From: Marinobacter arenosus
GTDB lineage: Bacteria > Pseudomonadota > Gammaproteobacteria > Pseudomonadales > Oleiphilaceae
DNA length: 64,000 bases
Direction of reading: 5' to 3'
Assembly: GCF_019264345.1 (NCBI RefSeq)
Contig: NZ_JAHVAO010000001.1
Span: forward strand, 1,922,001 to 1,986,000
Below the pieces are notes generated by a model. The model searched no databases, was not told the origin of the DNA, and saw only the letters and a program-made list of their open reading frames with translations. Of the stretch, positions 1 to 64,000 are shown one piece after another. The position numbers were made by a program, and so were the translations under genes. Every line of letters begins with the position of its first letter. Positions within the stretch are counted from its first letter, which is position 1.

Positions 1-1186
1 GAAAGAATTGACTGCTGGTCCACTCCCAAGCCCCCCCAATCATCTGGCGACAGCCAAAGGGACTGTCCGATTCCGGGTAATCGTACACCGGATTCTGCCC
101 CAGACACCGGCCATCGAGGTCGGCCAGGGTTTCATCGGGCTGCTGGTTCCCCCAGGGAAAACGCCGGAAGGACGCTCCGGGGCGGTTACCCAGAGCGGCC
201 ACTTCCCATTCGAACTCGGTTGGCAACCGGCGTCCGGCCCAGTTACAGAAGGCTTCCGCTTCCCAGAAACTGACATGGGTGATCGGTGCATCCGGATTCA
301 GGGGCTGCCAGCGGTCAAACAGGCGCTCCTGCCACTGATACTCATGCCAGCGCCAGTAAAGGGGGTGCTTCGGCACTCGCGGCATGACCTCCCGGCTACC
401 GTGCACCAGGGCAACGTCCACCTCGGTCTCGAGCCACTTTCGCCCCCCGAACGACCAGAGTTCCGGCTTCTGGTAGCCACCGTCGTCGACGAACACCTGG
501 AATTCCGCATTCGACACGGGCTGCCGGGAGATCGCGAACGACGCCAGCTCGATCTCGAATCTCGGCTTCTCGTTATCGAAGGCGAAATCCGTGGTGGCGT
601 AGGCCGCGGAATCCCCGGGCATGCCGATCACCCAGCGACCGGCCGGTATCACCGCGTCGCCGGTGACCGACCGGCCCGGAGCCGGCCGACCGCGGGTCCG
701 GCCCGGGGGCTCCTCGTAGCCGACGGTCTGACGGCACCAGATCAGGGATTCGATGTGCATGTTCTGATGAAAAATAGCGTACCGATTCAGATACAGGGTC
801 CGGTCGTCCAGCGGCTGGGTCCGGATGCGTTCGGCCACGCGATCGTAGACCGTATCGAAGTACGCCAGGGTGTCCTGCCGCCCGGGAAACAGGGCCTGGT
901 TCCATCGGTCCCGGTGCTCAACATGGAACGAATCCCAGAGATCATCCATGCTCGGGTCAACACTCGGCGTGCCATCCAGCAGATTGAACACAAACACCTC
1001 ATAGAAAAACGCCGCGTGCCCCATCTCCCATAACGGCGGGTTGACGCCCGGATGGTACGGTACCGGCAATTTCTCCTCCGGCAATGAGGTGATCAGCGCC
1101 CGGGTTCGTTGCCGGGTGCGCTCAAGTTCCTGGAGCAGGTCCTCCCTCGCTGCCCGAGCGGCATCCATCGATTTCATTTCGCCCAT
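1..1186 (-). CDS. EgtB/SenA-family non-haem iron sulfoxide synthase-like protein (3' end missing)
   Basis: Reading the reverse strand from the ATG at 1186 gives an open frame of 395 codons that reaches the left edge without a stop. The N-terminal half is a DinB-like four-helix domain with the three iron-ligand histidines of EgtB: H57 in a PPLWEMGH segment, then H140 and H144 in a perfect HX3HXE motif (HQNMHIE). The second half is a formylglycine-generating-enzyme/sulfatase fold, recognisable by PVSNAEFQVFVDDGG, HPLYWRWHEYQW and a terminal GGAWEWTSSQFF. EgtB joins an oxidised sulfur to trimethylhistidine (ergothioneine pathway); SenA does the same with selenium. Which of these, or another substrate, applies here cannot be read from the sequence. 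No partner gene (egtD, senB or a selD homologue) lies on the visible side. Starts at Met4 or Met7 are also possible because the ribosome site before 1186 is weak. Confidence 0.85.
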   Translation of the reverse strand, partial: MGEMKSMDAARAAREDLLQELERTRQRTRALITSLPEEKLPVPYHPGVNPPLWEMGHAAFFYEVFVFNLLDGTPSVDPSMDDLWDSFHVEHRDRWNQALFPGRQDTLAYFDTVYDRVAERIRTQPLDDRTLYLNRYAIFHQNMHIESLIWCRQTVGYEEPPGRTRGRPAPGRSVTGDAVIPAGRWVIGMPGDSAAYATTDFAFDNEKPRFEIELASFAISRQPVSNAEFQVFVDDGGYQKPELWSFGGRKWLETEVDVALVHGSREVMPRVPKHPLYWRWHEYQWQERLFDRWQPLNPDAPITHVSFWEAEAFCNWAGRRLPTEFEWEVAALGNRPGASFRRFPWGNQQPDETLADLDGRCLGQNPVYDYPESDSPFGCRQMIGGAWEWTSSQFF

Positions 1187-1497
1187 AAGCCACTTCGTCT
1201 TCCGGATTTTGCCTCAGCATAACAGATGGATTGCCGGCCGGGTGATCCACCAGCTGTCGAGTACTTTTACAGTTTTACGCGACAGCTCGATTCCGGATCT
1301 CGCAACCATCTGAATGAGCGACGGATAAGAAATCTGGCATATATCCTGTATACCGGTTTGAACCGCCAGATCATCTTTCTGGCTCGTGTGACGGGTCACA
1401 GGGCCGTGACCGGACAACGCAACTTGCCGGCATTCTGGTTGTCCCTATACAACTGGCAGTCCCGTTTTCCCAGGCATCACTCTCATGGAGGTTTGCC
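1187..1497. other. Divergent intergenic region
   Basis: About 310 bases between the divergent EgtB-like gene and the VpsR-like regulator. It is less GC-rich than its flanks and must carry both promoters. I see no clear terminator, palindrome or good sigma-54 site; TGGCATATATCCTGTA near 1335 keeps the -24 GG but has GT instead of GC at -12. The last bases contain the strong ribosome site GGAGG six bases before the ATG at 1498. Confidence 0.5.
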
Positions 1498-2895
1498 ATG
1501 ATGGAAAAGCGACCGCTCGTCTGGTTGTCAGCGGCACACACCAACACCACCGTGCGCAAGGCGCTGGGCTCTCGATGGAATCTGATCGATTTCAATCCGG
1601 AGAATCCGGTGCCTATTCAATTGTCACCCCCGGACGACGCCAAGGTGGGCGTCCTGGATCTCACCCGTATTCCACCCGACGACCTGCCCTGGCTGGATCA
1701 ATGGCTGGAAGCCCTGAGCCTCAGCTACTGGGTCGGGATTGTGCCCCATCGGCCTATTACCGGAACCCGGACGGCCCAGCTGATCACCCGGTATTGCTCC
1801 GATTTCCACACCCTGCCGGTCAATCACGAACGGCTGGATACGGTGCTGGGCCACCTCTGGGGCATGGCCACCATTCGCGAACCCGCCGTCGGCCTTCCCC
1901 GCGATGACTATCAGGCCCTGGTACTGGAGGGCACCTCCCAGGCCATTCGCCAGGTTCGCGGGTTGCTCCGGCGCTTCGCGGTAACCCCGGAGCCGGTTCT
2001 GATCACCGGCGAGAGTGGCACTGGCAAGGACGCCGCCGCCCGTTTCATTCACGAACACTCGACGCGGGCTTCCGGGCCCCTGGTAACGGTTAACTGTGCC
2101 GCCCTGCCCGATTCGCTGACCCAGAGCGAGCTATTCGGTTACGAGAAAGGAGCGTTTACCCACGCCCTCAGTGCCCATCCGGGCCGCCTGGAACTGGCGA
2201 ACGGCGGCTCCCTGATCCTGTCATCCATTGACGAGCTCAACCTCGAACAACAATCCGCGATCCTGCGCTTCCTGCAGGAAGGGCAGATTGAGCGCATTGG
2301 CGGCAGTGAACCCATCCCGATCGACAGTCGCATCATTACCACCTCGAGCCAGCCCCTGACCGAACTGGTCGAAACCGGGCAGTTTCGCAGTGACGTCTAC
2401 TACCGGCTGGGCGGACTGGAGGTCAAATTACCGGCCCTCAAAGACCGCCGCGAAGACATCCCGGCGCTGGCCGAAGCCCTCCTTGAAGCCTCCAACCGTG
2501 GCGGCAAACAGAAGCGGCTCAGCGAAGCGGCCATTCAGCGCCTGGTCAACCATTCCTGGCCTGGCAACTTCCGGGAACTGCAGAACCGGTTGCGACAGGG
2601 CCTACTCCTGTGCGACCGGGAGGTGATCGAACCGGCCGACTTGGGGCTGGAACCAACCGGCCCCGAAGGGGATGTGCCGGCCACCTCCAACCTGAGCCTG
2701 GAAGAATTCCGGGCCCGGGCTGACCGCCAGGCGCTGTCCTGCAGCCTGGCCCTGGCACACCACAATGTCTCCGCCGCTGCGCGGATCCTGAAGATATCAC
2801 GCGTTTCGTTTTACCGGCTTATGGACAAATACAACGCCGGTCCCCAGTCGGGTCATCACCGACAGGGCTCACACCACAAGGGAGATCCACCATGA
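1498..2895 (+). CDS. VpsR-like enhancer-binding-protein-family transcriptional regulator with degenerate Walker B
   Basis: 465 residues in three parts: a degenerate receiver-like domain (about 1-125, with only D53 as a plausible acceptor), an AAA+ domain (about 135-380) and a Fis-type helix-turn-helix (about 423-444). Walker A (GESGTGKD, 171-178) and the arginine-finger/sensor segments (RSDVYYRL, RREDIPAL) are intact. Where NtrC-type proteins have the Walker B Asp-Glu this protein has Ser242-Ser243 (LILSS). The sigma-54 contact loop reads GAFTHA (218-223) instead of GAFTGA, and the sensor I segment is TTSSQP. Such changes are expected to weaken ATP hydrolysis and sigma-54 remodelling. VpsR of Vibrio cholerae is a known relative that activates without sigma-54. 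The stop overlaps the start of the next gene by 4 bp, so it is co-transcribed with the barrel protein and is the natural candidate regulator of the facing secretion operon. Two consecutive ATGs (1498, 1501) follow GGAGG. Confidence 0.85.
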   Translation: MMEKRPLVWLSAAHTNTTVRKALGSRWNLIDFNPENPVPIQLSPPDDAKVGVLDLTRIPPDDLPWLDQWLEALSLSYWVGIVPHRPITGTRTAQLITRYCSDFHTLPVNHERLDTVLGHLWGMATIREPAVGLPRDDYQALVLEGTSQAIRQVRGLLRRFAVTPEPVLITGESGTGKDAAARFIHEHSTRASGPLVTVNCAALPDSLTQSELFGYEKGAFTHALSAHPGRLELANGGSLILSSIDELNLEQQSAILRFLQEGQIERIGGSEPIPIDSRIITTSSQPLTELVETGQFRSDVYYRLGGLEVKLPALKDRREDIPALAEALLEASNRGGKQKRLSEAAIQRLVNHSWPGNFRELQNRLRQGLLLCDREVIEPADLGLEPTGPEGDVPATSNLSLEEFRARADRQALSCSLALAHHNVSAAARILKISRVSFYRLMDKYNAGPQSGHHRQGSHHKGDPP

Positions 2896-3956
2896 GAAAA
2901 CCGCTACTCTTTCCGCTGTTCGCCAGCGCCTGCCTGATGCCCGCGACGGGGATTGCGCAAACGGACTCTGCCGGGGACGTCCCGGCATCCCCCGAAGAAG
3001 CTGAAGCGAAGAAAGAGCAGGTCACCGACATTGCCTCCATCACCTCCGACCGCGGAATCGTCACCCGGCCGGGGCGACTGACCATCGAACCGGCGTTTTC
3101 CCACGCCCACAGCAACGCCACCCGGGTCGCCATTGAGGGCTACACCGTGATTCCGGCCCTGCTTGTGGGCCTGATCAATATCTCCGAGATTCAACGGGAC
3201 ATCTTCGTTGGCGCCCTGACCTTCAAATACGGCTTCACCAGCCGGTTTGAAGCCGATGTCCGAGTGCCCTGGCTGAGCGTCAACGAGGATCTCAGGGAAC
3301 GTCAGGCCTTTGAGGGAACCCCCGTCGATACGCTTCGGGAGTCCTCGGGCGAAGGCCTCGGGGACGTCGAGCTGTCGGCGCGTTATCAGCTGAACGACGG
3401 CCTGGAAGGCTGGCCCTACGTGATCGGCGTGTTCCGGGTCAAGACGCCCACGGGGGAAGGGCCCTACGATGTTGACCAGCGGGTGGTGGAAGACAGCGAG
3501 GGTAACCCCATCGGGGTGGAACTGGAGGAGCGGCCCACCGGATCCGGATTCTGGTCCTTTGAGCCGGGGTTCTCGTTCATCTACCCGTCTGACCCGGCCG
3601 TTCTGTACGGCAGCCTCAGTTACGTCTGGACCATGAAGGAGGACCAGGGACCGGAAAACGGCGGTGAAGTCGACCCCGGGGACGTGGTGCGCTTCGGATT
3701 CGGCATGGGCTTCGCCTTCAACGAGCGGACCTCGTTCAGCCTGGGTTACGACCACTCCGTCATCCGCAAAACCAGCTTCGAGACCAACAGCGACCTGTTC
3801 GGGGCAAACTTTGACCGCATCCAGGTGGGTTCGCTGTCCTTCGGCCTGGCCCAGAGACTGTCAACCAACACCACCCTGAGCCTGACCGTGAACGTGGGGG
3901 TCACTGAAAACGCCCCCAACAGCGAGTTGACCCTGAAGCTGCCGATCACCCTCTGA
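2892..3956 (+). CDS. Outer-membrane beta-barrel protein, FapF/phenol-degradation-porin-like
   Basis: 354 residues. A signal peptide ends near residue 22 (ATGIAQ). A short charged helix follows (SPEEAEAKKEQ, about 32-42), then a long alternating-residue region typical of a 12-14-strand barrel (for example VRFGFGMGFAF and TTLSLTVNVGVT) with a terminal strand LTLKLPITL. The segment from TRPGRLTIEPAFSH to TSRFEADVRVPW resembles the start of the FapF barrel, the pore that exports Pseudomonas amyloid subunits, but the coiled-coil plug of true FapF is much longer. The gene starts inside the stop codon of the regulator (ATGA overlap) after GGGAGATCCACC, and converges on the operon at 3995-6161. From context I infer it is the export pore for those secreted proteins; the family also contains small-molecule porins. 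Confidence 0.7.
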   Translation: MRKPLLFPLFASACLMPATGIAQTDSAGDVPASPEEAEAKKEQVTDIASITSDRGIVTRPGRLTIEPAFSHAHSNATRVAIEGYTVIPALLVGLINISEIQRDIFVGALTFKYGFTSRFEADVRVPWLSVNEDLRERQAFEGTPVDTLRESSGEGLGDVELSARYQLNDGLEGWPYVIGVFRVKTPTGEGPYDVDQRVVEDSEGNPIGVELEERPTGSGFWSFEPGFSFIYPSDPAVLYGSLSYVWTMKEDQGPENGGEVDPGDVVRFGFGMGFAFNERTSFSLGYDHSVIRKTSFETNSDLFGANFDRIQVGSLSFGLAQRLSTNTTLSLTVNVGVTENAPNSELTLKLPITL

Positions 3957-3994
3957 ACGCCGCCGGCCGGGGCCCACCCTGGCGTCCAGGTCGC

Positions 3995-4477
3995 CTAGCG
4001 GCCAAGCATCTGTAACACGGGTTCACGCATGGCATCCGGCAGCCGGCTCAGACCGGCGCCGAGGTTATTCAGTTCGATGTTCAGTTGCCGGCTGTTCTGG
4101 ATCTCGGTGCCGTTCAGGTTGTTCTGAATGACCGTAATCCAGCCGCCGTCCTTCGATGCCGACGATATCAGTGCCTGGCCGCCGGCTTTACCCACGATGG
4201 TTTCCACCGTATGGGGCACGGCGCGTCCATTGGCCACCTGATTCAGGTTGGGAATGTTCAGGCGGTTGATGGCCAGGGTTTCTCCGTCAACGGACACCAC
4301 CTGCTCCAGCCCGATCCGGATTTCGAGATCGTCCAGCAGAAAACCACCCCGCAGGGACGCCAGCTCATCGTTGCTCAGCGCCTGAGCCGGGAAGATGGCA
4401 CCGCCGGTCGTGGGCGCTGCCAGCAAGGTCCCCGCAAACACCAGCGCGACGACGGCAAAGCCGTGTTGTTTGATCAT
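3995..4477 (-). CDS. Secreted small protein with double-glycine leader motif and TVIQN segment
   Basis: 160 residues, last gene of a four-gene minus-strand operon, 4 bp after the C39 peptidase gene. A hydrophobic signal sequence (about 8-28) is followed by LSNDELASLRGG (34-45). This matches the LSxxELxxIxGG leader of bacteriocin precursors, cut after the Gly-Gly by C39 peptidases. The rest contains LEIRIGLEQVVSVDG and a C-terminal segment with TVIQNNLNGTEIQNSRQLNI, which echoes the end of the 116-residue protein at 5188-5538. A ribosome site GGGAG lies about 10 bases upstream. I recognise no named family. I infer a secreted subunit, nucleator or chaperone of a surface fibre, processed by the neighbouring peptidase. 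Confidence 0.75.
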   Translation of the reverse strand: MIKQHGFAVVALVFAGTLLAAPTTGGAIFPAQALSNDELASLRGGFLLDDLEIRIGLEQVVSVDGETLAINRLNIPNLNQVANGRAVPHTVETIVGKAGGQALISSASKDGGWITVIQNNLNGTEIQNSRQLNIELNNLGAGLSRLPDAMREPVLQMLGR

Positions 4478-4481
4478 TGTT

Positions 4482-5174
4482 CTACCACTCCCTTGGATTT
4501 GGCCAATAAGGCAGAGTATGGCTCAGAGAGGGGCCGTCCGGGCCCCTGGACACGGGCGCGCGCACGTAGTGCGCCCAGTTGCCATCCCTCTCAAAGGTTT
4601 TTCGCCCCTGCGCAATGTGGCTGCGAATCATGAAGGCAGAGCCATCCCAGTAGTTTTCAAACTGTTCTCGTGGATACACTTTCAGGCCCCGTGCCGGGTC
4701 GCCAACAAACACCTCCCGCTCACTGATGCCCTTGATAATCACGAAGTGCCGGTACCCCTCCAGCGTCACAAGTGCGATCACCGGCAGGCGTACCTTCTCC
4801 CGGATGCCACTGAGCGGCAGCCGGAAACCGTCGGCCTGATAGCCTTCGGACTCCAGGTACCGTTTCATATCCAGCATGGAGAAGCCCTCACGGCGCACTT
4901 TATCCGGGTCGGCAAGAGCAAACATGCCGGTAAACACGTCTGCCTCGGTCACTTCATGCCCATAATGGAAAGACAGCAGTGAAGCCAGTGCCGCCGAACC
5001 GCAACTGAAGTCATACTGCTGTCGCATCACCGAACTGAATCGCTGTTCCTGGAAGCTTTCGACCTCCATCTCAAGCCCACCGCCCAAGCCCGGAATCATC
5101 ACCGATCCGGCAAACGCAGTGGGCCACAGCAGGGCAGCACCTGCGGCTACAGACACTAGCCTCAACATTGCCAT
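4482..5174 (-). CDS. Periplasmic C39-family cysteine peptidase (FapD-like)
   Basis: 230 residues with a signal peptide (about 1-22), so it acts in the periplasm and not as a domain of an ABC exporter. The catalytic elements are visible: Q52/Q53 and C58 in QQYDFSCGSAALASLL, H143 in YRHFVIIKG, and D159 in VGDPARG. This is the arrangement of FapD, the C39-type protein of Pseudomonas fap operons. AGGAGG six bases before the ATG supports the start at 5174. It sits between two small secreted-protein genes (13 bp and 4 bp gaps). One of these carries a textbook double-glycine cleavage site, so I infer that it trims those subunits. Peptidase activity itself is not proven by sequence. Confidence 0.85.
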   Translation of the reverse strand: MAMLRLVSVAAGAALLWPTAFAGSVMIPGLGGGLEMEVESFQEQRFSSVMRQQYDFSCGSAALASLLSFHYGHEVTEADVFTGMFALADPDKVRREGFSMLDMKRYLESEGYQADGFRLPLSGIREKVRLPVIALVTLEGYRHFVIIKGISEREVFVGDPARGLKVYPREQFENYWDGSAFMIRSHIAQGRKTFERDGNWAHYVRAPVSRGPDGPSLSHTLPYWPNPREW

Positions 5175-5187
5175 GGCCCACCTCCTG

Positions 5188-5538
5188 TCATCGGTTTATG
5201 AGAATATTTACCTGGGTGCTGTCCTGAATCACCACCTGGTTTCCGGTGTTCTGGATGACCGTGGCGATGCCGCTCATGTTGCCAAACGCCTGGTCAGAGA
5301 TCGTGTTGTCGCCGGTCACTGAGGACCCGGACAAGACATTTCCCGTAACCGTGGCATTTTGCTCGGCGTCATTGAGTTGCCATTGCAGGGGGATACCCTG
5401 CCGCCCGCTGGCGCCGTCAAGTTGGTCGGCACTCATTGGATCCAGTCCCAACCACTCCTCGGCGCCGGCCGTGGTGGCCGACCCCAGGACCATCAGCACC
5501 CAGACTGCCTTCAGCATCCATCTGACTGAGTCATTCAT
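5188..5538 (-). CDS. Secreted small protein with TVIQN motif, amyloid/adhesin-associated
   Basis: 116 residues. A signal peptide ends near residue 26 (TTAGA/EE). Next comes MSADQLDGASGRQG (35-48), which resembles the double-glycine leader of the 160-residue neighbour but has Gly-Arg in place of Gly-Gly. The C-terminal half is rich in N, T, G and V (NATVTGNVLSGSSVTGDNTI) and ends with GIATVIQNTGNQVVIQDST followed by QVNILINR. The IQ/VN beta-strand pattern and N/Q spacing recall minor subunits of curli- and Fap-type fibres. AGGAGG lies six bases before the ATG. It is 59 bp downstream of the repeat-protein gene and 13 bp upstream of the C39 peptidase gene. No specific family is recognised; a role as fibre nucleator or minor subunit is inference. 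Confidence 0.75.
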   Translation of the reverse strand: MNDSVRWMLKAVWVLMVLGSATTAGAEEWLGLDPMSADQLDGASGRQGIPLQWQLNDAEQNATVTGNVLSGSSVTGDNTISDQAFGNMSGIATVIQNTGNQVVIQDSTQVNILINR

Positions 5539-5597
5539 GACATGCCTCCTGGCAGGAAACAGGCCGGACCCCGAACCGGGGCCACAGCCATCTTCCC

Positions 5598-6161
5598 TCA
5601 GTTGCCACCTGCTGACAGGTTGGACTGAACGCTCACGTTGGCCTGGGTCACACTGCCAACGCCGGCGTTCTGGGCAAAGGCGCCCACGCCCGTGAAGTTG
5701 GCGGAGCCACCGCCAATCTCGTTGGAGGCACTGGCCATGGTGGAGTTACCGGCACCAGCCGCATCGCCGTAGGTGGCGGACACGTCGGATACCGAGCCCT
5801 CGAGCTCGCCCTCGTTCATGAACACGCTCAGGGACAGCTCGAGATCGGAATCAGTGCTGTTGTCGGAGTGGTCCGAGTTGTCCGACATGTCGTTGCCGCT
5901 GTTCGCAATCTTGAACGAATCCTTCACATCGACACTGTTGTCGGAATTATCGGAGTTGTCGGAGTTGTCATTGCCACTGTCGGAAATCTTGAACGAATCC
6001 GTGGCGGTGTTGCTGTTGTCTTGATTCGTGGCGGTCGAACCGTTGTTGGCGTTGGTGTTTGGATCTCCATTTCCACCCAGGGTTGGGTCGGCGATAGCCG
6101 CTCCGGACAGGCCCAGGCCAAGTGCAATGGCAGTCGCAAGCACGGTTTTGTTCATAGTCAT
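5598..6161 (-). CDS. Secreted D/N/S-repeat protein, candidate amyloid or adhesin subunit
   Basis: 187 residues from the ATG at 6161, chosen because AAAGGA lies nine bases upstream and a clean signal peptide follows (MTMNKT...GAAIADP, cleavage near 25). A longer frame from 6335 lacks both and overlaps the promoter. The mature protein has no Cys and very few aromatic residues. It contains two near-identical 22-residue repeats (55-76 and 81-102) of the form DSFKI-SGND-SDNSD-SDNS, then DLELSLSVFMNEGELEGS. The C-terminal G/A/N/S-rich region ends AFAQNAGVGSVTQANVSVQS. The acidic repeats could bind Ca2+ or stack in a beta-solenoid. It is first in the operon behind a sigma-54-type promoter. The role as main structural subunit is inferred from position, repeats and the C39 partner. 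Confidence 0.8.
   Translation of the reverse strand: MTMNKTVLATAIALGLGLSGAAIADPTLGGNGDPNTNANNGSTATNQDNSNTATDSFKISDSGNDNSDNSDNSDNSVDVKDSFKIANSGNDMSDNSDHSDNSTDSDLELSLSVFMNEGELEGSVSDVSATYGDAAGAGNSTMASASNEIGGGSANFTGVGAFAQNAGVGSVTQANVSVQSNLSAGGN
5856..5999 (-). repeat. Two 66-bp in-frame repeats encoding DSFKI...SDNS units
   Basis: Two tandem in-frame units, at 5934-5999 and 5856-5921, each encode a 22-residue unit beginning DSFKI and ending in an SDNS run; 12 bp encoding VDVK separate them. Inner SDN triplets form a microrepeat. Low complexity could allow slippage and length variation between strains. Confidence 0.8.
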
Positions 6162-6262
6162 GTCGTCAATTCCTTTGATTTGATGTTGTTGGTTTCCAGG
6201 GGATCCTTTCCCAAACCGATGACTATCGGAGACAGCAGGGTCCAGACCCGCCGGGGGGCCAA

Positions 6263-6278
6263 AGCGATTCCCGTGCCA
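6263..6278 (-). promoter_or_regulatory. Near-consensus sigma-54 (-24/-12) promoter
   Basis: On the minus strand TGGCACGGGAATCGCT matches the sigma-54 consensus TGGCACGNNNNTTGCW at every fixed position except one (T to C next to the -12 GC). The GG and GC doublets have the required 10-base separation. Transcription would begin near 6250, leaving a leader of about 90 bases before the repeat-protein ATG at 6161. Confidence 0.75.
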
Positions 6279-6367
6279 GCTTTTCCTGCACCCTCGGCAA
6301 AAGATTGATCTGATAGCCTTTTTTTTGGTTTCCACCCGAACGCACAGAGCGGATAAATCCCGGACAC

Positions 6368-6387
6368 CTGTTTCATTGGTGAAACAG
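6368..6387. promoter_or_regulatory. Perfect 8-4-8 palindrome, likely enhancer site for the sigma-54 promoter
   Basis: CTGTTTCA-TTGG-TGAAACAG is a perfect inverted repeat centred about 100 bp upstream of the -24 element. That is the usual distance for a bacterial enhancer-binding protein. Its size and symmetry fit a Fis-type HTH dimer such as the regulator at 1498-2895. I did not find a second copy elsewhere in the window by eye. Confidence 0.6.
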
Positions 6388-6639
6388 CTTGTCTATCGTC
6401 TTCAAGGACACTTGGAAGAATTCAGTGCTCGATTCATGAAGATAGGAATCTATCCCGGTGTTAAAAATCCAGAATGCCGGTGTCCAGATTCCGTCACACA
6501 TCTGTCGCCTAAATGTCGGCTGGCTCACAAACCGGTCATGAAATTCTGGTAATGTCAGGCATGTTACCGTTCTGCCACGGCAGGGACGCACAGACGGGGC
6601 CTGGCTCCGTATCGTTAAGCCATACAGTAAGGAAGGTTT

Positions 6640-7953
6640 ATGTCGACAGAGCTTTATCAGATCGTGTTTGCGGGACAGATTCTGGACGGATTTGACGAAC
6701 CGCAGGTGAAAGCCAATCTGAAAGATCTTTTCAACGCCACCGATGAACGCATTGAACGCCTGTTCGCCCCAACCACCGACGCACCGGCGATCAAGTCCAA
6801 TCTGAACCACGAAGAGGCGGCGATCTACCACAAGCGCCTGACCGCTGCCGGTGCCGACGTTCGGATTTCATCCCAGAACAGAGCGCCTGCCGCCCCGGCA
6901 AAGGCGGCCCCGGCACAACAGGAACCGGCCGGAACCGCGCCGGCCAATGACACGGATGAAGCCTCTGGCAACCGCAAGCGCGCTCCCCTGGAATTCACCG
7001 GGCGGGGCGGCGAGTACTTCGGCATCTGGATCGTCAATATCCTTCTGACCATCGTGACCCTGGGCATCTATTCGGCCTGGGCCACGGTTCGCAACAACCA
7101 GTATTTCTATGGCAACACACTTCTGGACGGCGCCAGCTTCCAGTATCTTGCCAGCCCGATCACCATCCTCAAGGGCCGGCTGATTGCACTCGCCGTCCTG
7201 GTTGCCTACGTGGCCCTGTCGGAACTGTTCGTCGAGGCGGCCATCGCCTTCGCCGTCGCTTTTTTGTTCCTGGTGCCCTGGATCATGATCCGTTCACTGC
7301 GTTTCAACGCCATCAACAGCGCCTACCGCAACATCCGGTTTGACTTCCAGGGCACCTACGGCCAGGCCTTCATGGTCGCCTTCGTATGGCCCCTGCTGAA
7401 CCTGCTGTGCCTGATGCTGCTGACGCCTCTGGTACTCAAGAAAACCCACCAGTTTGTCGCCAACGGCAGCCGTTACGGCACCACCGGCTTTGACCTGGCC
7501 GTGACGACCAAGGCGTATTACCTGCTGTTCGGCAAGGCCCTGTTGCTGGCACTCGGCTTCGGTGCCGGCGCTTACCTGAGCGCCCAGGCAAACATGCCGG
7601 TGCTGGCCGCCATCATTGGCGGTATCGGTTACCTGACGCTCTTCGGCTTCTTCATGGCCGGTGTGGCCAACCTGTTCCTGAACTCAACCGAGCTGGCCGA
7701 GCACCGCTTCGAGTCGAAACTGGGGCCGGCACAGATGGTCTGGATCTATCTGAGCAACAGTCTGCTGGTCGTCCTCACCCTTGGCCTCTTCACGCCCTGG
7801 GCCAAAGTTCGCATGGCGCGCTACCGCGCCGCCTGTACAACCATGCTGATTTCCGGTGATCTGGACCATTTCGTCGCCGCTGAGCAGAACCGCGCCAGCG
7901 CCCTGGGTCAGGAACTGGGAGATGCCTTTGATGTCGAATTCGCCGCTATCTGA
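6640..7953 (+). CDS. DUF898 (YjgN-like) multi-pass membrane protein
   Basis: 437 residues. A soluble N-terminal region (about 1-85) is followed by an A/P-rich linker (about 86-105) and then a polytopic membrane domain. Its signatures are the repeated DUF898 elements FTGRGGEYFGIWIVNILLT, TLGIYSAWATVRNNQYFYGN and a second LTLGLFTPWAKVRMARYRA near the C-terminus. The family function is unknown. The final 23 bp overlap the start of the M48 protease gene, implying translational coupling, so the two products may act together at the inner membrane. The N-terminal extension is longer than in E. coli YjgN and I do not recognise its fold. Confidence 0.85.
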   Translation: MSTELYQIVFAGQILDGFDEPQVKANLKDLFNATDERIERLFAPTTDAPAIKSNLNHEEAAIYHKRLTAAGADVRISSQNRAPAAPAKAAPAQQEPAGTAPANDTDEASGNRKRAPLEFTGRGGEYFGIWIVNILLTIVTLGIYSAWATVRNNQYFYGNTLLDGASFQYLASPITILKGRLIALAVLVAYVALSELFVEAAIAFAVAFLFLVPWIMIRSLRFNAINSAYRNIRFDFQGTYGQAFMVAFVWPLLNLLCLMLLTPLVLKKTHQFVANGSRYGTTGFDLAVTTKAYYLLFGKALLLALGFGAGAYLSAQANMPVLAAIIGGIGYLTLFGFFMAGVANLFLNSTELAEHRFESKLGPAQMVWIYLSNSLLVVLTLGLFTPWAKVRMARYRAACTTMLISGDLDHFVAAEQNRASALGQELGDAFDVEFAAI

Positions 7954-9016
7954 TCTGGCCATTGAAGGGCAGTTCTATTCCGGCGACAATTCCCACCGAC
8001 AGGACGCCCTGCTGCGTTCTGTCGGTGGTGAGCTGATCCTGGCCACCGCATTCCACCAACGGCACCTGTCGCTGCAGGATCTCACCATCTCGCCACGGGT
8101 GGGCAACACCCCGCGATACCTTCACCTGCCGGATGACGGCGTCTTCGAAACCAGCGATAACGATGGCGTGGACCAGCTTGGCCGGAGGGCGTCAACGGGA
8201 CGCATCGCGCGCCTGCTGCATCGGCTGGAGAACCACCTGGGGCTGATCCTGACGGCGGTGGTGGTCACCGTCGCGGTCACCGCGTTTGCCTTTGTCTACG
8301 GCGTTCCCTGGACCGCCAAGGCCATCGCCTATGCCCTGCCTGACAGCATCGCCGAGCAGGCCGGGGAGTCGACGCTGGCTTCCCTGGACAGCACCTGGCT
8401 CGACCCTTCCGAACTCTCCAACGATCGCCAGCAGTCGCTCCAACGCCACTTCGAGCCCTTCCTGACACCGGTTGGCGGGCAGGAACTGACGGTCCTGTTC
8501 CGCTCGGCGCCGGCGATCGGAGCCAATGCCCTGGCCTTGCCCGACGGCACCTTGATCTTCACCGATGAGCTGGTCGAGCTGGCAGAAAATGACGACGAAC
8601 TGGTGGCCATCCTTGCCCACGAAATCGGCCATGTGGAACACCGTCATGGCATGCAGGGCATGGTCCAGTCGTCGCTGACCTTCTGGCTGATCGTGATGAT
8701 GACCGGCGACCTGTCGGCCTTTTCCGACACCACGGTGATGGTGCCGGCGGTACTGATGAGCCTTTCCTACTCACGCAAGATGGAACGGCAGGCCGACCAG
8801 TACGCACTGGAAACCCTGCAGCGGCATGACCTGGATCCGGGGCACTTTGCCAACATCATGGCCCGACTGGCGGAACTGGAGGATGTCAGTCAGGGTGACG
8901 CGGACGACGAAGGTGAGGAAGAGAAGAGTCACTGGAGCAGGCTTGGCGACCTGTTGTCGAGCCACCCGGTCACCGAGGAGCGCATTCAGCGCTTTCGCGA
9001 GGCAGCGTTCCGGTAA
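7931..9016 (+). CDS. M48-family membrane-anchored zinc metalloprotease
   Basis: 361 residues from the ATG at 7931; a longer frame from 7856 would lie fully inside the upstream gene. An N-terminal region of about 100 residues begins DLAIEGQFYSGDN and is followed by one membrane helix (about 103-123). The catalytic domain carries the HEXXH motif as HEIGH (230-234) within AILAHEIGHVEHRH, and the downstream MERQADQYAL supplies the third zinc ligand Glu. The arrangement resembles HtpX/BepA-type proteases. It overlaps the DUF898 gene, suggesting a membrane-protein quality-control or processing pair. A strong hairpin terminator follows. Confidence 0.88.
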   Translation: MSNSPLSDLAIEGQFYSGDNSHRQDALLRSVGGELILATAFHQRHLSLQDLTISPRVGNTPRYLHLPDDGVFETSDNDGVDQLGRRASTGRIARLLHRLENHLGLILTAVVVTVAVTAFAFVYGVPWTAKAIAYALPDSIAEQAGESTLASLDSTWLDPSELSNDRQQSLQRHFEPFLTPVGGQELTVLFRSAPAIGANALALPDGTLIFTDELVELAENDDELVAILAHEIGHVEHRHGMQGMVQSSLTFWLIVMMTGDLSAFSDTTVMVPAVLMSLSYSRKMERQADQYALETLQRHDLDPGHFANIMARLAELEDVSQGDADDEGEEEKSHWSRLGDLLSSHPVTEERIQRFREAAFR

Positions 9017-9031
9017 CACGGTCCCGGCAAA

Positions 9032-9060
9032 AAAAAGCCCCGCCAATGGCGGGGCTTTTT
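9032..9060. terminator. Bidirectional rho-independent terminator
   Basis: GCCCCGCC (9037-9044), loop AAT, GGCGGGGC (9048-9055), with A5 before and T5 after. It can serve both the M48 protease gene (+) and aceA (-), which converge here. Confidence 0.9.
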
Positions 9061-9065
9061 CGTGA

Positions 9066-9085
9066 CTCCCGGGCAAGCCCGGGAG
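9066..9085. repeat. REP-like palindrome
   Basis: CTCCCGGG-CAAG-CCCGGGAG is a perfect 8-bp inverted repeat lying between the terminator and the aceA stop codon. It has no U-tract, so it may be a REP-type palindrome or an mRNA 3'-end stabiliser. Confidence 0.5.
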
Positions 9086-9104
9086 CGACAACCAGACCGT
9101 TCGA

Positions 9105-10697
9105 TTAACCGAACTGGTTCATGGTGTTGTCTTTACCACCGGCCTTCAGAGCCGCTTCACCAGCGAAGAATTCCTTGTGGTCGTCGCCGATGTTGGAGCC
9201 AGCCATGTCCTGGTGCTTAACGGTGGCGATACCCTGACGGATTTCCTTGCGCTGTACACCCGCAACGTAGGCCAGCATGCCTTCGTCACCGAAGTAACCC
9301 TTGGCCAGGTTGTCGGTAGACAGGGCCGCGGTGTGGTATGTCGGCAGCGTGATCAGGTGGTGGAAGATACCCGCTTCGCGTGAACCGTCACGCTGGAAGT
9401 TACGGCACCACTCGTCAGCCAGCTGACCCAGCTCGGTGTTGTCGTACTCTTCGCTCATCAGCTTGGCACGATCGTAGGCAGAGACGTCCTTGCCCTCTTC
9501 CTTCCAGGCATCGAACACCTGCTGACGGAAGTTCAGGGTCCAGTTGAAGGACGGGCTGTTGTTGTAAACCAGCTTGGCGTCGGGAACCACTTCCTTGATG
9601 CGGTTAACCATGGCCGCGATCTGGCCAACGTGCGGCTTCTCGGTTTCGATCCACAGCAGGTCAGCGCCGTTCTGCAGGCTGGTGATGCAGTCCAGCACAA
9701 CGCGGTCTTCGCCAGTGCCCGGCTTGAACTGGAACAGGCCAGAAGCCAGACGCTTCGGACGAACCAGCTGGCCGTTCTGCTTGATCACGACGTCGCCGTT
9801 GTTGATGTCTTCTGCCTTCTCGATCACTTCACCGTCGATGAAGCTGTTGTACTGGTCGCCCAGATCGCCCGGCTCGTTGGTCACGGCGATCTTCTGGGTC
9901 AGGCCAGCGCCCAGGGAGTCGGTACGGGCAACGATGACACCATCGTCCACGCCCAGCTCAAGGAACGCCAGACGAACGGCGTTGATCTTGGACAGGAAGT
10001 CCGCGTGCGGAACAGTTACCTTGCCGTCCTGGTGACCACACTGCTTCTCGTCAGACACCTGGTTTTCGATCTGGATGCAGCAAGCACCGGCTTCGATCAT
10101 CTGCTTGGCCAGCAGGTAAGTCGCTTCGGCGTTACCGAAACCAGCGTCGATGTCCGCGATGATGGGCACAACGTGGGTTTCGTGGTTGTCGATCTGCTTG
10201 ATCAGCTCTTCCGCCTTGGCGTTGTCGCCGGCGTTCTCGGCTTCTTCCAGGGCACGGAACAGGTGGTTCAGTTCCCAGGCATCGGCCTGACGCAGGAAGG
10301 TGTACAGCTCTTCGATCAGACCGGAAACGGCGGTCTTTTCGTGCATGGACTGGTCAGGCAGCGGACCGAACTCGGAGCGCAGGGCGGCAACCATCCAGCC
10401 AGACAGGTACAGGTAACGACGCTTGGTGGAACCGAAGTGCTTCTTGATGGACAGCATTTTCTGCTGGCCGATGAAGCCGTGCCAGCAACCCAGGGACTGG
10501 GTGTACTGGGAGGTATCCTTGTCGTAGTTCGCCATGTCTTCGCGCATGATCTTGGCGGTGTACTTGGCGATGTCCAGGCCAGTCTTGAACTTGTTCTGGG
10601 CGCGCATGCGAGCAGCGTGCTTCGGGTTGATGGCGTTCCAGGTCGGGTGCTGCTTCAACAGCGAAGCAATCTGGTCAACGTCTTGTGCGTAGGGCAT
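9105..10697 (-). CDS. aceA: Isocitrate lyase (large, ~530-residue type)
   Basis: 530 residues, full length for the Pseudomonas/Acinetobacter subfamily. It cleaves isocitrate to glyoxylate and succinate, the first glyoxylate-shunt step needed for growth on acetate, fatty acids or hydrocarbons. The active-site loop reads EKQCGHQDGK with Cys220; this subfamily has Lys-Gln-Cys-Gly-His where E. coli has Lys-Lys-Cys-Gly-His. VVPIIADIDAGFGN (about 177-190) gives the metal-binding Asp cluster, and NNSPSFNW is also present. It is a single gene; malate synthase is not in the window. A long antisense frame on the other strand is a codon-usage shadow. Confidence 0.97.
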   Translation of the reverse strand: MPYAQDVDQIASLLKQHPTWNAINPKHAARMRAQNKFKTGLDIAKYTAKIMREDMANYDKDTSQYTQSLGCWHGFIGQQKMLSIKKHFGSTKRRYLYLSGWMVAALRSEFGPLPDQSMHEKTAVSGLIEELYTFLRQADAWELNHLFRALEEAENAGDNAKAEELIKQIDNHETHVVPIIADIDAGFGNAEATYLLAKQMIEAGACCIQIENQVSDEKQCGHQDGKVTVPHADFLSKINAVRLAFLELGVDDGVIVARTDSLGAGLTQKIAVTNEPGDLGDQYNSFIDGEVIEKAEDINNGDVVIKQNGQLVRPKRLASGLFQFKPGTGEDRVVLDCITSLQNGADLLWIETEKPHVGQIAAMVNRIKEVVPDAKLVYNNSPSFNWTLNFRQQVFDAWKEEGKDVSAYDRAKLMSEEYDNTELGQLADEWCRNFQRDGSREAGIFHHLITLPTYHTAALSTDNLAKGYFGDEGMLAYVAGVQRKEIRQGIATVKHQDMAGSNIGDDHKEFFAGEAALKAGGKDNTMNQFG

Positions 10698-10934
10698 GGT
10701 CTCAATCCTTTCTACGTTGGTTTTCTAAGTCGGTGCGGAGTAGCGTACAGCAACGTCCGAAGCCAACGACCTGCTCACTTTTTGAGCATAGCGCTGACGT
10801 TGAGGGTTACTTTAGTGCTTAAAAATTTATAATTGAAATTTATATAATCTATTTTCAGCATTTTTCTGGTGAATGCTGCCGAGAGTCCGGACCCAGCCGG
10901 CATGAGCGGACGTGAAGGACCATCATCAGGGCGG
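10698..10934 (-). promoter_or_regulatory. aceA upstream region with AT-rich direct repeats
   Basis: A 237-bp gap upstream of aceA. The part at 10815-10865 is strikingly AT-rich for this genome and holds two direct copies of AAATTTATA (10823-10831 and 10836-10844), spaced by 13 bp, overlapping TATA-like -10 candidates. This could be an activator or repressor binding site for carbon-source control. The binding protein is unknown. Confidence 0.45.
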
Positions 10935-12890
10935 TTACCGAGTACGGCAGAGAACCACCAGCCGGTCTCCGGGCTGGATGTCGAGAAACAGCTTGCGCGC
11001 GGGGTTCAGTACCAGGTGGCGGCCACTGTCATCCGGTCGAGCGCGGAACACACCCAACGCCACTTTGCCTTCGTTCGCCAGAATTCGTTCCAGCAACTGG
11101 AAGTCAACGCTCGCCGGTAACGGGTAATCATCGGGGTCCCGGAACTGGATCTCGGCTCCGCCCTCCGTAAACAACTCATCCAGCACCATCCGCAGTTCCC
11201 GCCGCAAGGCCACCTGCGCCAGAATATGGCTGAGGATCATCGGACTGATGAGCATTTCACTGCGATGGCCGTACAGCAGATTCCGGTTATCCGGATCACT
11301 CAACTCCATGATCACCTGCGGCCGCTCCGGACTTTCAGCCAGGATATCCTCCAACTGCAGGTAGCCGACCATGGCCCGGGCGTCTGCTTCCTCACCCGAG
11401 GCGAGCCGGTCACTGCTCAGCAGAATAACCGCATGATAGGCCGACGGCATCAGGCGTCTGAGCTCACCTTCCACCATGTAGTCGGCCTCAATATGGTGGC
11501 AGCGAGCCTGGGGAAACTCGCCCACGTAGCGGAATATGGCCTGCTCCCGCTCGCGGGACGGGACCACCGAGACCATGTCGACCTGAACATCCAGATCCGC
11601 ATAACTGGCAAACTCTGCGACCAGGCTCGGTACCCTGCGATTCCAGCCAAGAATCAGGATTCGCCGGCCACGATGGTCATGGGTGCGGCTTTTCGGGCGC
11701 GCTTCCTTGAAATCGATGACGGGCAAGGCCGGCAGTTTGGGATTTGGATCCGTTTCGGCGTAATCCCGGGCCATCATGACGACCCGATCCTCCGTATTGA
11801 TCCGGGTGTCCGATGGCGCGACCAGCTGGACCTCCCAGCTGTCTTCGTGGCGGCGCAGAAGTCCCAGCACGATCACATTGGGCCGGGCCGACGCCAGTTC
11901 CCCGAGCGACAGGCCAGCGACCGATTCCCCACCTCTGACGTAGATCTCATTGCCGGACCCGGCCGTGAGCAGCTCGTTGTAGACCTCGGATAACCCCGGA
12001 TGCAGGATGTTCTGGACCATCAACCGACTGATGGTGGCGTCACCGGCGACGACTTCCACCGCGCCGGGGTAGGCTCGTTCAACCACCGGATGCTTGCGGA
12101 CGTCCTGAATCTCGGCGACAACGAACGGCAGCGGGGAGCGGTAATGGCGGGCCTGCGCCGCGATGGACAGCAAGGCCTTGACGGTTTCGACATCCGACGT
12201 CACCAGACCACTGGCATCGGTGTTGGCACTGGGCACAATGACCGCAGCCGCATCCAGGCAGGCGACCCGATGCAGGGCGTCGGGCTGGATCGCCGACCCG
12301 GAGCGCAGGATAATCTGTCGGGCCCGGCGGCCAATGCCCGGCTCGCTGCGTAATTCATGCACCTGCGCCGCGGAAGCGTCTTCGGACAGCACGACCAGGT
12401 TCAGCTTCTGGGTGTCATGCTTCTCGAGAAACCGGCGCATCCGGCCAGACGATCCCAGCAACTCCGACAGCAACGGCAGGGTCTGACTGGTCCAGCCCAG
12501 CACAACGATGTGGTGCTTCAGGGTGACCGGCGTCAGTCCACGTTCGAGGTCAGCCATCTTGGCGATCAACCAGCGGGTCAGGATCGCCACCAGGGTACCC
12601 ATGAACACGACATAGCCGCTGACGGTGAGCAGGGTGGAGACAAACCGTTGCCAGGTTCCGACGTCGTCTCCGAGGTAACCCGGATCGGTCAGCCGGAGAA
12701 AGGCCCACCAGATCGCTGAACCGACGTTGTCGAAGGTCGCGCCCAGCGGAACCACCAGCAACCCGCCAATCAGCGAGATCAGCGCGATGAACGCGGCCAC
12801 CACGAGAAGTTGGAATCCGGCGCCCTTCACCAACTGACGTTCAACGACGAACTTGATTCGGTCAACAATCCGGAACGGTAGCATGGACAT
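10935..12890 (-). CDS. CASTOR/POLLUX-like ion channel with two TrkA-N/RCK domains
   Basis: 651 residues. Two membrane helices (about 24-47 and 83-108) flank a pore-helix segment AIWWAFLRLTDPGYLGDD, as in the plant CASTOR/POLLUX/DMI1 cation channels and their bacterial relatives. Two nucleotide-binding Rossmann units follow, starting HHIVVLGW (about 126) and RRILILGWNRRVPS (about 405), each with its own C-terminal regulatory region. Such proteins gate K+ or Ca2+; bacterial functions are mostly untested. It stands alone, about 70 bp downstream of the SulP gene on the same strand. Confidence 0.85.
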   Translation of the reverse strand: MSMLPFRIVDRIKFVVERQLVKGAGFQLLVVAAFIALISLIGGLLVVPLGATFDNVGSAIWWAFLRLTDPGYLGDDVGTWQRFVSTLLTVSGYVVFMGTLVAILTRWLIAKMADLERGLTPVTLKHHIVVLGWTSQTLPLLSELLGSSGRMRRFLEKHDTQKLNLVVLSEDASAAQVHELRSEPGIGRRARQIILRSGSAIQPDALHRVACLDAAAVIVPSANTDASGLVTSDVETVKALLSIAAQARHYRSPLPFVVAEIQDVRKHPVVERAYPGAVEVVAGDATISRLMVQNILHPGLSEVYNELLTAGSGNEIYVRGGESVAGLSLGELASARPNVIVLGLLRRHEDSWEVQLVAPSDTRINTEDRVVMMARDYAETDPNPKLPALPVIDFKEARPKSRTHDHRGRRILILGWNRRVPSLVAEFASYADLDVQVDMVSVVPSREREQAIFRYVGEFPQARCHHIEADYMVEGELRRLMPSAYHAVILLSSDRLASGEEADARAMVGYLQLEDILAESPERPQVIMELSDPDNRNLLYGHRSEMLISPMILSHILAQVALRRELRMVLDELFTEGGAEIQFRDPDDYPLPASVDFQLLERILANEGKVALGVFRARPDDSGRHLVLNPARKLFLDIQPGDRLVVLCRTR

Positions 12891-12960
12891 CCTGTATTAA
12901 TCGGTTGCGTTACCGCCAGCATAGCCGATAATCAACTGATTTCCCGAATAATTATAGCAA

Positions 12961-14685
12961 CTATCGGTTCCGCACTGAGGTCAGGGCCTCGTCCAGTGAC
13001 GGGCAGAACTGGCTGACACCGTCGATGGGCTTTACACCGGCCCGGGCGAGGGCCTTCAGGGGTTGGTACTGGAGGTCGGCAATCACCACGGCTGTGCCAT
13101 CCCGTTGGCAGACGTTGATCAGCTTGTTCAGCGCAGACAGCCCGCCGGCATCGAGGACCGTGACCCCGTCCATGTACAGGATGAAGCCACGGGCCTCCCG
13201 TGACAGCGATGCCAATTCCCCGAAAACCCGGTCTGCCGCCGCAAAGAACAGCGGCCCGTTGATCTTGAACACCCGCCAGCCATCGGGCAGGCACGCGCCA
13301 GCAACCCGCCGGCTGTCGGTGATGTCGGTGACCCGGGTCATCAGGGCCATCTCACGCATGAACAGCACCGCGGCCAGCAGGACGCCGGTTGTGATGGCAA
13401 TGACCATGTCCAGGATCACGGTCAGCAGGAAACAGGTCAGAAACACCAGGATGTCGCTGCGGGGCGCGGTTTTCAGGAGGTGGATCGCCTTCGGTGCCTC
13501 GCTCATGTTCCAGGCCACGATCACCAACAAGGCGGCCATGGCCGGCATCGGCAGGTAGGCCAAAATACCCGCGAGGGAAATCAGCGCCAGCAGGATCACC
13601 AGGGAGTGCACCATGGCGGACACCGGCGACTCGGCCCCAGCACGATAGTTGGCGGCCGAACGTGCAATCGCCGCCGTAGCGGTAATGCCACCAAAAAACG
13701 GGGTGACCAGGTTGCCAATACCCTGACCCAGGAGTTCGCTGTTGGCGCTGTGGCGGCGGCCGGTCATGCCATCGAGCACGACCGCACACAGCAAGGATTC
13801 GATGGCCCCCAGCATCGCGATGGCAAACGCCGACGGCAGCAACTCCCGGACCATGGACCAGGAGAGCCCAAGCGGCTCACCCACTGCATCGGGCCGATGC
13901 CAGGGCCAGGCCAGCTCCGGCAAAAACGGGGGGATGCCCGCGCCCATGGAACCGTCCGGCAACAGATAGCCGAACCGTGATCCGATTGTGTCGATGGCGG
14001 CGCCACCGGCGTTGAGCAGCAGCGCCAGCAAGCTGCCGATGACCACGGCCGGCAGGTGCGCCGGTACCGGCGTTTTCAGCCGGGGCCAGAGCAGCATCAC
14101 GGCAAGCGTTGCCCCGGCAACCAGCGTACTCATGGCATCCAGGGTTGGCAGTCCCTGTACCAGTACCGACAGCTTTTCCCAATAGGGTTCCGGCAGGCCG
14201 GCCAGCGACAGGCCAAACAAGTCCGGTACCTGCAGGGTGGCTATGACCACGGCAATGCCACCGGTAAATCCGAGGGTCACCGACTCCGGAATGTATTCGA
14301 TGAACCGGCCCAGGCGCATCAGCGCCATGATGACCAGCAGCACGCCCGACATCAGCGTCGCCAGCAGCAGGCCGCCGAGGCCATACTGCTGGGCAATCGG
14401 ATACAGAATCACCACGAAGGCGGCGGTCGGTCCGGAGATGCTGAACCGGCTACCCCCAGTCAGGGCAATCACAAACCCGGCGACAATCGCGGTGTAAAGC
14501 CCGTATTGGGGGGCAACGCCGCTGGCGATCGCCAGGGCCATGGCCAGAGGAATGGCGATGATGCCCACCGTCAGGCCCGCCAAGATATCCCGCAGCAGTC
14601 TCTGCCCGCCGTACCGCTCGTCCAGGCAAGCCTCTCGAAAAGCATGGGCTAAGCGGAGGGAGAACAAATGGGCTCGGTGAGACAT
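12961..14685 (-). CDS. SulP/SLC26-family anion transporter with STAS domain
   Basis: 574 residues. The membrane domain begins with LLRDILAGLTVGIIAIPLAMALAI, the SulP entry motif, and contains ELLGQGIGNLVTPFFGGI. A C-terminal STAS domain (about 460-565) carries ILYMDGVTVLDAGGLSAL. SulP proteins carry sulfate, bicarbonate, dicarboxylates or other anions; the substrate is not evident and there is no carbonic anhydrase or sulfur gene next to it. The ATG at 14685 faces the divergent ChaN-like lipoprotein gene. Confidence 0.9.
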   Translation of the reverse strand: MSHRAHLFSLRLAHAFREACLDERYGGQRLLRDILAGLTVGIIAIPLAMALAIASGVAPQYGLYTAIVAGFVIALTGGSRFSISGPTAAFVVILYPIAQQYGLGGLLLATLMSGVLLVIMALMRLGRFIEYIPESVTLGFTGGIAVVIATLQVPDLFGLSLAGLPEPYWEKLSVLVQGLPTLDAMSTLVAGATLAVMLLWPRLKTPVPAHLPAVVIGSLLALLLNAGGAAIDTIGSRFGYLLPDGSMGAGIPPFLPELAWPWHRPDAVGEPLGLSWSMVRELLPSAFAIAMLGAIESLLCAVVLDGMTGRRHSANSELLGQGIGNLVTPFFGGITATAAIARSAANYRAGAESPVSAMVHSLVILLALISLAGILAYLPMPAMAALLVIVAWNMSEAPKAIHLLKTAPRSDILVFLTCFLLTVILDMVIAITTGVLLAAVLFMREMALMTRVTDITDSRRVAGACLPDGWRVFKINGPLFFAAADRVFGELASLSREARGFILYMDGVTVLDAGGLSALNKLINVCQRDGTAVVIADLQYQPLKALARAGVKPIDGVSQFCPSLDEALTSVRNR

Positions 14686-14806
14686 GATAGGTTCGCCTAG
14701 GATAAACGACGGATTCTACCTCATCTTGCGACCGTCGCCACGGGATCGCCCGGGGGAGCGGCCGCAAACCACAACCAAACACGCGGACTTTTCGTATACT
14801 GCTGGC

Positions 14807-15799
14807 ATGAACCTACGAACGCGTTCCCTGTTATTGATGGCCCTGATCGGTCTTGGTGGTTGCTCAAGTATGACCCCTTCACTGGAACCGCCCGACACCC
14901 AGTATGACGCACGCATTGTCGAGGCCGCCACCGGCAACCAGCTGGATGTGACAGCCCTGGCGCGGCATCTGTCCGGTGTCGATGTGGTTGTAGTGGGCGA
15001 GTATCACGGCCACCACGGCTCCCACCTGCTGCAGTCACGACTGCAGACCGCCCTCTACCGGCAACGTCCGGAGCAGGTGCTGACCATGGAACAATTCGAA
15101 CTGGATCACCAGGAGGCGCTGAACCGTTACCTGGCGGGGCAGATGGGTGAAACCGAACTCATCGAAGACGCCGACGCCTGGGACAACTACCGGGCGTCTT
15201 ATCGACCTCTGGTGGAATTTGCGCGAACACACGACATTCCCGTGCTCGCGGCCAATGCCCCGGCCGGAATCGTGCGCTGCGTCGGACGCCAGGGACCGGA
15301 CTACCTCGATACCCTCAGCGCTGAGCGTCGAAACCAGTTACCCCGGGTTCCCTTTGCCGACACGCCCGCCTACCAGGAGAAGTTTGTCGCCGCCATCTCC
15401 GGCAGCCACGGGGACGCCGATCCGACCGTGAACGAGCGCATGCAGAGGACCTATCAGGCCCAACTTCTGCGGGATAACACCATGGCTACGCGAATTCTGG
15501 ACGCGGTCCAGGCCTATCCCGACCATCAGATTCTTCACATCACGGGCACCTTCCACAGCGAGGAACGCCTGGGTACCGTCGCGATGCTGGAACAGCGCGC
15601 GCCGGACCTATCCGTTGCCGTGATCACGCCGGTGTTCTGGCCCGACGGCCAGGCGCCTCCGATGACCGCAAAACACCGTCGGCTCGGGGACTTTCTGTAC
15701 TTCATACAACCGTTGCCAACGGAGTTTCGCGACCCCGACCGGGAACGGGCAGCCATGACCGCCCGGTTCAGTCAGTCGACGCCAACCCGCTGCGATTGA
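14807..15799 (+). CDS. ChaN-family haem-binding lipoprotein
   Basis: 330 residues from the ATG at 14807; a longer frame from 14684 has no signal sequence at its start. The lipobox LGGC lies in LIGLGGCSS, giving an outer- or inner-membrane lipoprotein. The ChaN domain follows: VVVVGEYHGHHGSHLLQSRL, EQFELDHQEALNRYL and HITGTFHSEERLG. Campylobacter ChaN binds haem and is linked to iron uptake. No TonB receptor is adjacent here, so the substrate link is inference. Its 3' end overlaps the convergent macrodomain gene by 32 bp. Confidence 0.85.
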   Translation: MNLRTRSLLLMALIGLGGCSSMTPSLEPPDTQYDARIVEAATGNQLDVTALARHLSGVDVVVVGEYHGHHGSHLLQSRLQTALYRQRPEQVLTMEQFELDHQEALNRYLAGQMGETELIEDADAWDNYRASYRPLVEFARTHDIPVLAANAPAGIVRCVGRQGPDYLDTLSAERRNQLPRVPFADTPAYQEKFVAAISGSHGDADPTVNERMQRTYQAQLLRDNTMATRILDAVQAYPDHQILHITGTFHSEERLGTVAMLEQRAPDLSVAVITPVFWPDGQAPPMTAKHRRLGDFLYFIQPLPTEFRDPDRERAAMTARFSQSTPTRCD

Positions 15800-16295
15800 G
15801 TGCCGCCTCGAACACCGCGTAATCCGGTGCACTGAACAGCACTAACCGGATGCGCTGGACGGAACGGAGTGTCGGCACCATCGCGGCAATCGCCGCGAAC
15901 GCCACGTCGGCGGCTTGGTCCACCGGGTAGCCAAACACGCCCGTTGAGATGGCGGGAAACGCCAACGAACTCAGCTGGTGCTGGTCCGCCAGCATCAACG
16001 CGTTGCGGTAGCAGTCGCCCAGCAACTGATCAGATGGCTCGTCCACTCCGTACACTGGCCCCAGGCAATGAATGACGTACCGATTTGGCAACCGGTGCCC
16101 GGAAGTGATCACCGCCTGACCCGGCGCGATGGGCGCCAGCGCCTGGCATTCTTCGGCAAGCCCCGGGCCGGCGGCACTGTGAATGGCACCGGCCACGCCA
16201 CTGCCCGGCATCAGCCGGGTGTTGGCGGCATTGACCACGGCATCGATGTCCGGCTGCGAGGCGATGTTGCCCCGAACAATTTCAACCTTAACCAC
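15768..16295 (-). CDS. Macrodomain protein (O-acetyl-ADP-ribose deacetylase-like)
   Basis: 175 residues from a GTG at 16295, preceded by a purine-rich GGGGGAGG. The longer frame from 16439 would run across the divergent promoter. The ADP-ribose-binding macrodomain is shown by VVNAANTRLMPGSGVAGAIHSAAG and ISTGVFGYPVDQAA. Members hydrolyse O-acetyl-ADP-ribose or protein ADP-ribose. In the loop usually written GGVDGAIHRAAG the Asp is Ala here (GVAGAIHSAAG), so catalysis may differ or be weaker. It converges on the ChaN gene and is divergent from the SIMPL gene. Confidence 0.85.
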   Translation of the reverse strand: MVKVEIVRGNIASQPDIDAVVNAANTRLMPGSGVAGAIHSAAGPGLAEECQALAPIAPGQAVITSGHRLPNRYVIHCLGPVYGVDEPSDQLLGDCYRNALMLADQHQLSSLAFPAISTGVFGYPVDQAADVAFAAIAAMVPTLRSVQRIRLVLFSAPDYAVFEAALNRSGLASTD

Positions 16296-16398
16296 GACCT
16301 CCCCCTTTTCGACTCCGCCACAAGGCGCTAGTCTGAACCCTGATTCAAGGATAGCAGCACTCCCCGCCTCCCGGGTCCCGCAACACAAGGAAACCGAC

Positions 16399-17109
16399 AT
16401 GAAGGTTATCGTCGCCCTGATTCTTGCCATCGGCGCCATCGTTTCCGCGTCACTGATAGCCGACGGACTGACCCAACTGCGAACCGGCGACCGTTACGTC
16501 ACCGTCAAAGGCGTCGCCGAGCGGGAGGTGAACGCAGACCTGGCGCTCTGGCCGATTCGCTTTGTCGCGACCGGCACCACCCTGACCGAGGCCCAGGATC
16601 TTGCCCGCCAGAGCCGGGAAGCCATTATGGCGTTCCTGAAGCTCCAGGCCATCGATCAAGGTGCTGTCGAACTCCAGCGGCTGGACGTCACTGACACCCG
16701 GGCCACCCCCTACCAGGGCACGAATAACGAGCAGAAGTTCATCATCAATCAAACCCTGATGGTGCGCAGCAACGACATCGCCAAGATCCAGCGCGCCGCC
16801 CAGGGCGTGAGCGAACTGGTGGATTCCGGGGTGATCCTGTCGTCAGACTACGGGCCGGCCGGCCCCACCTACCTGTTCAATGGGCTCAACGCCATCAAAC
16901 CGGACATGATCGCCGAGGCCACGGCCTCGGCCAGAGAGGCGGCCGCGCAGTTCGCCCAGGATGCCGATGCAGAACTGGCCGGTTTACGCCGGGCCAATCA
17001 GGGCGTGTTCCAGATTCTGGCCCGGGACCAGGCCCCGGGCATCCTGGAAGGGCAGCAACCGGTCAAGACGGTCCGGGTGGTGTCCACCGTCGAGTACTAT
17101 CTCAAGTGA
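16399..17109 (+). CDS. SIMPL-domain (DUF541) periplasmic protein
   Basis: 236 residues from the ATG at 16399 (AAGGAAACCGAC upstream). An N-terminal membrane anchor/signal (VIVALILAIGAIVSASLIA) precedes the SIMPL/DUF541 domain, recognisable from RYVTVKGVAEREVNADLALW and a C-terminal VRVVSTVEYYLK. Relatives such as E. coli YggE are linked to oxidative stress; the biochemical role is unknown. The start was trimmed because the upstream 72 codons overlap the divergent macrodomain gene. Confidence 0.85.
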   Translation: MKVIVALILAIGAIVSASLIADGLTQLRTGDRYVTVKGVAEREVNADLALWPIRFVATGTTLTEAQDLARQSREAIMAFLKLQAIDQGAVELQRLDVTDTRATPYQGTNNEQKFIINQTLMVRSNDIAKIQRAAQGVSELVDSGVILSSDYGPAGPTYLFNGLNAIKPDMIAEATASAREAAAQFAQDADAELAGLRRANQGVFQILARDQAPGILEGQQPVKTVRVVSTVEYYLK

Positions 17110-17118
17110 GAATCCGGC

Positions 17119-18186
17119 CTACTGAGTGGCCACCATTTCGTCGGTGACCTGATAGTCCCCCATCAGCCAGCGCAGGATTTCATTGGCCGCCGGGTGGTCG
17201 AAGGCATCGTAGGTTCGCAACAGACCTTGCCGTTTCTCATCCCCGATGCGGCCCAGCCCGGCATCCTGCAACACCAGCAGATCGGCGTGTATCTGCTCCG
17301 CCAGCTCACGCCCCAGGATCTCCCGCGCCGCGTGTCGGAACGCCTGACCATACTGGTACTCGGGCCCCAGCCGATAGGATTCCGCCAGGGTTATGGCCGG
17401 AATGGCCGTCAGTGTCGGCTGTAACGCCGGATTGATCCCGTGTCCGGTCAGGTGGGCGGCGTTCGCCGCCGGCCTGCCGGTAAAGCCCCGCAGGTGCAGA
17501 TGCCGGGACATCCGGTCACCATCATTGACCGGATAGTTGTCCCACAACACGGGCTTACGCCCCAGCAGGTCGCCGACCCGTTTCAGGTGGCCCGGCGAGA
17601 TCTCCCTCGAGCAGACTTCCTCACCGGTCCAGAAAACATTCACGGAATGATCGAGCTTGCGCCCCAGGGTCGCCAGGTAATCGACCGGACGCTGACCGAA
17701 GACCCGATCCAGAACCGGATCGTCCGAGTAATAGCTGGGGCAGACACTGATCCGGCTTGCCGAGGTTCTATCCCGGACCCAATGCACGATATCGGCCTGG
17801 GTCTGGGCCAGTTCCGGCGTACCCGAGCGCATGTCGTCGAACAGGATCGCCAGCTCATCGATGCCAATCCGGTCCAGCCAGTTCAGCTTGGCGGCCAGGG
17901 CATCGCGGGCCTGATCGTTAAAGTGGTTGAAGACTTCGAACGGGCTCAAGCCAATGCCGAAGCGGACACCCTCGGCCCGGCAGAAACGACCGAACTCTGC
18001 CAGTTCCGCCGCAAGCGCAGGCGGATGCGGCTCCTGCCAACGGCGTCGCAGGAAGGCGTCCGCCTTGGGCGCATACAGATAGAACCGGTAGCCATGGGGG
18101 GCCAGTGACCGCACCAGTTGACGGCGCTCCTGCCAGTTCCAAAGGGGCCCATAAAACCCTTCAATAATGCCCAATGGGGTGGTCAT
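17119..18186 (-). CDS. GH84-family beta-N-acetylglucosaminidase-like protein
   Basis: 355 residues from the ATG at 18186, with AAGGAG eight bases upstream. Family GH84 signatures are GIIEGFYGPLWNW at the N-terminus, the paired catalytic aspartates in AILFDDM, NVFWTGEEVCS and WDNYPVNDG. GH84 enzymes remove N-acetylglucosamine by substrate-assisted catalysis and include O-GlcNAcases and hyaluronidases. No signal peptide is visible, so it is probably cytoplasmic. It is shorter than clostridial members because it is the catalytic domain alone. No sugar-uptake genes adjoin it; the substrate is unknown. Confidence 0.85.
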   Translation of the reverse strand: MTTPLGIIEGFYGPLWNWQERRQLVRSLAPHGYRFYLYAPKADAFLRRRWQEPHPPALAAELAEFGRFCRAEGVRFGIGLSPFEVFNHFNDQARDALAAKLNWLDRIGIDELAILFDDMRSGTPELAQTQADIVHWVRDRTSASRISVCPSYYSDDPVLDRVFGQRPVDYLATLGRKLDHSVNVFWTGEEVCSREISPGHLKRVGDLLGRKPVLWDNYPVNDGDRMSRHLHLRGFTGRPAANAAHLTGHGINPALQPTLTAIPAITLAESYRLGPEYQYGQAFRHAAREILGRELAEQIHADLLVLQDAGLGRIGDEKRQGLLRTYDAFDHPAANEILRWLMGDYQVTDEMVATQ

Positions 18187-18337
18187 TACAGCAACTCCTT
18201 GCGTTGTTCCTGAGCCGGACTCCGGGCGCGTCATCAATTAACACATCGTATAGGCGCCGCAAGCCAACGGTAGTCTCAAACCGTATTGTCGTCCCGCAAA
18301 GCAGGCTATTATAGCTTCATTAAACAGGAAGCGACTC

Positions 18338-19438
18338 ATGGCCTCATCACCGAGCAGATTAGCCAGCCTTGATGCCCTACGCGGCCTGGCCGCCCTGGCA
18401 GTGGTTCTGTTTCATTACCTGCCCTACTACGACAATCTCTTTGGGCACGGATTTGACCTGCCGGAGGCCGTCACTACCACTCTGCTCTTTGGCCGGTACG
18501 GCGTCCACCTGTTCTTTATCCTGAGCGGCTTCGTCATCTTCATGACCCTGGAACGGACCAGCAGCGCCGGTTGGTTTGGTCTGGCCCGCGCCGTGCGTCT
18601 GCTGCCTGCGCTCTGGGCCGCCATCGCGCTGACGTTCCTGTCCGTGCACTGGCTCGGTCCGGAGAGCCGGGCGGTGCCCCTGGAAGTCGCGATCCTGAAC
18701 ACCACCCTGCTTCATGAGTACCTGGGCAAGGCCCACGTCGATGGGGCCTATTGGAGCCTGGTGGTGGAGGTCACCTTCTACAGTTGGATGGCGCTCCTGT
18801 TTTTCGGCTTGCGCCGGTGGTCGCAACTGCGCCTGGCCCTGGCCGTTTGGGTGATCATCAGCTACGCCGGCGTGCTTTGGTGGAAACAGATTCCGCCGGC
18901 GCTGGAGTTTTTCGTCAAGGACCTGCTGTTTGTAAAGTATGCACCGCTGTTCGTTGCCGGCATGCTGATTTACCGCCGGCACCGCGACGGCGGGGGATCG
19001 AGGTTCGACAATGCCATGCTGGCCCTGAGCATTGGTCACGGATTGATTGCCTACAAGCTGCCTTACAGCCTCTTCGTGCTCGCGTGCTTCGGGGTATTTG
19101 CCCTGGCCGTCGCCGGGCGCCTGAACTGGCTGTCCAATCGTCCGATGCTTTGGCTGGGCAGCCTGTCCTACAGCCTCTACCTGGTGCACCAGAACATCGG
19201 CTACGGGGTGATTGGCTGGAGTTATGAGGCCGGGCTCCCGGGCTGGCTGGGCGTGGTATTGGCACTGACGACCGCTCTGACCCTGGCCAGCCTCATTCAC
19301 TATACGGTGGAGAGGCCGACGCTCGCGAGGTTCAGGGCGTGGCGAAACAAAGCCGAAACGCGTTCCGTCCCTGCCCCGGCGTCCCGGCTTGATGGCGTGG
19401 TGACGGTTTCAACCCAACGCGACCGGGCCGATTCTTGA
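18338..19438 (+). CDS. Acyltransferase 3 (OafA/YrhL-like) membrane protein
   Basis: 366 residues, multi-pass. The diagnostic start LASLDALRGLAALAVVLFHY contains the R-G and H of the family. GVHLFFILSGFVIFMTLERT and SLSYSLYLVHQNIGYG follow. These proteins O-acylate exported sugars, lipids or peptides. It stands alone between the GH84 gene and a small helical protein, so the acceptor cannot be guessed. The C-terminal tail (about 340-366) is soluble. Confidence 0.88.
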   Translation: MASSPSRLASLDALRGLAALAVVLFHYLPYYDNLFGHGFDLPEAVTTTLLFGRYGVHLFFILSGFVIFMTLERTSSAGWFGLARAVRLLPALWAAIALTFLSVHWLGPESRAVPLEVAILNTTLLHEYLGKAHVDGAYWSLVVEVTFYSWMALLFFGLRRWSQLRLALAVWVIISYAGVLWWKQIPPALEFFVKDLLFVKYAPLFVAGMLIYRRHRDGGGSRFDNAMLALSIGHGLIAYKLPYSLFVLACFGVFALAVAGRLNWLSNRPMLWLGSLSYSLYLVHQNIGYGVIGWSYEAGLPGWLGVVLALTTALTLASLIHYTVERPTLARFRAWRNKAETRSVPAPASRLDGVVTVSTQRDRADS

Positions 19439-19493
19439 CTAGACTGAAAGACAAATCCCCGGGAAACGACAAACCCGCACCAAGGAGTTTGCC

Positions 19494-19952
19494 ATGGAAA
19501 TCAAGACGTTCGAGGACCTCATCGACTGGACCCGCCAGCTCCACGCCTATCTGGCCCAAAGCCTTCATCAGTCGGCAGCCCTGAATGCCGATGAGCGGGC
19601 AAGCGCGTTGCTCGATTACGTCAGCAGTCACGAAGCCAAGCTGGAACAGGCGGTTGCCGAATTTGAAAAACAGGCCGACTCCAAGGCCATGAAAACCCGC
19701 CTGTATGACTACGCCAATCACAAACCGATCAAGTCCCATCGAACCTGCGATACCCACTACGCGGACCTGGATTTCGAAGGTATCGAGCGGGAGATTTTTG
19801 ATTTCCACGATCAGGTCATGGACCTCTACGACGCACTGATTGGCAAGGCAGAGATACCCGAGGCCAAGACCTTGCTGGAGGATCTCAGGTCGCTGGAGGA
19901 GCATGAGGCCATGCGTCTGGCGCGCCAGATTGGGCGCATGGACGACGTGTAG
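19494..19952 (+). CDS. Hypothetical all-helical (possibly ferritin-like) protein
   Basis: 152 residues, highly charged and predicted all-helical, with E/H-rich segments SSHEAKLE, FDFHDQVMDLYD and LEEHEAMRLARQIG. These are spaced like metal ligands in ferritin- or rubrerythrin-type bundles, but I cannot assign a family. It has no signal peptide. AAGGAG lies upstream of the ATG. It is monocistronic, with a hairpin just after the stop. Confidence 0.75.
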   Translation: MEIKTFEDLIDWTRQLHAYLAQSLHQSAALNADERASALLDYVSSHEAKLEQAVAEFEKQADSKAMKTRLYDYANHKPIKSHRTCDTHYADLDFEGIEREIFDFHDQVMDLYDALIGKAEIPEAKTLLEDLRSLEEHEAMRLARQIGRMDDV

Positions 19953-19956
19953 ACAG

Positions 19957-19978
19957 GCCTACGACCTACGTCGTAGGC
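19957..19978. terminator. Hairpin after the helical hypothetical gene
   Basis: GCCTACGAC-CTAC-GTCGTAGGC is a perfect 9-bp stem directly after the stop codon; the T-run follows only after a further GACCGGG. It is a probable but imperfect intrinsic terminator. Confidence 0.5.
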
Positions 19979-20096
19979 GACCGGGTTTTTCATTCCGTTT
20001 CCTAACGATAATTGTTAACTTGAACTACCGTTACGAGTTGACCCTTCCCAAAGGAAGGCGCTCTACATACAAAAACGATAAGAGGATAGAAGAGCA

Positions 20097-21173
20097 ATGA
20101 AGATCCGTTCTGTTCTTTCCGCGGCTGTGCTGGCTGTGGCAACTACCTTTGCCGCCACACAGGCGCTCGCACAGGAAACGTTCACTCTCCGTCTCGCAGA
20201 AACCTGGGGCCCCAATTTCCCGATCTTTGGCGATGCCACCAAGAACATGGCCGCCATGGCTGAGAAGATGTCCGATGGCCGTCTGCGCATCCGCATCGAT
20301 TCCGCCAACAAGCATAAGGCACCGTTCGGTGTGTTCGACATGGTCAAGGCCGGCCAGTACGACATGGGCCACTCTGCCTCCTACTACTGGAAAGGCAAGG
20401 TTCCCAACACCCTGTTCTTCACCAGCATGCCGTTCGGCATGACGGCGCTGGAGCAATACGCCTGGTTCTACTACGGCGACGGCATGGACCTGATGCAGGA
20501 AGTGTATGAGCCGCACAACCTGATGTCCTTCCCGGGCGGCAACACCGGCATCCAGATGGGCGGCTGGTTCCGCAAGGAAATCAAATCTGTGGATGACCTG
20601 CAGGGCCTGAAGATGCGGATTCCGGGCTTTGCCGGCGAGGTGTTCGCCGAGGTTGGCGTCAGCCCGACCAACATCGCCCCGGGCGAGCTGTACACCGCGC
20701 TTGAGCGTAACACCATCGACGCGGCTGAGTGGGTAGGCCCGGCTCTGGATCTGCGTCTGGGTTTCCAGCAGATTGCTGACTACTACTACACCGGCTGGCA
20801 CGAGCCGGCGACCGAGCTGCAGTTCCTGGTCAACAAGAAGGTCTGGGAGAAACTGCCCGCCGACCTGCAGGAAATCCTGCGCATCTCCATGCGTACTGCG
20901 GCCTATGACATGCTGATCGAATCCCAGCACGAAAACGCCAAGGCCTGGGCCAGCATCAAGGAAGAGCATCCGGACGTGCAGATCAAGACGTTCCCGAAGG
21001 AAGTTTTCCACGCCATGTATGAGGCCAACCAGAAGCTTCTGAATGAAGCCGCTGCAGGTGATGAACTCGCCAGCAAGATTGTCGAGTCTCAGGAAAACTA
21101 CCTGGAGATGAGCCGCGCCTACACGGATATTTCCGAGCGCGCTTACCTCAACACAATGGCCGAAGTCGAGTAA
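20097..21173 (+). CDS. dctP: TRAP transporter periplasmic substrate-binding protein (DctP family, TakP-like)
   Basis: 358 residues with signal peptide AATQALAQ/ETFTL. It captures the ligand for the TRAP permease encoded downstream. The DctP fold is clear (LRLAETWGPNFP, FRKEIKSVDDLQGLKMRIPG), with the carboxylate-binding Arg in MRIPG and WVGPALDLRLGFQQIADYYYTGWHEP. The last segment resembles the 2-oxoacid-binding TakP subgroup more than malate-type DctP, so a keto acid ligand is my best guess. It is followed by an attenuating hairpin and then dctQM. Confidence 0.9.
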   Translation: MKIRSVLSAAVLAVATTFAATQALAQETFTLRLAETWGPNFPIFGDATKNMAAMAEKMSDGRLRIRIDSANKHKAPFGVFDMVKAGQYDMGHSASYYWKGKVPNTLFFTSMPFGMTALEQYAWFYYGDGMDLMQEVYEPHNLMSFPGGNTGIQMGGWFRKEIKSVDDLQGLKMRIPGFAGEVFAEVGVSPTNIAPGELYTALERNTIDAAEWVGPALDLRLGFQQIADYYYTGWHEPATELQFLVNKKVWEKLPADLQEILRISMRTAAYDMLIESQHENAKAWASIKEEHPDVQIKTFPKEVFHAMYEANQKLLNEAAAGDELASKIVESQENYLEMSRAYTDISERAYLNTMAEVE

Positions 21174-21192
21174 GATAACGGCCAGTACGGAG

Positions 21193-21222
21193 CCGGGATC
21201 GCTCTCTGAGGGTCCCGGTTTT
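21193..21222 (+). terminator. Intercistronic terminator-like hairpin between dctP and dctQ
   Basis: CCGGGA (21193-21198), a 14-base loop, TCCCGG (21213-21218), then TTTT. A leaky terminator here would give excess binding protein over permease, a known pattern in binding-protein-dependent operons. Confidence 0.6.
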
Positions 21223-21273
21223 GTCGTTTATAGCAGCTGAAAAAACGTCAACCCGGTTGGCGGAGGATTATCA

Positions 21274-21819
21274 ATGCGGTGGATTATCAAACTGGACGAG
21301 GGCCTCGCTCGCTTGTCCAATCTTTGTGGGTGGGTCGCCTGTATCGCGATGATACTGATGGCAGCCAACGTGTTTTACAACGTGGTTTCCCGCTACGCGT
21401 TCAACGAAGTGTCGATTGGCCTGCAGGAGATGGAGTGGCATCTGTATTCCATCGTGTTCCTGTTTGGTATCCCCTACGCACTGCGCTCGGACGGCCATGT
21501 TCGCGTCGACGTTTTCTACACCAACTGGAACAACAAGGCGAAGGCCTGGGTCAACATTGTCGGCGCCGTTATCTTTGTCATTCCCTTTGCCTACCTGATC
21601 GGCACCTACGGTTACAGCTTTGCGCTGGATTCCTACAACATGGGTGAAGGCAGTGGCGATCCGGGCGGCCTGCCCCACCGCTACCTCATCAAGTCGGTCA
21701 TACCGATCACCGCATTCTTCATTGCCACCAGCGGCATCGGCATGGTCACCCACGCCATCCGAGTGCTGTCGGGCGAGAAGAGCTACACAGGCGAGCACAG
21801 CGCGGGAGGTTTGGCATGA
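21274..21819 (+). CDS. dctQ: TRAP transporter small permease subunit (DctQ family)
   Basis: 181 residues with four predicted membrane helices. Family signatures are NVFYNVVSRYAFNEVSIGLQEMEWHLYSIVFLFGI (seen in pieces) and DGHVRVDVFYTNWN. GGAGGATTATCA precedes the ATG. It forms the small subunit that partners DctM. The last codons overlap the dctM start by 4 bp. Confidence 0.92.
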   Translation: MRWIIKLDEGLARLSNLCGWVACIAMILMAANVFYNVVSRYAFNEVSIGLQEMEWHLYSIVFLFGIPYALRSDGHVRVDVFYTNWNNKAKAWVNIVGAVIFVIPFAYLIGTYGYSFALDSYNMGEGSGDPGGLPHRYLIKSVIPITAFFIATSGIGMVTHAIRVLSGEKSYTGEHSAGGLA

Positions 21820-23111
21820 TCGGCATGATTATGTTCGGCGTCGCGATGCTGATGCTGATGCTGGGTTTCCCGGTCGCCTTCACCTTCGGTGGCGTTGCGC
21901 TGTTTTTCGGCATCTACGCCGAGGGCATGGACCTGTTTGCGTTCATGCCGTTCCGCATCATGAGCGTCATGCAGAATACCGTGTTGATGGCCGTGCCGCT
22001 GTTCATCTTCATGGGGGTTGTCCTGCAACGCACCCGGCTGGCTGAGCAGCTGCTCACCTCCATGGGCCGCCTCTTCGGCGGTCTGCCCGGCGGCCTGGCC
22101 ATCTCCACGATCCTCGTGGGTGCCCTGCTCGCCGCGTCCACCGGTGTGGTGGGCGCCAGTGTGGTGGCCATGGGTCTGATCTCCCTGCCGGTCATGCTGG
22201 CGCACAAGTACGACAAGCGCCTGAGTACGGGCACCATCTGTGCGTCCGGCACCCTTGGGCAGATTGTTCCCCCCTCCATCATCCTGATCATCCTCGGCGA
22301 CGTTATCGGGCTGCCGGTGGGCGATCTGTTCAAGGCTGCGGTATGGCCAGGCGTGGTGCTGATCAGCCTGTACATCATCTACATTCTGGTCCTGACCCGA
22401 CTCAAGCCGGAAACCGCACCGGCCATGCCGGAAGATCCGACCCGCTCGCGCAAGCAGGAAATCATCTCGGCCCTGCTGGCCATCATTCCACCGCTGGCAC
22501 TGATCATTGTGGTACTCGGCTCCATCTTCAGCGGCATCGCCACCCCGACCGAATCCTCCGCACTCGGTGGTGTCGGTGCCGTCATTCTTGCCCTGATCTA
22601 CCGGCAGTTCTCGTTCCAGATGATCTGGGACAGCGCCAAGGACACCGTCAAGGTCACCGCGATGGTCTTCGCCATCCTGATCGGCGCGACCGCGTTCTCC
22701 ATGGTGTTCAGCTACACCGGCGGCGATTACCTGCTGGAAGACTGGCTGCATGCCCTGCCCGGCGACGAATGGGGCTTCATCATCCTGTCGATGCTGGTCA
22801 TCCTGATCCTGGGCTTCTTCATCGATTTCGTGGAGATTTCCTTCATCATCGTACCGATCCTGGCACCGGTGGCCGAGGCCATGGGCATCAACATGCTCTG
22901 GTTCGCCATCCTGATCGCCATGAACCTGCAGACCAGCTTCCTGACCCCACCCTTCGGGTTCTCCCTGTTCTACCTGAAAGGTGTGGCGCCGCCGGAGGTG
23001 CAGACCGTGGATATCTATCGCGGCATCATTCCCTTCATACTGATCCAGATCCTGGTTCTGGCGATGATCGTCATCTTCCCCGAGTGGTTCGGGATGAGCG
23101 CCAGCTACTGA
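21816..23111 (+). CDS. dctM: TRAP transporter large permease subunit (DctM family)
   Basis: 431 residues, about 12 membrane helices, catalysing Na+-driven uptake of the ligand delivered by DctP. Characteristic segments: LMLGFPVAFTFGGVALFFGI, AVPLFIFMGVVLQR, ASGTLGQIVPPSI and LGFFIDFVEISFIIVPI. Translational coupling to dctQ (ATGA overlap) fixes the start. An excellent terminator follows 9 bp after the stop. Confidence 0.95.
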   Translation: MIGMIMFGVAMLMLMLGFPVAFTFGGVALFFGIYAEGMDLFAFMPFRIMSVMQNTVLMAVPLFIFMGVVLQRTRLAEQLLTSMGRLFGGLPGGLAISTILVGALLAASTGVVGASVVAMGLISLPVMLAHKYDKRLSTGTICASGTLGQIVPPSIILIILGDVIGLPVGDLFKAAVWPGVVLISLYIIYILVLTRLKPETAPAMPEDPTRSRKQEIISALLAIIPPLALIIVVLGSIFSGIATPTESSALGGVGAVILALIYRQFSFQMIWDSAKDTVKVTAMVFAILIGATAFSMVFSYTGGDYLLEDWLHALPGDEWGFIILSMLVILILGFFIDFVEISFIIVPILAPVAEAMGINMLWFAILIAMNLQTSFLTPPFGFSLFYLKGVAPPEVQTVDIYRGIIPFILIQILVLAMIVIFPEWFGMSASY

Positions 23112-23119
23112 TCGATAGA

Positions 23120-23148
23120 AACCGGGCTTTCGAGCCCGGTTTTTTTTC
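23120..23148 (+). terminator. Rho-independent terminator of the TRAP operon
   Basis: AACCGGGCT-TTCG-AGCCCGGTT (23120-23141) followed by a run of T: a 9-bp stem with a stable tetraloop. Confidence 0.92.
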
Positions 23149-23207
23149 TGTCCCGCTTTCTCAAAAATCCGCCTACTCTCGACAATTTCCCCAAATCTCC
23201 GCCCAAC

Positions 23208-23235
23208 CTGACAAAACCTGAACGTTTCCTATACT
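23208..23235 (+). promoter_or_regulatory. Promoter of the lipid-modification operon
   Basis: CTGACA (23208-23213), 16-bp spacer, TATACT (23230-23235), about 110 bp before the methyltransferase ATG. It fits sigma-70. The overlapping CGTTTCC could also belong to an ECF-type promoter. Confidence 0.5.
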
Positions 23236-23343
23236 GAGAAACAGAACCGGCGATTCTCAGATCGGTAGTTGGGAGATGCCCCCACGAAAAGTCGTCATCC
23301 AGACAGTGACGTTGAGGCAAGGCAAGAAGGGAGAACAGGATCC

Positions 23344-24657
23344 ATGACTCAGAGTACTGCCCAGAAAACCGAGCAGACGGGCCGCGAACACAAGCCGCAC
23401 GTGCTGACTTTGCCATTGGAAGCAGCGCAGACTGACCGGCAACCCCACAATTACGAGCGCTGGCTCATCGCGAAACTGATGCGAATGGCCGGCTCGCCTC
23501 CGATTCGATTCCGGCTGTGGAACGGGGATGTGATCGAGCCACAGGGCCAGGAAGCGAAATATGTGCTGCACCTGTCGGATCCCAAGGCGCTCTATTCACT
23601 GGTGGCCAACCCCAATCTGGCGTTCGGCGACCTGTACAGTGCCGGACGGCTGGAAGTCGAGGGCGAGTTGCCGGACCTGATGGAGACCCTGTACCGATCG
23701 GTTCATGCGGCGCGACAGACCTGGCCGAAATGGCTCGATGCGCTGTGGCGTAACCACAATCCGAGGTCAACCGGGATCTCGGAAGCGAAGGAGAACATCC
23801 ATCACCATTACGACCTGGGGAACGAGTTCTACCGGCTGTGGCTGGACCAGGCCGAAATGCAGTACACCTGCGCCTATTACGAGCGACCCGACCTGACCCT
23901 GGAGCAGGCCCAGCTCGCCAAACTGGAGCATGTGTGCCGCAAGCTGCGGCTGAAGCCCGGCATGACGGTGGTGGAGGCAGGTTGTGGCTGGGGCGGCCTG
24001 GCCCGCTACATGGCTCGCCATTATGGCGTCAAAGTCCACTCCTACAACATATCGCGGGAACAGCTCGCCTACGCCCGGGAGGAAGCCCGCCGGCAGCAGC
24101 TGGATCACCTGATCGATTACGTGGAGGACGACTACCGCAACATCGAGGGTCAATACGATGCCTTTGTTTCGATCGGCATGCTTGAGCACGTGGGCAAGGA
24201 CAACTATCCGGCCCTGTCCGAGCTGATCAAACGCAGTCTCAAGCCCAACGGTATTGCCCTGCTCCACAGCATCGGGCGCAACCGCCCCATGCTGATGAAT
24301 GCCTGGATCGAGAAGCGGATCTTCCCCGGCGCCTACCCGCCAAGCATCGGCGAGTTCATGACCATCTGCGAGCACGGTGATTTTTCGGTTCTGGATGTCG
24401 AGAACCTCCGACTGCATTACGCGCAGACCCTGACCCACTGGATGGAACGATTCGACCAGAATCAGGACGCCGTGTCAGACCAGTACGACGAGCACTTTAC
24501 CCGTGCCTGGCGGATGTACCTCGCGGGTTCCATCGCCGCCTTCCGTGCCGGTTCCCTGCAACTGTTCCAGGTCGTGTTCACCCACGGTGAGAACAACGAC
24601 CTGCCCCAGAGTCGACAGGACCTCTACGCCCAACCCGCCGCGCCGGAGGACGTCTGA
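23344..24657 (+). CDS. Cyclopropane-fatty-acyl-phospholipid synthase family methyltransferase
   Basis: 437 residues from the ATG at 23344. It uses S-adenosylmethionine to add a methylene or methyl group across a lipid double bond. The SAM site is VVEAGCGWGGLARYMARHYG, preceded by the family segments ENIHHHYDLGNEFYRLWLD and YTCAYYERPDLTLEQAQ; SIGMLEHVGKDNY follows. The stop (TGA) overlaps the start of an FAD-dependent reductase, so the two act on the same pathway. Such pairs make 10-methyl or furan-type fatty acids in other bacteria; plain cyclopropane formation needs no flavoprotein. The exact product is inference. Confidence 0.9.
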   Translation: MTQSTAQKTEQTGREHKPHVLTLPLEAAQTDRQPHNYERWLIAKLMRMAGSPPIRFRLWNGDVIEPQGQEAKYVLHLSDPKALYSLVANPNLAFGDLYSAGRLEVEGELPDLMETLYRSVHAARQTWPKWLDALWRNHNPRSTGISEAKENIHHHYDLGNEFYRLWLDQAEMQYTCAYYERPDLTLEQAQLAKLEHVCRKLRLKPGMTVVEAGCGWGGLARYMARHYGVKVHSYNISREQLAYAREEARRQQLDHLIDYVEDDYRNIEGQYDAFVSIGMLEHVGKDNYPALSELIKRSLKPNGIALLHSIGRNRPMLMNAWIEKRIFPGAYPPSIGEFMTICEHGDFSVLDVENLRLHYAQTLTHWMERFDQNQDAVSDQYDEHFTRAWRMYLAGSIAAFRAGSLQLFQVVFTHGENNDLPQSRQDLYAQPAAPEDV

Positions 24658-25817
24658 TGGAGTACTACGACCTGATCATCGTCGGCGCCGGTCCGGCCGG
24701 CTCCACGCTCGCCCATAGCCTGCAGGACAGCGGCAAGCGCATTTTGATCATCGACAAGCAGAATTTCCCCCGGGACAAGACCTGCGCCGGCTGGGTGACA
24801 CCGGCGGTGTTGGACACCCTGCACGTGGACAAGGACGAGTACAGCCGGGGCCGGACACTTCAGCCGATCCGACGCTTTCGCATTGGCATGATGGGGCAAC
24901 CGCCGGTGGAGAACGATCACCACGAAGTGGTCAGCTATGGCATCCGCCGTTGCGAGTTCGACGCCTACCTCCTGGACCGGGTCGAGGTGCCGAAAATCCT
25001 GGCGACGCCGGTGAAGAGTATTGTCCGCAGGGCCGGCAACTGGCGGATCAACGATACCTGGGAGGCACCACTGGTTGTGGGCGCCGGAGGCCACTTCTGC
25101 CCAGTGGCACGGTTGCTCGGCGAAGGGCCCGGAAGCCACGAAACCGTGGTCGCGGCCAAGGAAGTGGAGTTCGAGATGACTCCGGAACAGGCGGACGTCT
25201 GCAAGGCTCGGGGCGACACGCCGGAACTCTGGTTCTGTCGAGACCTCAAGGGCTATGCCTGGGTGTTCCGCAAGGGCAATTTCCTGAACATCGGGCTCGG
25301 ACGGGAGGACAATCACAAGCTGACCGAGCACCTTGAGGCTTTCGTTCAGGACATGAAAGACGCCGGACGCATTCCAGAGGATCTGCCCGGCCGGTTCAAG
25401 GGCCACGCCTACCTGCTGTATGCTCACGCCGAACGACCTCTGGTGGATGACGGCGTACTGCTGATTGGCGACTCCGCAGGGCTGGCCTACACCCAGAGTG
25501 GCGAGGGCATCCGGCCGGCGGTCGAGTCCGCACTGATGGCGGCGGACGTCATACGCCATGCGGCCGACTATTCGGCATCGTCCCTGCAGGTGTACGGCGA
25601 TGCCATTGCCGAACGTTTTGGTAATCGCGCCACGGACCTGGACCAGGGGTGGCAGGTACCGGATTGGGTCAAGATGCCACTGGCCAGCACCCTGATGCGC
25701 TCCCAATGGTTCACGCGCAAGGTGGTCACCGAAAAGTGGTTCCTTCATCAACAGGTGCCGCCGCTTGACCTGCGCTTCGACCACGCGGCGACCGGCTCTG
25801 TAACATCGGCGCTCTAG
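24657..25817 (+). CDS. Geranylgeranyl-reductase-like FAD-dependent oxidoreductase
   Basis: 386 residues. The N-terminal FAD motif LIIVGAGPAGSTLAHSLQDSG, the family's KTCAGWVTP region and a second FAD contact LLIGDSAGLAYTQSGEGIRP define the geranylgeranyl-reductase/lipid-reductase superfamily. The start overlaps the methyltransferase stop by one base (TGATG), a firm sign of coupling. I infer that it oxidises or reduces the acyl chain modified by the upstream enzyme. Alternatives are a hydroxylase or halogenase-like flavoprotein. A bidirectional terminator follows. Confidence 0.85.
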   Translation: MEYYDLIIVGAGPAGSTLAHSLQDSGKRILIIDKQNFPRDKTCAGWVTPAVLDTLHVDKDEYSRGRTLQPIRRFRIGMMGQPPVENDHHEVVSYGIRRCEFDAYLLDRVEVPKILATPVKSIVRRAGNWRINDTWEAPLVVGAGGHFCPVARLLGEGPGSHETVVAAKEVEFEMTPEQADVCKARGDTPELWFCRDLKGYAWVFRKGNFLNIGLGREDNHKLTEHLEAFVQDMKDAGRIPEDLPGRFKGHAYLLYAHAERPLVDDGVLLIGDSAGLAYTQSGEGIRPAVESALMAADVIRHAADYSASSLQVYGDAIAERFGNRATDLDQGWQVPDWVKMPLASTLMRSQWFTRKVVTEKWFLHQQVPPLDLRFDHAATGSVTSAL

Positions 25818-25846
25818 CCACTCACCGCAGCGGGCTGGACATCAAA

Positions 25847-25871
25847 AAAGGGCGCCGTCACGGCGCCCTTT
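25847..25871. terminator. Bidirectional terminator between the lipid operon and dps
   Basis: AAAGGGCGCCG-TCA-CGGCGCCCTTT: an 11-bp perfect stem, shared by the convergent genes on both sides. Confidence 0.9.
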
Positions 25872-25887
25872 CTCAGTCTCTGCGGCC

Positions 25888-26361
25888 TCAATGGCCCAGG
25901 TAACTGCGGTACATCCAGACCGTTTTTTCCTGTTGCGAGATGTAGTCGCTCATCAGGGCCACTGTGCCCTCGTCCTCGGCATCGCCCGCAAGGCTCAGCA
26001 GCTCGCGCTGTTTACCGATCAGCTTGGCGAAGCTCTCGACGATGTTTTCCATCGCCTCGCGGCCGTCGGAAACGTCTTTGCGTTCCGGCACTTCCGACTT
26101 CTCGATGTAGGTGCTGTAGGCGTGGGCCGGGCGGTGGCCCAGTGTCAACACCCGCTCGGCAATCTCGTCAATCTTGAGCAGAAGATCATCATAGAGCTCT
26201 TCAAACTTCACGTGCAGTTCGAAAAAGTTGTCGCCCTTGATGTTCCAATGGTAACCACGCACGTTCATGTAAAAGATCTGGTAGTTGGCCAGCAGATCGT
26301 TCAGCGACGCTGCCAGCTTTTCGGTTTTTTCCGTGTCCAGTCCAATAAAGTTCTTACCCAT
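25888..26361 (-). CDS. dps: Dps/ferritin-like DNA-protection and iron-storage protein
   Basis: 157 residues, the usual Dps length. It oxidises Fe2+ with H2O2 and forms dodecamers that protect DNA. The ferroxidase ligands are visible: NVRGYHWNIKGDNFFELHVKFEELYDDL (seen in parts) supplies His, the second His, Asp and Glu. It lacks a lysine-rich tail, so DNA binding may be weak, as in miniferritin-type members. Monocistronic; a 280-bp upstream region carries an inverted repeat that may be its operator. Confidence 0.95.
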   Translation of the reverse strand: MGKNFIGLDTEKTEKLAASLNDLLANYQIFYMNVRGYHWNIKGDNFFELHVKFEELYDDLLLKIDEIAERVLTLGHRPAHAYSTYIEKSEVPERKDVSDGREAMENIVESFAKLIGKQRELLSLAGDAEDEGTVALMSDYISQQEKTVWMYRSYLGH

Positions 26362-26489
26362 CTCGTATCTCCTTGACGGTGATTGGAATGTCTATGGCGC
26401 CACTCTAAGACGGCCACCGATCTGGGGAAAGTGAAGTTCGCCAATCCACTCGATAGTTTAACAATATGGATTTCTAAATATTGATGGCA

Positions 26490-26511
26490 ATCGATGATCA
26501 CCATCAACGAT
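26490..26511. promoter_or_regulatory. Imperfect inverted repeat upstream of dps
   Basis: ATCGATGAT-CACC-ATCAACGAT (8 of 9 positions paired), about 130 bp upstream of the dps ATG, in an AT-rich stretch with further AATATT/AATATG words. It does not match an OxyR site (ATAG-N7-CTAT) convincingly. Candidate operator only. Confidence 0.4.
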
Positions 26512-26643
26512 CTTCCCCCCAATTTATTTAACAATGATTCGCAACTGGCGTTTACTCACGGAAGCACCAACCCGACACGGAGTGGGCCATGAGCACCCTG
26601 TAACTGTTCCTGAATAGTCACGCCAACGCAGAGTTGTGGGCCT

Positions 26644-28098
26644 CTAGACGCCCGGCCCACAATCGGTGCAACCTTCAGCCGGCTCAGGGCCAAGACTGAG
26701 GTTGCGATTGAGCTGTTTCAAGGCTGTGCGCAAGCCTTCTTCGATGACCGGGTGGTAAAACGGCATGTCCAGAACCTCACTGACCGTCAGCCGGCGTTGC
26801 ACCGACCACGCCAGCAGATGAGCGAGGTGCTCGGCGGCCGGTCCGAACATTTCGGCGCCCATCAACAATCCGCTGCCATGCTCGCCGTAAACCCGCAACA
26901 GCCCCCGGTTCTGACCGATAATACGGCTCCTGCCCTGATCCTCGAATGAGACCTCTCCCACCGAGAAGCACCCCCGGCATCGCTCATTCACTTCATCAAT
27001 GGTCAGGCCCACCGAGGCAATCTGGGGGTCGGTGAACACCACCGCAAGCGGCGTCCGGCGAAGACCCGCCCGAACGTCCGGGTAGGTGGCGGCATTATCC
27101 CCGGCGATACGGCCTTCATCCGCCGCTTCGTGCAACAGAGGCAGGGCGTTGTTGGCATCACCGGCAATGAAGATATGACTGTCACCGCACCGGAGGGTAT
27201 GGGGATCGAAAACGGGCATGCCACGGTCATCCAGTTCAATGTCGGCGTTCTGGATGTCGAGGCCATCCACGTTGGGACGCCGGCCGGTTGCCGCGAGCAG
27301 GTAATCAAACGTCTCGGACACCACACCCCGCTCCGGATCGCGGAAGGCTACCCGGACCCCCTCGCCGGTGCGCTCGATCGTCCGTACATCGGCATCCGGA
27401 TCCAGCGGAAACTCCCGATTGAAGGTTGCCAGCGCACACTGCCGGATCGATTCATCCCGGATGGATCCGATGGCACCGCCCACCCCGAACATCCTGACCC
27501 GAACCCCCAGACGGCTCAGGGCCTGGCCCAATTCAAGGCCGATGACGCCGGGGCCGAAGACGGCCACCGATTCCGGCAGTGTCTGCCACTCGAACAGATC
27601 ATCGTTCACCACCAGCCGGTCCTTGGCCTCCTTCAGGAAGGCGGGGATATTCGGGCGGGAGCCGGTGGCAATGATGATGCGTTCAGCCCGAACTTCCTGC
27701 TCTTCGCCATTGCCCACTTCCACCATCAGTCGTTTGGGGCCGGCGAATCGGGCATGCCCGAACAGGCGATGCGCATCGGGAAACCGGTCGACTGACTCCA
27801 CCACCGACGCAACAAAGCGGTCCCGTTCCTGACGAACCCGCTTCATGACGGCCTTGCCATCGATACCGACACCACCCGCCGACACGCCAAACAGGGGCGC
27901 CGTCTCCATCTGGTGGGCACGATCAGCGGCGGCAATCAGCAACTTGCTCGGCATGCACCCGACCCTGGCACAGGTGGTTCCGTACCGGTTCGCTTCAATC
28001 AGCAAGATCCGGTCGGTGGCTTTTCGGACGCGCTGGTACGCCACCATACCGGCAGTACCGACTCCAATGATGGCTACGTCGACGACTCGCTTATCCAT
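26644..28098 (-). CDS. Dihydrolipoyl dehydrogenase-like FAD disulfide oxidoreductase (orphan)
   Basis: 484 residues from the ATG at 28098 (GGAG eight bases upstream). It has an FAD motif VAIIGVGTAGMVAYQ, the redox-active disulfide in TTCARVGCMPSKLL, a second dinucleotide motif VAVFGPGVIGLELG, and the C-terminal catalytic His-Glu in FYHPVIEEGL. No 2-oxoacid dehydrogenase or lipoyl protein is nearby, and the N-terminus diverges from the usual GG-N-GC-PSK form. It may therefore act on another disulfide or quinone. The longer frame from 28254 lacks a ribosome site and overlaps the divergent promoter. Confidence 0.88.
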   Translation of the reverse strand: MDKRVVDVAIIGVGTAGMVAYQRVRKATDRILLIEANRYGTTCARVGCMPSKLLIAAADRAHQMETAPLFGVSAGGVGIDGKAVMKRVRQERDRFVASVVESVDRFPDAHRLFGHARFAGPKRLMVEVGNGEEQEVRAERIIIATGSRPNIPAFLKEAKDRLVVNDDLFEWQTLPESVAVFGPGVIGLELGQALSRLGVRVRMFGVGGAIGSIRDESIRQCALATFNREFPLDPDADVRTIERTGEGVRVAFRDPERGVVSETFDYLLAATGRRPNVDGLDIQNADIELDDRGMPVFDPHTLRCGDSHIFIAGDANNALPLLHEAADEGRIAGDNAATYPDVRAGLRRTPLAVVFTDPQIASVGLTIDEVNERCRGCFSVGEVSFEDQGRSRIIGQNRGLLRVYGEHGSGLLMGAEMFGPAAEHLAHLLAWSVQRRLTVSEVLDMPFYHPVIEEGLRTALKQLNRNLSLGPEPAEGCTDCGPGV

Positions 28099-28278
28099 AC
28101 TGGCATCTCCATGCAACCGCCCGTCAGCGTGACGGATCGAGGTAGGCTTATCACCATTGACCAGTATAGAAGTAACGGCTGAGGGCAACAGGAAGGATTG
28201 CCGTCGGGCGGAGGAGAAATCATCGGTGAATTGGCTTAAGCTGTGCGTTTGCAAACCAGACGATCAGGGGATCGAGAC

Positions 28279-28950
28279 GTGCAAAGCTATTGGCCGGAAT
28301 TTCTCACCGTGGCCCTGGTGCATTTGCTGGCGGTTGCCAGCCCGGGGCCGGATTTTGCGGTAATGCTCAGGCAGGCGCTCAGCCAGAGCCGGAACAAGGC
28401 CCTTCTTACCGCCGTTGGCATCGGCCTGGGCATTCTGCTGCACGTTGCCTATTCACTGCTGGGCATCGGCCTGGTCATTCAGCAATCGGTGTGGCTGTTC
28501 AACGTCCTCAAGGTGGTCGGCGCCCTCTATCTGACCTGGATTGCCGTGCAGTGCCTCCGTTCTCGCGCCACCGGCGTCTATGTCGAGTCTGGCCCCGGAC
28601 AGGCACAGTCCGGCTTCGCCGCGCTGCGACTCGGCTTCCTGACCAACGCGCTGAATCCTAAGGCCACGCTGTTCTTCGTCTCGCTGTTCTCCGTGGTGAT
28701 CGACCCCGGCACGCCCATCGGGCTGCAGGCCGGTTACGGTATCTACATGGCCGTGGCGACTGCCCTGTGGTTCGCCCTGGTCGCCGTGTTCTTTACCCTG
28801 CCCCAGGTCCGCCGGGGGTTCAGCCGGTTCGGGCACTGGCTTGACCGCATGATGGGCGGTGTCCTGCTGCTTCTGGCCGGTCAACTGCTGCTTTCTACAG
28901 TGAGCGGATCAGAGCCTCCGTCTGGTCCCAGCCCAGGCACGGATCGGTGA
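28279..28950 (+). CDS. LysE/RhtB-family amino-acid exporter
   Basis: 223 residues from a GTG at 28279 (AGGGGATCGAGAC upstream), giving the usual family start QSYWPEFLTVALVHLLAVASPGPDF. The SPGPDF loop and GFLTNALNPKATLFFVSLF are family hallmarks; six membrane helices are expected. The exported amino acid cannot be read from the sequence. A GTG at 28243 would add 12 unlikely residues. The 3' end overlaps the convergent DAHP synthase gene by 56 bp. Confidence 0.88.
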   Translation: MQSYWPEFLTVALVHLLAVASPGPDFAVMLRQALSQSRNKALLTAVGIGLGILLHVAYSLLGIGLVIQQSVWLFNVLKVVGALYLTWIAVQCLRSRATGVYVESGPGQAQSGFAALRLGFLTNALNPKATLFFVSLFSVVIDPGTPIGLQAGYGIYMAVATALWFALVAVFFTLPQVRRGFSRFGHWLDRMMGGVLLLLAGQLLLSTVSGSEPPSGPSPGTDR

Positions 28951-29974
28951 TGGAGCAGCCGTAAACCAGGTCATCGCCGTCGTCCTGCCGGCCCGGCTCA
29001 AGGAAGCTTTCCAGCATCAGGCCCCGGACATGGGAATTGCCGGCCTGGCGCTGGGCCATCACCTGCCGGGCAATGTCCAACTGGCGTTCGGCCTGTTTCC
29101 GGGCGTTGTCGTGGCTGCAATCGACCATGATCGCCGTTGACAGCCCGGCACCCTCCAGCGACTGCACGGCCGCTGCAATACTGTCGGCATCGTAATTGGT
29201 CACGCCACGGCCTCCGCGCAACACCAGGTGGGTATCCGGATTACCCGCGGTGGTTATCATCACCGGCGCGCCGTCGATGGAGACCCCCATGTGATGATGT
29301 GGGTGGGCGGCGGATTTCATCGCGTTGGTGGCCACCCCAACACTCCCATCCGTTCCGTTCTTGAATCCGACCGGCATGGGCAGGCCACTGACCAGCTCCC
29401 GATGAACCTGCGATTCGGTGGTGCGGGCGCCAATAGCCGTCCAGCTCACCAGATCGCCCAGATAGTCCATCGCAAACGGGCTGAGCGCCTCGGTCGCCAG
29501 CGGCAGGCCCATTTGGGAGAGGTTGAGCAGCAACCGCCGGGAACGCACCAGGCCGGCATTCAGGTCCCCGGAACCGGTGCGCTCAGGGTCATAGAGCAGC
29601 CCCTTCCAGCCCACGGTGGTACGCGGCTTCTCCAGGTACGCCCGCATGACAACGAGGAAACGATCACTCACCGCATCCGCCAGGGTTTTCAGTTTTTCCC
29701 CGTATTCCAGTGCTGCGACTTCATCGTGAATGGAACACGGCCCCATTACGATCAGGGTTCGGTCATCCTCTCCCCTCAAGACTCGACGAATCGCCTCCCT
29801 TTGACCGGCAATCCGTCGGGTCAGTGCGGCATCAACCGGCAGCTGCTGACGGAGTGCGGAGGGGGTCGGCAAAGCGACTTCCTGGCGTGGCTGCAGTGAG
29901 GCCTGGCTCAGCGGCTCAGCACCGGTCAGGGCTTCGTTCCCCTCAAGTGCGTCAGTACTAGGCGGCATGTTCAT
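28895..29974 (-). CDS. 3-deoxy-7-phosphoheptulonate (DAHP) synthase, class I
   Basis: 359 residues from the ATG at 29974 (AGGA eight bases upstream). It condenses erythrose-4-phosphate and phosphoenolpyruvate, the entry step of the shikimate pathway. Signatures: VMGPCSIHDEVAALEYG, RAYLEKPRTTVGWKGL, GFKNGTDGSVGVATNA and VDCSHDNARK. It is an AroF/AroG/AroH-type enzyme; which aromatic amino acid inhibits it is not evident. The 5' leader holds an aromatic-codon-rich peptide and a strong terminator 32 bases before the start. Expression is thus very likely controlled by attenuation in addition to any feedback inhibition. Confidence 0.93.
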   Translation of the reverse strand: MNMPPSTDALEGNEALTGAEPLSQASLQPRQEVALPTPSALRQQLPVDAALTRRIAGQREAIRRVLRGEDDRTLIVMGPCSIHDEVAALEYGEKLKTLADAVSDRFLVVMRAYLEKPRTTVGWKGLLYDPERTGSGDLNAGLVRSRRLLLNLSQMGLPLATEALSPFAMDYLGDLVSWTAIGARTTESQVHRELVSGLPMPVGFKNGTDGSVGVATNAMKSAAHPHHHMGVSIDGAPVMITTAGNPDTHLVLRGGRGVTNYDADSIAAAVQSLEGAGLSTAIMVDCSHDNARKQAERQLDIARQVMAQRQAGNSHVRGLMLESFLEPGRQDDGDDLVYGCSITDPCLGWDQTEALIRSL

Positions 29975-30005
29975 ATCAGCGTTCCTATTTCCCTGTATCA
30001 GAATC

Positions 30006-30043
30006 AAAAAAGCCCCGGCTGGGCTACCAGTCGGGGCTTTTTG
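30006..30043 (-). terminator. Attenuator terminator in the DAHP synthase leader
   Basis: On the minus strand AAAAAGCCCCG pairs with CGGGGCTTTTTT; an inner CTGG/CCAG extends the stem after one mismatch, and a U6 run follows. It ends 32 bases before the synthase ATG, so it must be read through for expression. Confidence 0.85.
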
Positions 30044-30051
30044 AGTCCGGT

Positions 30052-30078
30052 GGCAGCCTGGGTTTCTGCCGGGCTGCC
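30052..30078 (-). promoter_or_regulatory. Leader hairpin between leader peptide and attenuator
   Basis: GGCAGCC and GGCTGCC form a perfect 7-bp stem with a 13-base loop, between the leader-peptide stop and the terminator. The neighbouring AGCCCGGC could also pair, with one bulge, to the 3' arm of the terminator. These are candidates for the alternative structures of an attenuator. Confidence 0.55.
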
Positions 30079-30105
30079 TTCCTCGTTGTTCGGTCGATGA
30101 AGATC

Positions 30106-30165
30106 TTACGGGCGGCCCGGGCTCTGGCTAAAATAAAAGCCATAACCAAACCACCAAGAAAACAC
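30106..30165 (-). CDS. Aromatic-rich leader peptide of the DAHP synthase gene
   Basis: A 19-residue reading frame starting with GTG at 30165 and encoding MFSWWFGYGFYFSQSPGRP. Eight of residues 2-12 are Phe, Trp or Tyr. AGG lies seven bases before the GTG. It lies on the transcript between a promoter (30251-30280) and the attenuator (30006-30043) of the gene for the first step of aromatic biosynthesis. Ribosome stalling on these codons when charged aromatic tRNAs are scarce would favour read-through. It is too short for usual gene finding; an overlapping 62-codon frame (30024-30212) is a rival but ends inside the terminator. Confidence 0.75.
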   Translation of the reverse strand: MFSWWFGYGFYFSQSPGRP

Positions 30166-30250
30166 AGCAACGCCTGCCGCCTTCGATTTCTCACCGAAAG
30201 CTTGCAGAACATTCAATTGACAGGTCGCATGTGTCGTCTTCATGCTTTTC

Positions 30251-30280
30251 AATATATACCCCCCGTTTTCAACTTGGCAA
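30251..30280 (-). promoter_or_regulatory. Promoter for the attenuated DAHP synthase transcript
   Basis: Minus strand TTGCCA (30275-30280), 18-bp spacer, TATATT (30251-30256). Predicted start near 30244 gives a leader of about 270 bases that includes the leader peptide and terminator. The remaining part of the 29975-30328 gap holds a small stem (CCGACTT-TTTC-AAGTCGG, 30291-30308) close to the divergent gene. Confidence 0.5.
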
Positions 30281-30328
30281 CCCCATTGGCCCGACTTTTT
30301 CAAGTCGGTGGCGGGGTCAGGAGCAGAA

Positions 30329-31141
30329 ATGACAACAGTAATGCCCTCCTACCTCCGACGACGCGCCGGTCCCCTGACCGCAGCGATAACGCTGCTTGTT
30401 TCCTTGTGCCTGTTATCCACGAGCGCCCTGGCGCAATCCCAGGCCCGGGTCTTCGAGCTTCGCAACCGGCCCGCCAGCGATGTCGCCAACCAGATCCGGT
30501 CGCTCTACCAGGACACGTCACTGACTGTGACCGCAAGGGGGCAGCAGGTGGTGGTCCGTGGGGATGAACAACTGATCGATGAAATCGGCATGCTCATTGG
30601 TACCCTGGACGTGGCGGCCGTGCAGCTGCGCATCAGTGTCCGATCCACGGAAGACATCGGCGGCAAGCGCTCCGGCGCAGGTTTCTCCGGCTCGGAGGAC
30701 CGGCTCAACGTGAACGTTGAGCGCAAGGTCACCAGCACCAGCAATGCCCGCCAGCGAAGCCTCATCGTGCAGGATGGCCAGTCGGCCCACGTGACGTCGG
30801 GTCAGGTCCGCACCCTGCCGTTTGCCATCCAGGGCGGGCGTAACCCCGCCGCCATTCTGCAACAGGTCGAAACCCGGAGCGGATTCCTGGTGAGCCCCCA
30901 GGTCATTTCCGACCATGCCATCGAGCTGAATATCGTATCCTTCGAGGAGGACCCAGCGTCCCTGCCCGGGTACGAAACCGAGGCGTTGGTCACGGTACGA
31001 CGGGTGGAGCCGGGGCAATGGGTGTCGCTCGGCAGCACCTCCACCGACGCCAACAGCCAGCGTTCCGGAATTACCTACGGTGTCAGCAGTAGCCGGAGCG
31101 AGAACAGGAGCTTTGAGGTCAAGGTCGACATCCTGCCCTGA
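30329..31141 (+). CDS. Secretin N-domain-like periplasmic protein
   Basis: 270 residues from the ATG at 30329 (AGGAG upstream), with signal peptide ending SALAQ. The first 80 mature residues (VFELRNRPASDVANQIRSLY, TVTARGQQVVVRGDEQLIDEI) look like the N-domains of type II/III secretins and NolW. A beta-rich part follows (RQRSLIVQDGQSAHVTSG, VSLGSTSTDANSQ) without the secretin pore region. It is thus a free-standing N-domain protein of unknown role, perhaps an assembly adaptor. No secretion operon adjoins it. It converges on the J-protein gene with a 3-bp gap. Confidence 0.78.
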   Translation: MTTVMPSYLRRRAGPLTAAITLLVSLCLLSTSALAQSQARVFELRNRPASDVANQIRSLYQDTSLTVTARGQQVVVRGDEQLIDEIGMLIGTLDVAAVQLRISVRSTEDIGGKRSGAGFSGSEDRLNVNVERKVTSTSNARQRSLIVQDGQSAHVTSGQVRTLPFAIQGGRNPAAILQQVETRSGFLVSPQVISDHAIELNIVSFEEDPASLPGYETEALVTVRRVEPGQWVSLGSTSTDANSQRSGITYGVSSSRSENRSFEVKVDILP

Positions 31142-31144
31142 GCC

Positions 31145-31639
31145 TCAGGACCGGTAGCGACGAAGCAGGATGCTCTTGGCTTCGTTGATCTTGGCGGCCA
31201 GGTAATCGTTGCCGCCCCGGTCCGGATGCAGTTTCTGGATCAGTCGCCGGTGGGCGGCGACGATCTCCTCCTCCGTGCATTCAGCCGCCACGCCCAGTAC
31301 CTCGCAGGCTTCCCGCTCCGACATACTGCCATCGGCGGTGGTGGCCCGGTGTTGGCCTTCACGGCCACCGTCGGCAGCGCCCGGCCCAAGATGTTGGCGA
31401 AAAAGCGGGACATACTTCAACGCAGCCGGCAGTTTGCGGAGCAGAGGAATCAGCGCGGCTACCGCTGCCGTCAGCACATGCACGCGACCGGTCAGCACCA
31501 TGAACACCAGCAGCGCCCCACCCGCCAACAGGGCAATCTTCCAGATGGCCGATTTCTGCTTCTCGGGCGTCAGGGCGCCCCACTTTTTAAGAATCACAAA
31601 AACGGCAGCCGCCAGAGCGAGGCCGAGAATCCACTGCAT
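31145..31639 (-). CDS. Membrane-anchored J-domain protein (Tim14/DjlA-like)
   Basis: 164 residues from the ATG at 31639, which has AAGGA seven bases upstream. Two hydrophobic segments (about 4-18 and 34-64) anchor the protein. A short J-domain occupies the C-terminus, with the HPD motif in LIQKLHPDRGGND and the leading ACEVLGVAAECTEEEI. The layout, with the J-domain at the extreme C-terminus after membrane helices, is like mitochondrial Tim14/Pam18. It would recruit DnaK to the inner membrane; the client is unknown. Confidence 0.85.
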   Translation of the reverse strand: MQWILGLALAAAVFVILKKWGALTPEKQKSAIWKIALLAGGALLVFMVLTGRVHVLTAAVAALIPLLRKLPAALKYVPLFRQHLGPGAADGGREGQHRATTADGSMSEREACEVLGVAAECTEEEIVAAHRRLIQKLHPDRGGNDYLAAKINEAKSILLRRYRS

Positions 31640-31856
31640 GGGCTGATCCTTCAAGAATGTCGGTTCGTAATTCTGTCACTTACCTGAGTGACAATACCAG
31701 CATCGTCCGCGATCCGCCCGACGGGGCCAGATCGACGCAACTATCTGAATAGACTACGCGGAAGTACTGACAAACCGGTGACAAGCCCCATCGGTTTTTT
31801 ATAGGATGCTATGTTTTATGGATTACCTATAACGCCCGATTCCCAGGAACCGAATT

Positions 31857-32960
31857 ATGCGCACTGCCTCTCGCTTCGTGATCGTTATCATTTTCCTCGG
31901 CGTCGTCCTTGGCGGCATTTTTGGATACAAGTTCTACCAGTTTGGTCAGATGCAGGAAATGATGGGGCAGCCGCAACCACCCGCCCAGATTTCCGCCGTT
32001 CAGGCGGAGAAGGAACTCTGGACACCCGCCATCAAGGCCGTGGGCAGTATCGAAGCCGTCAACGGCATCGAAGTCGCCAACGAAGTACCCGGCGTCATTG
32101 AGACCATCAATTTCGAATCCGGCGACACCGTCAAGAAAGGTGACGTGCTGATCCGCATCGATTCCGCGATTGATGAGGCGGCACTTCGCACCCGTCGGGC
32201 CGAGGCCCAGCTCGCCGAACAGGAGTTCAAGCGGGTTTCCGACCTCCTGCCCAAGCGCGCCGTATCCCAGTCCCAGTACGACGAAGCCAAGGCCAATTTC
32301 GATGCCGCCCGCGCCCGGGTGAACGAAGCCGAAGCCCAGCTGAGCAAGAAGATCATCCGGGCCCCGTTTGACGGCCGGCTCGGTATCCGCATGGTGGATC
32401 AGGGCGAGTACATTGCCACCGGCACCCCCATTGTCGAGATTAACATGCTGGATCCGATCTACGTGGACTACACCCTGTCGGAAAAGCATCTTCCTGACGT
32501 AGCCACGGGCTATCCGGTGCTTGCAACTGTGGCCGCGGTACCCGACCAGACCTTCGAGGGCACGGTCAGCGCCATCAATACGTCCGTCAATCCGGAAACC
32601 CGCACCGTACGGATCCGCGCTACACTCGACAACAACGAGAACCTGCTTCGCCCCGGCATGTTCGCGACGGTGATGACCCGCCAGCCCAGGGACAACGAAG
32701 TGGTGACCGTGCCTCGCACTGCGGTTTCCTATAACACCTATGGCGACTTCGTCTTCGTCGTCGGCAAGAACGACGAGGGAACCCAGGTTGTCACCCGCCG
32801 CACCGTCACCACCGGCGAAACCCGCGACAGCCGGGTTGCCATCCTGGCCGGTCTGGGCGAAGGCGAGACCGTGGTGTCCAAGGGCTTGCTGAGGCTTCGG
32901 GCCGGTCAGCCGGTGCAGATTCAGGACGAGTCCGGCGAATCGCAGGAGGCGTCTGAATAA
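31857..32960 (+). CDS. RND efflux periplasmic adaptor (membrane-fusion protein)
   Basis: 367 residues. An N-terminal anchor (FVIVIIFLGVVLGGIFGY) is followed by the lipoyl half-motifs (VEAVNGIEVANEVPGVIE region and KKIIRAPFDGRLGIRMVDQGEYI), a helical hairpin rich in A/E/R, and a beta-barrel domain (PIYVDYTLSEKHLP). It links the RND pump to an outer-membrane channel. The last base overlaps the pump gene start. No TolC-type gene is in the operon, so a channel encoded elsewhere is expected. Confidence 0.92.
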   Translation: MRTASRFVIVIIFLGVVLGGIFGYKFYQFGQMQEMMGQPQPPAQISAVQAEKELWTPAIKAVGSIEAVNGIEVANEVPGVIETINFESGDTVKKGDVLIRIDSAIDEAALRTRRAEAQLAEQEFKRVSDLLPKRAVSQSQYDEAKANFDAARARVNEAEAQLSKKIIRAPFDGRLGIRMVDQGEYIATGTPIVEINMLDPIYVDYTLSEKHLPDVATGYPVLATVAAVPDQTFEGTVSAINTSVNPETRTVRIRATLDNNENLLRPGMFATVMTRQPRDNEVVTVPRTAVSYNTYGDFVFVVGKNDEGTQVVTRRTVTTGETRDSRVAILAGLGEGETVVSKGLLRLRAGQPVQIQDESGESQEASE

Positions 32961-35900
32961 TGCGATTTACCGATATTTTTATTCACCGCCCCGTATTGGC
33001 GACGGTGGTCAGCCTCCTGATCCTGCTGCTCGGTGCCCGGGCCGCCATGGAGATGGAGATCCGTCAGTACCCCGAGCTGGAAAGCACCACGGTCACCGTG
33101 ACCACGGCGTATCCCGGCGCCAGTTCCGACCTGATCAAGGGCTTCATCACCACACCGCTGCAACAGGCCATTGCCGAGGCCAGTGGTATCGATTACCTGA
33201 CCTCCACCAGCTCCCAGGGCACGTCCACCATCGAAGCCAAGATGGTGCTCAACTACGACGCCAATGCGGCACTGGCCGAGATCCAGGCCAAGGTTGCCAG
33301 CCAGCGCAACGTGCTGCCGGCAGAAGCTCAGGACCCTGTCATCACCTCCACGACCGGGGACTCCACGGCGCTGATGTACATCGCTTTCTACAGCAGCGAA
33401 CTGGAGGTGCCCCAGATCTCCGATTACCTGACCCGGGTGGTGCAACCCAAGTTGCAGGCGCTGCCGGGCGTCGGTAAAGCGGAACTGATTGGCCGGCGAT
33501 TCGCGCTCCGGGTATGGCTGGATCCGGAGCGACTGGCAGCGGTTGATATGACGCCGCCGGAAGTGGTCGCCAAGCTGCGTGCCAACAATTACCAGGCGGC
33601 GGTCGGCAACACCAAGGGCCAGTACACCGAGATCAGCATGACCAGCGACACCGATGTCGCCGATCCCGACCAGTTCCGCAACCTGGTGGTAAAACAGTCC
33701 GGCAGCACCCAGATTCGCCTGCAGGACATCGCCCGGGTGGAACTGGGCTCCGAGTCGTACGATCAGCTCGCGCTCTACAAGGGCGATCCGGCGACCTACG
33801 TGGCCATTGAACTGGCACCGGGCGCCAACCCGCTGACCGTGGCCGGCCTGGTGAAAGATGCCCTTCCGGACATCGAGAGCCAGTTGCCCTCGGGCCTGAA
33901 CGTCCGGCTGGCCTATGACGCCTCGGACTTCATTGAAGACTCCATCAACGAGGTCATCAAGACCCTGCTGGAGGCGCTGGTGATCGTATTGGTCGTGGTC
34001 TTCCTGTGCCTCGGGTCGATTCGCGCCTCCATCGTCCCCTCCGTGGCGGTGCCACTGTCGCTGGTCGGTGGCGCTTTCATCATGCTGATGTTCGGATTCT
34101 CCCTGAACCTGCTGACCCTGCTGTCGATGGTGCTGGCGATCGGCCTGGTGGTGGACGATGCCATCATCGTGGTCGAGAACGTGCACCGTCACATCGAACA
34201 GGGCGAGTCCCGGTTCGATGCTGCCATCAAGGGCGCCCGGGAAATGGCGGTACCGATTATCGCCATGACCACCACGCTGGTGGCCGTGTACGCGCCCATT
34301 GGCTTCATGGGCGGCCTGGTTGGCTCGCTGTTTACCGAGTTCGCCTTCACCCTGGCTGGCGCCGTGGTCATTTCCGGTGTCGTCGCGCTGACCCTCTCCC
34401 CCATGCTGTCGGGCCTGGTGCTGAAGCCCCACGGGAATCCGGGGCGGTTCGAAAGCCTGGTCGAACGGAGCTTCGACGGTCTGTCCAATGGCTACAAGCG
34501 AGCGCTCAGCTCGCTGATGGAGACCAAGTCCGTGGTCGTCTTCTTCGCGGTGGTCGTACTCGGTTCCATTTACTTTATGGCCATGATGAGCCAGAACGAG
34601 CTGGCACCGACTGAGGACCAGGGCATCCTGTTCTATCAGGGCCTCGGCCCCCAGACCGCCACCCTCGATTACCTGCAGGAGCACGGCGACGAAATCCAGG
34701 AACGGATGTCTAAGCTGCCCGGGTACGAGGAAGATTTCATGATCATCGGTTTTACCGGGCCGAATGCGGTCTTCGGCGGTTTCAAACTGGCCCCCTGGAG
34801 CCAGCGGGAGATCTCCCAGTTTGACGTACAGCCAAAGCTGGACGCCGAACTCAAGAACGTGACCGGACTCCAGACCGCTGTGTTCCCCAGGCCCTCGCTG
34901 CCAGGTTCCGGTGGCGGCCTGCCGTTCCAGTTCGTGATCACCACCGGCAGCAGCTACGAGCAACTGGACCAGGTCGCAGACGAACTGTTGGGCAAGGCCA
35001 TGGGCAGCGGCAACTTCATGTTCCTGCAGAAGTCGATCAACTTTGACCGACCGATTACCCGGATCAACGTGGATCGGGATCGGGTGGCTGACCTCGGCCT
35101 GTCCATGCAGGACGTCGGTCAGGCGCTCTCCAGCATGCTGGGCGGCGGTTACATCAACCGCTTCAGCATGGAGGGCCGCTCCTACCAGGTCATTCCGCAG
35201 GTGGACCAGCAGTTCCGTCTGGACGCTCAGGCCCTGAACGATTACTACATCCGCGCCGATACCGGCGAGCTGGTCCCCCTGGGCGGAGTGGTGAGTTTCA
35301 GCAACGATGTGGAACCGTCCAATCGAACCCAGTTCAACCAGCAGAACTCACTGACCCTCCAGGGCGTAGTGATGCCCGGCGTAGCGGCCGGCACCGCGAT
35401 GGATTTCATGGAACAGGCCGCCGGGGAGGTGCTCCCGCAGGGGTTCAGCTACGATTACACCGGTCAGAGCCGGCAGTTGGCGACCCAGGGCAGTGCCCTG
35501 GTGCTCACCTTCTTCCTGTCCCTGCTGGTGATCTACCTGGTGCTGGCTGCCCAGTTCGAAAGCTGGCGTGATCCCTTCATCATCCTGGTGTCGGTGCCCA
35601 TGTCGGTGGCCGGTGCAATGGCGTTCATCGTGCTTGGCTTCGCCAGCATGAACATCTACACCCAGGTGGGGCTGATCACCCTGATCGGCGTGGTCTCCAA
35701 AAACGGGATCCTGATCGTAGAGTTCGCGAATCAACTTCAGGTCGAACGGGGCCTGGACAAGGTCAAGGCCGTGATCGAAGCAGCGGCCATCCGCCTGCGC
35801 CCGATCATCATGACCTCGCTGGCGCTGATCTTCGCCATGGTGCCCCTGCTGATTGCCATCGGGCCGGGTGCCGAAAGCCGCTTCGCCATCGGCCTGACCA

Positions 35901-35998
35901 TCAGTGCCGGTCTGGGCATCGGCACCCTTTTCACCATCTTCGTGCTGCCGGCGTTCTATATCCTGCTGGCCCGCGATCACAACAAGGCCGGTCACTGA
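32960..35998 (+). CDS. RND multidrug efflux permease (HAE1/AcrB type)
   Basis: 1012 residues, normal for the family. Proton-driven export across the envelope. Visible landmarks are the N-terminal FIHRPVLATVVSLLILLLG, the paired proton-relay aspartates in GLVVDDAIIVVENVHRHIE, GFMGGLVGSLFTEFAFTLAG and the second-half VVSKNGILIVEFANQ. Its sequence is of the MexK/MdtB-like HAE1 branch more than AcrB itself. It is coupled to the adaptor gene by a 1-bp overlap and followed by a strong hairpin. Substrates are unknown. Confidence 0.95.
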   Translation: MRFTDIFIHRPVLATVVSLLILLLGARAAMEMEIRQYPELESTTVTVTTAYPGASSDLIKGFITTPLQQAIAEASGIDYLTSTSSQGTSTIEAKMVLNYDANAALAEIQAKVASQRNVLPAEAQDPVITSTTGDSTALMYIAFYSSELEVPQISDYLTRVVQPKLQALPGVGKAELIGRRFALRVWLDPERLAAVDMTPPEVVAKLRANNYQAAVGNTKGQYTEISMTSDTDVADPDQFRNLVVKQSGSTQIRLQDIARVELGSESYDQLALYKGDPATYVAIELAPGANPLTVAGLVKDALPDIESQLPSGLNVRLAYDASDFIEDSINEVIKTLLEALVIVLVVVFLCLGSIRASIVPSVAVPLSLVGGAFIMLMFGFSLNLLTLLSMVLAIGLVVDDAIIVVENVHRHIEQGESRFDAAIKGAREMAVPIIAMTTTLVAVYAPIGFMGGLVGSLFTEFAFTLAGAVVISGVVALTLSPMLSGLVLKPHGNPGRFESLVERSFDGLSNGYKRALSSLMETKSVVVFFAVVVLGSIYFMAMMSQNELAPTEDQGILFYQGLGPQTATLDYLQEHGDEIQERMSKLPGYEEDFMIIGFTGPNAVFGGFKLAPWSQREISQFDVQPKLDAELKNVTGLQTAVFPRPSLPGSGGGLPFQFVITTGSSYEQLDQVADELLGKAMGSGNFMFLQKSINFDRPITRINVDRDRVADLGLSMQDVGQALSSMLGGGYINRFSMEGRSYQVIPQVDQQFRLDAQALNDYYIRADTGELVPLGGVVSFSNDVEPSNRTQFNQQNSLTLQGVVMPGVAAGTAMDFMEQAAGEVLPQGFSYDYTGQSRQLATQGSALVLTFFLSLLVIYLVLAAQFESWRDPFIILVSVPMSVAGAMAFIVLGFASMNIYTQVGLITLIGVVSKNGILIVEFANQLQVERGLDKVKAVIEAAAIRLRPIIMTSLALIFAMVPLLIAIGPGAESRFAIGLTISAGLGIGTLFTIFVLPAFYILLARDHNKAGH

Positions 35999-36010
35999 CC
36001 GGCGCCCGCC

Positions 36011-36044
36011 GCCCGGCCACCCAGCGGTGAGCCGGGCACAATTT
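36011..36044 (+). terminator. Hairpin terminator after the RND operon
   Basis: GCCCGGCCACC pairs with GGTG-A-GCCGGGC (11 bp, one bulged A, loop CAGC), followed by ACAATTT. The U-tract is short, so termination may be partial. Confidence 0.55.
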
Positions 36045-36111
36045 CCCCTGCCCGCCGATTAGGGTAGTCTGTCACTCCATTTCGCCATTAACCGGAAAAG
36101 ATCACCAAACC

Positions 36112-36426
36112 GTGACCCTGGGAACCCTCTTCTGGCTGTTTTTGGCCACCTTCGCCGTGTGGTACTGGTGGCGCGCCAAGGCCATCAAGGACTTCGTGCT
36201 TCAGGCAGCCCGCCGCTACTGCAAGACCATGAACGTCATGCTGCTGGACGACGCCGTGTACCTTCGCGGGCTCTGGTTCAAACGGGACCCCCAGGGCCGG
36301 ATTAGGGTCTGGCGCCGGTTCCTGTTTGACTTCACCGCCACGGGCGAGGAGCGCTACACCGGCCGCGTGATCATGCTCGGCCAGCGCATCCTGCACATGG
36401 AACTGGAACCCCACCGCTTTTCCTGA
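36112..36426 (+). CDS. DUF3301 small membrane-anchored protein
   Basis: 104 residues from a GTG. A single N-terminal membrane helix (TLFWLFLATFAVWYWW) precedes a cytoplasmic domain with YCKTMNVMLLDDAVYLRGLW and VWRRFLFDFTATGEERYTGRV, the DUF3301 signature. Function unknown. The GTG start is supported by homologous length and by the membrane helix beginning at once; the ribosome site is weak. Confidence 0.8.
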   Translation: MTLGTLFWLFLATFAVWYWWRAKAIKDFVLQAARRYCKTMNVMLLDDAVYLRGLWFKRDPQGRIRVWRRFLFDFTATGEERYTGRVIMLGQRILHMELEPHRFS

Positions 36427-36480
36427 TCGTTCCTCTACCCTCACCCTCTCCCCATCACCTCCCCCAAATGGGCGATTCCT

Positions 36481-36545
36481 CGCCCGAGCTTTCGGGCGAA
36501 TAATCGGCAACGCATTAACGACCTAAGGCCGCCATTGAAGCGGCC
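36481..36545. repeat. Two intergenic palindromes before the lipase gene
   Basis: CGCCCGA-GCTT-TCGGGCG (36481-36498) and GGCCGC-CATTGAA-GCGGCC (36527-36545), with CCCTAC after the second. They look like REP-type elements or mRNA structures; neither has a U-tract. Confidence 0.5.
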
Positions 36546-36570
36546 CCTACAAAAACAACAGGAGTCAATC

Positions 36571-37497
36571 ATGCGTTTAAGAACTACCGCAGCCATCGCG
36601 CTGGGGCTTGTCATGCTGTCAGCCTCATTCCTTACCCACGCCAGCTACACCCAGACCCGCTACCCGATCGTACTGGTCCACGGTGTCACCGGTTTCAATA
36701 CCATCGGTGGTCTGGTCAACTACTTTCACACCATCCCCTGGAACCTGGAACGCAGCGGCGCAAAGGTCTATTCCGCCAGCGTTTCCTTCGTCAACAGCAG
36801 TGAACAGCGGGGCCAGCAACTGGCCAACTACGTCAACGGCCTGGGCCACTCCAAGGTCAACCTGATGGCCCACAGCCAGGGCGCACCCACGTCCCGGGTG
36901 ACGGCGTCGCTCATTCCCCACAAGATTGCCTCCATCACCTCGATCGATGGCGTCAACAAGGGTTCAAAAGTGGCCGACGTCGTGCGTGGAATCATCCCGC
37001 CGGGCAGCTACGTTGAAGGCGGCGCGCAGACCATTGCCAACGCTCTGGGCGATCTGGTGAACGCTCTGTCCGGCTCCAGCAACCCGCAGGACGGCGTGGC
37101 CGCACTGGAAACCCTGACCACGCGGGGCACAACGGCCCTGAACGACGCCCTCGGCTGGAAAGGCGTCAACCGCTCGTCCTGCTCGGGCACCGATGAGAAC
37201 GTCTGGATCAACGGCAACCGTATCAAGTTCTTTTCCTGGACCGGCCGCGCCGTCTGGACCAACGTGCTCGACGTTTCCGATCCGTTCCTGGGCATCACCT
37301 CCCTGGCGTTCGGCAGCGAGCCCAACGACGGATTGGTGGGCGTCTGCTCCACCAAGATGGGCAACGTAATCGGGACCCACTACGTCATGAACCACGTGGA
37401 TGCCATCAACCACCTGTTTGGTGCCCGCTCGCTGTGGACCAACCCGGTCTCGCTGTATCGCTCGCAGGCCAACCGCCTGAAAAACCGCGGTCTGTGA
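36571..37497 (+). CDS. Secreted triacylglycerol lipase (family I, foldase-dependent)
   Basis: 308 residues from the ATG at 36571 (ACAGGAG upstream). A signal peptide ends THA/SYTQTRYP. The oxyanion motif VLVHGVTGF, nucleophile Ser102 in MAHSQG, catalytic Asp in SEPNDGLVGVCS and His in NHVDAINHLFG match Pseudomonas/Burkholderia family I.1/I.2 lipases. Two Cys (SSCSGTDE and VGVCST) fit the known disulfide. It is exported by Sec, folded in the periplasm by the foldase encoded 7 bp downstream, and secreted by a type II system. It suits an oil-degrading marine life style. Confidence 0.95.
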   Translation: MRLRTTAAIALGLVMLSASFLTHASYTQTRYPIVLVHGVTGFNTIGGLVNYFHTIPWNLERSGAKVYSASVSFVNSSEQRGQQLANYVNGLGHSKVNLMAHSQGAPTSRVTASLIPHKIASITSIDGVNKGSKVADVVRGIIPPGSYVEGGAQTIANALGDLVNALSGSSNPQDGVAALETLTTRGTTALNDALGWKGVNRSSCSGTDENVWINGNRIKFFSWTGRAVWTNVLDVSDPFLGITSLAFGSEPNDGLVGVCSTKMGNVIGTHYVMNHVDAINHLFGARSLWTNPVSLYRSQANRLKNRGL

Positions 37498-37504
37498 GGT
37501 CAGT

Positions 37505-38623
37505 ATGAGACATCGTCAGTTGCAGTACCGTCGATGGCTCGCTGTCATCGCACTGTCGGCCGTCACGGCCGGCGGTGCGATGTGGTGGTATCCGTCCGGG
37601 GAAAGTAGCCCGGCGGCCTTCACCGACACCGACGCCTCTGAACAACAGACAGTATCCCCGGCCAGCAGCCCGGAATCCGGGACCGGCACGGCGACACACA
37701 CCGACGCCGGACCGGATGCTTCAAACGCCCTGGCTGTCGCCGCCAGCACACCGACAACGCTGGGCCCTGATCCTTTTGCCGCCTCGCTCGAGGGAACCGA
37801 CATCGACGGTGCCCTGAAGGCCGATGCCAACGGCACGCTGATCATCGATCTGGCGACCCGGGATTTCTTCGATTATTTCCTCGGCACCGTCGGTGAAGTA
37901 TCGCCAGACGTGGCACTGGACCGCATCCGGGCACTGGCCTTCGAAAACCTCCCGCGTGCAGCCGCCGAGCAGGCCATGGCGCTATTGGATCAGTATCTCG
38001 ACTACAAACAGCAGGCGCTGGCGCTGCAGGCCACGCCACTTGACCCGGCTCGCCAGGGCGATCCGGCATACCAGCAGCAAATGCTCGAGAAGGCCTTCAC
38101 GGATCTCAAACAACTCCGACAGACTGTGTTCAGCCCCGAGGCCCACCGGGCGTTCTTCGGCATGGAAGAGGCCTACGGCGAATACACCCTGGCCACGCTG
38201 GAGATCACCCGTCGGACCGACCTGTCCGATGGTGCAAAAACGGCGCTGATAGACTGGCACCGTAACCAGCTTCCTGCGCCCCTGCTACAGACCGAACGCC
38301 GGCTTCTGGAGAGCAACGAGGAGAACCGTCAGCGTATCGAGATCATGAAAACGGCGGAAACCCCAGAGAGCGCCGGCCAGCAGCTGATGGATCAGGGCAT
38401 GTCCCCGGACGCGGCCGCCAACGTGACGGCCTACCTGAAGGAGCGCGAGGATTTCGATGCCCGTTACCAGCAGTACAGCGAGGCACTCAGCCAACTGAAA
38501 GCGTCCGGACTGGCCGATACCGATGAGGCCGCCCAGCAGGCCCGGCTGCTCGATCAGTACTTTCCGGACAACAAGCAGCACACCTGGGCTCGCCTGAAGA
38601 TGCTCGGCAGCAATCCGCCATAA
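37505..38623 (+). CDS. lif: Lipase-specific foldase (Lif)
   Basis: 372 residues. A single N-terminal membrane helix (LAVIALSAVTAGGAMWW) anchors it to the inner membrane. A variable T/P/A-rich linker (about 30-85) is followed by a helical domain with the family motif RXXFDYxL (RDFFDYFLG, about 119-127) and VALDRIRALAFENLP. It binds the periplasmic lipase and completes its folding. Directly downstream of the lipase gene (7 bp), the standard arrangement. Confidence 0.95.
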   Translation: MRHRQLQYRRWLAVIALSAVTAGGAMWWYPSGESSPAAFTDTDASEQQTVSPASSPESGTGTATHTDAGPDASNALAVAASTPTTLGPDPFAASLEGTDIDGALKADANGTLIIDLATRDFFDYFLGTVGEVSPDVALDRIRALAFENLPRAAAEQAMALLDQYLDYKQQALALQATPLDPARQGDPAYQQQMLEKAFTDLKQLRQTVFSPEAHRAFFGMEEAYGEYTLATLEITRRTDLSDGAKTALIDWHRNQLPAPLLQTERRLLESNEENRQRIEIMKTAETPESAGQQLMDQGMSPDAAANVTAYLKEREDFDARYQQYSEALSQLKASGLADTDEAAQQARLLDQYFPDNKQHTWARLKMLGSNPP

Positions 38624-38650
38624 TGTGCGCACACTCCCGTCTTCTCCGGC

Positions 38651-38681
38651 TACGGAGCATTACACTGAAGCGTGCTCCGTA
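38651..38681. promoter_or_regulatory. Inverted repeat upstream of the histidine kinase gene
   Basis: TACGGAGCA (38651-38659) and TGCTCCGTA (38673-38681) form a perfect 9-bp dyad with a 13-base spacer, ending 17 bases before the kinase ATG. It could be an operator, or a hairpin that affects translation. No U-tract follows. Confidence 0.45.
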
Positions 38682-38698
38682 ACGGCAGGTGGGCCCCG

Positions 38699-40111
38699 AT
38701 GGATACCCAGACAATCCGATGGCAGCAGTCGGCCGGTTTCCGACGCCTGAGATTCTGCCCCGAACTTGAAACCGACTACCGTCTGATTCGCGCTGCGGCA
38801 GTGCGGGAACGCGCCCGGCTGGTTTCCGCCGCCGGACTGCTGATCTTTGGCATCTTTGTCCTGCTGGATCTGGCCATGCTGCCGCCGGATCTGGCCCGGA
38901 TTACCGCGGGCATCCGGCTGTGGGTCACCTGCCCGGTCATTGCCCTGGTGTGGTGGCTGTCGTACTGCCAACGCCCGGGTGATCTCGGTTTTGAACGCCT
39001 GTACACCCTGGCCTACCTCGTTGGCGGCCTGAGCGTGGTCGCCATCATCGCCACGGCGCGGCTTCGGGATTTCCCCCTGCCCTACGAGGGCATGCTGCTC
39101 ATGCTGATGTTCGGGTACTTCGCCATGGGGTTGCCGTTTTACCCGGCCTCCATCGCCTCCGCGGTTATCATTGTCGCCTACCTGGTCGCGGAGCTGTCGA
39201 TCGGACGGACCCCAGGCGCCGTCATGATCAACCTGTTTTTCGTCCTCACCGCCAACACCATCGGCATGGTGGGCGCCTGGCTCAGCGAATACCGCCACCG
39301 TGCCCATTACCTCGACCAGCAACTGGTCAACCTTCTGCACCAGACTGCGGCGGAAGAGAGCGAGCGCAAGAGCCACCTCATCACCGTGGCCAGCCACGAT
39401 CTCCGCCAGCCCCTGAACATCATTGGCCTGACCCTGGAAAACCTGTCGGCCGCCCGGATGGCGCCGGAGCAACTCGGCCTGGTTCGACGCCTGCAGGGTA
39501 GCGTCGGTCACTTCCAGCGGCTGCTGGGTACCGTGCTGGACATATCGCGGATCAACGAGGGGATGATTCAAGCGCAGAACGACCGCGTGGATATCAGTGC
39601 CCTGCTGGACCAGCTCGTGGACCTTACCGTTGACCACGCACACCTGCACGACATCCGGGTGCACCGGGAGGCCGGCGAACCGGGGATTCAGGTGATCGCG
39701 GATCCGGATCTCCTGCTGAGGGCGCTGCAGAACCTGGTGTTCAACGCCATCGATCACAGCGGGGGCAGCGACGTGCGCATTGCCACCTCGGGCCATGGCG
39801 CCATGGTCCGGATTCGCATCAGCGACAACGGCGCGGGTCTTGACGAACAGCTCCAACACGCGGTCTTCCAGCCCTTTGTTCGTGGTGACAAGGGTCGGGG
39901 CAACCCGGCCGGACTGGGGCTCGGGCTTGCCATCGTCAAGGAATTGACCGGGATGATCGGTGGTTCGTGCGGGGTGGCGTCAGAGCCCGGTGCCGGCAGT
40001 ACCTTCTGGATTGATGTCAGACTCGCGACGAATGCCCCACCCGTGATGGTCAACGACCGACACCCCGTCGAAACACCGTTTACAACCAGCCCATCTGGCG
40101 TGCCTGACTGA
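38699..40111 (+). CDS. Membrane sensor histidine kinase
   Basis: 470 residues from the ATG at 38699. About six membrane helices (roughly 45-215) form the sensor region, with no obvious periplasmic domain. The phospho-acceptor H-box is VASHDLRQPLNIIGL, and the ATPase has LVFNAIDHSGG (N-box), ISDNGAGL (G1) and NPAGLGLGLAI (G2). The HDLRQPL type is common in kinases paired with LuxR-type regulators. The convergent regulator gene overlaps its last 32 bp and is the likely partner. The signal is unknown. Confidence 0.9.
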   Translation: MDTQTIRWQQSAGFRRLRFCPELETDYRLIRAAAVRERARLVSAAGLLIFGIFVLLDLAMLPPDLARITAGIRLWVTCPVIALVWWLSYCQRPGDLGFERLYTLAYLVGGLSVVAIIATARLRDFPLPYEGMLLMLMFGYFAMGLPFYPASIASAVIIVAYLVAELSIGRTPGAVMINLFFVLTANTIGMVGAWLSEYRHRAHYLDQQLVNLLHQTAAEESERKSHLITVASHDLRQPLNIIGLTLENLSAARMAPEQLGLVRRLQGSVGHFQRLLGTVLDISRINEGMIQAQNDRVDISALLDQLVDLTVDHAHLHDIRVHREAGEPGIQVIADPDLLLRALQNLVFNAIDHSGGSDVRIATSGHGAMVRIRISDNGAGLDEQLQHAVFQPFVRGDKGRGNPAGLGLGLAIVKELTGMIGGSCGVASEPGAGSTFWIDVRLATNAPPVMVNDRHPVETPFTTSPSGVPD

Positions 40112-40742
40112 CACACTCGGTACGATTGTGCACACCCAGATGGGTGAAAATCGCCTTCAGGTGGGTCTTGACGGTGTGTTCAGTGAGATTGAGGCTCTGG
40201 CAAATACGTTTGTTGGGAAAGCCCTGAGCAAGAAGCGACAGCACGTCCATCTGCCGGGGGGTCAGGGCCGGAACCTGGGCCTCGGCGGACGAGCGCCCCG
40301 GAAAGTATTCTCCACCCCGGCGGATGGTCCTGACCATACTCGCCAGCGCGGTTCGCCCGGCCGATTTCGGCAGGAACCCCCGGGCCCCGGCCGCACGCGC
40401 AGCGCGAACGGTGGTTTCGTCTTCCGAGCTGGAGATCACCACCACCGGCACCGGCGGCTCCCGCACCCCCATTCGGGGCAACAGCATCAGCCCGGTTTCA
40501 CCTTGCAGTGACACGTCCAGTAAAACGAGATCGATGTCCTTCGGTGCCGCCAACAGCGCCGCCGCCTGGTCCACCGAATCGGCCAGATCAACCGAGGTCG
40601 CCAGCGAAGCCTGCGTCATCAGGCCTGCCAGCCCCTGGGAGAACAGGGGGTGATCATCGACAATCAAAACCCGGCGCAGCGGCGCTCCCGCATCGGGCAG
40701 GGGGCGGTCTCCGCCGCCGGATCGGGCGGAAAGATGGTTCAT
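40080..40742 (-). CDS. LuxR/NarL-family response regulator
   Basis: 220 residues from the ATG at 40742 (GGGGTCACCA upstream). The receiver (about 25-145) has RVLIVDDHPLFSQG, the phosphorylatable Asp in LVLLDVSLQG, and the conserved Lys in GFLPKSAG. A LuxR-type helix-turn-helix follows: LTPRQMDVLSLLAQGFPNKRI and LTEHTVKTHLKAIFTHLGV. It overlaps the kinase gene tail to tail. It is divergent from the Pho-boxed PstS-OmpA gene, a possible target. Confidence 0.92.
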   Translation of the reverse strand: MNHLSARSGGGDRPLPDAGAPLRRVLIVDDHPLFSQGLAGLMTQASLATSVDLADSVDQAAALLAAPKDIDLVLLDVSLQGETGLMLLPRMGVREPPVPVVVISSSEDETTVRAARAAGARGFLPKSAGRTALASMVRTIRRGGEYFPGRSSAEAQVPALTPRQMDVLSLLAQGFPNKRICQSLNLTEHTVKTHLKAIFTHLGVHNRTECVSQARQMGWL

Positions 40743-40885
40743 TGGTGACCCCGCAATTTGTGTTTTTTTGTTACTGCGGAACGCCAACTATAAGCCACAA
40801 AACTCGGTGACACCGCGTCGTGCTTAACAGTTTTGGCGAAAAGATCGCCGCGGACCCCGGCGCGCCACCGGCAACTGAAACCTAA

Positions 40886-40907
40886 TTGTCACATTTCTGT
40901 CGCATTC
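40886..40907 (+). promoter_or_regulatory. Pho box (PhoB site)
   Basis: Two 11-bp direct repeats, TTGTCACATTT and CTGTCGCATTC, closely match the PhoB half-site CTGTCATAAAW. They lie about 40 bp upstream of the PstS-OmpA ATG in the -35 position relative to TAACTA-like -10 words at about 40920. This predicts induction under phosphate starvation. Confidence 0.7.
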
Positions 40908-40947
40908 TTCTGGCAACGCTAACTAACTGTTGTCACGAGGTTTTAGG

Positions 40948-42285
40948 ATGAAACACAGCCATTTTTCGAGGACACTGCGCGGGCATCGGGTGTGGATCCT
41001 CGCCATCAGCCTGTGGTTGCCCCAGGTCCACGGGCAAAGCATGGAGATCCACGGGTCCAATACCATCGGCGCAACCCTGGCCCCCATGCTGGTGGAAGGG
41101 TTCCTTGATCACCGGGGCAGTGGCCCGGTCAGCACACGGAGTAACGGCAAGGAAAACGAGAAGGTGCTGACGGGCCAGCAATCCGGTACCCGGGTCCGGG
41201 CACTGGTTGCCGCCCACGGGTCAAGCACCGGGTTCAAGGCACTCGAGAGCGGACAGGCCAGCATCTGGGCGTCATCAAGGCCCGCCAAATCCCAGGAAGT
41301 GACGCAGATGGCCGGACGGGCGGATCTGACCGACCTTGGCAGCGAACACGTGATTGCCATTGACGGCCTGGCGGTGCTGGTGCATCCCTCCAACCCGGTT
41401 GATCAGCTGAGTATTGAAACCCTGGGCAGGATATTCTCCGGCCAGATCCGGAACTGGTCCGAACTGGGTGGCGACGACCGGACCATCCATCTGTACGCCC
41501 GGGATAATCGCTCCGGTACCTGGGACACGTTCAAGACCCTGGTGCTGGGCAAGGCCTATACCCTGTCCCCCACCGCCAAACGCTACGAGTCCAACGACCA
41601 ACTCTCGGACGATGTCAGCCAGGATCCGTCGGGCATTGGTTTTGCCGGACTGGCGTCGGTCCGTGACAGTAAGGTCCTGGCGATCTCCGACGGCAATGCT
41701 CCGGCGCTGAAACCCAATCAGCTGACCGTGGCCAGTGAGGATTACCCGCTTGCCCGGCGATTGTTCATGTACACACCGGGCGATGCAACCACGCCCCTGG
41801 CCGAGAGTTTCATTGACTTCGTGCTCGGCGAGGAGGGCCAGGCAATCGTGTCCCGCTCCGGCTTCATTTCCCAGAACCCGATCGCGGTCAAACCGGAACT
41901 GGATGACAGCACCCCGCAAACCTTCCGGCGCCTGACCGAGCATTATCAGCGGCTGACCGTCAACTTCCGGTTTTCGGAAGGCCGGACCCGGCTCGACAAC
42001 AAGGCCCAGAGGGACCTGAAGCGGGTTTCCGAGTTTATGAGCCGGAACAAGCGCAGCGCCGATGACCTGATGCTGATCGGCTTCGCGGACCAGCAGAGCA
42101 ACGAGTTGCGGGCCCAGATGATCTCCGAGCTGCGTGCGCTCTCTGTCCGCAAGGCGCTGGCTGACCTTGGGGTGGGTGACATTGCCTACACCGGCTACGG
42201 TCACTACATGCCTGTTGGCATGGCCGGGGGTGACAGCGGCCAGCAACGCAACGGTCGCGTGGAGGTCTGGGTACGTTCCCGCTGA
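40948..42285 (+). CDS. PstS-like phosphate-binding protein fused to OmpA domain
   Basis: 445 residues from the ATG at 40948. A signal peptide ends VHGQS. Residues about 35-320 are a PstS-type phosphate-binding fold (EIHGSNTIGATLAP, ARDNRSGTWDTFKTLVLG). Residues about 330-445 form an OmpA/MotB-like peptidoglycan-binding domain (LTVNFRFSEGRTRLDNKAQRDL, QQRNGRVEVWV). The fusion would tether a phosphate-binding protein to the cell wall or outer membrane. A Pho box precedes it and there are no pstCAB genes here. It may scavenge or sense phosphate in the envelope and not feed an ABC permease. Confidence 0.88.
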   Translation: MKHSHFSRTLRGHRVWILAISLWLPQVHGQSMEIHGSNTIGATLAPMLVEGFLDHRGSGPVSTRSNGKENEKVLTGQQSGTRVRALVAAHGSSTGFKALESGQASIWASSRPAKSQEVTQMAGRADLTDLGSEHVIAIDGLAVLVHPSNPVDQLSIETLGRIFSGQIRNWSELGGDDRTIHLYARDNRSGTWDTFKTLVLGKAYTLSPTAKRYESNDQLSDDVSQDPSGIGFAGLASVRDSKVLAISDGNAPALKPNQLTVASEDYPLARRLFMYTPGDATTPLAESFIDFVLGEEGQAIVSRSGFISQNPIAVKPELDDSTPQTFRRLTEHYQRLTVNFRFSEGRTRLDNKAQRDLKRVSEFMSRNKRSADDLMLIGFADQQSNELRAQMISELRALSVRKALADLGVGDIAYTGYGHYMPVGMAGGDSGQQRNGRVEVWVRSR

Positions 42286-42359
42286 GCACCGAAAATCCCC
42301 GTTAGTTCGGCTAGACTGAAATGCTGGGGGACGCAGAAACGCGAGTGGGGGCCAGGCCT

Positions 42360-43103
42360 ATGCTGATCCGGGGTTTAGTCAGCACATTGATACTGTGGGC
42401 GGCCATGCCGGTGTTGTCGGAGACTGCCCCGGTGTTGGAGGTGGTGACCACCCAGTACCCTCCGTTCGAGTTTGTCGAGAACGGAACCCTTCACGGCCAG
42501 GATGTTGCGACGGTCCGTACCGTGCTCGAACACATGGGGTTTGTACCCAGGTTTCGGGTTCTGCCCTGGGCCCGGGCCGAGTTGATGGTCCGCAACGGCG
42601 ATGCCGATCTGCTGTTTTCCCTGACCGCCTCGCCACAGCGGGAACGCTACTATCTGTTCACCAACCCGATCAGTACCGCCCGGGACGTATTTTACGCGCG
42701 CAAAAGCGCGAACGTGTCCTGGTCCTCCTTCAATGACCTGGCCGGCCTGCGCCTCGGCGTGTCCGCCTCGTACAGTTACGCGCCGGACTTCATGGCCTGG
42801 CTCGATCGGGACCTGGCCGAGGTCATGACCATACGCCAGGAACAGCCGGATCTGGCCGGACTTCGCATGGTCGCCCTGGACCGGGTGGACCTGTTCATCT
42901 GCGAGGAAACCGCCTGCAACTATCTGCTGCGGAAATACCGGGGGCAGTTCCCGGAGCTCAACCGCGTCGCCGCCATTCCCGGCACCGTTGGCGAGACGCG
43001 TTATTTCCGGGCGGCGTTTTCCCGGCAAAGGCCGGACGCCGAACAATTGCGCTCGGCCTTCAACCGGACGCTGGATCAGCTCGACTTGGGCCCGTCCGAC
43101 TAA
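42360..43103 (+). CDS. Periplasmic amino-acid-binding-like protein (SBP family 3)
   Basis: 247 residues from the ATG at 42360; an ATG at 42321 in frame is possible but gives a longer, more polar start. A signal peptide ends VLSETAP. The solute-binding family 3 fold is recognisable from VVTTQYPPFEFVENGTLHGQDVATVRTVLEHMG (in parts) and GDADLLFSLTASPQRERYYLFTNPI. There is no ABC permease nearby, as with many Marinobacter/Pseudomonas orphan binding proteins, so the role could be sensory. Confidence 0.82.
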   Translation: MLIRGLVSTLILWAAMPVLSETAPVLEVVTTQYPPFEFVENGTLHGQDVATVRTVLEHMGFVPRFRVLPWARAELMVRNGDADLLFSLTASPQRERYYLFTNPISTARDVFYARKSANVSWSSFNDLAGLRLGVSASYSYAPDFMAWLDRDLAEVMTIRQEQPDLAGLRMVALDRVDLFICEETACNYLLRKYRGQFPELNRVAAIPGTVGETRYFRAAFSRQRPDAEQLRSAFNRTLDQLDLGPSD

Positions 43104-43206
43104 AGTCTGCCGCTTCAATTCGGCAATCACCTATCTTTCCCACCATCACAGGTATGTTTGGGTTTCCTATACTGGTGGGGTCATTTCCAAACCACAGACT
43201 GGGCCA

Positions 43207-44502
43207 ATGGACATACAATCCGATCACCGCTACGCGATTAACCTGAACGTTCGAGGCATTCAACCCTCTTCCACCCTTCGCATCAACGAACTGAGCAACC
43301 AGCTCAAGGCCGACGGCAAAGACATCATCAAGCTGGGACTCGGGCAGTCTCCGTTCCCGGTGCCCGACCGGGTGGTCGACGCGCTCAGGGAACATGCCCA
43401 TGAGAAGGATTACCTTCCGGTCAAGGGCCTGAAGGGCTTGCGGGAGAGTATCGCGGGCTATATCAATCGCAGCGAACGCATGCGCTGCACCTGGGAAGAC
43501 GTGCTCATTGGCCCCGGTTCCAAGGAACTGCTGTTCATACTCCAGTTGGCCTATTACGGCGACCTGCTGATTCCGCGCCCGAGCTGGGTATCCTATGCCC
43601 CCCAGGCGAGGATTATCGGCCGGTCTGTGCACTGGCTGCCGACCCATGCCGAAAACAACTGGCAGCTTACCGCCGAGGAACTGGACATCATCTGCCGCGA
43701 CGACCCCTCCCGGCCGCGCATCCTGATTATGAACTACCCGTCCAACCCGACAGGCTGCACCTACGCCGACGATCAGTTGCTGGCGATTGCCAATGTCGCC
43801 CGCAAGTACAAACTGATCCTGTTGTCGGATGAGATTTACGGCGAGGTCCATTTCGAGGGCAAACACAAATCCATTGCCCGCTACTATCCGGAGGGAACCA
43901 TCATCAGCACCGGCCTGAGCAAGTGGGCCGGCGCCGGCGGCTGGCGTCTCGGCACCTTCATCTTCCCACCGGAGCTGCGGCCGCTACTCGATGCCATGGC
44001 GATCATCGCCAGTGAAACGTTCACCTCCACCAGCGCCCCGATCCAGTATGCCGCGATGGCGGCGTTCAATGGCGGCGACGATATCGATGAATACCTGGTG
44101 CAGTCCCGCCGGGTGCTCAAGGTCATTGGTGAGTACGTGCACCGGCGCCTGACCGACATGGGGGCCGTGGTCCAGAAGCCCGAAGGGGCGTTCTACCTGT
44201 TTCCGGATTTCTCGGCCTTCCGCGACCGGCTTTCGAAACGGGATATCAAGACCAGTCAGGCGTTCTGTACGTCCCTGCTTGAGAACACCGGGGTCGCGAT
44301 CCTGCCCGCCAGCGACTTCGGCTTCGTACCGGACCATCTCGGTGCGCGGCTCGCGTTCGTCGACTTCGACGGTGCCGAGGCATTGAAACTGGCGGGCGGC
44401 GACTACGCCGAGCACGACCTCGGTGACGACTTTGTCCAGCAAGCCTGCCCTCGTCTGGTCAAGGCCATGGACAAGATGGAAGCGTGGCTGAACAGCCTCT
44501 GA
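43207..44502 (+). CDS. Pyridoxal-phosphate-dependent aminotransferase, class I
   Basis: 431 residues from the ATG at 43207; a longer frame from 42988 overlaps the upstream gene. It shows a fold-type I aminotransferase with IKLGLGQSPFPVPD, MNYPSNPTG, the Asp/Tyr pair in LLSDEIYGEVHF, the PLP lysine in STGLSKWAGAGGWRLG, and the arginine in ARLAFVDFDG. Class I members of this branch transaminate aspartate, alanine or aromatic amino acids; the substrate is open. The gene stands alone. Confidence 0.9.
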   Translation: MDIQSDHRYAINLNVRGIQPSSTLRINELSNQLKADGKDIIKLGLGQSPFPVPDRVVDALREHAHEKDYLPVKGLKGLRESIAGYINRSERMRCTWEDVLIGPGSKELLFILQLAYYGDLLIPRPSWVSYAPQARIIGRSVHWLPTHAENNWQLTAEELDIICRDDPSRPRILIMNYPSNPTGCTYADDQLLAIANVARKYKLILLSDEIYGEVHFEGKHKSIARYYPEGTIISTGLSKWAGAGGWRLGTFIFPPELRPLLDAMAIIASETFTSTSAPIQYAAMAAFNGGDDIDEYLVQSRRVLKVIGEYVHRRLTDMGAVVQKPEGAFYLFPDFSAFRDRLSKRDIKTSQAFCTSLLENTGVAILPASDFGFVPDHLGARLAFVDFDGAEALKLAGGDYAEHDLGDDFVQQACPRLVKAMDKMEAWLNSL

Positions 44503-44555
44503 TCGCGACGTGATAGACTGGCGCCTCCACTCTCAGAGATAGCCATGGGGGCGCC

Positions 44556-45380
44556 GTGTCCGATACCGCTTCACTCCAGACGATAACCGACTTTGCCGAA
44601 CAGCTGGCCCGGGAGGCGGGTGAGCTGATCCGGCGGGAACGGGAAGAAAACACCCTGCGCACAGATTACAAACAGCAGTCGGAACTGGTCACCCATGCCG
44701 ATGTGATGGCCGACGAGTTCATTACCGGCGCCATCCGTGATCGCTTCCCCGGCCACCGGATCCTGTCCGAAGAAACCATGCCAGACCTGAGCCAGGCCGA
44801 GCAACTGGACACCCCACTCTGGGTGATCGACCCCATCGACGGCACTGTCAATTACGCCTACGGACACCCGCAGGTCGCCGTCTCCATTGCCTACGCCGAC
44901 CAGGGCAGGGTTCGGGCCGGCATCGTTCACGCGCCCTTCTCGGGCGAAACTTTCCGGGGTATGGAGGGTGAAGGCGCGACCCTGAATGGCAAGACCATCA
45001 GGCACAGCGGCGCCACGAACCCTCGGGAGGCCCTGTTCGCCACCGGCTTTCCCTACGCCAAGGATCACCTGAAGCCCCTTGTCGACCGCCTGGAGGCCAT
45101 GATCCGCAACTGCCGGGACCTGAGACGTATCGGTTCCGCCGCCCTGGACATCTGTTGGGTCGCCTGTGGCCGCCTCGACATCTACTACGAAAACGTCAGT
45201 CCCTGGGACTTTGCCGCCGCTCGACTGATTGCGCTCGAGGCCGGGGCCACCGCCGGTCACTTCGGGGACGTGCCCGCGGGCTACCCCGCGGATCTCTATG
45301 GCCGTGACATTCTCATCACCGCCCCAGAGCTCTGGGCTCCGGTCCGCACGATTCTGAGAACGGCCTCAGGGTACCAATAG
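44556..45380 (+). CDS. Inositol-monophosphatase-family phosphatase
   Basis: 274 residues from a GTG. Metal-binding motifs of the Mg2+-dependent IMPase superfamily: ILSEET (Glu-Glu), WVIDPIDGTVNYAYGHP (Asp-x-Ile-Asp-Gly-Thr) and SPWDFAAARLIALEAGA (Trp-Asp). Members hydrolyse inositol phosphate, 3'-phosphoadenosine phosphate, histidinol phosphate or fructose bisphosphate; it is not SuhB-like enough to name. It converges on slmA. Confidence 0.88.
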   Translation: MSDTASLQTITDFAEQLAREAGELIRREREENTLRTDYKQQSELVTHADVMADEFITGAIRDRFPGHRILSEETMPDLSQAEQLDTPLWVIDPIDGTVNYAYGHPQVAVSIAYADQGRVRAGIVHAPFSGETFRGMEGEGATLNGKTIRHSGATNPREALFATGFPYAKDHLKPLVDRLEAMIRNCRDLRRIGSAALDICWVACGRLDIYYENVSPWDFAAARLIALEAGATAGHFGDVPAGYPADLYGRDILITAPELWAPVRTILRTASGYQ

Positions 45381-45391
45381 GTCGCCCGGTG

Positions 45392-45991
45392 TTACTGGGA
45401 CGCCTGGGGCCAAACGCTCTCGGCCACCAGGGACCAACTCTCTTCAAAGTCGGCGGAGGGTAGGCGGGCGAAGGACGAGCGCACGAAACGCTGAACCCGG
45501 CCTTCGACGAACACCAGCACGAAGTCGGCACCCCGGGCGGCGCTGGTGCGAGGGCGAAGGCCCTGGCGGATTTCCCCTTCCTTGAGCGCCTGGCGTACCT
45601 GGGTTTCCAGGCGTTCGAAGAACTGTGACGCCCGCTTGCGCAGGGCCTCGTTCTCGCCCATCAGGGCGTCCCCTGTCAGCACACAGCACAGGCCGGAATT
45701 GCGCTCCGCAAACACCAGCACCAGATGCACCAGTTGTTGCAGGCGAACTCGCACATCGTCCTGCTCCTGCAGGATGACCTGGCAGCGGGAAAAGACGGCC
45801 TCCTCGGCAAATTCGATGAGGGCCTCGAACATTTTCCGCTTGCTGGGAAAGTGGCGGTAGAGGGCGGCCTCGGTGACGCCTACGGATTTGGCGAGGCCGG
45901 CGGTCGTAATGCGGGCTCCCGGATCGGTTTCCAGGAGCTCCACGAGGGCGTGAAGGATCGCCTCACGGCGACTCGGTTTCTGATCGGTCAT
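45392..45991 (-). CDS. slmA: Nucleoid occlusion factor SlmA (TetR family)
   Basis: 199 residues. The N-terminal TetR helix-turn-helix has RITTAGLAKSVGVTEAALYRHFPSKRKMFEALIEF (in parts). Downstream, ERNSGLCCVLTGDALMGENEALR is characteristic of SlmA. It binds specific sites over the chromosome and blocks FtsZ assembly over the nucleoid. The location at the end of the rsmA/apaH/thi region is usual only in part; in many relatives slmA lies near dut/coaBC. Confidence 0.93.
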   Translation of the reverse strand: MTDQKPSRREAILHALVELLETDPGARITTAGLAKSVGVTEAALYRHFPSKRKMFEALIEFAEEAVFSRCQVILQEQDDVRVRLQQLVHLVLVFAERNSGLCCVLTGDALMGENEALRKRASQFFERLETQVRQALKEGEIRQGLRPRTSAARGADFVLVFVEGRVQRFVRSSFARLPSADFEESWSLVAESVWPQASQ

Positions 45992-46080
45992 GACAGGACT
46001 GCAGCGCTCTGTTTGTCGTTATCGGGGCCGGTCATCGGGTGCCGGCCCTCGTTTATTCGTAGTGGGGATTGTGCCCCAGA

Positions 46081-46890
46081 TCAGAAAAAGGTGCCATCAA
46101 TGGGCGAGGATGCACTGGCGTAAAGCTTCTTGGGCATGCGGCCAGCCAGGTAAGCTTCGCGACCGGCTTCAATGGCCAGACGCATGGCGTTCGCCATCTT
46201 GATCGGGTCTTTGGCCTGGGCAATGGCGGTGTTCATCAGCACACCGTCGCACCCCAGTTCCATGGCAATCGTGGCATCGGAAGCCGTGCCCACGCCGGCA
46301 TCCACCAGCACGGGGACGGTCGCGTTTTCGACAATCAGCCGGATGTTGTAGCGGTTCTGGATACCCAGGCCCGAGCCGATGGGCGCTCCCAGCGGCATGA
46401 TGGCAACACAGCCCATGTCCTCCAGGCGTTTCGCCAGCAGCGGATCGTCCGAGCAATAGACCATCACCTTGAACCCGTCCTTGATCAGCGTCTCCGCCGC
46501 GTCCAGGGTTTCGGTCATGTTCGGGTACAGGGTTTTCTCCTCTCCCAGCACTTCCAGCTTCACCAGGTCGTGCCCGTCCAGAAGCTCCCGCGCCAACCTG
46601 CAGGTTCGCACCGCATCCTTGGCGGTGTAGCAGCCAGCGGTGTTGGGCAGGATGGTGTAACTTTCCGGCGAAATCACATCCAGAAGATTGGGCTCGTCGG
46701 GGTTCTGGCCCAGATTGGTCCGGCGCACCGCCACGGTCACGATTTCGGCGCCACTGGTTTCAATGGCGTGGCCGGTCTCCATCAGGTCTCGGTACTTGCC
46801 AGTGCCGACCAACAGGCGCGACTGATAAACGCGGCCCGCAATTTCCAGGGGTTTGTCTTCGGGAAGCAGAATCTCGGGAGTCTCGCTCAT
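46081..46890 (-). CDS. thiG: Thiazole synthase ThiG
   Basis: 269 residues. Forms the thiazole phosphate of thiamine from deoxyxylulose-5-phosphate, dehydroglycine and the ThiS thiocarboxylate. Signatures: [29 protein letters not shown] with the Schiff-base Lys, [32 protein letters not shown] and [15 protein letters not shown]. It follows thiS by 39 bp on the same strand. No TPP riboswitch is visible in front of the pair. Confidence 0.97.
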
Positions 46891-46929
46891 AACCTTCCTG
46901 CGATTGTTAACATGTCATGAAATAGGCGA

Positions 46930-47130
46930 TCAGCCACCGCCAATCGCGTGGACAACTTCCACCCGGTCGCCCTCACTGAGAACGAATTCCCCGTGCTGAC
47001 TCCGAGGGACGATGTCCTCGTTCACCTCGACGGCCAGGCGCTTACCCGCCAGGGCCATGGTCTCAACCAGGGTCAGGACGGTAGCGCCGACCGGCAACTC
47101 CATCGCATCGCCATTTACTTCAACTTGCAT
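46930..47130 (-). CDS. thiS: Sulfur carrier protein ThiS
   Basis: 66 residues, ubiquitin-like. It carries sulfur as a C-terminal thiocarboxylate to ThiG. The sequence ends HAIGGG, the required Gly-Gly tail, and has the family segment RLAVEVNEDIVPRSQH. It lies between the DUF423 gene (8 bp) and thiG, and is probably co-transcribed with both. Confidence 0.95.
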   Translation of the reverse strand: MQVEVNGDAMELPVGATVLTLVETMALAGKRLAVEVNEDIVPRSQHGEFVLSEGDRVEVVHAIGGG

Positions 47131-47138
47131 AGGTTCTC

Positions 47139-47576
47139 TTACCTCTGTTCCTCACCGCAGCTCGGACGGGCGTGGCGCCATCCGGCCACTGCCAGTAACG
47201 TCCAGGCCACCATGAAACACACACCCCCCAGGGGTGTGACCGGGCCAATCCAGCGACTATCCGTCAGCACCAGCATATAGAGACTGCCACTGAACAGCAG
47301 TATGCCGGCCAGGAAAAATCCGGCGGCCACGGACAGCAGCCGGCGATTCAGCCCGGCCAGCGACAGGGCCGACAACGCCACCAGGGCAATGGCGTGGTAC
47401 ATCTGATAGGTGACGGCCGTCTGAAACACATCCAGGCCCCGCTCACTGACGATACCACGCAGGCCATGGGCACCGAAGGCTCCGGCCATGACCGCGATCA
47501 GGGCGCAAACGGCGCCGATGATCAGCGGGAGCCGCAACACACCGTGATACCCCGGATCTACGCGTTCAGCAGTCAC
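47139..47576 (-). CDS. DUF423 small membrane protein
   Basis: 145 residues from a GTG; four predicted membrane helices. Family signatures: GAFGAHGLRG near the start and AVTYQMYHAIALVAL. Function unknown. Its start overlaps the 3' end of apaH by 11 bp, so it is in the apaH operon and probably carries transcription into thiSG. Confidence 0.88.
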   Translation of the reverse strand: MTAERVDPGYHGVLRLPLIIGAVCALIAVMAGAFGAHGLRGIVSERGLDVFQTAVTYQMYHAIALVALSALSLAGLNRRLLSVAAGFFLAGILLFSGSLYMLVLTDSRWIGPVTPLGGVCFMVAWTLLAVAGWRHARPSCGEEQR

Positions 47577-48366
47577 AGTGGATCTTTTCCCCGGTATCCA
47601 GATTCATCATGGTCAGTACTCCGCCCCAGACACAGCCGGTATCCAGGCCAATAAACCGATCGCTGCCAGTCTGGCCTTCGAGCGCCGCCCAATGCCCGAA
47701 CACCACCCGGACATCGTCCTCACGGGGGTACTCGAACCAGGGCCGGAAACCGTTCGGGGCACTGCTGGCCGCCTCTTTGGTGGCCAACTCCAGCGTGCCG
47801 TCCGCCGCAACAAACCGCATGCGGGTGAAGTAGTTGGTGATGACACGCCAGCGAGCCATGCCGGTAAGGTCCTCGTCCCAGCGGTCCGGCTCATTGCCAT
47901 ACATGTGGGTAAAATACTCGGCGGCATCCTCGCCCCGAATCACGGCCTCGACTTCCTGGGCGTAGGTCAGCGCCTGGTCCGCCGTCCAGATGTGAGGCAC
48001 GCCGGCATGGACCATGACCAGATTCCGGGCCGTGTCCCGAACGCACAGGTTCTGCTGCCGAAGCCAGGCCACGAGGCGGTCATGATCGGGCGCGTCCAGG
48101 ATGTCCGCCAGGGTATCCTTCCGGCGTGGTGGGTGCCCCCCCAGAGCGACCGCCAGCAGGTGCAGGTCGTGATTGCCCAGGACCACGACCGCGGAGCTGC
48201 CCAGGCTCTCAATGTAACGCAGGGTTTCCAGCGAGGACGGCCCGCGGTTGATCAGGTCTCCGGCAACCCACAAACGATCCCGGGACGGAGAAAACGACAC
48301 CTGCGCCAGGACGTCCCGCAACCGGTCGTAACAGCCCTGAATATCGCCAATGGCGTAGTCAGTCAT
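47566..48366 (-). CDS. apaH: Symmetrical bis(5'-nucleosyl)-tetraphosphatase
   Basis: 266 residues. It hydrolyses Ap4A to 2 ADP and also removes Np4 caps from RNA. The metallophosphatase motifs are present: [45 protein letters not shown], and the [26 protein letters not shown] region (in parts). It overlaps rsmA by 8 bp. The usual apaG gene between the two is absent. Confidence 0.96.
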
Positions 48367-49192
48367 TACTTACCTCATCAGAATCGCGCCCATCGGCTTT
48401 CTCATCAGCCAACCGATCGGCGATCAGTACGTAGTCGGCGAGACTGAGGTTTTCCGGGCGCAAACCGTCGTTGATCCCCAGGCTCTGCAACTGCTCTACC
48501 GAGATCATGCCACCGAGCGCCTTGCGAAGCGTCTTCCGGCGGGCATTGAACGCGCTCCGGACCACCGCCTGCAGGATTCCCAGGTCCTTGGCCGGATGTG
48601 GCAGGGTTTCGTGGGGCACCAGTCGCACGATGGCGGAATCCACTTTCGGTGCGGGTCGGAACGCCCCCGGTCCCACCTCAAACAGCGGCTGCACCTTGCA
48701 GAAATACTGGGCCATGATCCCGAGCCGGCCATAGTTGTTGTCACCCGGCACCGCCGCGAGACGCTGGACCACCTCTTTCTGCAGCATGAAATGCATGTCC
48801 TTGACGACACCCGCCTGCCCCAGCAAATGGAAAATCAGAGGCGTTGAGATGTTGTACGGCAGGTTGCCGATGATCCGCAGGCGGTTGCCACCCTCGACCA
48901 GTTGGCTGAAATCGAACTTCAATGCATCCGCTTCGTGGATACGGAACTCCGGGTAATTGAAGAACTTGGTCCGCAACACCGGAATCAGGTCACGGTCCAG
49001 CTCCACCACCTGCAGCCTGGGGTTTACCGCCAGGATCTCCTCGGTGATTGCCCCGAGGCCGGGCCCGATTTCAACGATGGCGTCGTCGGGCTTCGGGTTA
49101 ATGGCGCGAACAATCCGCTCAATCACACCGGGATCGTGCAGGAAATTCTGGCCGAATCGCTTTCTGGCCTGGTGGCCGGGTTTGTTACTCAC
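48359..49192 (-). CDS. rsmA: 16S rRNA dimethyladenosine transferase RsmA/KsgA
   Basis: 277 residues. It dimethylates two adjacent adenosines near the 3' end of 16S rRNA. Motifs: [21 protein letters not shown] site [15 protein letters not shown], catalytic [17 protein letters not shown] and the C-terminal [12 protein letters not shown]. It overlaps both pdxA (4 bp) and apaH (8 bp) in the conserved order surA-pdxA-rsmA-apaH. Confidence 0.97.
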
Positions 49193-50199
49193 GAGCGTGT
49201 CTCTTGGTTAGCGGCTTTCCGACAGCGGGCCATGTGCGCGCCAACCCGGATCGCCGTTTGCAGGCTGCCGGCATCGGCCCGGCCGCTGCCGGCAAGGTCC
49301 AGGGCGGTGCCGTGGTCAACGGAGGTACGGACGATGGGCAACCCCAGGGTAATGTTGACCGCGCGCCCAAAGCCCTGGTATTTCAGGACCGGCAGGCCCT
49401 GGTCGTGGTACATGGCCAGCACCGCGTCGGCGTTGTCCAGCCAGTGCGGGGTAAACAGGGTATCGGCCGGCAGGGGACCGGTCAGTTGGATGCCCTCACC
49501 CCTGAGCTGTTCCAGGGTCGGCTCGATAACCTCGATTTCCTCCCGGCCGAGATGACCACCCTCCCCGGCATGGGGATTCAGGCCCGCCACGAGAATGCGG
49601 GGGTGCTCAATCCCGAAGAACGCCTTCAGATCGGCGTTGAGAATTCGGGTAACCTGACCCAGCCGCTCCGGCGTGATGGACGAAGCAACGTCCTTGAGCG
49701 GTAAGTGGGTGGTGACCAGCGCCACTCGCAGGTCGTCCGTGGCCAGCATCATGACCACCCGCTCAACGCCGCAGAGCTCCTGCAGAAATTCGGTATGGCC
49801 GCTGAAAGCGATACCCGCTTCGTTGATCACGCCTTTGTGCACCGGCGCGGTCACCATGCCGTCGACGTCACCCCGCAGGCAGCCTTCGGCAGCGATCCGC
49901 AGGGTGTCGAGGACATAGGCACTGTTGGCGGGGTCAAGGACCCCGGCCTCGGTGCTGGCGCAGCCCGCCACGTCGAACACCGACAGGTGACCGGTCTCCA
50001 TGACCGGAGTCTGGCCCGGCTGCCAGTCGTGCAGGGTTACCTTGAGCTTGAGCAAATCCGCTCGGGCAGCCAACAAGGCTTTGCTGGCAATCACCACGAT
50101 GCCGGCCTCCCGGCGTTTCTCTGCCAGCTGCAGGCAAAGTTCCGGGCCTACACCAGCCGGTTCACCGGCCGTCAGCGCAAGGATCGCCGGGGCACTCAT
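49189..50199 (-). CDS. pdxA: 4-hydroxythreonine-4-phosphate dehydrogenase
   Basis: 336 residues. Acts in the deoxyxylulose-5-phosphate-dependent route to pyridoxal phosphate. Signatures: [20 protein letters not shown], the metal histidines in [13 protein letters not shown] and [25 protein letters not shown], and [16 protein letters not shown]. It overlaps surA by 4 bp and rsmA by 4 bp. Confidence 0.97.
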
Positions 50200-51539
50200 G
50201 ACTCGCCGCTCTCTCCCTCGGCGGCGTCTTCACGGGCATACTCACCCTTGAACTCGATAAAGGCCTCATCGCGAATTTCCCGCAGCCAGTTCTGCAGCTC
50301 GGTTTCGAATTTACGACGGTAGATCGCCTGACGGGCCTCGGCATTCTTGACGTCCCCGCTGATGTCCTTCTGCCGACGCTCCTCCACCTGCAGGATGTGC
50401 CAGCCGAATTGCGACCGGAATGGCCCGCGCAATTCGCCAAGATTGGCTTCCAGCATGGCCTGCTCGAACGCCGGAACCATCTGGCCCCGGCTCACCCATC
50501 CAAGGTTCCCGCCATCGGAACCGGACACCGGATCGTCCGAGAACTCCCGGGCGAGCTCGGCAAAGTTCGCGCCATTCTGAAGCTGCTGGTAGAGGTCGCG
50601 GATCCTGGCCTCGGCCTGGGCATCCGGCAAGGCTTCAGACGGGCGGATCAGGATGTGGCGGACCCGGTGCTGCTGGATGACCTGCTTCTGGCCGCCCCCG
50701 CGCTTGTCCATCACCATCACAAGGTGAAAGCCGCTGTTGTTCTCGAGGACCGGGGACGGTTCCTCAACCGCAAGTTCCGGAACCACCGGTGCCACCAGCG
50801 ACGGCAGCTGGCTCTCCGTGCGCCAGCCCATGTCGCCACCCTCGAGAGCGTTGCTGGCGTCGGATTCCGCCACCGCGACTTCCCGGAAATCGCGCCCATC
50901 AAGGATTTCCTGCCTCAGGCTTTCCGCCCGCTCGCGGGCCGCAGCCACCGACGCCTCGCTGGTGGGATCGTCCACTTCGATGAAAATGTAGGCCAGGCGG
51001 TATTCGGCGGTGTCACCGCCCCGGGCTTCGACAGCCTCCAGGTAATTTTCAACCTCACGATCGGTCACCCGGACCCGGTTGCCGACCTGCCGCTGCTGCA
51101 CCCGGCTGGTCAGCATTTCATTCCGGATCTGCTCCCGCGCCTGACGGAAGCTGACGCCCTCGGCCGCCAACTGCTGTTCAAACTCGGCCATGGTCATGCC
51201 GTTGCGTTCAACGATGTTGTCCATGGTCTCGTTCAGCTCGTTGTCGCTGATCCGCATGCCCATTTTCTCGGCCATCTGGAGCTGGATGGATTCGGTAATC
51301 AGTTGCTCCAGGACCCGGTCCTCCAGTACGGCCCGGGGCGGCAAGCCAGTCCCCTGGGCACTCAGGCGGCCGGTGATGGTATTGATGCGGGCGTCGAGTT
51401 CGGTCTGCAGGATGACGTCGTCGTCGACGATCGCTACCACCTGGTCAAGCAGTTTGCGCTCCGCCTGAACGGTCAGTGACAAGGTAACGGCTGCCATCAA
51501 CAGCAACGTCTTCAGAGCATGGCGAAGGGTCGCCTTCAT
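50196..51539 (-). CDS. surA: Periplasmic chaperone/peptidyl-prolyl isomerase SurA
   Basis: 447 residues from the ATG at 51539 (AGAGG upstream; a GTG two codons earlier is less likely). A signal peptide ends LTVQAERK. The N-domain begins LLDQVVAIVDDDVILQTELD. Two parvulin domains follow (about 175-275 and 288-388), the second with HILIRPSEALPDAQ and GNLGWVSRGQMVPAFEQA. It escorts outer-membrane proteins such as LptD, whose gene lies directly upstream. Confidence 0.96.
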   Translation of the reverse strand: MKATLRHALKTLLLMAAVTLSLTVQAERKLLDQVVAIVDDDVILQTELDARINTITGRLSAQGTGLPPRAVLEDRVLEQLITESIQLQMAEKMGMRISDNELNETMDNIVERNGMTMAEFEQQLAAEGVSFRQAREQIRNEMLTSRVQQRQVGNRVRVTDREVENYLEAVEARGGDTAEYRLAYIFIEVDDPTSEASVAAARERAESLRQEILDGRDFREVAVAESDASNALEGGDMGWRTESQLPSLVAPVVPELAVEEPSPVLENNSGFHLVMVMDKRGGGQKQVIQQHRVRHILIRPSEALPDAQAEARIRDLYQQLQNGANFAELAREFSDDPVSGSDGGNLGWVSRGQMVPAFEQAMLEANLGELRGPFRSQFGWHILQVEERRQKDISGDVKNAEARQAIYRRKFETELQNWLREIRDEAFIEFKGEYAREDAAEGESGES

Positions 51540-51600
51540 AAACACCTCTTGATAGTAAATGAGCCGCGGGCACGATATCCGGGGTTAGTCATCATCGGCT

Positions 51601-53973
51601 TCAGGGAGTTCCAAACCGGCGACGCTCCCGCTCATCAAATCCGTAAATGGCATCAGCGATCGGCGTGGATGAACCACCACTGCCGCCCAGCCCCTTGAGC
51701 TGAACCTGGAACAACACACGACTCTCAAGTTCGCGGTCGTCGGTCAGGTAATTCTGATGCACCACCTGAACGCTCCAGCAACAATTGTTGTACTCCAGAC
51801 CCGCCAGTGATCCGACGGTTCGATCAAGCCTGGAGTCATACACCCAGCGACCGATCAGGCTAACACGATCGCTGACCGGGAAAACGGTCGCCACATCCGA
51901 CTGTTCTATTTCATCCTTGCTGTAGGTGTGACCCAGACTGGCGAGGTAGCGATAATCCTCGGAGTGGAACACCAACTGGCTACGGCCCTCCTCGGTTTCA
52001 CCCGATTCGGGATCCCACAGTCCGGATGAGCGGATTTCCAGGGTATCAAGCGGATTCAGAACCACCTCACCGGCCAGTGGCGAACGGCTCCGGGTGCCGG
52101 CGCCGGCACCAAACAGGGTCACTTCCCGGTCTTCAAAATACTGGACCTGGCCAAGGCTGAACCGGGCCCGCTCCGCCCCCGTCAGCAGGTCATTAAAACG
52201 GCTGGTCAGAGCCACGGTCAACTGGTTGGCATCGCCAACCCGATCGCCACCGGTGAAACGGTCCGGTTCAAACAGCTGGTCAAAACGGAAGGTCTGGATG
52301 TCGGTGTCGAAATCCGGGATATCGTTCTGATCCGCGTCAGCGTCAGCCCAGGCGTAATAAAGCCTCGGCTCGAGGGTCTGGTTGTAGGGCACATCGAAGA
52401 GACTGGACTGGCGATCGAAATACAGCCCATTGTCCCATTCGACCACGGGCACCGTTCGATCAATGCTGCCGTCACCGAGGATGTAGTCATCCAGCTCATA
52501 ACGGGTGTAATCGACACTGACGGACGGCCGACTGAACCCCCACAGGGCCCGCAGCGGCACCGCCAGCTCCGGTATGGCACGCAGCCGCTGGCCGTTGGCC
52601 CGGTCCAACCCGCTCAGGTTTTCGTTATCCCGGTAGAACACGGTGTACTGGCTTTCCAGCCCGGTTTCCAGCCAACCGAGCTCACGCGTGGTGCCGTACA
52701 GGACTTCCGGAAGCTGGGCATAAGGCTTATTGACGTCGGCAATGCGGTCGCTGATCGTCTGGTAATCGTTGAGGTAGGTCTCGAAGTACTGGTTGCGATC
52801 CCGGTAGCGAACACCGCCCCGACGCTGCAGGTGGGTGGCCTGGTTGATTTCCAGGCTGCGGTTCAAATCGCTCAGGTAATCCTCGTCGCTCACCACCGAG
52901 TAATCGCCGTAGCCAGTCCAACCGCCGCCGAAACGGGCCAGCGTGGAGGCATCCAGAGCCCAGCGCTCGCCGCTTTCGCCCGGGTTTTCCTCCTTGAACG
53001 CGGAGTCATTGCCAATGTACCCGACCTGAAGGACGGTCTGGCCCAGCGGGCTGAGGTAGCGGCCTTCCACCTCGTTGAACAGGCCCCGGCCATGGATGTA
53101 CTGGGGTGTCAGTGTCGCGTCGTAATGGGGCGCCAGGTTCAGGTAATAAGGAACCGAAACGAAGCCACCGCTGCCAGCGCTGGAAGAGCCGAACTCGGGG
53201 TAGAGAAAACCGGTTTTGCGCCGGTCGTCGATGGGAAAACTCGCCCAGGGCCAGTAGAAGACAGGCACGTCGAGGACCTCGAGGCGGAGGTGCTTGGCGG
53301 TGCCAAAGCCCTCGGCCTGATCCAGGTGAATGTCCGATGCAACAATCGCCCAGTCGTTCTGTTCCGGGCCACAGGTGGTTAGCATGCCGTCGCGGATATC
53401 GACCTGGTTATCCGGTAACCGGGTCAGGCTGCCGGCACGGCCCCGCATTTCCGCGCCGTGAATCAGAAAGGTCGCGGTGTTGATGTCAAAGCGTCCGGAG
53501 TCGACATTGTACTGGGCATTCTCGCCCGTCAGCAGGAAACCTTGCCCGCGACTGACCAGGGGGCCCTCCACCGACACCCGGCTCTCAGCCTGGTTGTAAC
53601 GCGCCTGGGCACCGCTGACTTCGAACGCGCCCTGCTTGACCCGAACGTTGCCCTCCAGGTACAGGACACGGTCAATCTCGTAGCGGGCGTTCAAACCGCT
53701 GGCCTCCAGCGGCGCCTGCTGACCGTCACCGACGCCGACCACTCCGCCAATACCCTCGCCAGAACCGGACGGCAGGTAGCCGCCCTCACAGAACACCGGC
53801 AGCTGCGCGCGCGCCGATTCGGGCAACTGTGCCCTTGGCCGCCAATCGATCTCCGCGGCCGACGGAGCCGACTCCGCCCTCGCCTGGGCAGACGCCAATC
53901 CGACGACTACGGCCACCAAACACCCGCCTATCCGGAACGCAGGCATCTGCAGATGGCTATCGGAAATTGGCAC
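51601..53973 (-). CDS. lptD: LPS-assembly outer-membrane protein LptD
   Basis: 790 residues. A signal peptide ends ASAQARA. The N-terminal jellyroll (LEGNVRVKQGAFEVSGAQARYN; seen in parts) receives LPS from the periplasmic bridge, and the C-terminal barrel inserts it in the outer leaflet. The Cys residues for the two interdomain disulfides are visible: one at the N-terminus (PVFCEGG), one in LTTCGPE, and a pair near the C-terminus (NNCCWSV). It heads the lptD-surA-pdxA-rsmA-apaH operon. Confidence 0.96.
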   Translation of the reverse strand: MPISDSHLQMPAFRIGGCLVAVVVGLASAQARAESAPSAAEIDWRPRAQLPESARAQLPVFCEGGYLPSGSGEGIGGVVGVGDGQQAPLEASGLNARYEIDRVLYLEGNVRVKQGAFEVSGAQARYNQAESRVSVEGPLVSRGQGFLLTGENAQYNVDSGRFDINTATFLIHGAEMRGRAGSLTRLPDNQVDIRDGMLTTCGPEQNDWAIVASDIHLDQAEGFGTAKHLRLEVLDVPVFYWPWASFPIDDRRKTGFLYPEFGSSSAGSGGFVSVPYYLNLAPHYDATLTPQYIHGRGLFNEVEGRYLSPLGQTVLQVGYIGNDSAFKEENPGESGERWALDASTLARFGGGWTGYGDYSVVSDEDYLSDLNRSLEINQATHLQRRGGVRYRDRNQYFETYLNDYQTISDRIADVNKPYAQLPEVLYGTTRELGWLETGLESQYTVFYRDNENLSGLDRANGQRLRAIPELAVPLRALWGFSRPSVSVDYTRYELDDYILGDGSIDRTVPVVEWDNGLYFDRQSSLFDVPYNQTLEPRLYYAWADADADQNDIPDFDTDIQTFRFDQLFEPDRFTGGDRVGDANQLTVALTSRFNDLLTGAERARFSLGQVQYFEDREVTLFGAGAGTRSRSPLAGEVVLNPLDTLEIRSSGLWDPESGETEEGRSQLVFHSEDYRYLASLGHTYSKDEIEQSDVATVFPVSDRVSLIGRWVYDSRLDRTVGSLAGLEYNNCCWSVQVVHQNYLTDDRELESRVLFQVQLKGLGGSGGSSTPIADAIYGFDERERRRFGTP

Positions 53974-54069
53974 AGTGACGGGTTCCTGTTGCTGGTGAAT
54001 GGATGGATAGGCTTGAATAACAGGCGCCTAGTTTACACGTGCCCTTGAGGGTTGTTAACGGAAACTCCG

Positions 54070-54098
54070 CTGCAAAACCGTTTTACCCTCTTTATACT
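54070..54098 (+). promoter_or_regulatory. Candidate promoter for amgK-murU
   Basis: CTGCAA (54070-54075), 17-bp spacer, TATACT (54093-54098), 58 bp upstream of the amgK ATG. The -10 is good and the -35 poor. The region 53974-54155 is shared with the divergent lptD promoter, for which I see no clear sigma-E consensus. Confidence 0.35.
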
Positions 54099-54155
54099 CC
54101 TCTGCTAACTTTCGCTGTCAGCAATCACCCATTTTTCAGGATAGCCGTCCGTACC

Positions 54156-55202
54156 ATGGATCTCCGTCTGCAGTCCCTGACCAACTGGGTCAGACAGTTC
54201 ACAGGCCTGGAACAGGCCGTGGCCGAGCCGGTCTCCGGTGACGCCAGCTTTCGCCGGTATTTTCGGGTCTGGCAGGCCAGCGACGCCGGCCCGCCGACGC
54301 CCCTGATCGTGATGGATGCACCGCCCGAGCACGAGGACTGCGTCCCCTTCCTGGCGATTGCCCGCCACTGGCACCGCCATGGCGTCAACGTGCCCGAAAT
54401 CCTTCAGGCGGATCTTGAGCAGGGCTTTCTGATGCTTGAGGATTTCGGCGACAACCTGATGCTTGGGCAGTTGACCGACGCGACCGCGGATGAGCTCTAT
54501 CGGGGCGCACTGACCGAGCTGGTGGATATCCAACAACTGGCCGCCCCGGAAAGCTACCCGCTTCCGCCCTACGACGCGGCGCTGCTCAACCGGGAGATGG
54601 CACTGTTTCCGGACTGGCTGCTGGAGCAGCAACTCGGCATGGCACTGGGCAACAGCGAGCGCGCCCTGCTGGATACCACCTTCGCCTTCCTCCGGGAGAG
54701 CGCCCTGGCACAACCGGAAGTCACCGTGCATCGGGACTACCACTCCCGAAATCTGCTGGTGCGTCCGGGCACCAACCGTCCGGGCGTCATCGACTTTCAG
54801 GACGCCGTCCGGGGACCCGTGACCTACGACGCCGTCTCACTGCTGAAAGACTGCTACATCAGCTGGCCGGAGCAGGCGCTCTGCCAATGGCTGGAGTTCT
54901 ATCGCCAGAGCAGTGCCGCCGCGGGACTGCACCGGGCGGACCGGGAGACCTTCCGACAGTGGTTCGAGCTGATGGGCATGCAGCGGCACCTGAAGGCCGC
55001 CGGGATTTTCGCTCGGCTCGCCATCCGGGATGGCAAGCACGGCTATCTCCAGGATATTCCCCGGACCGTCAGCTATCTTATTGCCGCCAGCGCCCGCCAG
55101 CCGGCCCTGCGATGCTTCCACGAGTGGCTGAGTGACGTGGTCATGCCGGACATTGAACGCCGTATCGGCCCACCCCCGGGGCTGGAGCAACAATCCTCGT
55201 GA
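54156..55202 (+). CDS. amgK: N-acetylmuramate/N-acetylglucosamine kinase AmgK
   Basis: 348 residues from the ATG at 54156. It phosphorylates the anomeric OH of MurNAc in the cell-wall recycling shortcut of Pseudomonas, bypassing de novo synthesis and its fosfomycin-sensitive step. It is an aminoglycoside-phosphotransferase fold: EPVSGDASFRRYFRV, LLMLEDFGDNLML-like loop, and the catalytic VHRDYHSRNLLV and GVIDFQDAVRGP. The stop overlaps murU by 4 bp. Confidence 0.93.
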   Translation: MDLRLQSLTNWVRQFTGLEQAVAEPVSGDASFRRYFRVWQASDAGPPTPLIVMDAPPEHEDCVPFLAIARHWHRHGVNVPEILQADLEQGFLMLEDFGDNLMLGQLTDATADELYRGALTELVDIQQLAAPESYPLPPYDAALLNREMALFPDWLLEQQLGMALGNSERALLDTTFAFLRESALAQPEVTVHRDYHSRNLLVRPGTNRPGVIDFQDAVRGPVTYDAVSLLKDCYISWPEQALCQWLEFYRQSSAAAGLHRADRETFRQWFELMGMQRHLKAAGIFARLAIRDGKHGYLQDIPRTVSYLIAASARQPALRCFHEWLSDVVMPDIERRIGPPPGLEQQSS

Positions 55203-55879
55203 AGGCGATGATCCTGGCCGCCGGCAAGGGCGAACGCATGCGGCCGCTGACCCTGACCACGCCCAAACCACTCCTGAAAGCCGGTGGCAAATCGCTGATC
55301 GAGCATCATCTGGACCATCTGCAGCGGGCCGGATTCCGCTCCGTGGTCATCAACCACGCCTGGCTCGGCGAGCAGATCGAATCCACTCTCGGCTCCGGCG
55401 ACCGCTTTGGCCTTTCCCTGACCTATTCCCGCGAAGGCGAGCCTCTGGAAACCGCGGGCGGGATCGTGCGCGCGCTTCCGCTGCTGACTGAGGATGGCTC
55501 CGACTGGTTCCTGGTCATCAACGGGGATATCTGGAGCGATTTCGACCTGTCCGGCCTGACGCCACCGGCGCAGGCAGATGCCCTGCTGGTGCTGACCCGC
55601 AACCCGCCCCACCACCCGACCGGAGACTTCCATTTGGAGGCCGACGGCCGCGTGACGGAGGAAGGGGCCAACAAGCTCACGTTTACCGGCATCAGCCTGC
55701 TACACCGCCGCCTGTTCCAGGGCCTGGATGACCAGTCCGGCAAACTTGGCCCGGTCTTGCGCCAGGCGATGCAAACTGGCCGTGTACGGGCCATCGAGCA
55801 CACCGGGGAATGGGTCGATGTTGGCACGCCGGACCGGCTGCGGGAACTGGACCAGGCACTGCTGGGCAGGGAGCTCTGA
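55199..55879 (+). CDS. murU: N-acetylmuramate alpha-1-phosphate uridylyltransferase MurU
   Basis: 226 residues from a GTG overlapping the amgK stop. Converts MurNAc-1-phosphate and UTP to UDP-MurNAc, the step after AmgK. The nucleotidyltransferase signature is MILAAGKGERMRPLTLTTPKPLL; VINGDIWSDFD gives a metal-binding Asp, and WVDVGTPDRLRELD closes the fold. Together with amgK it forms the full recycling shortcut. Confidence 0.95.
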   Translation: MKAMILAAGKGERMRPLTLTTPKPLLKAGGKSLIEHHLDHLQRAGFRSVVINHAWLGEQIESTLGSGDRFGLSLTYSREGEPLETAGGIVRALPLLTEDGSDWFLVINGDIWSDFDLSGLTPPAQADALLVLTRNPPHHPTGDFHLEADGRVTEEGANKLTFTGISLLHRRLFQGLDDQSGKLGPVLRQAMQTGRVRAIEHTGEWVDVGTPDRLRELDQALLGREL

Positions 55880-55883
55880 GACC

Positions 55884-56645
55884 ATGACAGAAAGCATGCG
55901 GCAGCCGAAGCTACCCAGCCGGGTTGAGGCAGAGTTCTCCAGCCTGCTTCATGAACTGTCTGCCTGCGGACACCAGACCGCGACACTGCTCGACCGCGCC
56001 CAGCTTCCGAACTGGTGCCGGGCGCCGCTGTTTTTCTTCCTTGGCTACATTGCCAAAGCGGAGGGCCGGGTCAGTGAAGCCGACATCCACTACGCCGAAA
56101 CGTTGATCAAGGCGCTCAGGCTCTCCCAGCGACAACGCCGCCGGGCGATCAGTTGGTTCCAGCAGGGCAAATCCGTGGAACAGCTACCCTCGCTGAAGGG
56201 CCTGTCGCTGCGCATCACCCACCGGCTCTGGCCAGCACCGGCCCTGACGGTGGCGATCTGCCTGTGCCACGCCACACAGTTGCAGGGCCGTCCCACCAAG
56301 CATCGCCGGTATCGCTGTGAGGACGCCATCGACCAGATCGGGCTACCGGTCACCATCAGCGATGACATTTTCGACAGTTACGCCGCCAAGGTTTGGACCC
56401 GCCACGCGGAAAACCTGGCCCAGCCTGTGAGTTACGAGCAGGCCTGCGAGCTGCTCGGCGTAACCCGCCGGGATTCCGTGGACATGATCAAGCGGGCGTA
56501 CAAGAAAAAGGTCTCGGGCTGTCACCCGGACAAGCTCGCCCAGCAGCGGGTCAGTGTTGAGGAAGAGGCGCTGGCCAAGGAACGCCTGCTGCGCTACCAG
56601 CAGGCCTGGGAACTGGTGAAGCGGCGCCACCGCCTGCACCGGTGA
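55884..56645 (+). CDS. DjlA-like TerB/J-domain co-chaperone
   Basis: 253 residues from the ATG at 55884, 4 bp after murU. An N-terminal TerB-like helical domain (FFFLGYIAKAEGRVSEADIHYAE) is followed by a C-terminal J-domain with HPD in VSGCHPDKLAQQ and LLGVTRRDSVDMIKRAYKK. E. coli DjlA has an N-terminal membrane helix; here only APLFFFLGYIAKA is hydrophobic, so anchoring is uncertain. It would stimulate DnaK; client unknown. Confidence 0.88.
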   Translation: MTESMRQPKLPSRVEAEFSSLLHELSACGHQTATLLDRAQLPNWCRAPLFFFLGYIAKAEGRVSEADIHYAETLIKALRLSQRQRRRAISWFQQGKSVEQLPSLKGLSLRITHRLWPAPALTVAICLCHATQLQGRPTKHRRYRCEDAIDQIGLPVTISDDIFDSYAAKVWTRHAENLAQPVSYEQACELLGVTRRDSVDMIKRAYKKKVSGCHPDKLAQQRVSVEEEALAKERLLRYQQAWELVKRRHRLHR

Positions 56646-56654
56646 GCAGCAGTA

Positions 56655-57587
56655 TCACCGGGATCTGAGCCAGGCGTCGATTCGACCCGCCAAGCCCGGT
56701 GCATCCGTCGGGGACGGCGGCTGTTGCAGGCTGACCGGCTGGCGCTGGTAGGCCCCGGCCCGGTCCAAGGCGGCCCAACGCCGCCGGACCTCTTCGTTGG
56801 CGCTGACGCGAGACGCGTAAAGCTCCAAAACCCCTGAGCCGGCGGCGGACAGATCCTTCGGGAGCGTAGCCGCATCCCGCGGATAGAACTCGGGCGCCAC
56901 CCAGATCATGATTCCCGGGTTCGACAAGTCCTGCTGAACCCTCACCAGATGACCGCTGGCATGGCCAACTCCGAGCAGAACCGGCCGGTCATACCCCCGC
57001 GCCGCCAACACGTCGATGGCGGCTTCCAGACTCTGCCGGACCCGCCCCCGGTAGCGCTGCTCCGGAGACTGACCATCCGGAGACGCCATCACGTCAATCA
57101 TTACCGCCGAGTCATCGCCATTGCGGTCATCGTCTGCGGCCGGGCCTGCGCTGCCGGGTCTCGCTTCCAGGGCTTGTTGCAGCGCCAGGGGGGGCGCCGG
57201 CAGCCCAACGGCCAGCACCGCCCAACCCCGCTCCGTAAGCTGGGCGCTCAGAATGCCCAGGATGCCGGACGCCGCATTGCCGCCCACGTCGGCGAGCAGG
57301 ACCAGTGCACCGGGCGCCGGCGACGCCCGTTCCGGAAAGAACAATCCCAGCGCCCGGTCGCCGTCTTCGAGTTCCAGCCAAACCGCTGCCTCCGGGAAAG
57401 CCTCGCTCAATGCCATCTCGCCCAGGCCGGTGGTGAATCCGGACCGGTCCGGGGCGGAGCCCGAGTCCTCCTGACCGGTGTCGGCGGCCGACTCGTCCGC
57501 GGCCACGACAACGGGGCAGCCCAGCCAAAACAGGGCCGAGAGCAACGAAAGTAACTGTTTCAGGGCACCACTACCGATTCTACGCAC
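56655..57587 (-). CDS. DUF3530 family exported protein (alpha/beta-hydrolase-like)
   Basis: 310 residues with signal peptide (LLSLLSALFWLGCPVVVAADE). The DUF3530 elements are ALVLLADVGGNAASG-type loop, RGWAVLAVGLPAPP, and RPVLLGVGHASGHLVRV. The last stands where an alpha/beta-hydrolase would have Gly-x-Ser-x-Gly, but has Gly-His-Ala-Ser-Gly, so catalysis is doubtful. Function unknown. Convergent with the J-protein gene and divergent from rpe. Confidence 0.82.
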   Translation of the reverse strand: MRRIGSGALKQLLSLLSALFWLGCPVVVAADESAADTGQEDSGSAPDRSGFTTGLGEMALSEAFPEAAVWLELEDGDRALGLFFPERASPAPGALVLLADVGGNAASGILGILSAQLTERGWAVLAVGLPAPPLALQQALEARPGSAGPAADDDRNGDDSAVMIDVMASPDGQSPEQRYRGRVRQSLEAAIDVLAARGYDRPVLLGVGHASGHLVRVQQDLSNPGIMIWVAPEFYPRDAATLPKDLSAAGSGVLELYASRVSANEEVRRRWAALDRAGAYQRQPVSLQQPPSPTDAPGLAGRIDAWLRSR

Positions 57588-57719
57588 AGATCCTGACTCT
57601 TCGGCTGCGAAAAAAGCGTTCCGAACTGTTAGACTAGCATTCGTTTTTTATGTGCGGCAGGGGCCGCTGGCCACGCCATTATCAACGTTTTTGCGCGCAA
57701 AGTAATTGAGAGAGCCATC

Positions 57720-58406
57720 ATGAACCCATACCTGATTGCCCCATCCATTCTGTCGGCCGACTTTGCCCGCCTGGGGGAGGAAGTCGATAACGTACTGGCC
57801 GCCGGTGCGGACGTTGTTCATTTCGACGTGATGGACAATCACTACGTGCCGAACCTGACCATTGGCCCGATGGTCTGTGAAGCCCTGCGCAAGCACGGCG
57901 TGACGGCACCGATCGACGTCCACCTGATGGTCTCTCCGGTGGACGACCTGATCCGCATGTTCATCGATGCCGGCGCCAGCTACATCACCTTTCATCCCGA
58001 AGCCAGCAATCACATCGACCGTTCCCTGCAACTGATCCGGGACGGCGGCTGCAAGGCCGGACTGGTCTTCAACCCGGCCACCCCGCTGCACTACATGGAC
58101 CACGTCATGGACAAGCTCGACATGGTGCTGATGATGTCGGTCAACCCGGGCTTCGGTGGCCAGAAGTTCATCCCGGGCACCCTGGACAAGCTGCGGGAAG
58201 CGCGCCGTCGTATCGACGCCAGCAACTTCAACATCCGCCTCGAGATCGACGGCGGTGTGAAGACCGAGAATATCCGGGAAATCGCCGAGGCCGGCGCCGA
58301 CACCTTCGTGGCCGGCTCTGCCATTTTCAATACCGACGACTACAAAGCCACCATCGACGCCATGCGCGATGAACTTGAACAGGCGCGCAAGGTTATCGGC
58401 CTATGA
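57720..58406 (+). CDS. rpe: Ribulose-phosphate 3-epimerase
   Basis: 228 residues. Interconverts ribulose-5-phosphate and xylulose-5-phosphate. Signatures: [43 protein letters not shown]-type segment, [14 protein letters not shown] and [11 protein letters not shown]. Overlaps gph by 4 bp, the rpe-gph-trpE order known from Pseudomonas. Confidence 0.97.
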
Positions 58407-59092
58407 GTCTGACGGGACTGTTCAGCCCCCGCTGGCCGGGCGTCGCCCTGTTTGACCTCGACGGCACCCTGGTCGACAGCGCTCCGGACCTTGCCGCGGC
58501 CGTGGACCAGATGCTGGAACACCTCGGCCGATCACCCGCAGGCATCGACCGCGTCCGTGACTGGGTGGGCAACGGCGCCAGCATCCTGGTGCGTCGGGCA
58601 CTGGCAGGCCAGAGCGACTGGGAACCGGCTCGTCCCAAGGACGATGTCCTGTTCAAGGATGCCCTGGCGATCTTCTATCACGCCTACGGCCAGATCAATG
58701 GGCGGCATTCGGTGGTGTACTCAGGGGTAGAAGCCTGCCTTCGACACCTGAAGCAACACGGCTGCAAGCTCGGTGTGGTGACCAACAAACCGGAGCAGTT
58801 TGTCGCACCGCTGTTAAAGCAGATGGGACTGGAGCACTGGTTCGACATCAGCGTCGGCGGCGATACCCTGGACGTGAAAAAGCCGGATCCGGCCCCACTG
58901 CTGCACGCCATGGAAGCCCTGGGCGGCACCCGTGGCACGACGGTAATGGTGGGTGACTCCGCCGCCGATATTGACGCGGCCCTGGCAGCCGGCATGCCCT
59001 GCGTGGCCGTCCGTTACGGGTACAATTTTGGCCGACCGGTTGATGCCCTCGGCGCCGACGCGGTTGTTGATTCACTGGACGAGCTTTTGTAA
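58403..59092 (+). CDS. gph: Phosphoglycolate phosphatase
   Basis: 229 residues, HAD superfamily. It removes 2-phosphoglycolate formed during DNA repair. Motif I is [21 protein letters not shown]; the cap has [18 protein letters not shown]; motif II/III are GVVTNKP and [10 protein letters not shown]; motif IV is [12 protein letters not shown]. Co-transcribed with rpe; followed after 236 bp by trpE with its leader. Confidence 0.95.
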
Positions 59093-59140
59093 TCTCACAA
59101 GGACTTAACGTTGACCATTCCAATTCGGGAGATTCCTGCC

Positions 59141-59221
59141 GTGCAGGGACTGAATCTGACTGCAACGCGGGGCGTCCTCAGCACCCGCGCAACACGATGG
59201 TGGCGATGGCGCACCGGCTGA
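59141..59221 (+). CDS. trpL: trp leader peptide (Trp-codon-rich)
   Basis: A 26-codon frame from a GTG at 59141 with GGGAG nine bases upstream. It ends RWWRWRTG, with three Trp codons in four (59198-59209), then TGA. An in-frame TTG at 59111 with AAGGA before it is an alternative start. It lies between gph and trpE, where Pseudomonas has an attenuator. Downstream, GGCGGC (about 59229-59235) can pair with GCCGCC (about 59262), but I see no U-tract. The termination mode is therefore unclear. Confidence 0.7.
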   Translation: MQGLNLTATRGVLSTRATRWWRWRTG

Positions 59222-59328
59222 AAAGGCCCGGCGGCTGACTGGCGTGTAACCGTCCGGCCGCCCCCATCTGGCTGGCCCGGTCGTGAATCCGTGCCACCCG
59301 AAAGCAGATCAGACTTCAGGAACGAACC

Positions 59329-60816
59329 ATGACACCCGAGCAATTCTCCGAGCTCGCCCAAGCCGGCTTTAACCGTATTCCCGTCTACCGCGAGGTACTC
59401 GCGGATCTGGATACGCCCCTCAGTACTTACCTGAAACTGGCCAGCGGTCCCTATTCCTACCTCTTCGAGTCCGTCCAGGGCGGCGAGAAATGGGGACGCT
59501 ACTCCATCATCGGCCTGCCCAGCCATGAAGTAATGAAAGTCTTCGATCACCGGGTCGAGGTGAGCCGCGGCGGCAAACTGGTGGAAACGGCCGAGGTCGA
59601 CGACCCGCTGGCATTCGTGGAGCAGTATCAGGCCCGGTTCAACGCGCCGGACCTGGAAGAGTTGCCACGATTCAACGGCGGCCTGGTCGGTTACTTCGGC
59701 TACGACACCGTGCGCTACATCGAGAAGCGCCTGCGTGAGAGCTGCCCGCCCGACAAGATTGGCACACCGGACATTCTGCTGATGGTCTCGGACGAGATCG
59801 TCGTCTTCGACAACCTCCGGGGCAAGCTGCACCTGATCGTGCACGTGGATCCAGCGGACGAGGGCGCATACGACAACGCCCAGGCCCGGATTGATGAGCT
59901 GGAAAATCAACTGCACCGGAAGACGGCCGACGCGCCTCGTACCCCCGAGCACCTCCGTGGCAAGGCTGTGGACGAAAGCGATTTTGTTTCCGGCTTCACC
60001 CAGGACAAGTTCGAGGCCGCGGTCGGCAAGATCAAGGAGTACGTGCTGGACGGCGACGTCATGCAGACCGTCATTTCCCAGCGCATGTCCATCCCCTTTG
60101 AGGCACCGCCGCTGAACCTCTACCGGTCGCTGCGGGTGCTTAACCCGTCACCCTACATGTACTTCCTGGACCTGGAGGATTTCCACATTGTGGGCTCGTC
60201 CCCGGAAATCCTGGCCCGGGTGGAGGACGAGGAAGTGACGGTTCGGCCCATTGCCGGCACCCGCAAGCGCGGCGCCACCGACGCCGAGGACAAGGCCCTG
60301 GAAACCGAACTGCTGGCCGACCCGAAAGAAATTGCCGAGCATCTGATGCTGATTGACCTGGGCCGCAACGATGCCGGCCGGGTGTCAGAGACCGGCACCG
60401 TCCGGCTGACCGACAAGATGATCGTGGAACGCTACTCCCACGTCATGCACATCGTGTCCAACGTGACCGGCCGCCTGAACCCCGACACCAGTTGCCTGGA
60501 CGTGCTGCGGGCCACACTGCCCGCCGGCACCCTCAGTGGCGCACCCAAGATCCGGGCCATGGAAATCATTGATGAGTTGGAGCCGGTCAAACGCGGCGTC
60601 TACGGCGGCGCCGTCGGCTACCTCTCGTTCAACGGCAACATGGACACCGCCATCGCGATCCGGACCGCGGTGATCAAAGACAAGACGCTGCACATACAGG
60701 CCGGCGCCGGCGTGGTGGCCGATTCGGTGCCCCGCCTTGAGTGGAAGGAAACCATGAACAAGGGCCGTGCGATTTTCCGTGCGGTCGCCATGACCTACAA
60801 CGATTTTGACCACTGA
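59329..60816 (+). CDS. trpE: Anthranilate synthase component I
   Basis: 495 residues. Makes anthranilate from chorismate using ammonia from TrpG. The N-terminal [24 protein letters not shown] region contains the tryptophan feedback segment ([18 protein letters not shown]). The catalytic domain has [52 protein letters not shown] and [13 protein letters not shown]. First gene of trpEGDC, preceded by a Trp-rich leader ORF. Confidence 0.97.
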
Positions 60817-60831
60817 GGCGGAGGAAAGATT

Positions 60832-61410
60832 ATGTTGCTGATGATCGATAACTACGATTCCTTCACCTACAACGTGGTGCAGTATCTGGCGGAACTGGGT
60901 GCCGACGTTCAGGTGTACCGCAACGACGAGATTACCGTGGAAGAAATCGAGGCCCTGAACCCGGAACGGCTGGTGATTTCACCGGGCCCGTGCACCCCAA
61001 ACGAGGCGGGCATCTCCATGGCGGCCATTCGGCACTTTGCCGGCAAACTGCCGATCCTCGGCATCTGCCTGGGCCACCAGGCCATTGGCCAGGTCTATGG
61101 CGGCGACGTGATCCGCGCCGGACGCGTGATGCACGGCAAGGTCTCCCCGGTCTATCACCGGGACACGGGTGTCTTCCGGGGCCTGAACAACCCGCTTCAG
61201 GCCACCCGTTACCACAGCCTGGTCATCGACCAGACCACCCTGCCGGACTGCCTGGAAGTCACCGCCTGGACCCGCAACGACGATGGCTCGATGGAAGAAA
61301 TCATGGGCGTGCGCCACAAGACCCTGCCCATCGAGGGGGTGCAGTTCCATCCCGAGTCTATTATGACCGAACAGGGTCACGAACTGCTGCGCAACTTCCT
61401 GCGAAGCTGA
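60832..61410 (+). CDS. trpG: Anthranilate synthase glutamine amidotransferase subunit
   Basis: 192 residues. Class I glutaminase that feeds ammonia to TrpE. Start [31 protein letters not shown]; nucleophile Cys in [11 protein letters not shown]; His/Glu in GVQFHPESI. It is 15 bp after trpE (GGCGGAGGAAAG ribosome site). The same protein could serve folate synthesis (PabA role), as in other bacteria with one such subunit. Confidence 0.96.
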
Positions 61411-61442
61411 ACCAGCCAATAACAATCGAGAGGCCGCATAAC

Positions 61443-62471
61443 ATGGACATGAAAGAAGCTCTGAACCGGATTGCCTCCAACCTGGATCTGTCCCGGGACG
61501 AGATGAAACAGGTCATGCGCATCGTCATGAATGGCGAGGCCACCGACGCGCAGATCGGGGCTTTTCTCATGGGTCTGCGACTCAAGAGCGAGACCATCGA
61601 CGAGATCACCGGGGCCACCGAGGTCATGCGTGAACTGGCCACCGGGGTGACGGTCAAGGCCGAGCCGCTGGTGGACATCGTAGGTACCGGTGGCGACGGC
61701 GCCAACCTGTTCAACGTGTCCTCCGCCTCCGCCTTCGTGGTCGCCGCCGCCGGCGGCTATGTCGCCAAGCATGGCAACCGGGGCGTGTCCTCCAAGAGCG
61801 GCAGCGCCGACCTGATCGAGAAGGCCGGCATCAACCTCAACATGACACCGGACCAGGTCGCCCGCTGCATCGAGCAGATCGGCGTGGGCTTCATGTTTGC
61901 CCCGGCCCATCATGGCGCCATGAAGCACGCCATCGGTCCCCGCAAGGAGCTCGGTTGCCGCACCATCTTCAACATCCTCGGGCCGATGACCAACCCGGCC
62001 GGCGTCAAGCGCCAGTTGCTGGGGGTGTTTACCCGGGATCTTTGCCGGCCGATGGCGGAGGTGCTCCAACGCCTGGGCTCCGAGCACATCATGGTGGTCT
62101 GCTCGAAAGACGGGCTGGATGAAATCAGCCTGGCCAGCCCCACCCACGTTGCGGAGCTGAAGAACGGCGAGATCACCGAATACGACATCACCCCCGAGGA
62201 TCTGGGCGTGAAGAGCCAGTCCCTCGTCGGCCTGGCCGTGGAATCCTCGGAGGATTCCCTGAAGCTGATCCGCGCCGCGTTCGGCCGTGGCCACGACGAG
62301 ATGGCGGAAAAGGCCCGCGACCTGATCGCCCTGAATGCCGGAGCGGCCATCTACGTGGCCGGGCTGGCGGACACGCCGAAAGCCGGCGTTGAGCTGGCCA
62401 TGGATGCCATCGGCTCTGGCCTGGCGGCGGGCAAGATGTCCGAACTGGCCGACTTTTCCCAGTGTTTCTGA
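61443..62471 (+). CDS. trpD: Anthranilate phosphoribosyltransferase
   Basis: 342 residues from the ATG at 61443; a longer frame from 60990 is a shadow through trpG. It transfers phosphoribose from PRPP to anthranilate. Signatures: [51 protein letters not shown] and [18 protein letters not shown]. 12 bp before trpC. Confidence 0.96.
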
Positions 62472-62483
62472 GCGACCCCGACA

Positions 62484-63305
62484 ATGACTGACAGACATCT
62501 GGACAAAACCCCCACCATCCTCCGGAAAATCGTGGATCGGAAATGGGAAGAAATCGACGAGCGCCAACCGAAGGTCAGCATTGATGACCTGAGAGCCATG
62601 GCCGGCGATCAGCCTTCGACCCGGGGGTTCGCCAACGCCCTGCGCCGCCGGATTGAGCAGCAGACGCCAGCAGTGATTGCCGAGATCAAGAAGGCCTCCC
62701 CCAGCAAGGGCATTCTGCGGGACCCGTTTGAACCCGCGGCCATTGCCGAGAGCTATGAACAGGGCGGTGCCGCGTGCCTGTCCGTGCTTACCGACAGGGA
62801 CTTCTTCCAGGGCCACGAGGACTATCTGGTGGCCGCGCGCAACGCCTGCGGCCTGCCCGTGATCCGCAAGGACTTCATGGTGTCGCCCTACCAGGTGTAT
62901 GAAAGCCGGGCCATCGGCGCAGACTGCATCCTGCTGATTGCCGCCTGCCTGACCAAAGACCAGATGCAGGAGCTGGAAGGCATCGCCCTCGAAATCGGTC
63001 TGGACGTTCTGGTGGAAGTGCACGACGGCGCCGAACTGGATGACGCCCTGACGCTGACCACACCGCTGGTCGGCATCAACAACCGCAACCTGCACACGTT
63101 CGAGGTATCGCTGGACACCACTTTCGATCTGCACGAGCGCATCGGGGCTGACCGGCTGACCATCACCGAGAGTGGCATCATGACCCGGACCGACGTGGAG
63201 GCCATGACGTCCCGGGGCATCTACGGTTTCCTGGTGGGCGAGTCGTTCATGCGGGCCGACGAGCCAGGCCACAAACTCCAGGAACTGTTCTTTCAGGAAG
63301 GATAA
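62484..63305 (+). CDS. trpC: Indole-3-glycerol-phosphate synthase
   Basis: 273 residues, stand-alone IGPS without the TrpF domain. Closes the pyrrole ring of indole. Signatures: [30 protein letters not shown] with the catalytic Lys, [31 protein letters not shown] and [11 protein letters not shown]. Last gene of the trpEGDC block; trpF, trpA and trpB are elsewhere, as in Pseudomonas. Confidence 0.97.
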
Positions 63306-63309
63306 TCAG

Positions 63310-63331
63310 GCCGCCCAGGACGACCGGCGGC
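63310..63331. terminator. Weak hairpin between trpC and the DUF4202 gene
   Basis: GCCGCC-N10-GGCGGC in the 37-bp gap between convergent genes. It lacks a U-tract, so its role as terminator is uncertain. Confidence 0.35.
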
Positions 63332-63342
63332 TTGTGCACTGA

Positions 63343-63957
63343 TCAAGTCGCCGATTCTTCCAGGGCTTCCTGCAATAGCGTCAGCAAATGCGCCGGCATG
63401 CCCTCGGCCAGTTTCAGCGCGGCCTCATGCCCCCGGGGTGACATCTTGCCCCAGGTGCGGCGCACAATTCTCAGCCATTTCTCGCGATCGTAGTCCGCCT
63501 TCTGCTCGTAAAATTCCGCGAAGTACCGCTCCAGAAAAACCATGCAGGCGACGTCTTCCAGCAGCTGGGTATCGGCATCGTTGCGCAACTCGCGCTTGGT
63601 CAGGATGGTTTCCACCTTCTCGCAGTCGGCGGCGTCGTACCCGCATCCGGCCATGATCTCGGCGGCACGCTGGCCATGCATTCGCCCGCAGGCCTGGCGC
63701 CACTGGTAATAGGCTTTCCGGCCCTCCGGGTAGTCACTGCGCGGAATGGTCCAGCGCTCAATGTGCTGCGCCCGGCAGGCGATCTGCATGCGTTCGGAGG
63801 GGGCCGCCTCAAGGGCAAACAGCCAACGGGTCATATGAAGGCTGTAGGCATATTCGCGGGGCAACGATTCGCCATCGACGGTTTCCCGATTGGGATCGGC
63901 ACGATTGGCGCGATCAATGGTCTCCAGTGCACAGGTCAATGCTGCTGAGGCGGTCAT
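63343..63957 (-). CDS. DUF4202 family protein
   Basis: 204 residues. Family segments: IDRANRADPNRETVDGESLPREYAYS, CRAQHIERWTIPRSDYPEGRKAYYQWR (in parts) and LEDVACMVFLERYFAEFY. The conserved CRAQH(I/L)-RW and D/H residues recall HD-type metal-binding helical proteins, but no activity is established. It converges on trpC; the 43 bases upstream to the window edge hold its ribosome site (AGGAGTTCGGC). Confidence 0.85.
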   Translation of the reverse strand: MTASAALTCALETIDRANRADPNRETVDGESLPREYAYSLHMTRWLFALEAAPSERMQIACRAQHIERWTIPRSDYPEGRKAYYQWRQACGRMHGQRAAEIMAGCGYDAADCEKVETILTKRELRNDADTQLLEDVACMVFLERYFAEFYEQKADYDREKWLRIVRRTWGKMSPRGHEAALKLAEGMPAHLLTLLQEALEESAT

Positions 63958-64000
63958 GCCGAACTCCTGTCAGTCAAAGAGGGCTCAGGGTACCACCGGC

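What the first reader, a model, noticed from the sequence alone, without database searches (positions are those of the whole stretch)
1498..6390. Fap-like but rearranged secretion locus: VpsR-like regulator, barrel, C39 peptidase and three secreted repeat/TVIQN proteins
Four minus-strand genes (repeat protein, TVIQN protein, C39 peptidase, TVIQN protein) face a two-gene plus-strand operon (regulator, FapF-like barrel). The functional pieces equal those of Pseudomonas fap (subunits, FapD peptidase, FapF pore), but gene order, subunit sequence and regulator differ. Acidic SDNS repeats replace the FapB/FapC repeats. This looks like a distinct surface-fibre or adhesin system.
Basis: partly seen in the sequence, partly recalled or inferred. 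Interest (0 to 1): 0.8.

Follow-up and report, generated by a model that had tools for sequence, protein, structure and literature searches.

The report
Divergent Fap-type fibre secretion locus
This Marinobacter gene cluster looks like a distant cousin of the Pseudomonas system that secretes amyloid-like fibres for biofilms, and its protein sequences suggest which proteins the system's unusual periplasmic cutting enzyme processes, an open question in the known system.

Summary
In detail: six genes at the stated place. Profile comparison links the 160-aa protein to FapE and the 116-aa protein to the FapB repeat. The barrel is FapF by sequence and fold but lacks FapF's coiled coil. The regulator groups with regulators of canonical-type fap loci. 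The SDNS protein has a D/N/S linker and one weak C-terminal repeat.

C39 and barrel trees separate these loci (Marinobacter, Cellvibrionaceae, Photobacterium, Lysobacteraceae, Betaproteobacteria, others) from a canonical-type set. In 145 genomes (own plus relatives) the C39, 160-aa and 116-aa genes share the same 53, always adjacent. Arg-Gly-Gly is the only invariant stretch in the FapE-like family, inside a textbook double-glycine leader; canonical-type FapE has RG[R/K] there. A sigma54 promoter precedes the repeat gene.

Best reading: a c-di-GMP/RpoN-controlled surface-fibre or matrix system whose periplasmic C39 enzyme removes leaders from the FapE- and FapB-like proteins to license export. 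Cleavage, fibres and control are untested. New variant of a known kind.

The parts
1498..2895 (+). BrfA/VpsR-type sigma54 enhancer-binding regulator (465 aa)
   Evidence: Pfam VpsR E 3.9e-7, Sigma54_activat E 8e-56; groups with regulators of canonical-type fap loci, 96/88*, apart from 11 of the 12 other own-genome sigma54 activators tested; regulator present in 66 of 80 sources
2892..3956 (+). FapF-like outer-membrane barrel (354 aa) without the N-terminal coiled coil
   Evidence: PDB FapF E 7.5e-35; the top 18 Foldseek hits of model mb40f176269cd are FapF chains, best E 1.5e-20; PTG motif present; arm before the barrel 54 residues, against 117-177 in 18 of 37 aligned rows
3995..4477 (-). FapE-like secreted protein (160 aa) with double-glycine leader LSNDELASLRGG (residues 34-45) and C-terminal TVIQN stretch
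   Evidence: Profile match to canonical-type FapE, prob 94.9, E 4.4e-8; only invariant columns in 39 relatives are R43 G44 G45
4482..5174 (-). FapD-like C39 cysteine peptidase (230 aa) with a Sec-type signal by eye
   Evidence: Pfam C39 E 1.4e-19; NCBIfam FapD 151 bits, cut-off 330; Q52, C58, H143, D159 invariant in 35 aligned rows
5188..5538 (-). FapB-like mini-subunit (116 aa): leader MSADQLDGASGR (residues 35-46) and one Fap-type repeat with TVIQNTGNQVVIQDSTQVNI
   Evidence: Profile match to canonical-type FapB, prob 90.6, E 1.3e-6; one repeat in 80 of 80 relatives; leader form G[GRK] in 73 of 80
5598..6161 (-). SDNS repeat protein (187 aa): signal peptide, acidic D/N/S linker, one weak C-terminal repeat; positional equivalent of FapC
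   Evidence: C-terminus shared with the 116-aa family, prob 95.4; mature part has 24 D/E against 3 K/R; 78-bp and 9-bp DNA repeats
6263..6278 (-). sigma54 -24/-12 promoter TGGCACGGGAATCGCT (11 of 12 consensus bases) upstream of the repeat gene
   Evidence: 58 of 84 repeat genes have a site with 10 or more of 12 matches, against 1.6% of shuffles; rpoN present in the genome

Best explanation
The locus encodes a surface-fibre or adhesive-matrix system that is a divergent relative of Pseudomonas Fap. RpoN plus the BrfA/VpsR-type regulator, probably responding to c-di-GMP, switch on the repeat-116-C39-160 operon from a -24/-12 promoter (promoter shown by sequence; control inferred). The three subunits and the C39 enzyme cross the inner membrane by Sec (inferred from signal-like N-termini). 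In the periplasm the C39 enzyme cuts the FapE-like 160-aa protein after its invariant RGG, and the FapB-like 116-aa protein after its GR/GG. This removes a leader that served as a targeting or holding signal and licenses export through the FapF-type barrel (inferred). Outside, the Fap-type repeats at the C-termini of the 116-, 160- and SDNS proteins would stack, while the acidic D/N/S linker of the SDNS protein would form a hydrated, variable brush (inferred).
For: Homology of parts: barrel = FapF; C39 = FapD family; 160 aa = FapE and 116 aa = FapB repeat, with a 0.6% control; regulator grouped with those of canonical-type fap loci. Unit: C39 orthologue, 160-aa and 116-aa genes lie in the same 53 of 145 genomes, 54 of 54 places within 2.5 kb. 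Leader: RGG is the only invariant stretch in 39 diverse 160-aa proteins, RGG in 78 and KGG in 1 of 79; the C39 active-site motif Q..[DN].SCG is present in 82 of 82 C39 proteins. Spacing fits LSxxELxx[hydrophobic]xGG, the double-glycine leader consensus (recalled). The canonical-type FapE set has RG[RK] at that place, 9 of 9. Promoter. Published: FapD C38A abolishes FapC secretion, and no peptides from the FapE N-terminus are seen by mass spectrometry; the authors already favoured FapE as substrate (PMC5557850, passages read).
Against: No cleavage, fibre, amyloid staining or expression datum for this locus was found. The SDNS protein does not match the FapC profile beyond the signal peptide, matches FapB only weakly (prob 5.8, E 0.0066), and a repeat-only profile finds a repeat in 59 of 84 such proteins even at a lax threshold. 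The FapF coiled coil, reported vital for secretion in Pseudomonas, is missing. NCBIfam cut-offs for FapD, FapE and FapF are not met. The 116-aa leader ends in GR, not GG, in the window. The 160-aa profile misses 2 of 9 canonical-type FapE proteins. The AlphaFold model of the 116-aa protein is low confidence and shows no beta fold for the repeat. A canonical-type regulator's best match in this genome is another sigma54 activator; the locus regulator is second. c-di-GMP binding by this regulator is not shown.
Confidence: 0.75

Rival explanations
1. It is simply an ordinary Fap operon with sequence drift; nothing distinguishes it mechanistically.
For: Most roles have a fap counterpart, in nearly the same order, with a BrfA-type regulator. 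One new-type locus, L061 (Acetobacteraceae MAG), has a 252-aa protein with three FapB-like repeats besides its single-repeat 116-aa relative, so the two types may intergrade. I raised this rival from 0.15 to 0.18 for that reason.
Against: Both the C39 and the barrel tree put all new-type rows on one side of a supported branch from the canonical-type set (98/92* and 98/97*), L061 included. One repeat in 80 of 80 116-aa relatives against two or three in 9 of 9 canonical-type FapB; RGG instead of RG[RK] in FapE; no coiled coil in the Marinobacter barrel. One Halomonas contig (L056) carries a C39 of each type about 6 kb apart.
Confidence: 0.18
2. A peptide or bacteriocin export system: C39 plus double-glycine leaders release a small secreted peptide, with the barrel as exit pore.
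For: Double-glycine leaders and C39 peptidases are hallmarks of peptide exporters (PMC6363468, abstract start seen in search listing only).
Against: The C39 protein is free-standing and none of the seven proteins scanned is an ABC transporter; substrates are about 100-390 aa with their own signal-like N-termini; the closest relatives are FapD, FapE, FapB and FapF; long SDNS repeat proteins do not fit a bacteriocin.
Confidence: 0.05
3. The barrel is a solute porin (COG4313/MetA-pathway type) that happens to sit beside secreted proteins.
For: Pfam names it Phenol_MetA_deg (E 2.1e-8), and COG4313 4rl8 is the next fold after FapF.
Against: FapF is closer by about nine orders of magnitude in Foldseek E-value and is the only PDB sequence match at E<=1. 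A barrel homologue accompanies the C39 gene in 78 of 80 sources.
Confidence: 0.03

Closest known systems
Fap (functional amyloid of Pseudomonas), fapABCDEF + brfA
   Same: FapD-type C39 enzyme, FapE homologue, FapB-type repeat, FapF barrel, RpoN/BrfA-type regulator next door, subunits-D-E order
   Different: One repeat in the FapB-like protein instead of two or three; SDNS linker protein in the FapC position; RGG instead of RG[RK] leader in FapE; barrel gene inverted and, in Marinobacter, without coiled coil; separate branch for C39 and barrel
Fil putative pilus system (FilB/FilC)
   Same: C39 peptidase plus FapF-like barrel (FilB 109 bits, FilC 60 bits)
   Different: Scores are lower than for FapD/FapF; the Fil-like pair of this genome (L003) sits elsewhere, with a FadL-like protein and a MalT/LuxR-like regulator nearby by eye, and no 160- or 116-aa relative was found there
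Double-glycine leader / C39 peptidase-containing ABC exporters (PCAT, ComA)
   Same: C39 family; PCAT C39 domain E 6.4e-9; leader spacing LSxxELxxxxGG (consensus recalled)
   Different: No ABC transporter; enzyme and substrates have Sec-type signals, so cutting would occur in the periplasm
Curli (CsgA/CsgB, CsgG)
   Same: Q/N-rich short beta repeats, surface fibre logic (recalled)
   Different: No Csg family among the Pfam matches of the locus; secretion pore differs

Membership tests
Fap system | FapF-type 12-stranded secretion barrel | tested here: met
   PDB E 7.5e-35; top 18 Foldseek hits are FapF; strand number not counted as such
Fap system | FapF periplasmic coiled coil | tested here: not met
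   Arm before the barrel is 54 residues in the window protein, 45-78 in 18 other rows and 117-177 in 18 of 37 rows; by eye most of the long arms hold a heptad-like stretch. No coiled-coil predictor was run
Fap system | Periplasmic C39 peptidase FapD with catalytic Cys/His/Asp | tested here: met
   NCBIfam FapD is the best family, 151 bits, under its cut-off of 330; catalytic residues invariant in 35 rows. Periplasmic location inferred
Fap system | FapE | tested here: met
   Profile-profile prob 94.9, E 4.4e-8; NCBIfam FapE matches 5 of 39 members at E<=0.01 but not the window protein (E 0.026)
Fap system | FapB/FapC with (usually three) Fap repeats | tested here: not met
   116-aa protein: one FapB-type repeat. 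SDNS protein: at most one weak repeat, no match to the FapC profile beyond the signal peptide. In relatives one locus, L061, does have a three-repeat protein
Fap system | fapABCDEF gene order | tested here: inconclusive
   Subunit-subunit-D-E kept, F inverted, no FapA recognised
Fap system | RpoN-dependent promoter and BrfA-type regulator | tested here: met
   Promoter; regulator tree; rpoN. Best-hit test not met
Fap system | Amyloid fibres on the cell surface | not testable with these tools
   No wet data
Fil putative pilus system | FilB/FilC as best-scoring models | tested here: not met
   FapD 151 vs FilB 109 bits; FapF 152 vs FilC 60 bits
Bacteriocin/peptide C39-ABC exporter | C39 domain fused to or beside an ABC transporter | tested here: not met
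   Free-standing C39, and no ABC transporter among the seven proteins scanned

The most novel reading that the evidence does not exclude
Fap-type systems use a two-step address: a Sec signal followed by a double-glycine-type leader on FapE and on a small FapB-like protein, removed in the periplasm by the free C39 peptidase to open or license the FapF pore. This locus belongs to a whole sister branch of Fap that builds a different material: single-repeat sticky ends joined to long, species-variable low-complexity brushes (acidic SDNS in Marinobacter, glycine-rich in many Betaproteobacteria).
Probability: 0.5. Interest if true: 0.75.

Novelty: new variant of a known kind. Interest (0 to 1): 0.6.

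Why it matters
What FapD cuts was left open in the Fap papers I looked into, with FapE the favoured candidate (PMC5557850, PMC6173800). A related family in which the FapE homologue carries a textbook double-glycine leader, whose RGG is its only invariant stretch, turns that question into one protein and one bond to test. It also suggests that the fap machine can carry very different cargo, that the FapF coiled coil reported as vital in Pseudomonas is absent in natural relatives, and that C39-plus-barrel loci noted before outside canonical Fap can be given subunits. For Marinobacter it marks a probable biofilm-matrix locus among genes named hypothetical.

Tried and rejected
Solute-porin reading: rejected on FapF sequence and fold matches. 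Fil-system reading: lower model scores. SDNS protein as a plain FapC: not supported beyond the signal peptide. A simple orthology claim for the regulator by best hit failed, so a tree was built. The 116-aa profile against the PDB gave three chance-level matches, E 0.064 to 1.5. AlphaFold of the 116-aa protein gave no usable repeat fold (pLDDT 63). NCBIfam scan of the 116-aa family: 0 of 39 members matched anything at E<=0.01. Literature searches (open-licence PMC papers only, capped lists) showed no listed title describing this system in Marinobacter or the leader processing of FapE; subscription papers are not covered, and the BrfA paper cited by PMC13101488 was not seen. Rows left out when alignments were made from the selection: 1 of 40 for the 160-aa (L064) and 116-aa (L057) proteins, 2 of 39 barrels, 6 of 41 C39, 19 of 42 repeat proteins.
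Full report
What is there. Six genes in two convergent units. Plus strand: regulator 1498-2895 and barrel 2892-3956. Minus strand: SDNS repeat protein 5598-6161, 116-aa protein 5188-5538, C39 peptidase 4482-5174, 160-aa protein 3995-4477. Gaps within the minus unit are 59, 13 and 4 bp, which suggests one transcript. The window lies in a 4.1-Mb genome; the nearest relatives of its C39, barrel and regulator are Marinobacter.

Parts by homology. The barrel matches FapF in the PDB at E 7.5e-35 and nothing else at E<=1. Its AlphaFold model (pLDDT 77.9) has FapF chains as the first 18 Foldseek hits, best E 1.5e-20, then COG4313 at 1.8e-11. The C39 protein scores best with NCBIfam FapD (151 bits) and then FilB (109); both are under curated cut-offs. 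The regulator has a VpsR domain and a sigma54 AAA domain. The three other proteins match no Pfam family at E<=1. A search with the 160-aa family found 155 proteins, 120 of them listed; the names shown are hypothetical or uncharacterized, except one labelled DUF4197, and none has a Pfam domain.

Neighbourhood. A scan for the C39 protein in species genomes matched 150 stretches, of which 110 encode relatives; the best 80 were kept, as 79 distinct loci. With iterated profiles at E<=1e-4 over these 79 loci plus the window (80 sources), a barrel is present in 78, the regulator in 66, a repeat protein in 75 and the 116-aa protein in 79. By best assignment the 160-aa protein is in 78: L042 is degraded and L058 ends at the C39 gene. 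The profiles of the three subunits cross-match in 135 ORFs, a sign of a shared repeat. In 145 genomes (the window's own and relatives), C39 orthologues (E<=1.3e-55; the next C39 is at 3e-31), 160-aa and 116-aa genes occur in exactly the same 53 genomes, at 54 places each, all within 2.5 kb of each other. All 53 are in the window's genus; the other 92 genomes have no 160- or 116-aa match.

Relation to Fap. Searching 229 genomes of the class with the NCBIfam FapE model found 9 with a match at E<=0.001, none over the cut-off and none in this genome. These 9 loci also have FapD and FapF homologues; the B-C-D-E-F order was read in L121, L123 and L126, FapA not being identified with certainty. I use them as the canonical-type set. 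A regulator homologue lies in 8 of the 9 stretches, one of them a fragment at a stretch end. Among all their ORFs of 60 aa or more, the 160-aa profile finds 7 of 9 FapE proteins (E 4e-6 to 0.035; other ORFs at 0.25 or worse), and the 116-aa profile finds 9 of 9 FapB proteins (E 5e-7 to 0.0045), at two or three repeats each, and two FapE. Profile-profile: 160 aa versus FapE prob 94.9, E 4.4e-8; 116 aa versus FapB prob 90.6, E 1.3e-6; SDNS protein versus 116 aa prob 95.4, E 1.7e-8; control 116 aa versus C39 prob 0.6. Against: SDNS protein versus FapB only prob 5.8, E 0.0066, and versus FapC only the signal peptide.

Repeat number. With a repeat-only profile, the 116-aa family has one repeat in 80 of 80 (E<=0.01), and canonical-type FapB two or three in 9 of 9 (lax threshold). 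Repeat proteins show one in 57 of 84, none in 25 and two in 1 at the lax threshold; one, in L061, has three. L061 is therefore an intermediate, with a three-repeat FapB-like protein inside the new group, and weakens a sharp divide.

Order and regulator. The order repeat-116-C39-160 corresponds to subunit-subunit-D-E of fap, and the barrel (F) is inverted beside the regulator. In P. fluorescens PF07 the RpoN-dependent regulator gene brfA is the reverse gene just downstream of fapF (PMC9207406, passages), and BrfA senses c-di-GMP (PMC13101488, passages). Separation of fapF was reported in 4 of 16 genera (PMC3792158; abstract, first part of the results and first part of the discussion read). In the regulator tree, 27 rows (21 from these loci, 6 of 7 canonical-type) form a group at 96/88*, and 11 of 12 other own-genome sigma54 activators form another at 96/92*. 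Best hit was not met: a canonical-type regulator matches another activator of this genome first (2.9e-83) and the locus regulator second (6.3e-80).

A separate branch. In the C39 tree, 40 new-type rows lie on one side of a branch (98/92*) from 10 canonical-type ones; in the barrel tree, 39 against 9 (98/97*). Roots are not inferred. The tenth canonical-type C39 is a second one on the Halomonas faecis contig L056, about 6 kb from the new-type gene, so both kinds can live side by side. New-type rows come from, among others, Marinobacteraceae, Cellvibrionaceae, Vibrionaceae, Lysobacteraceae, Zoogloeaceae, Nitrosomonadaceae, Comamonadaceae, Ectothiorhodospiraceae, Acetobacteraceae and a MAG filed under Myxococcota. 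Colocalised fapD and fapF homologues in five further phyla were noted before (PMC6173800; abstract and two sections read), so the enzyme-pore pair outside canonical Fap is known; the subunits, leader and regulator described here were not in the passages I read.

The leader. In 39 diverse 160-aa proteins the only invariant columns are R43, G44 and G45. In 79 members the triplet is RGG in 78 and KGG in 1 (the L075 row was misread by the scan in 48 and settled in 96). In the canonical-type FapE set it is RGR in 7 and RGK in 2 of 9. The preceding residues fit LSxxELxx[hydrophobic]xGG, the double-glycine leader consensus (recalled). The 116-aa family has the same frame ending G[GRK] in 73 of 80 (GR in the window). 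On my 10-point motif score, 71 of 79 160-aa, 59 of 80 116-aa and 9 of 9 FapE proteins reach 9 or more, against 4 of 82 C39, 0 of 78 barrel and 0 of 84 repeat proteins; the score was made after seeing the motif. The AlphaFold model of the 116-aa protein puts a short helix at residues 37-43, just before G45-R46 (low overall confidence). Q52, C58, H143 and D159 of the C39 protein are invariant in 35 rows, and Q..[DN].SCG is found in 82 of 82. The 2017 FapF paper (PMC5557850, passages) says that Fap proteins lack canonical C39 sites, that FapD C38A abolishes secretion and that the FapE N-terminus is not seen by mass spectrometry. It favours FapE as the target, with FapF as another possibility, and leaves the target open. 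The present family supplies a canonical site in the FapE position.

Regulation. A -24/-12 site, TGGCACGGGAATCGCT at 6263-6278 minus, precedes the repeat gene. Of 84 repeat genes 58 have a site with at least 10 of 12 consensus bases, against 1.6% of composition shuffles; regulator genes 13 of 67, other genes 1-3 of 78-82. Outside Marinobacter and its nearest kin the site is patchy. The genome has one rpoN. The best site found before the window's regulator gene has 7 of 12 bases, which recalls PF07, where fapF does not rise with fapA-E (PMC9207406).

Differences that may matter for mechanism. The window barrel has 54 residues before the conserved barrel start; of 37 aligned rows 18 have 117-177 residues there, most with a heptad-like stretch by eye, while Marinobacter, Cellvibrionaceae and Photobacterium rows have 47-78. 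The coiled coil reported as vital for FapC secretion (PMC6173800) is therefore missing in this lineage. The SDNS protein has 24 acidic and 3 basic residues after the signal peptide. In relatives the linker varies from SDNS to glycine-rich stretches while the C-terminus stays similar (by eye), which fits a sticky end plus a variable brush (inference).

Verdict. Homology to Fap: about 0.95. A secreted surface fibre or matrix: about 0.75. C39 cutting of the 160-aa protein after RGG: about 0.8, and of the 116-aa protein after GR: about 0.6. c-di-GMP control: about 0.6. New variant of a known kind.

Noticed in passing
L003 7038-8939 (G000:C1, about 795-797 kb): Second C39 + FapF-like barrel pair in the same genome, with a FadL-like protein and a MalT/LuxR-like regulator nearby (names by eye); C39 relatives of this kind occur in many genomes of the genus. 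Looks Fil-like; its cargo was not identified.
   Followed up: partly
L022 6675-13164 (also two C39 places in G014:C11): The repeat-116-C39-160 block is duplicated in tandem in a Marinobacter species, with one barrel and one regulator in L022.
   Followed up: no
L056 7495-15570 (Halomonas faecis): A new-type locus and a canonical-type C39 gene lie about 6 kb apart on one contig.
   Followed up: partly
L061 1802-2557 (Acetobacteraceae MAG): A 252-aa protein with three FapB-like repeats in a new-type locus, a possible intermediate between the two types.
   Followed up: partly
L042 (Marinobacter changyiensis; G006 similar): A degraded copy: short repeat, 116-aa, C39 and barrel ORFs, no full 160-aa ORF, full-length regulator.
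   Followed up: no
window 5601-6161, minus: Conserved GG a few residues after the signal peptide of the repeat protein (ADPTLGGNGDPNTNAN in the window, QGGDGDPNTNA in relatives), without the LSxxEL part of a leader; could be a second kind of processing or recognition site.
   Followed up: no
window 6640-9016, plus: DUF898 membrane protein with an N-terminal extension (Pfam E 5.5e-105) next to the locus, followed by an ORF 7856-9016 with an HEIGH motif (by eye, metallopeptidase-like); unrelated as far as seen.
   Followed up: no
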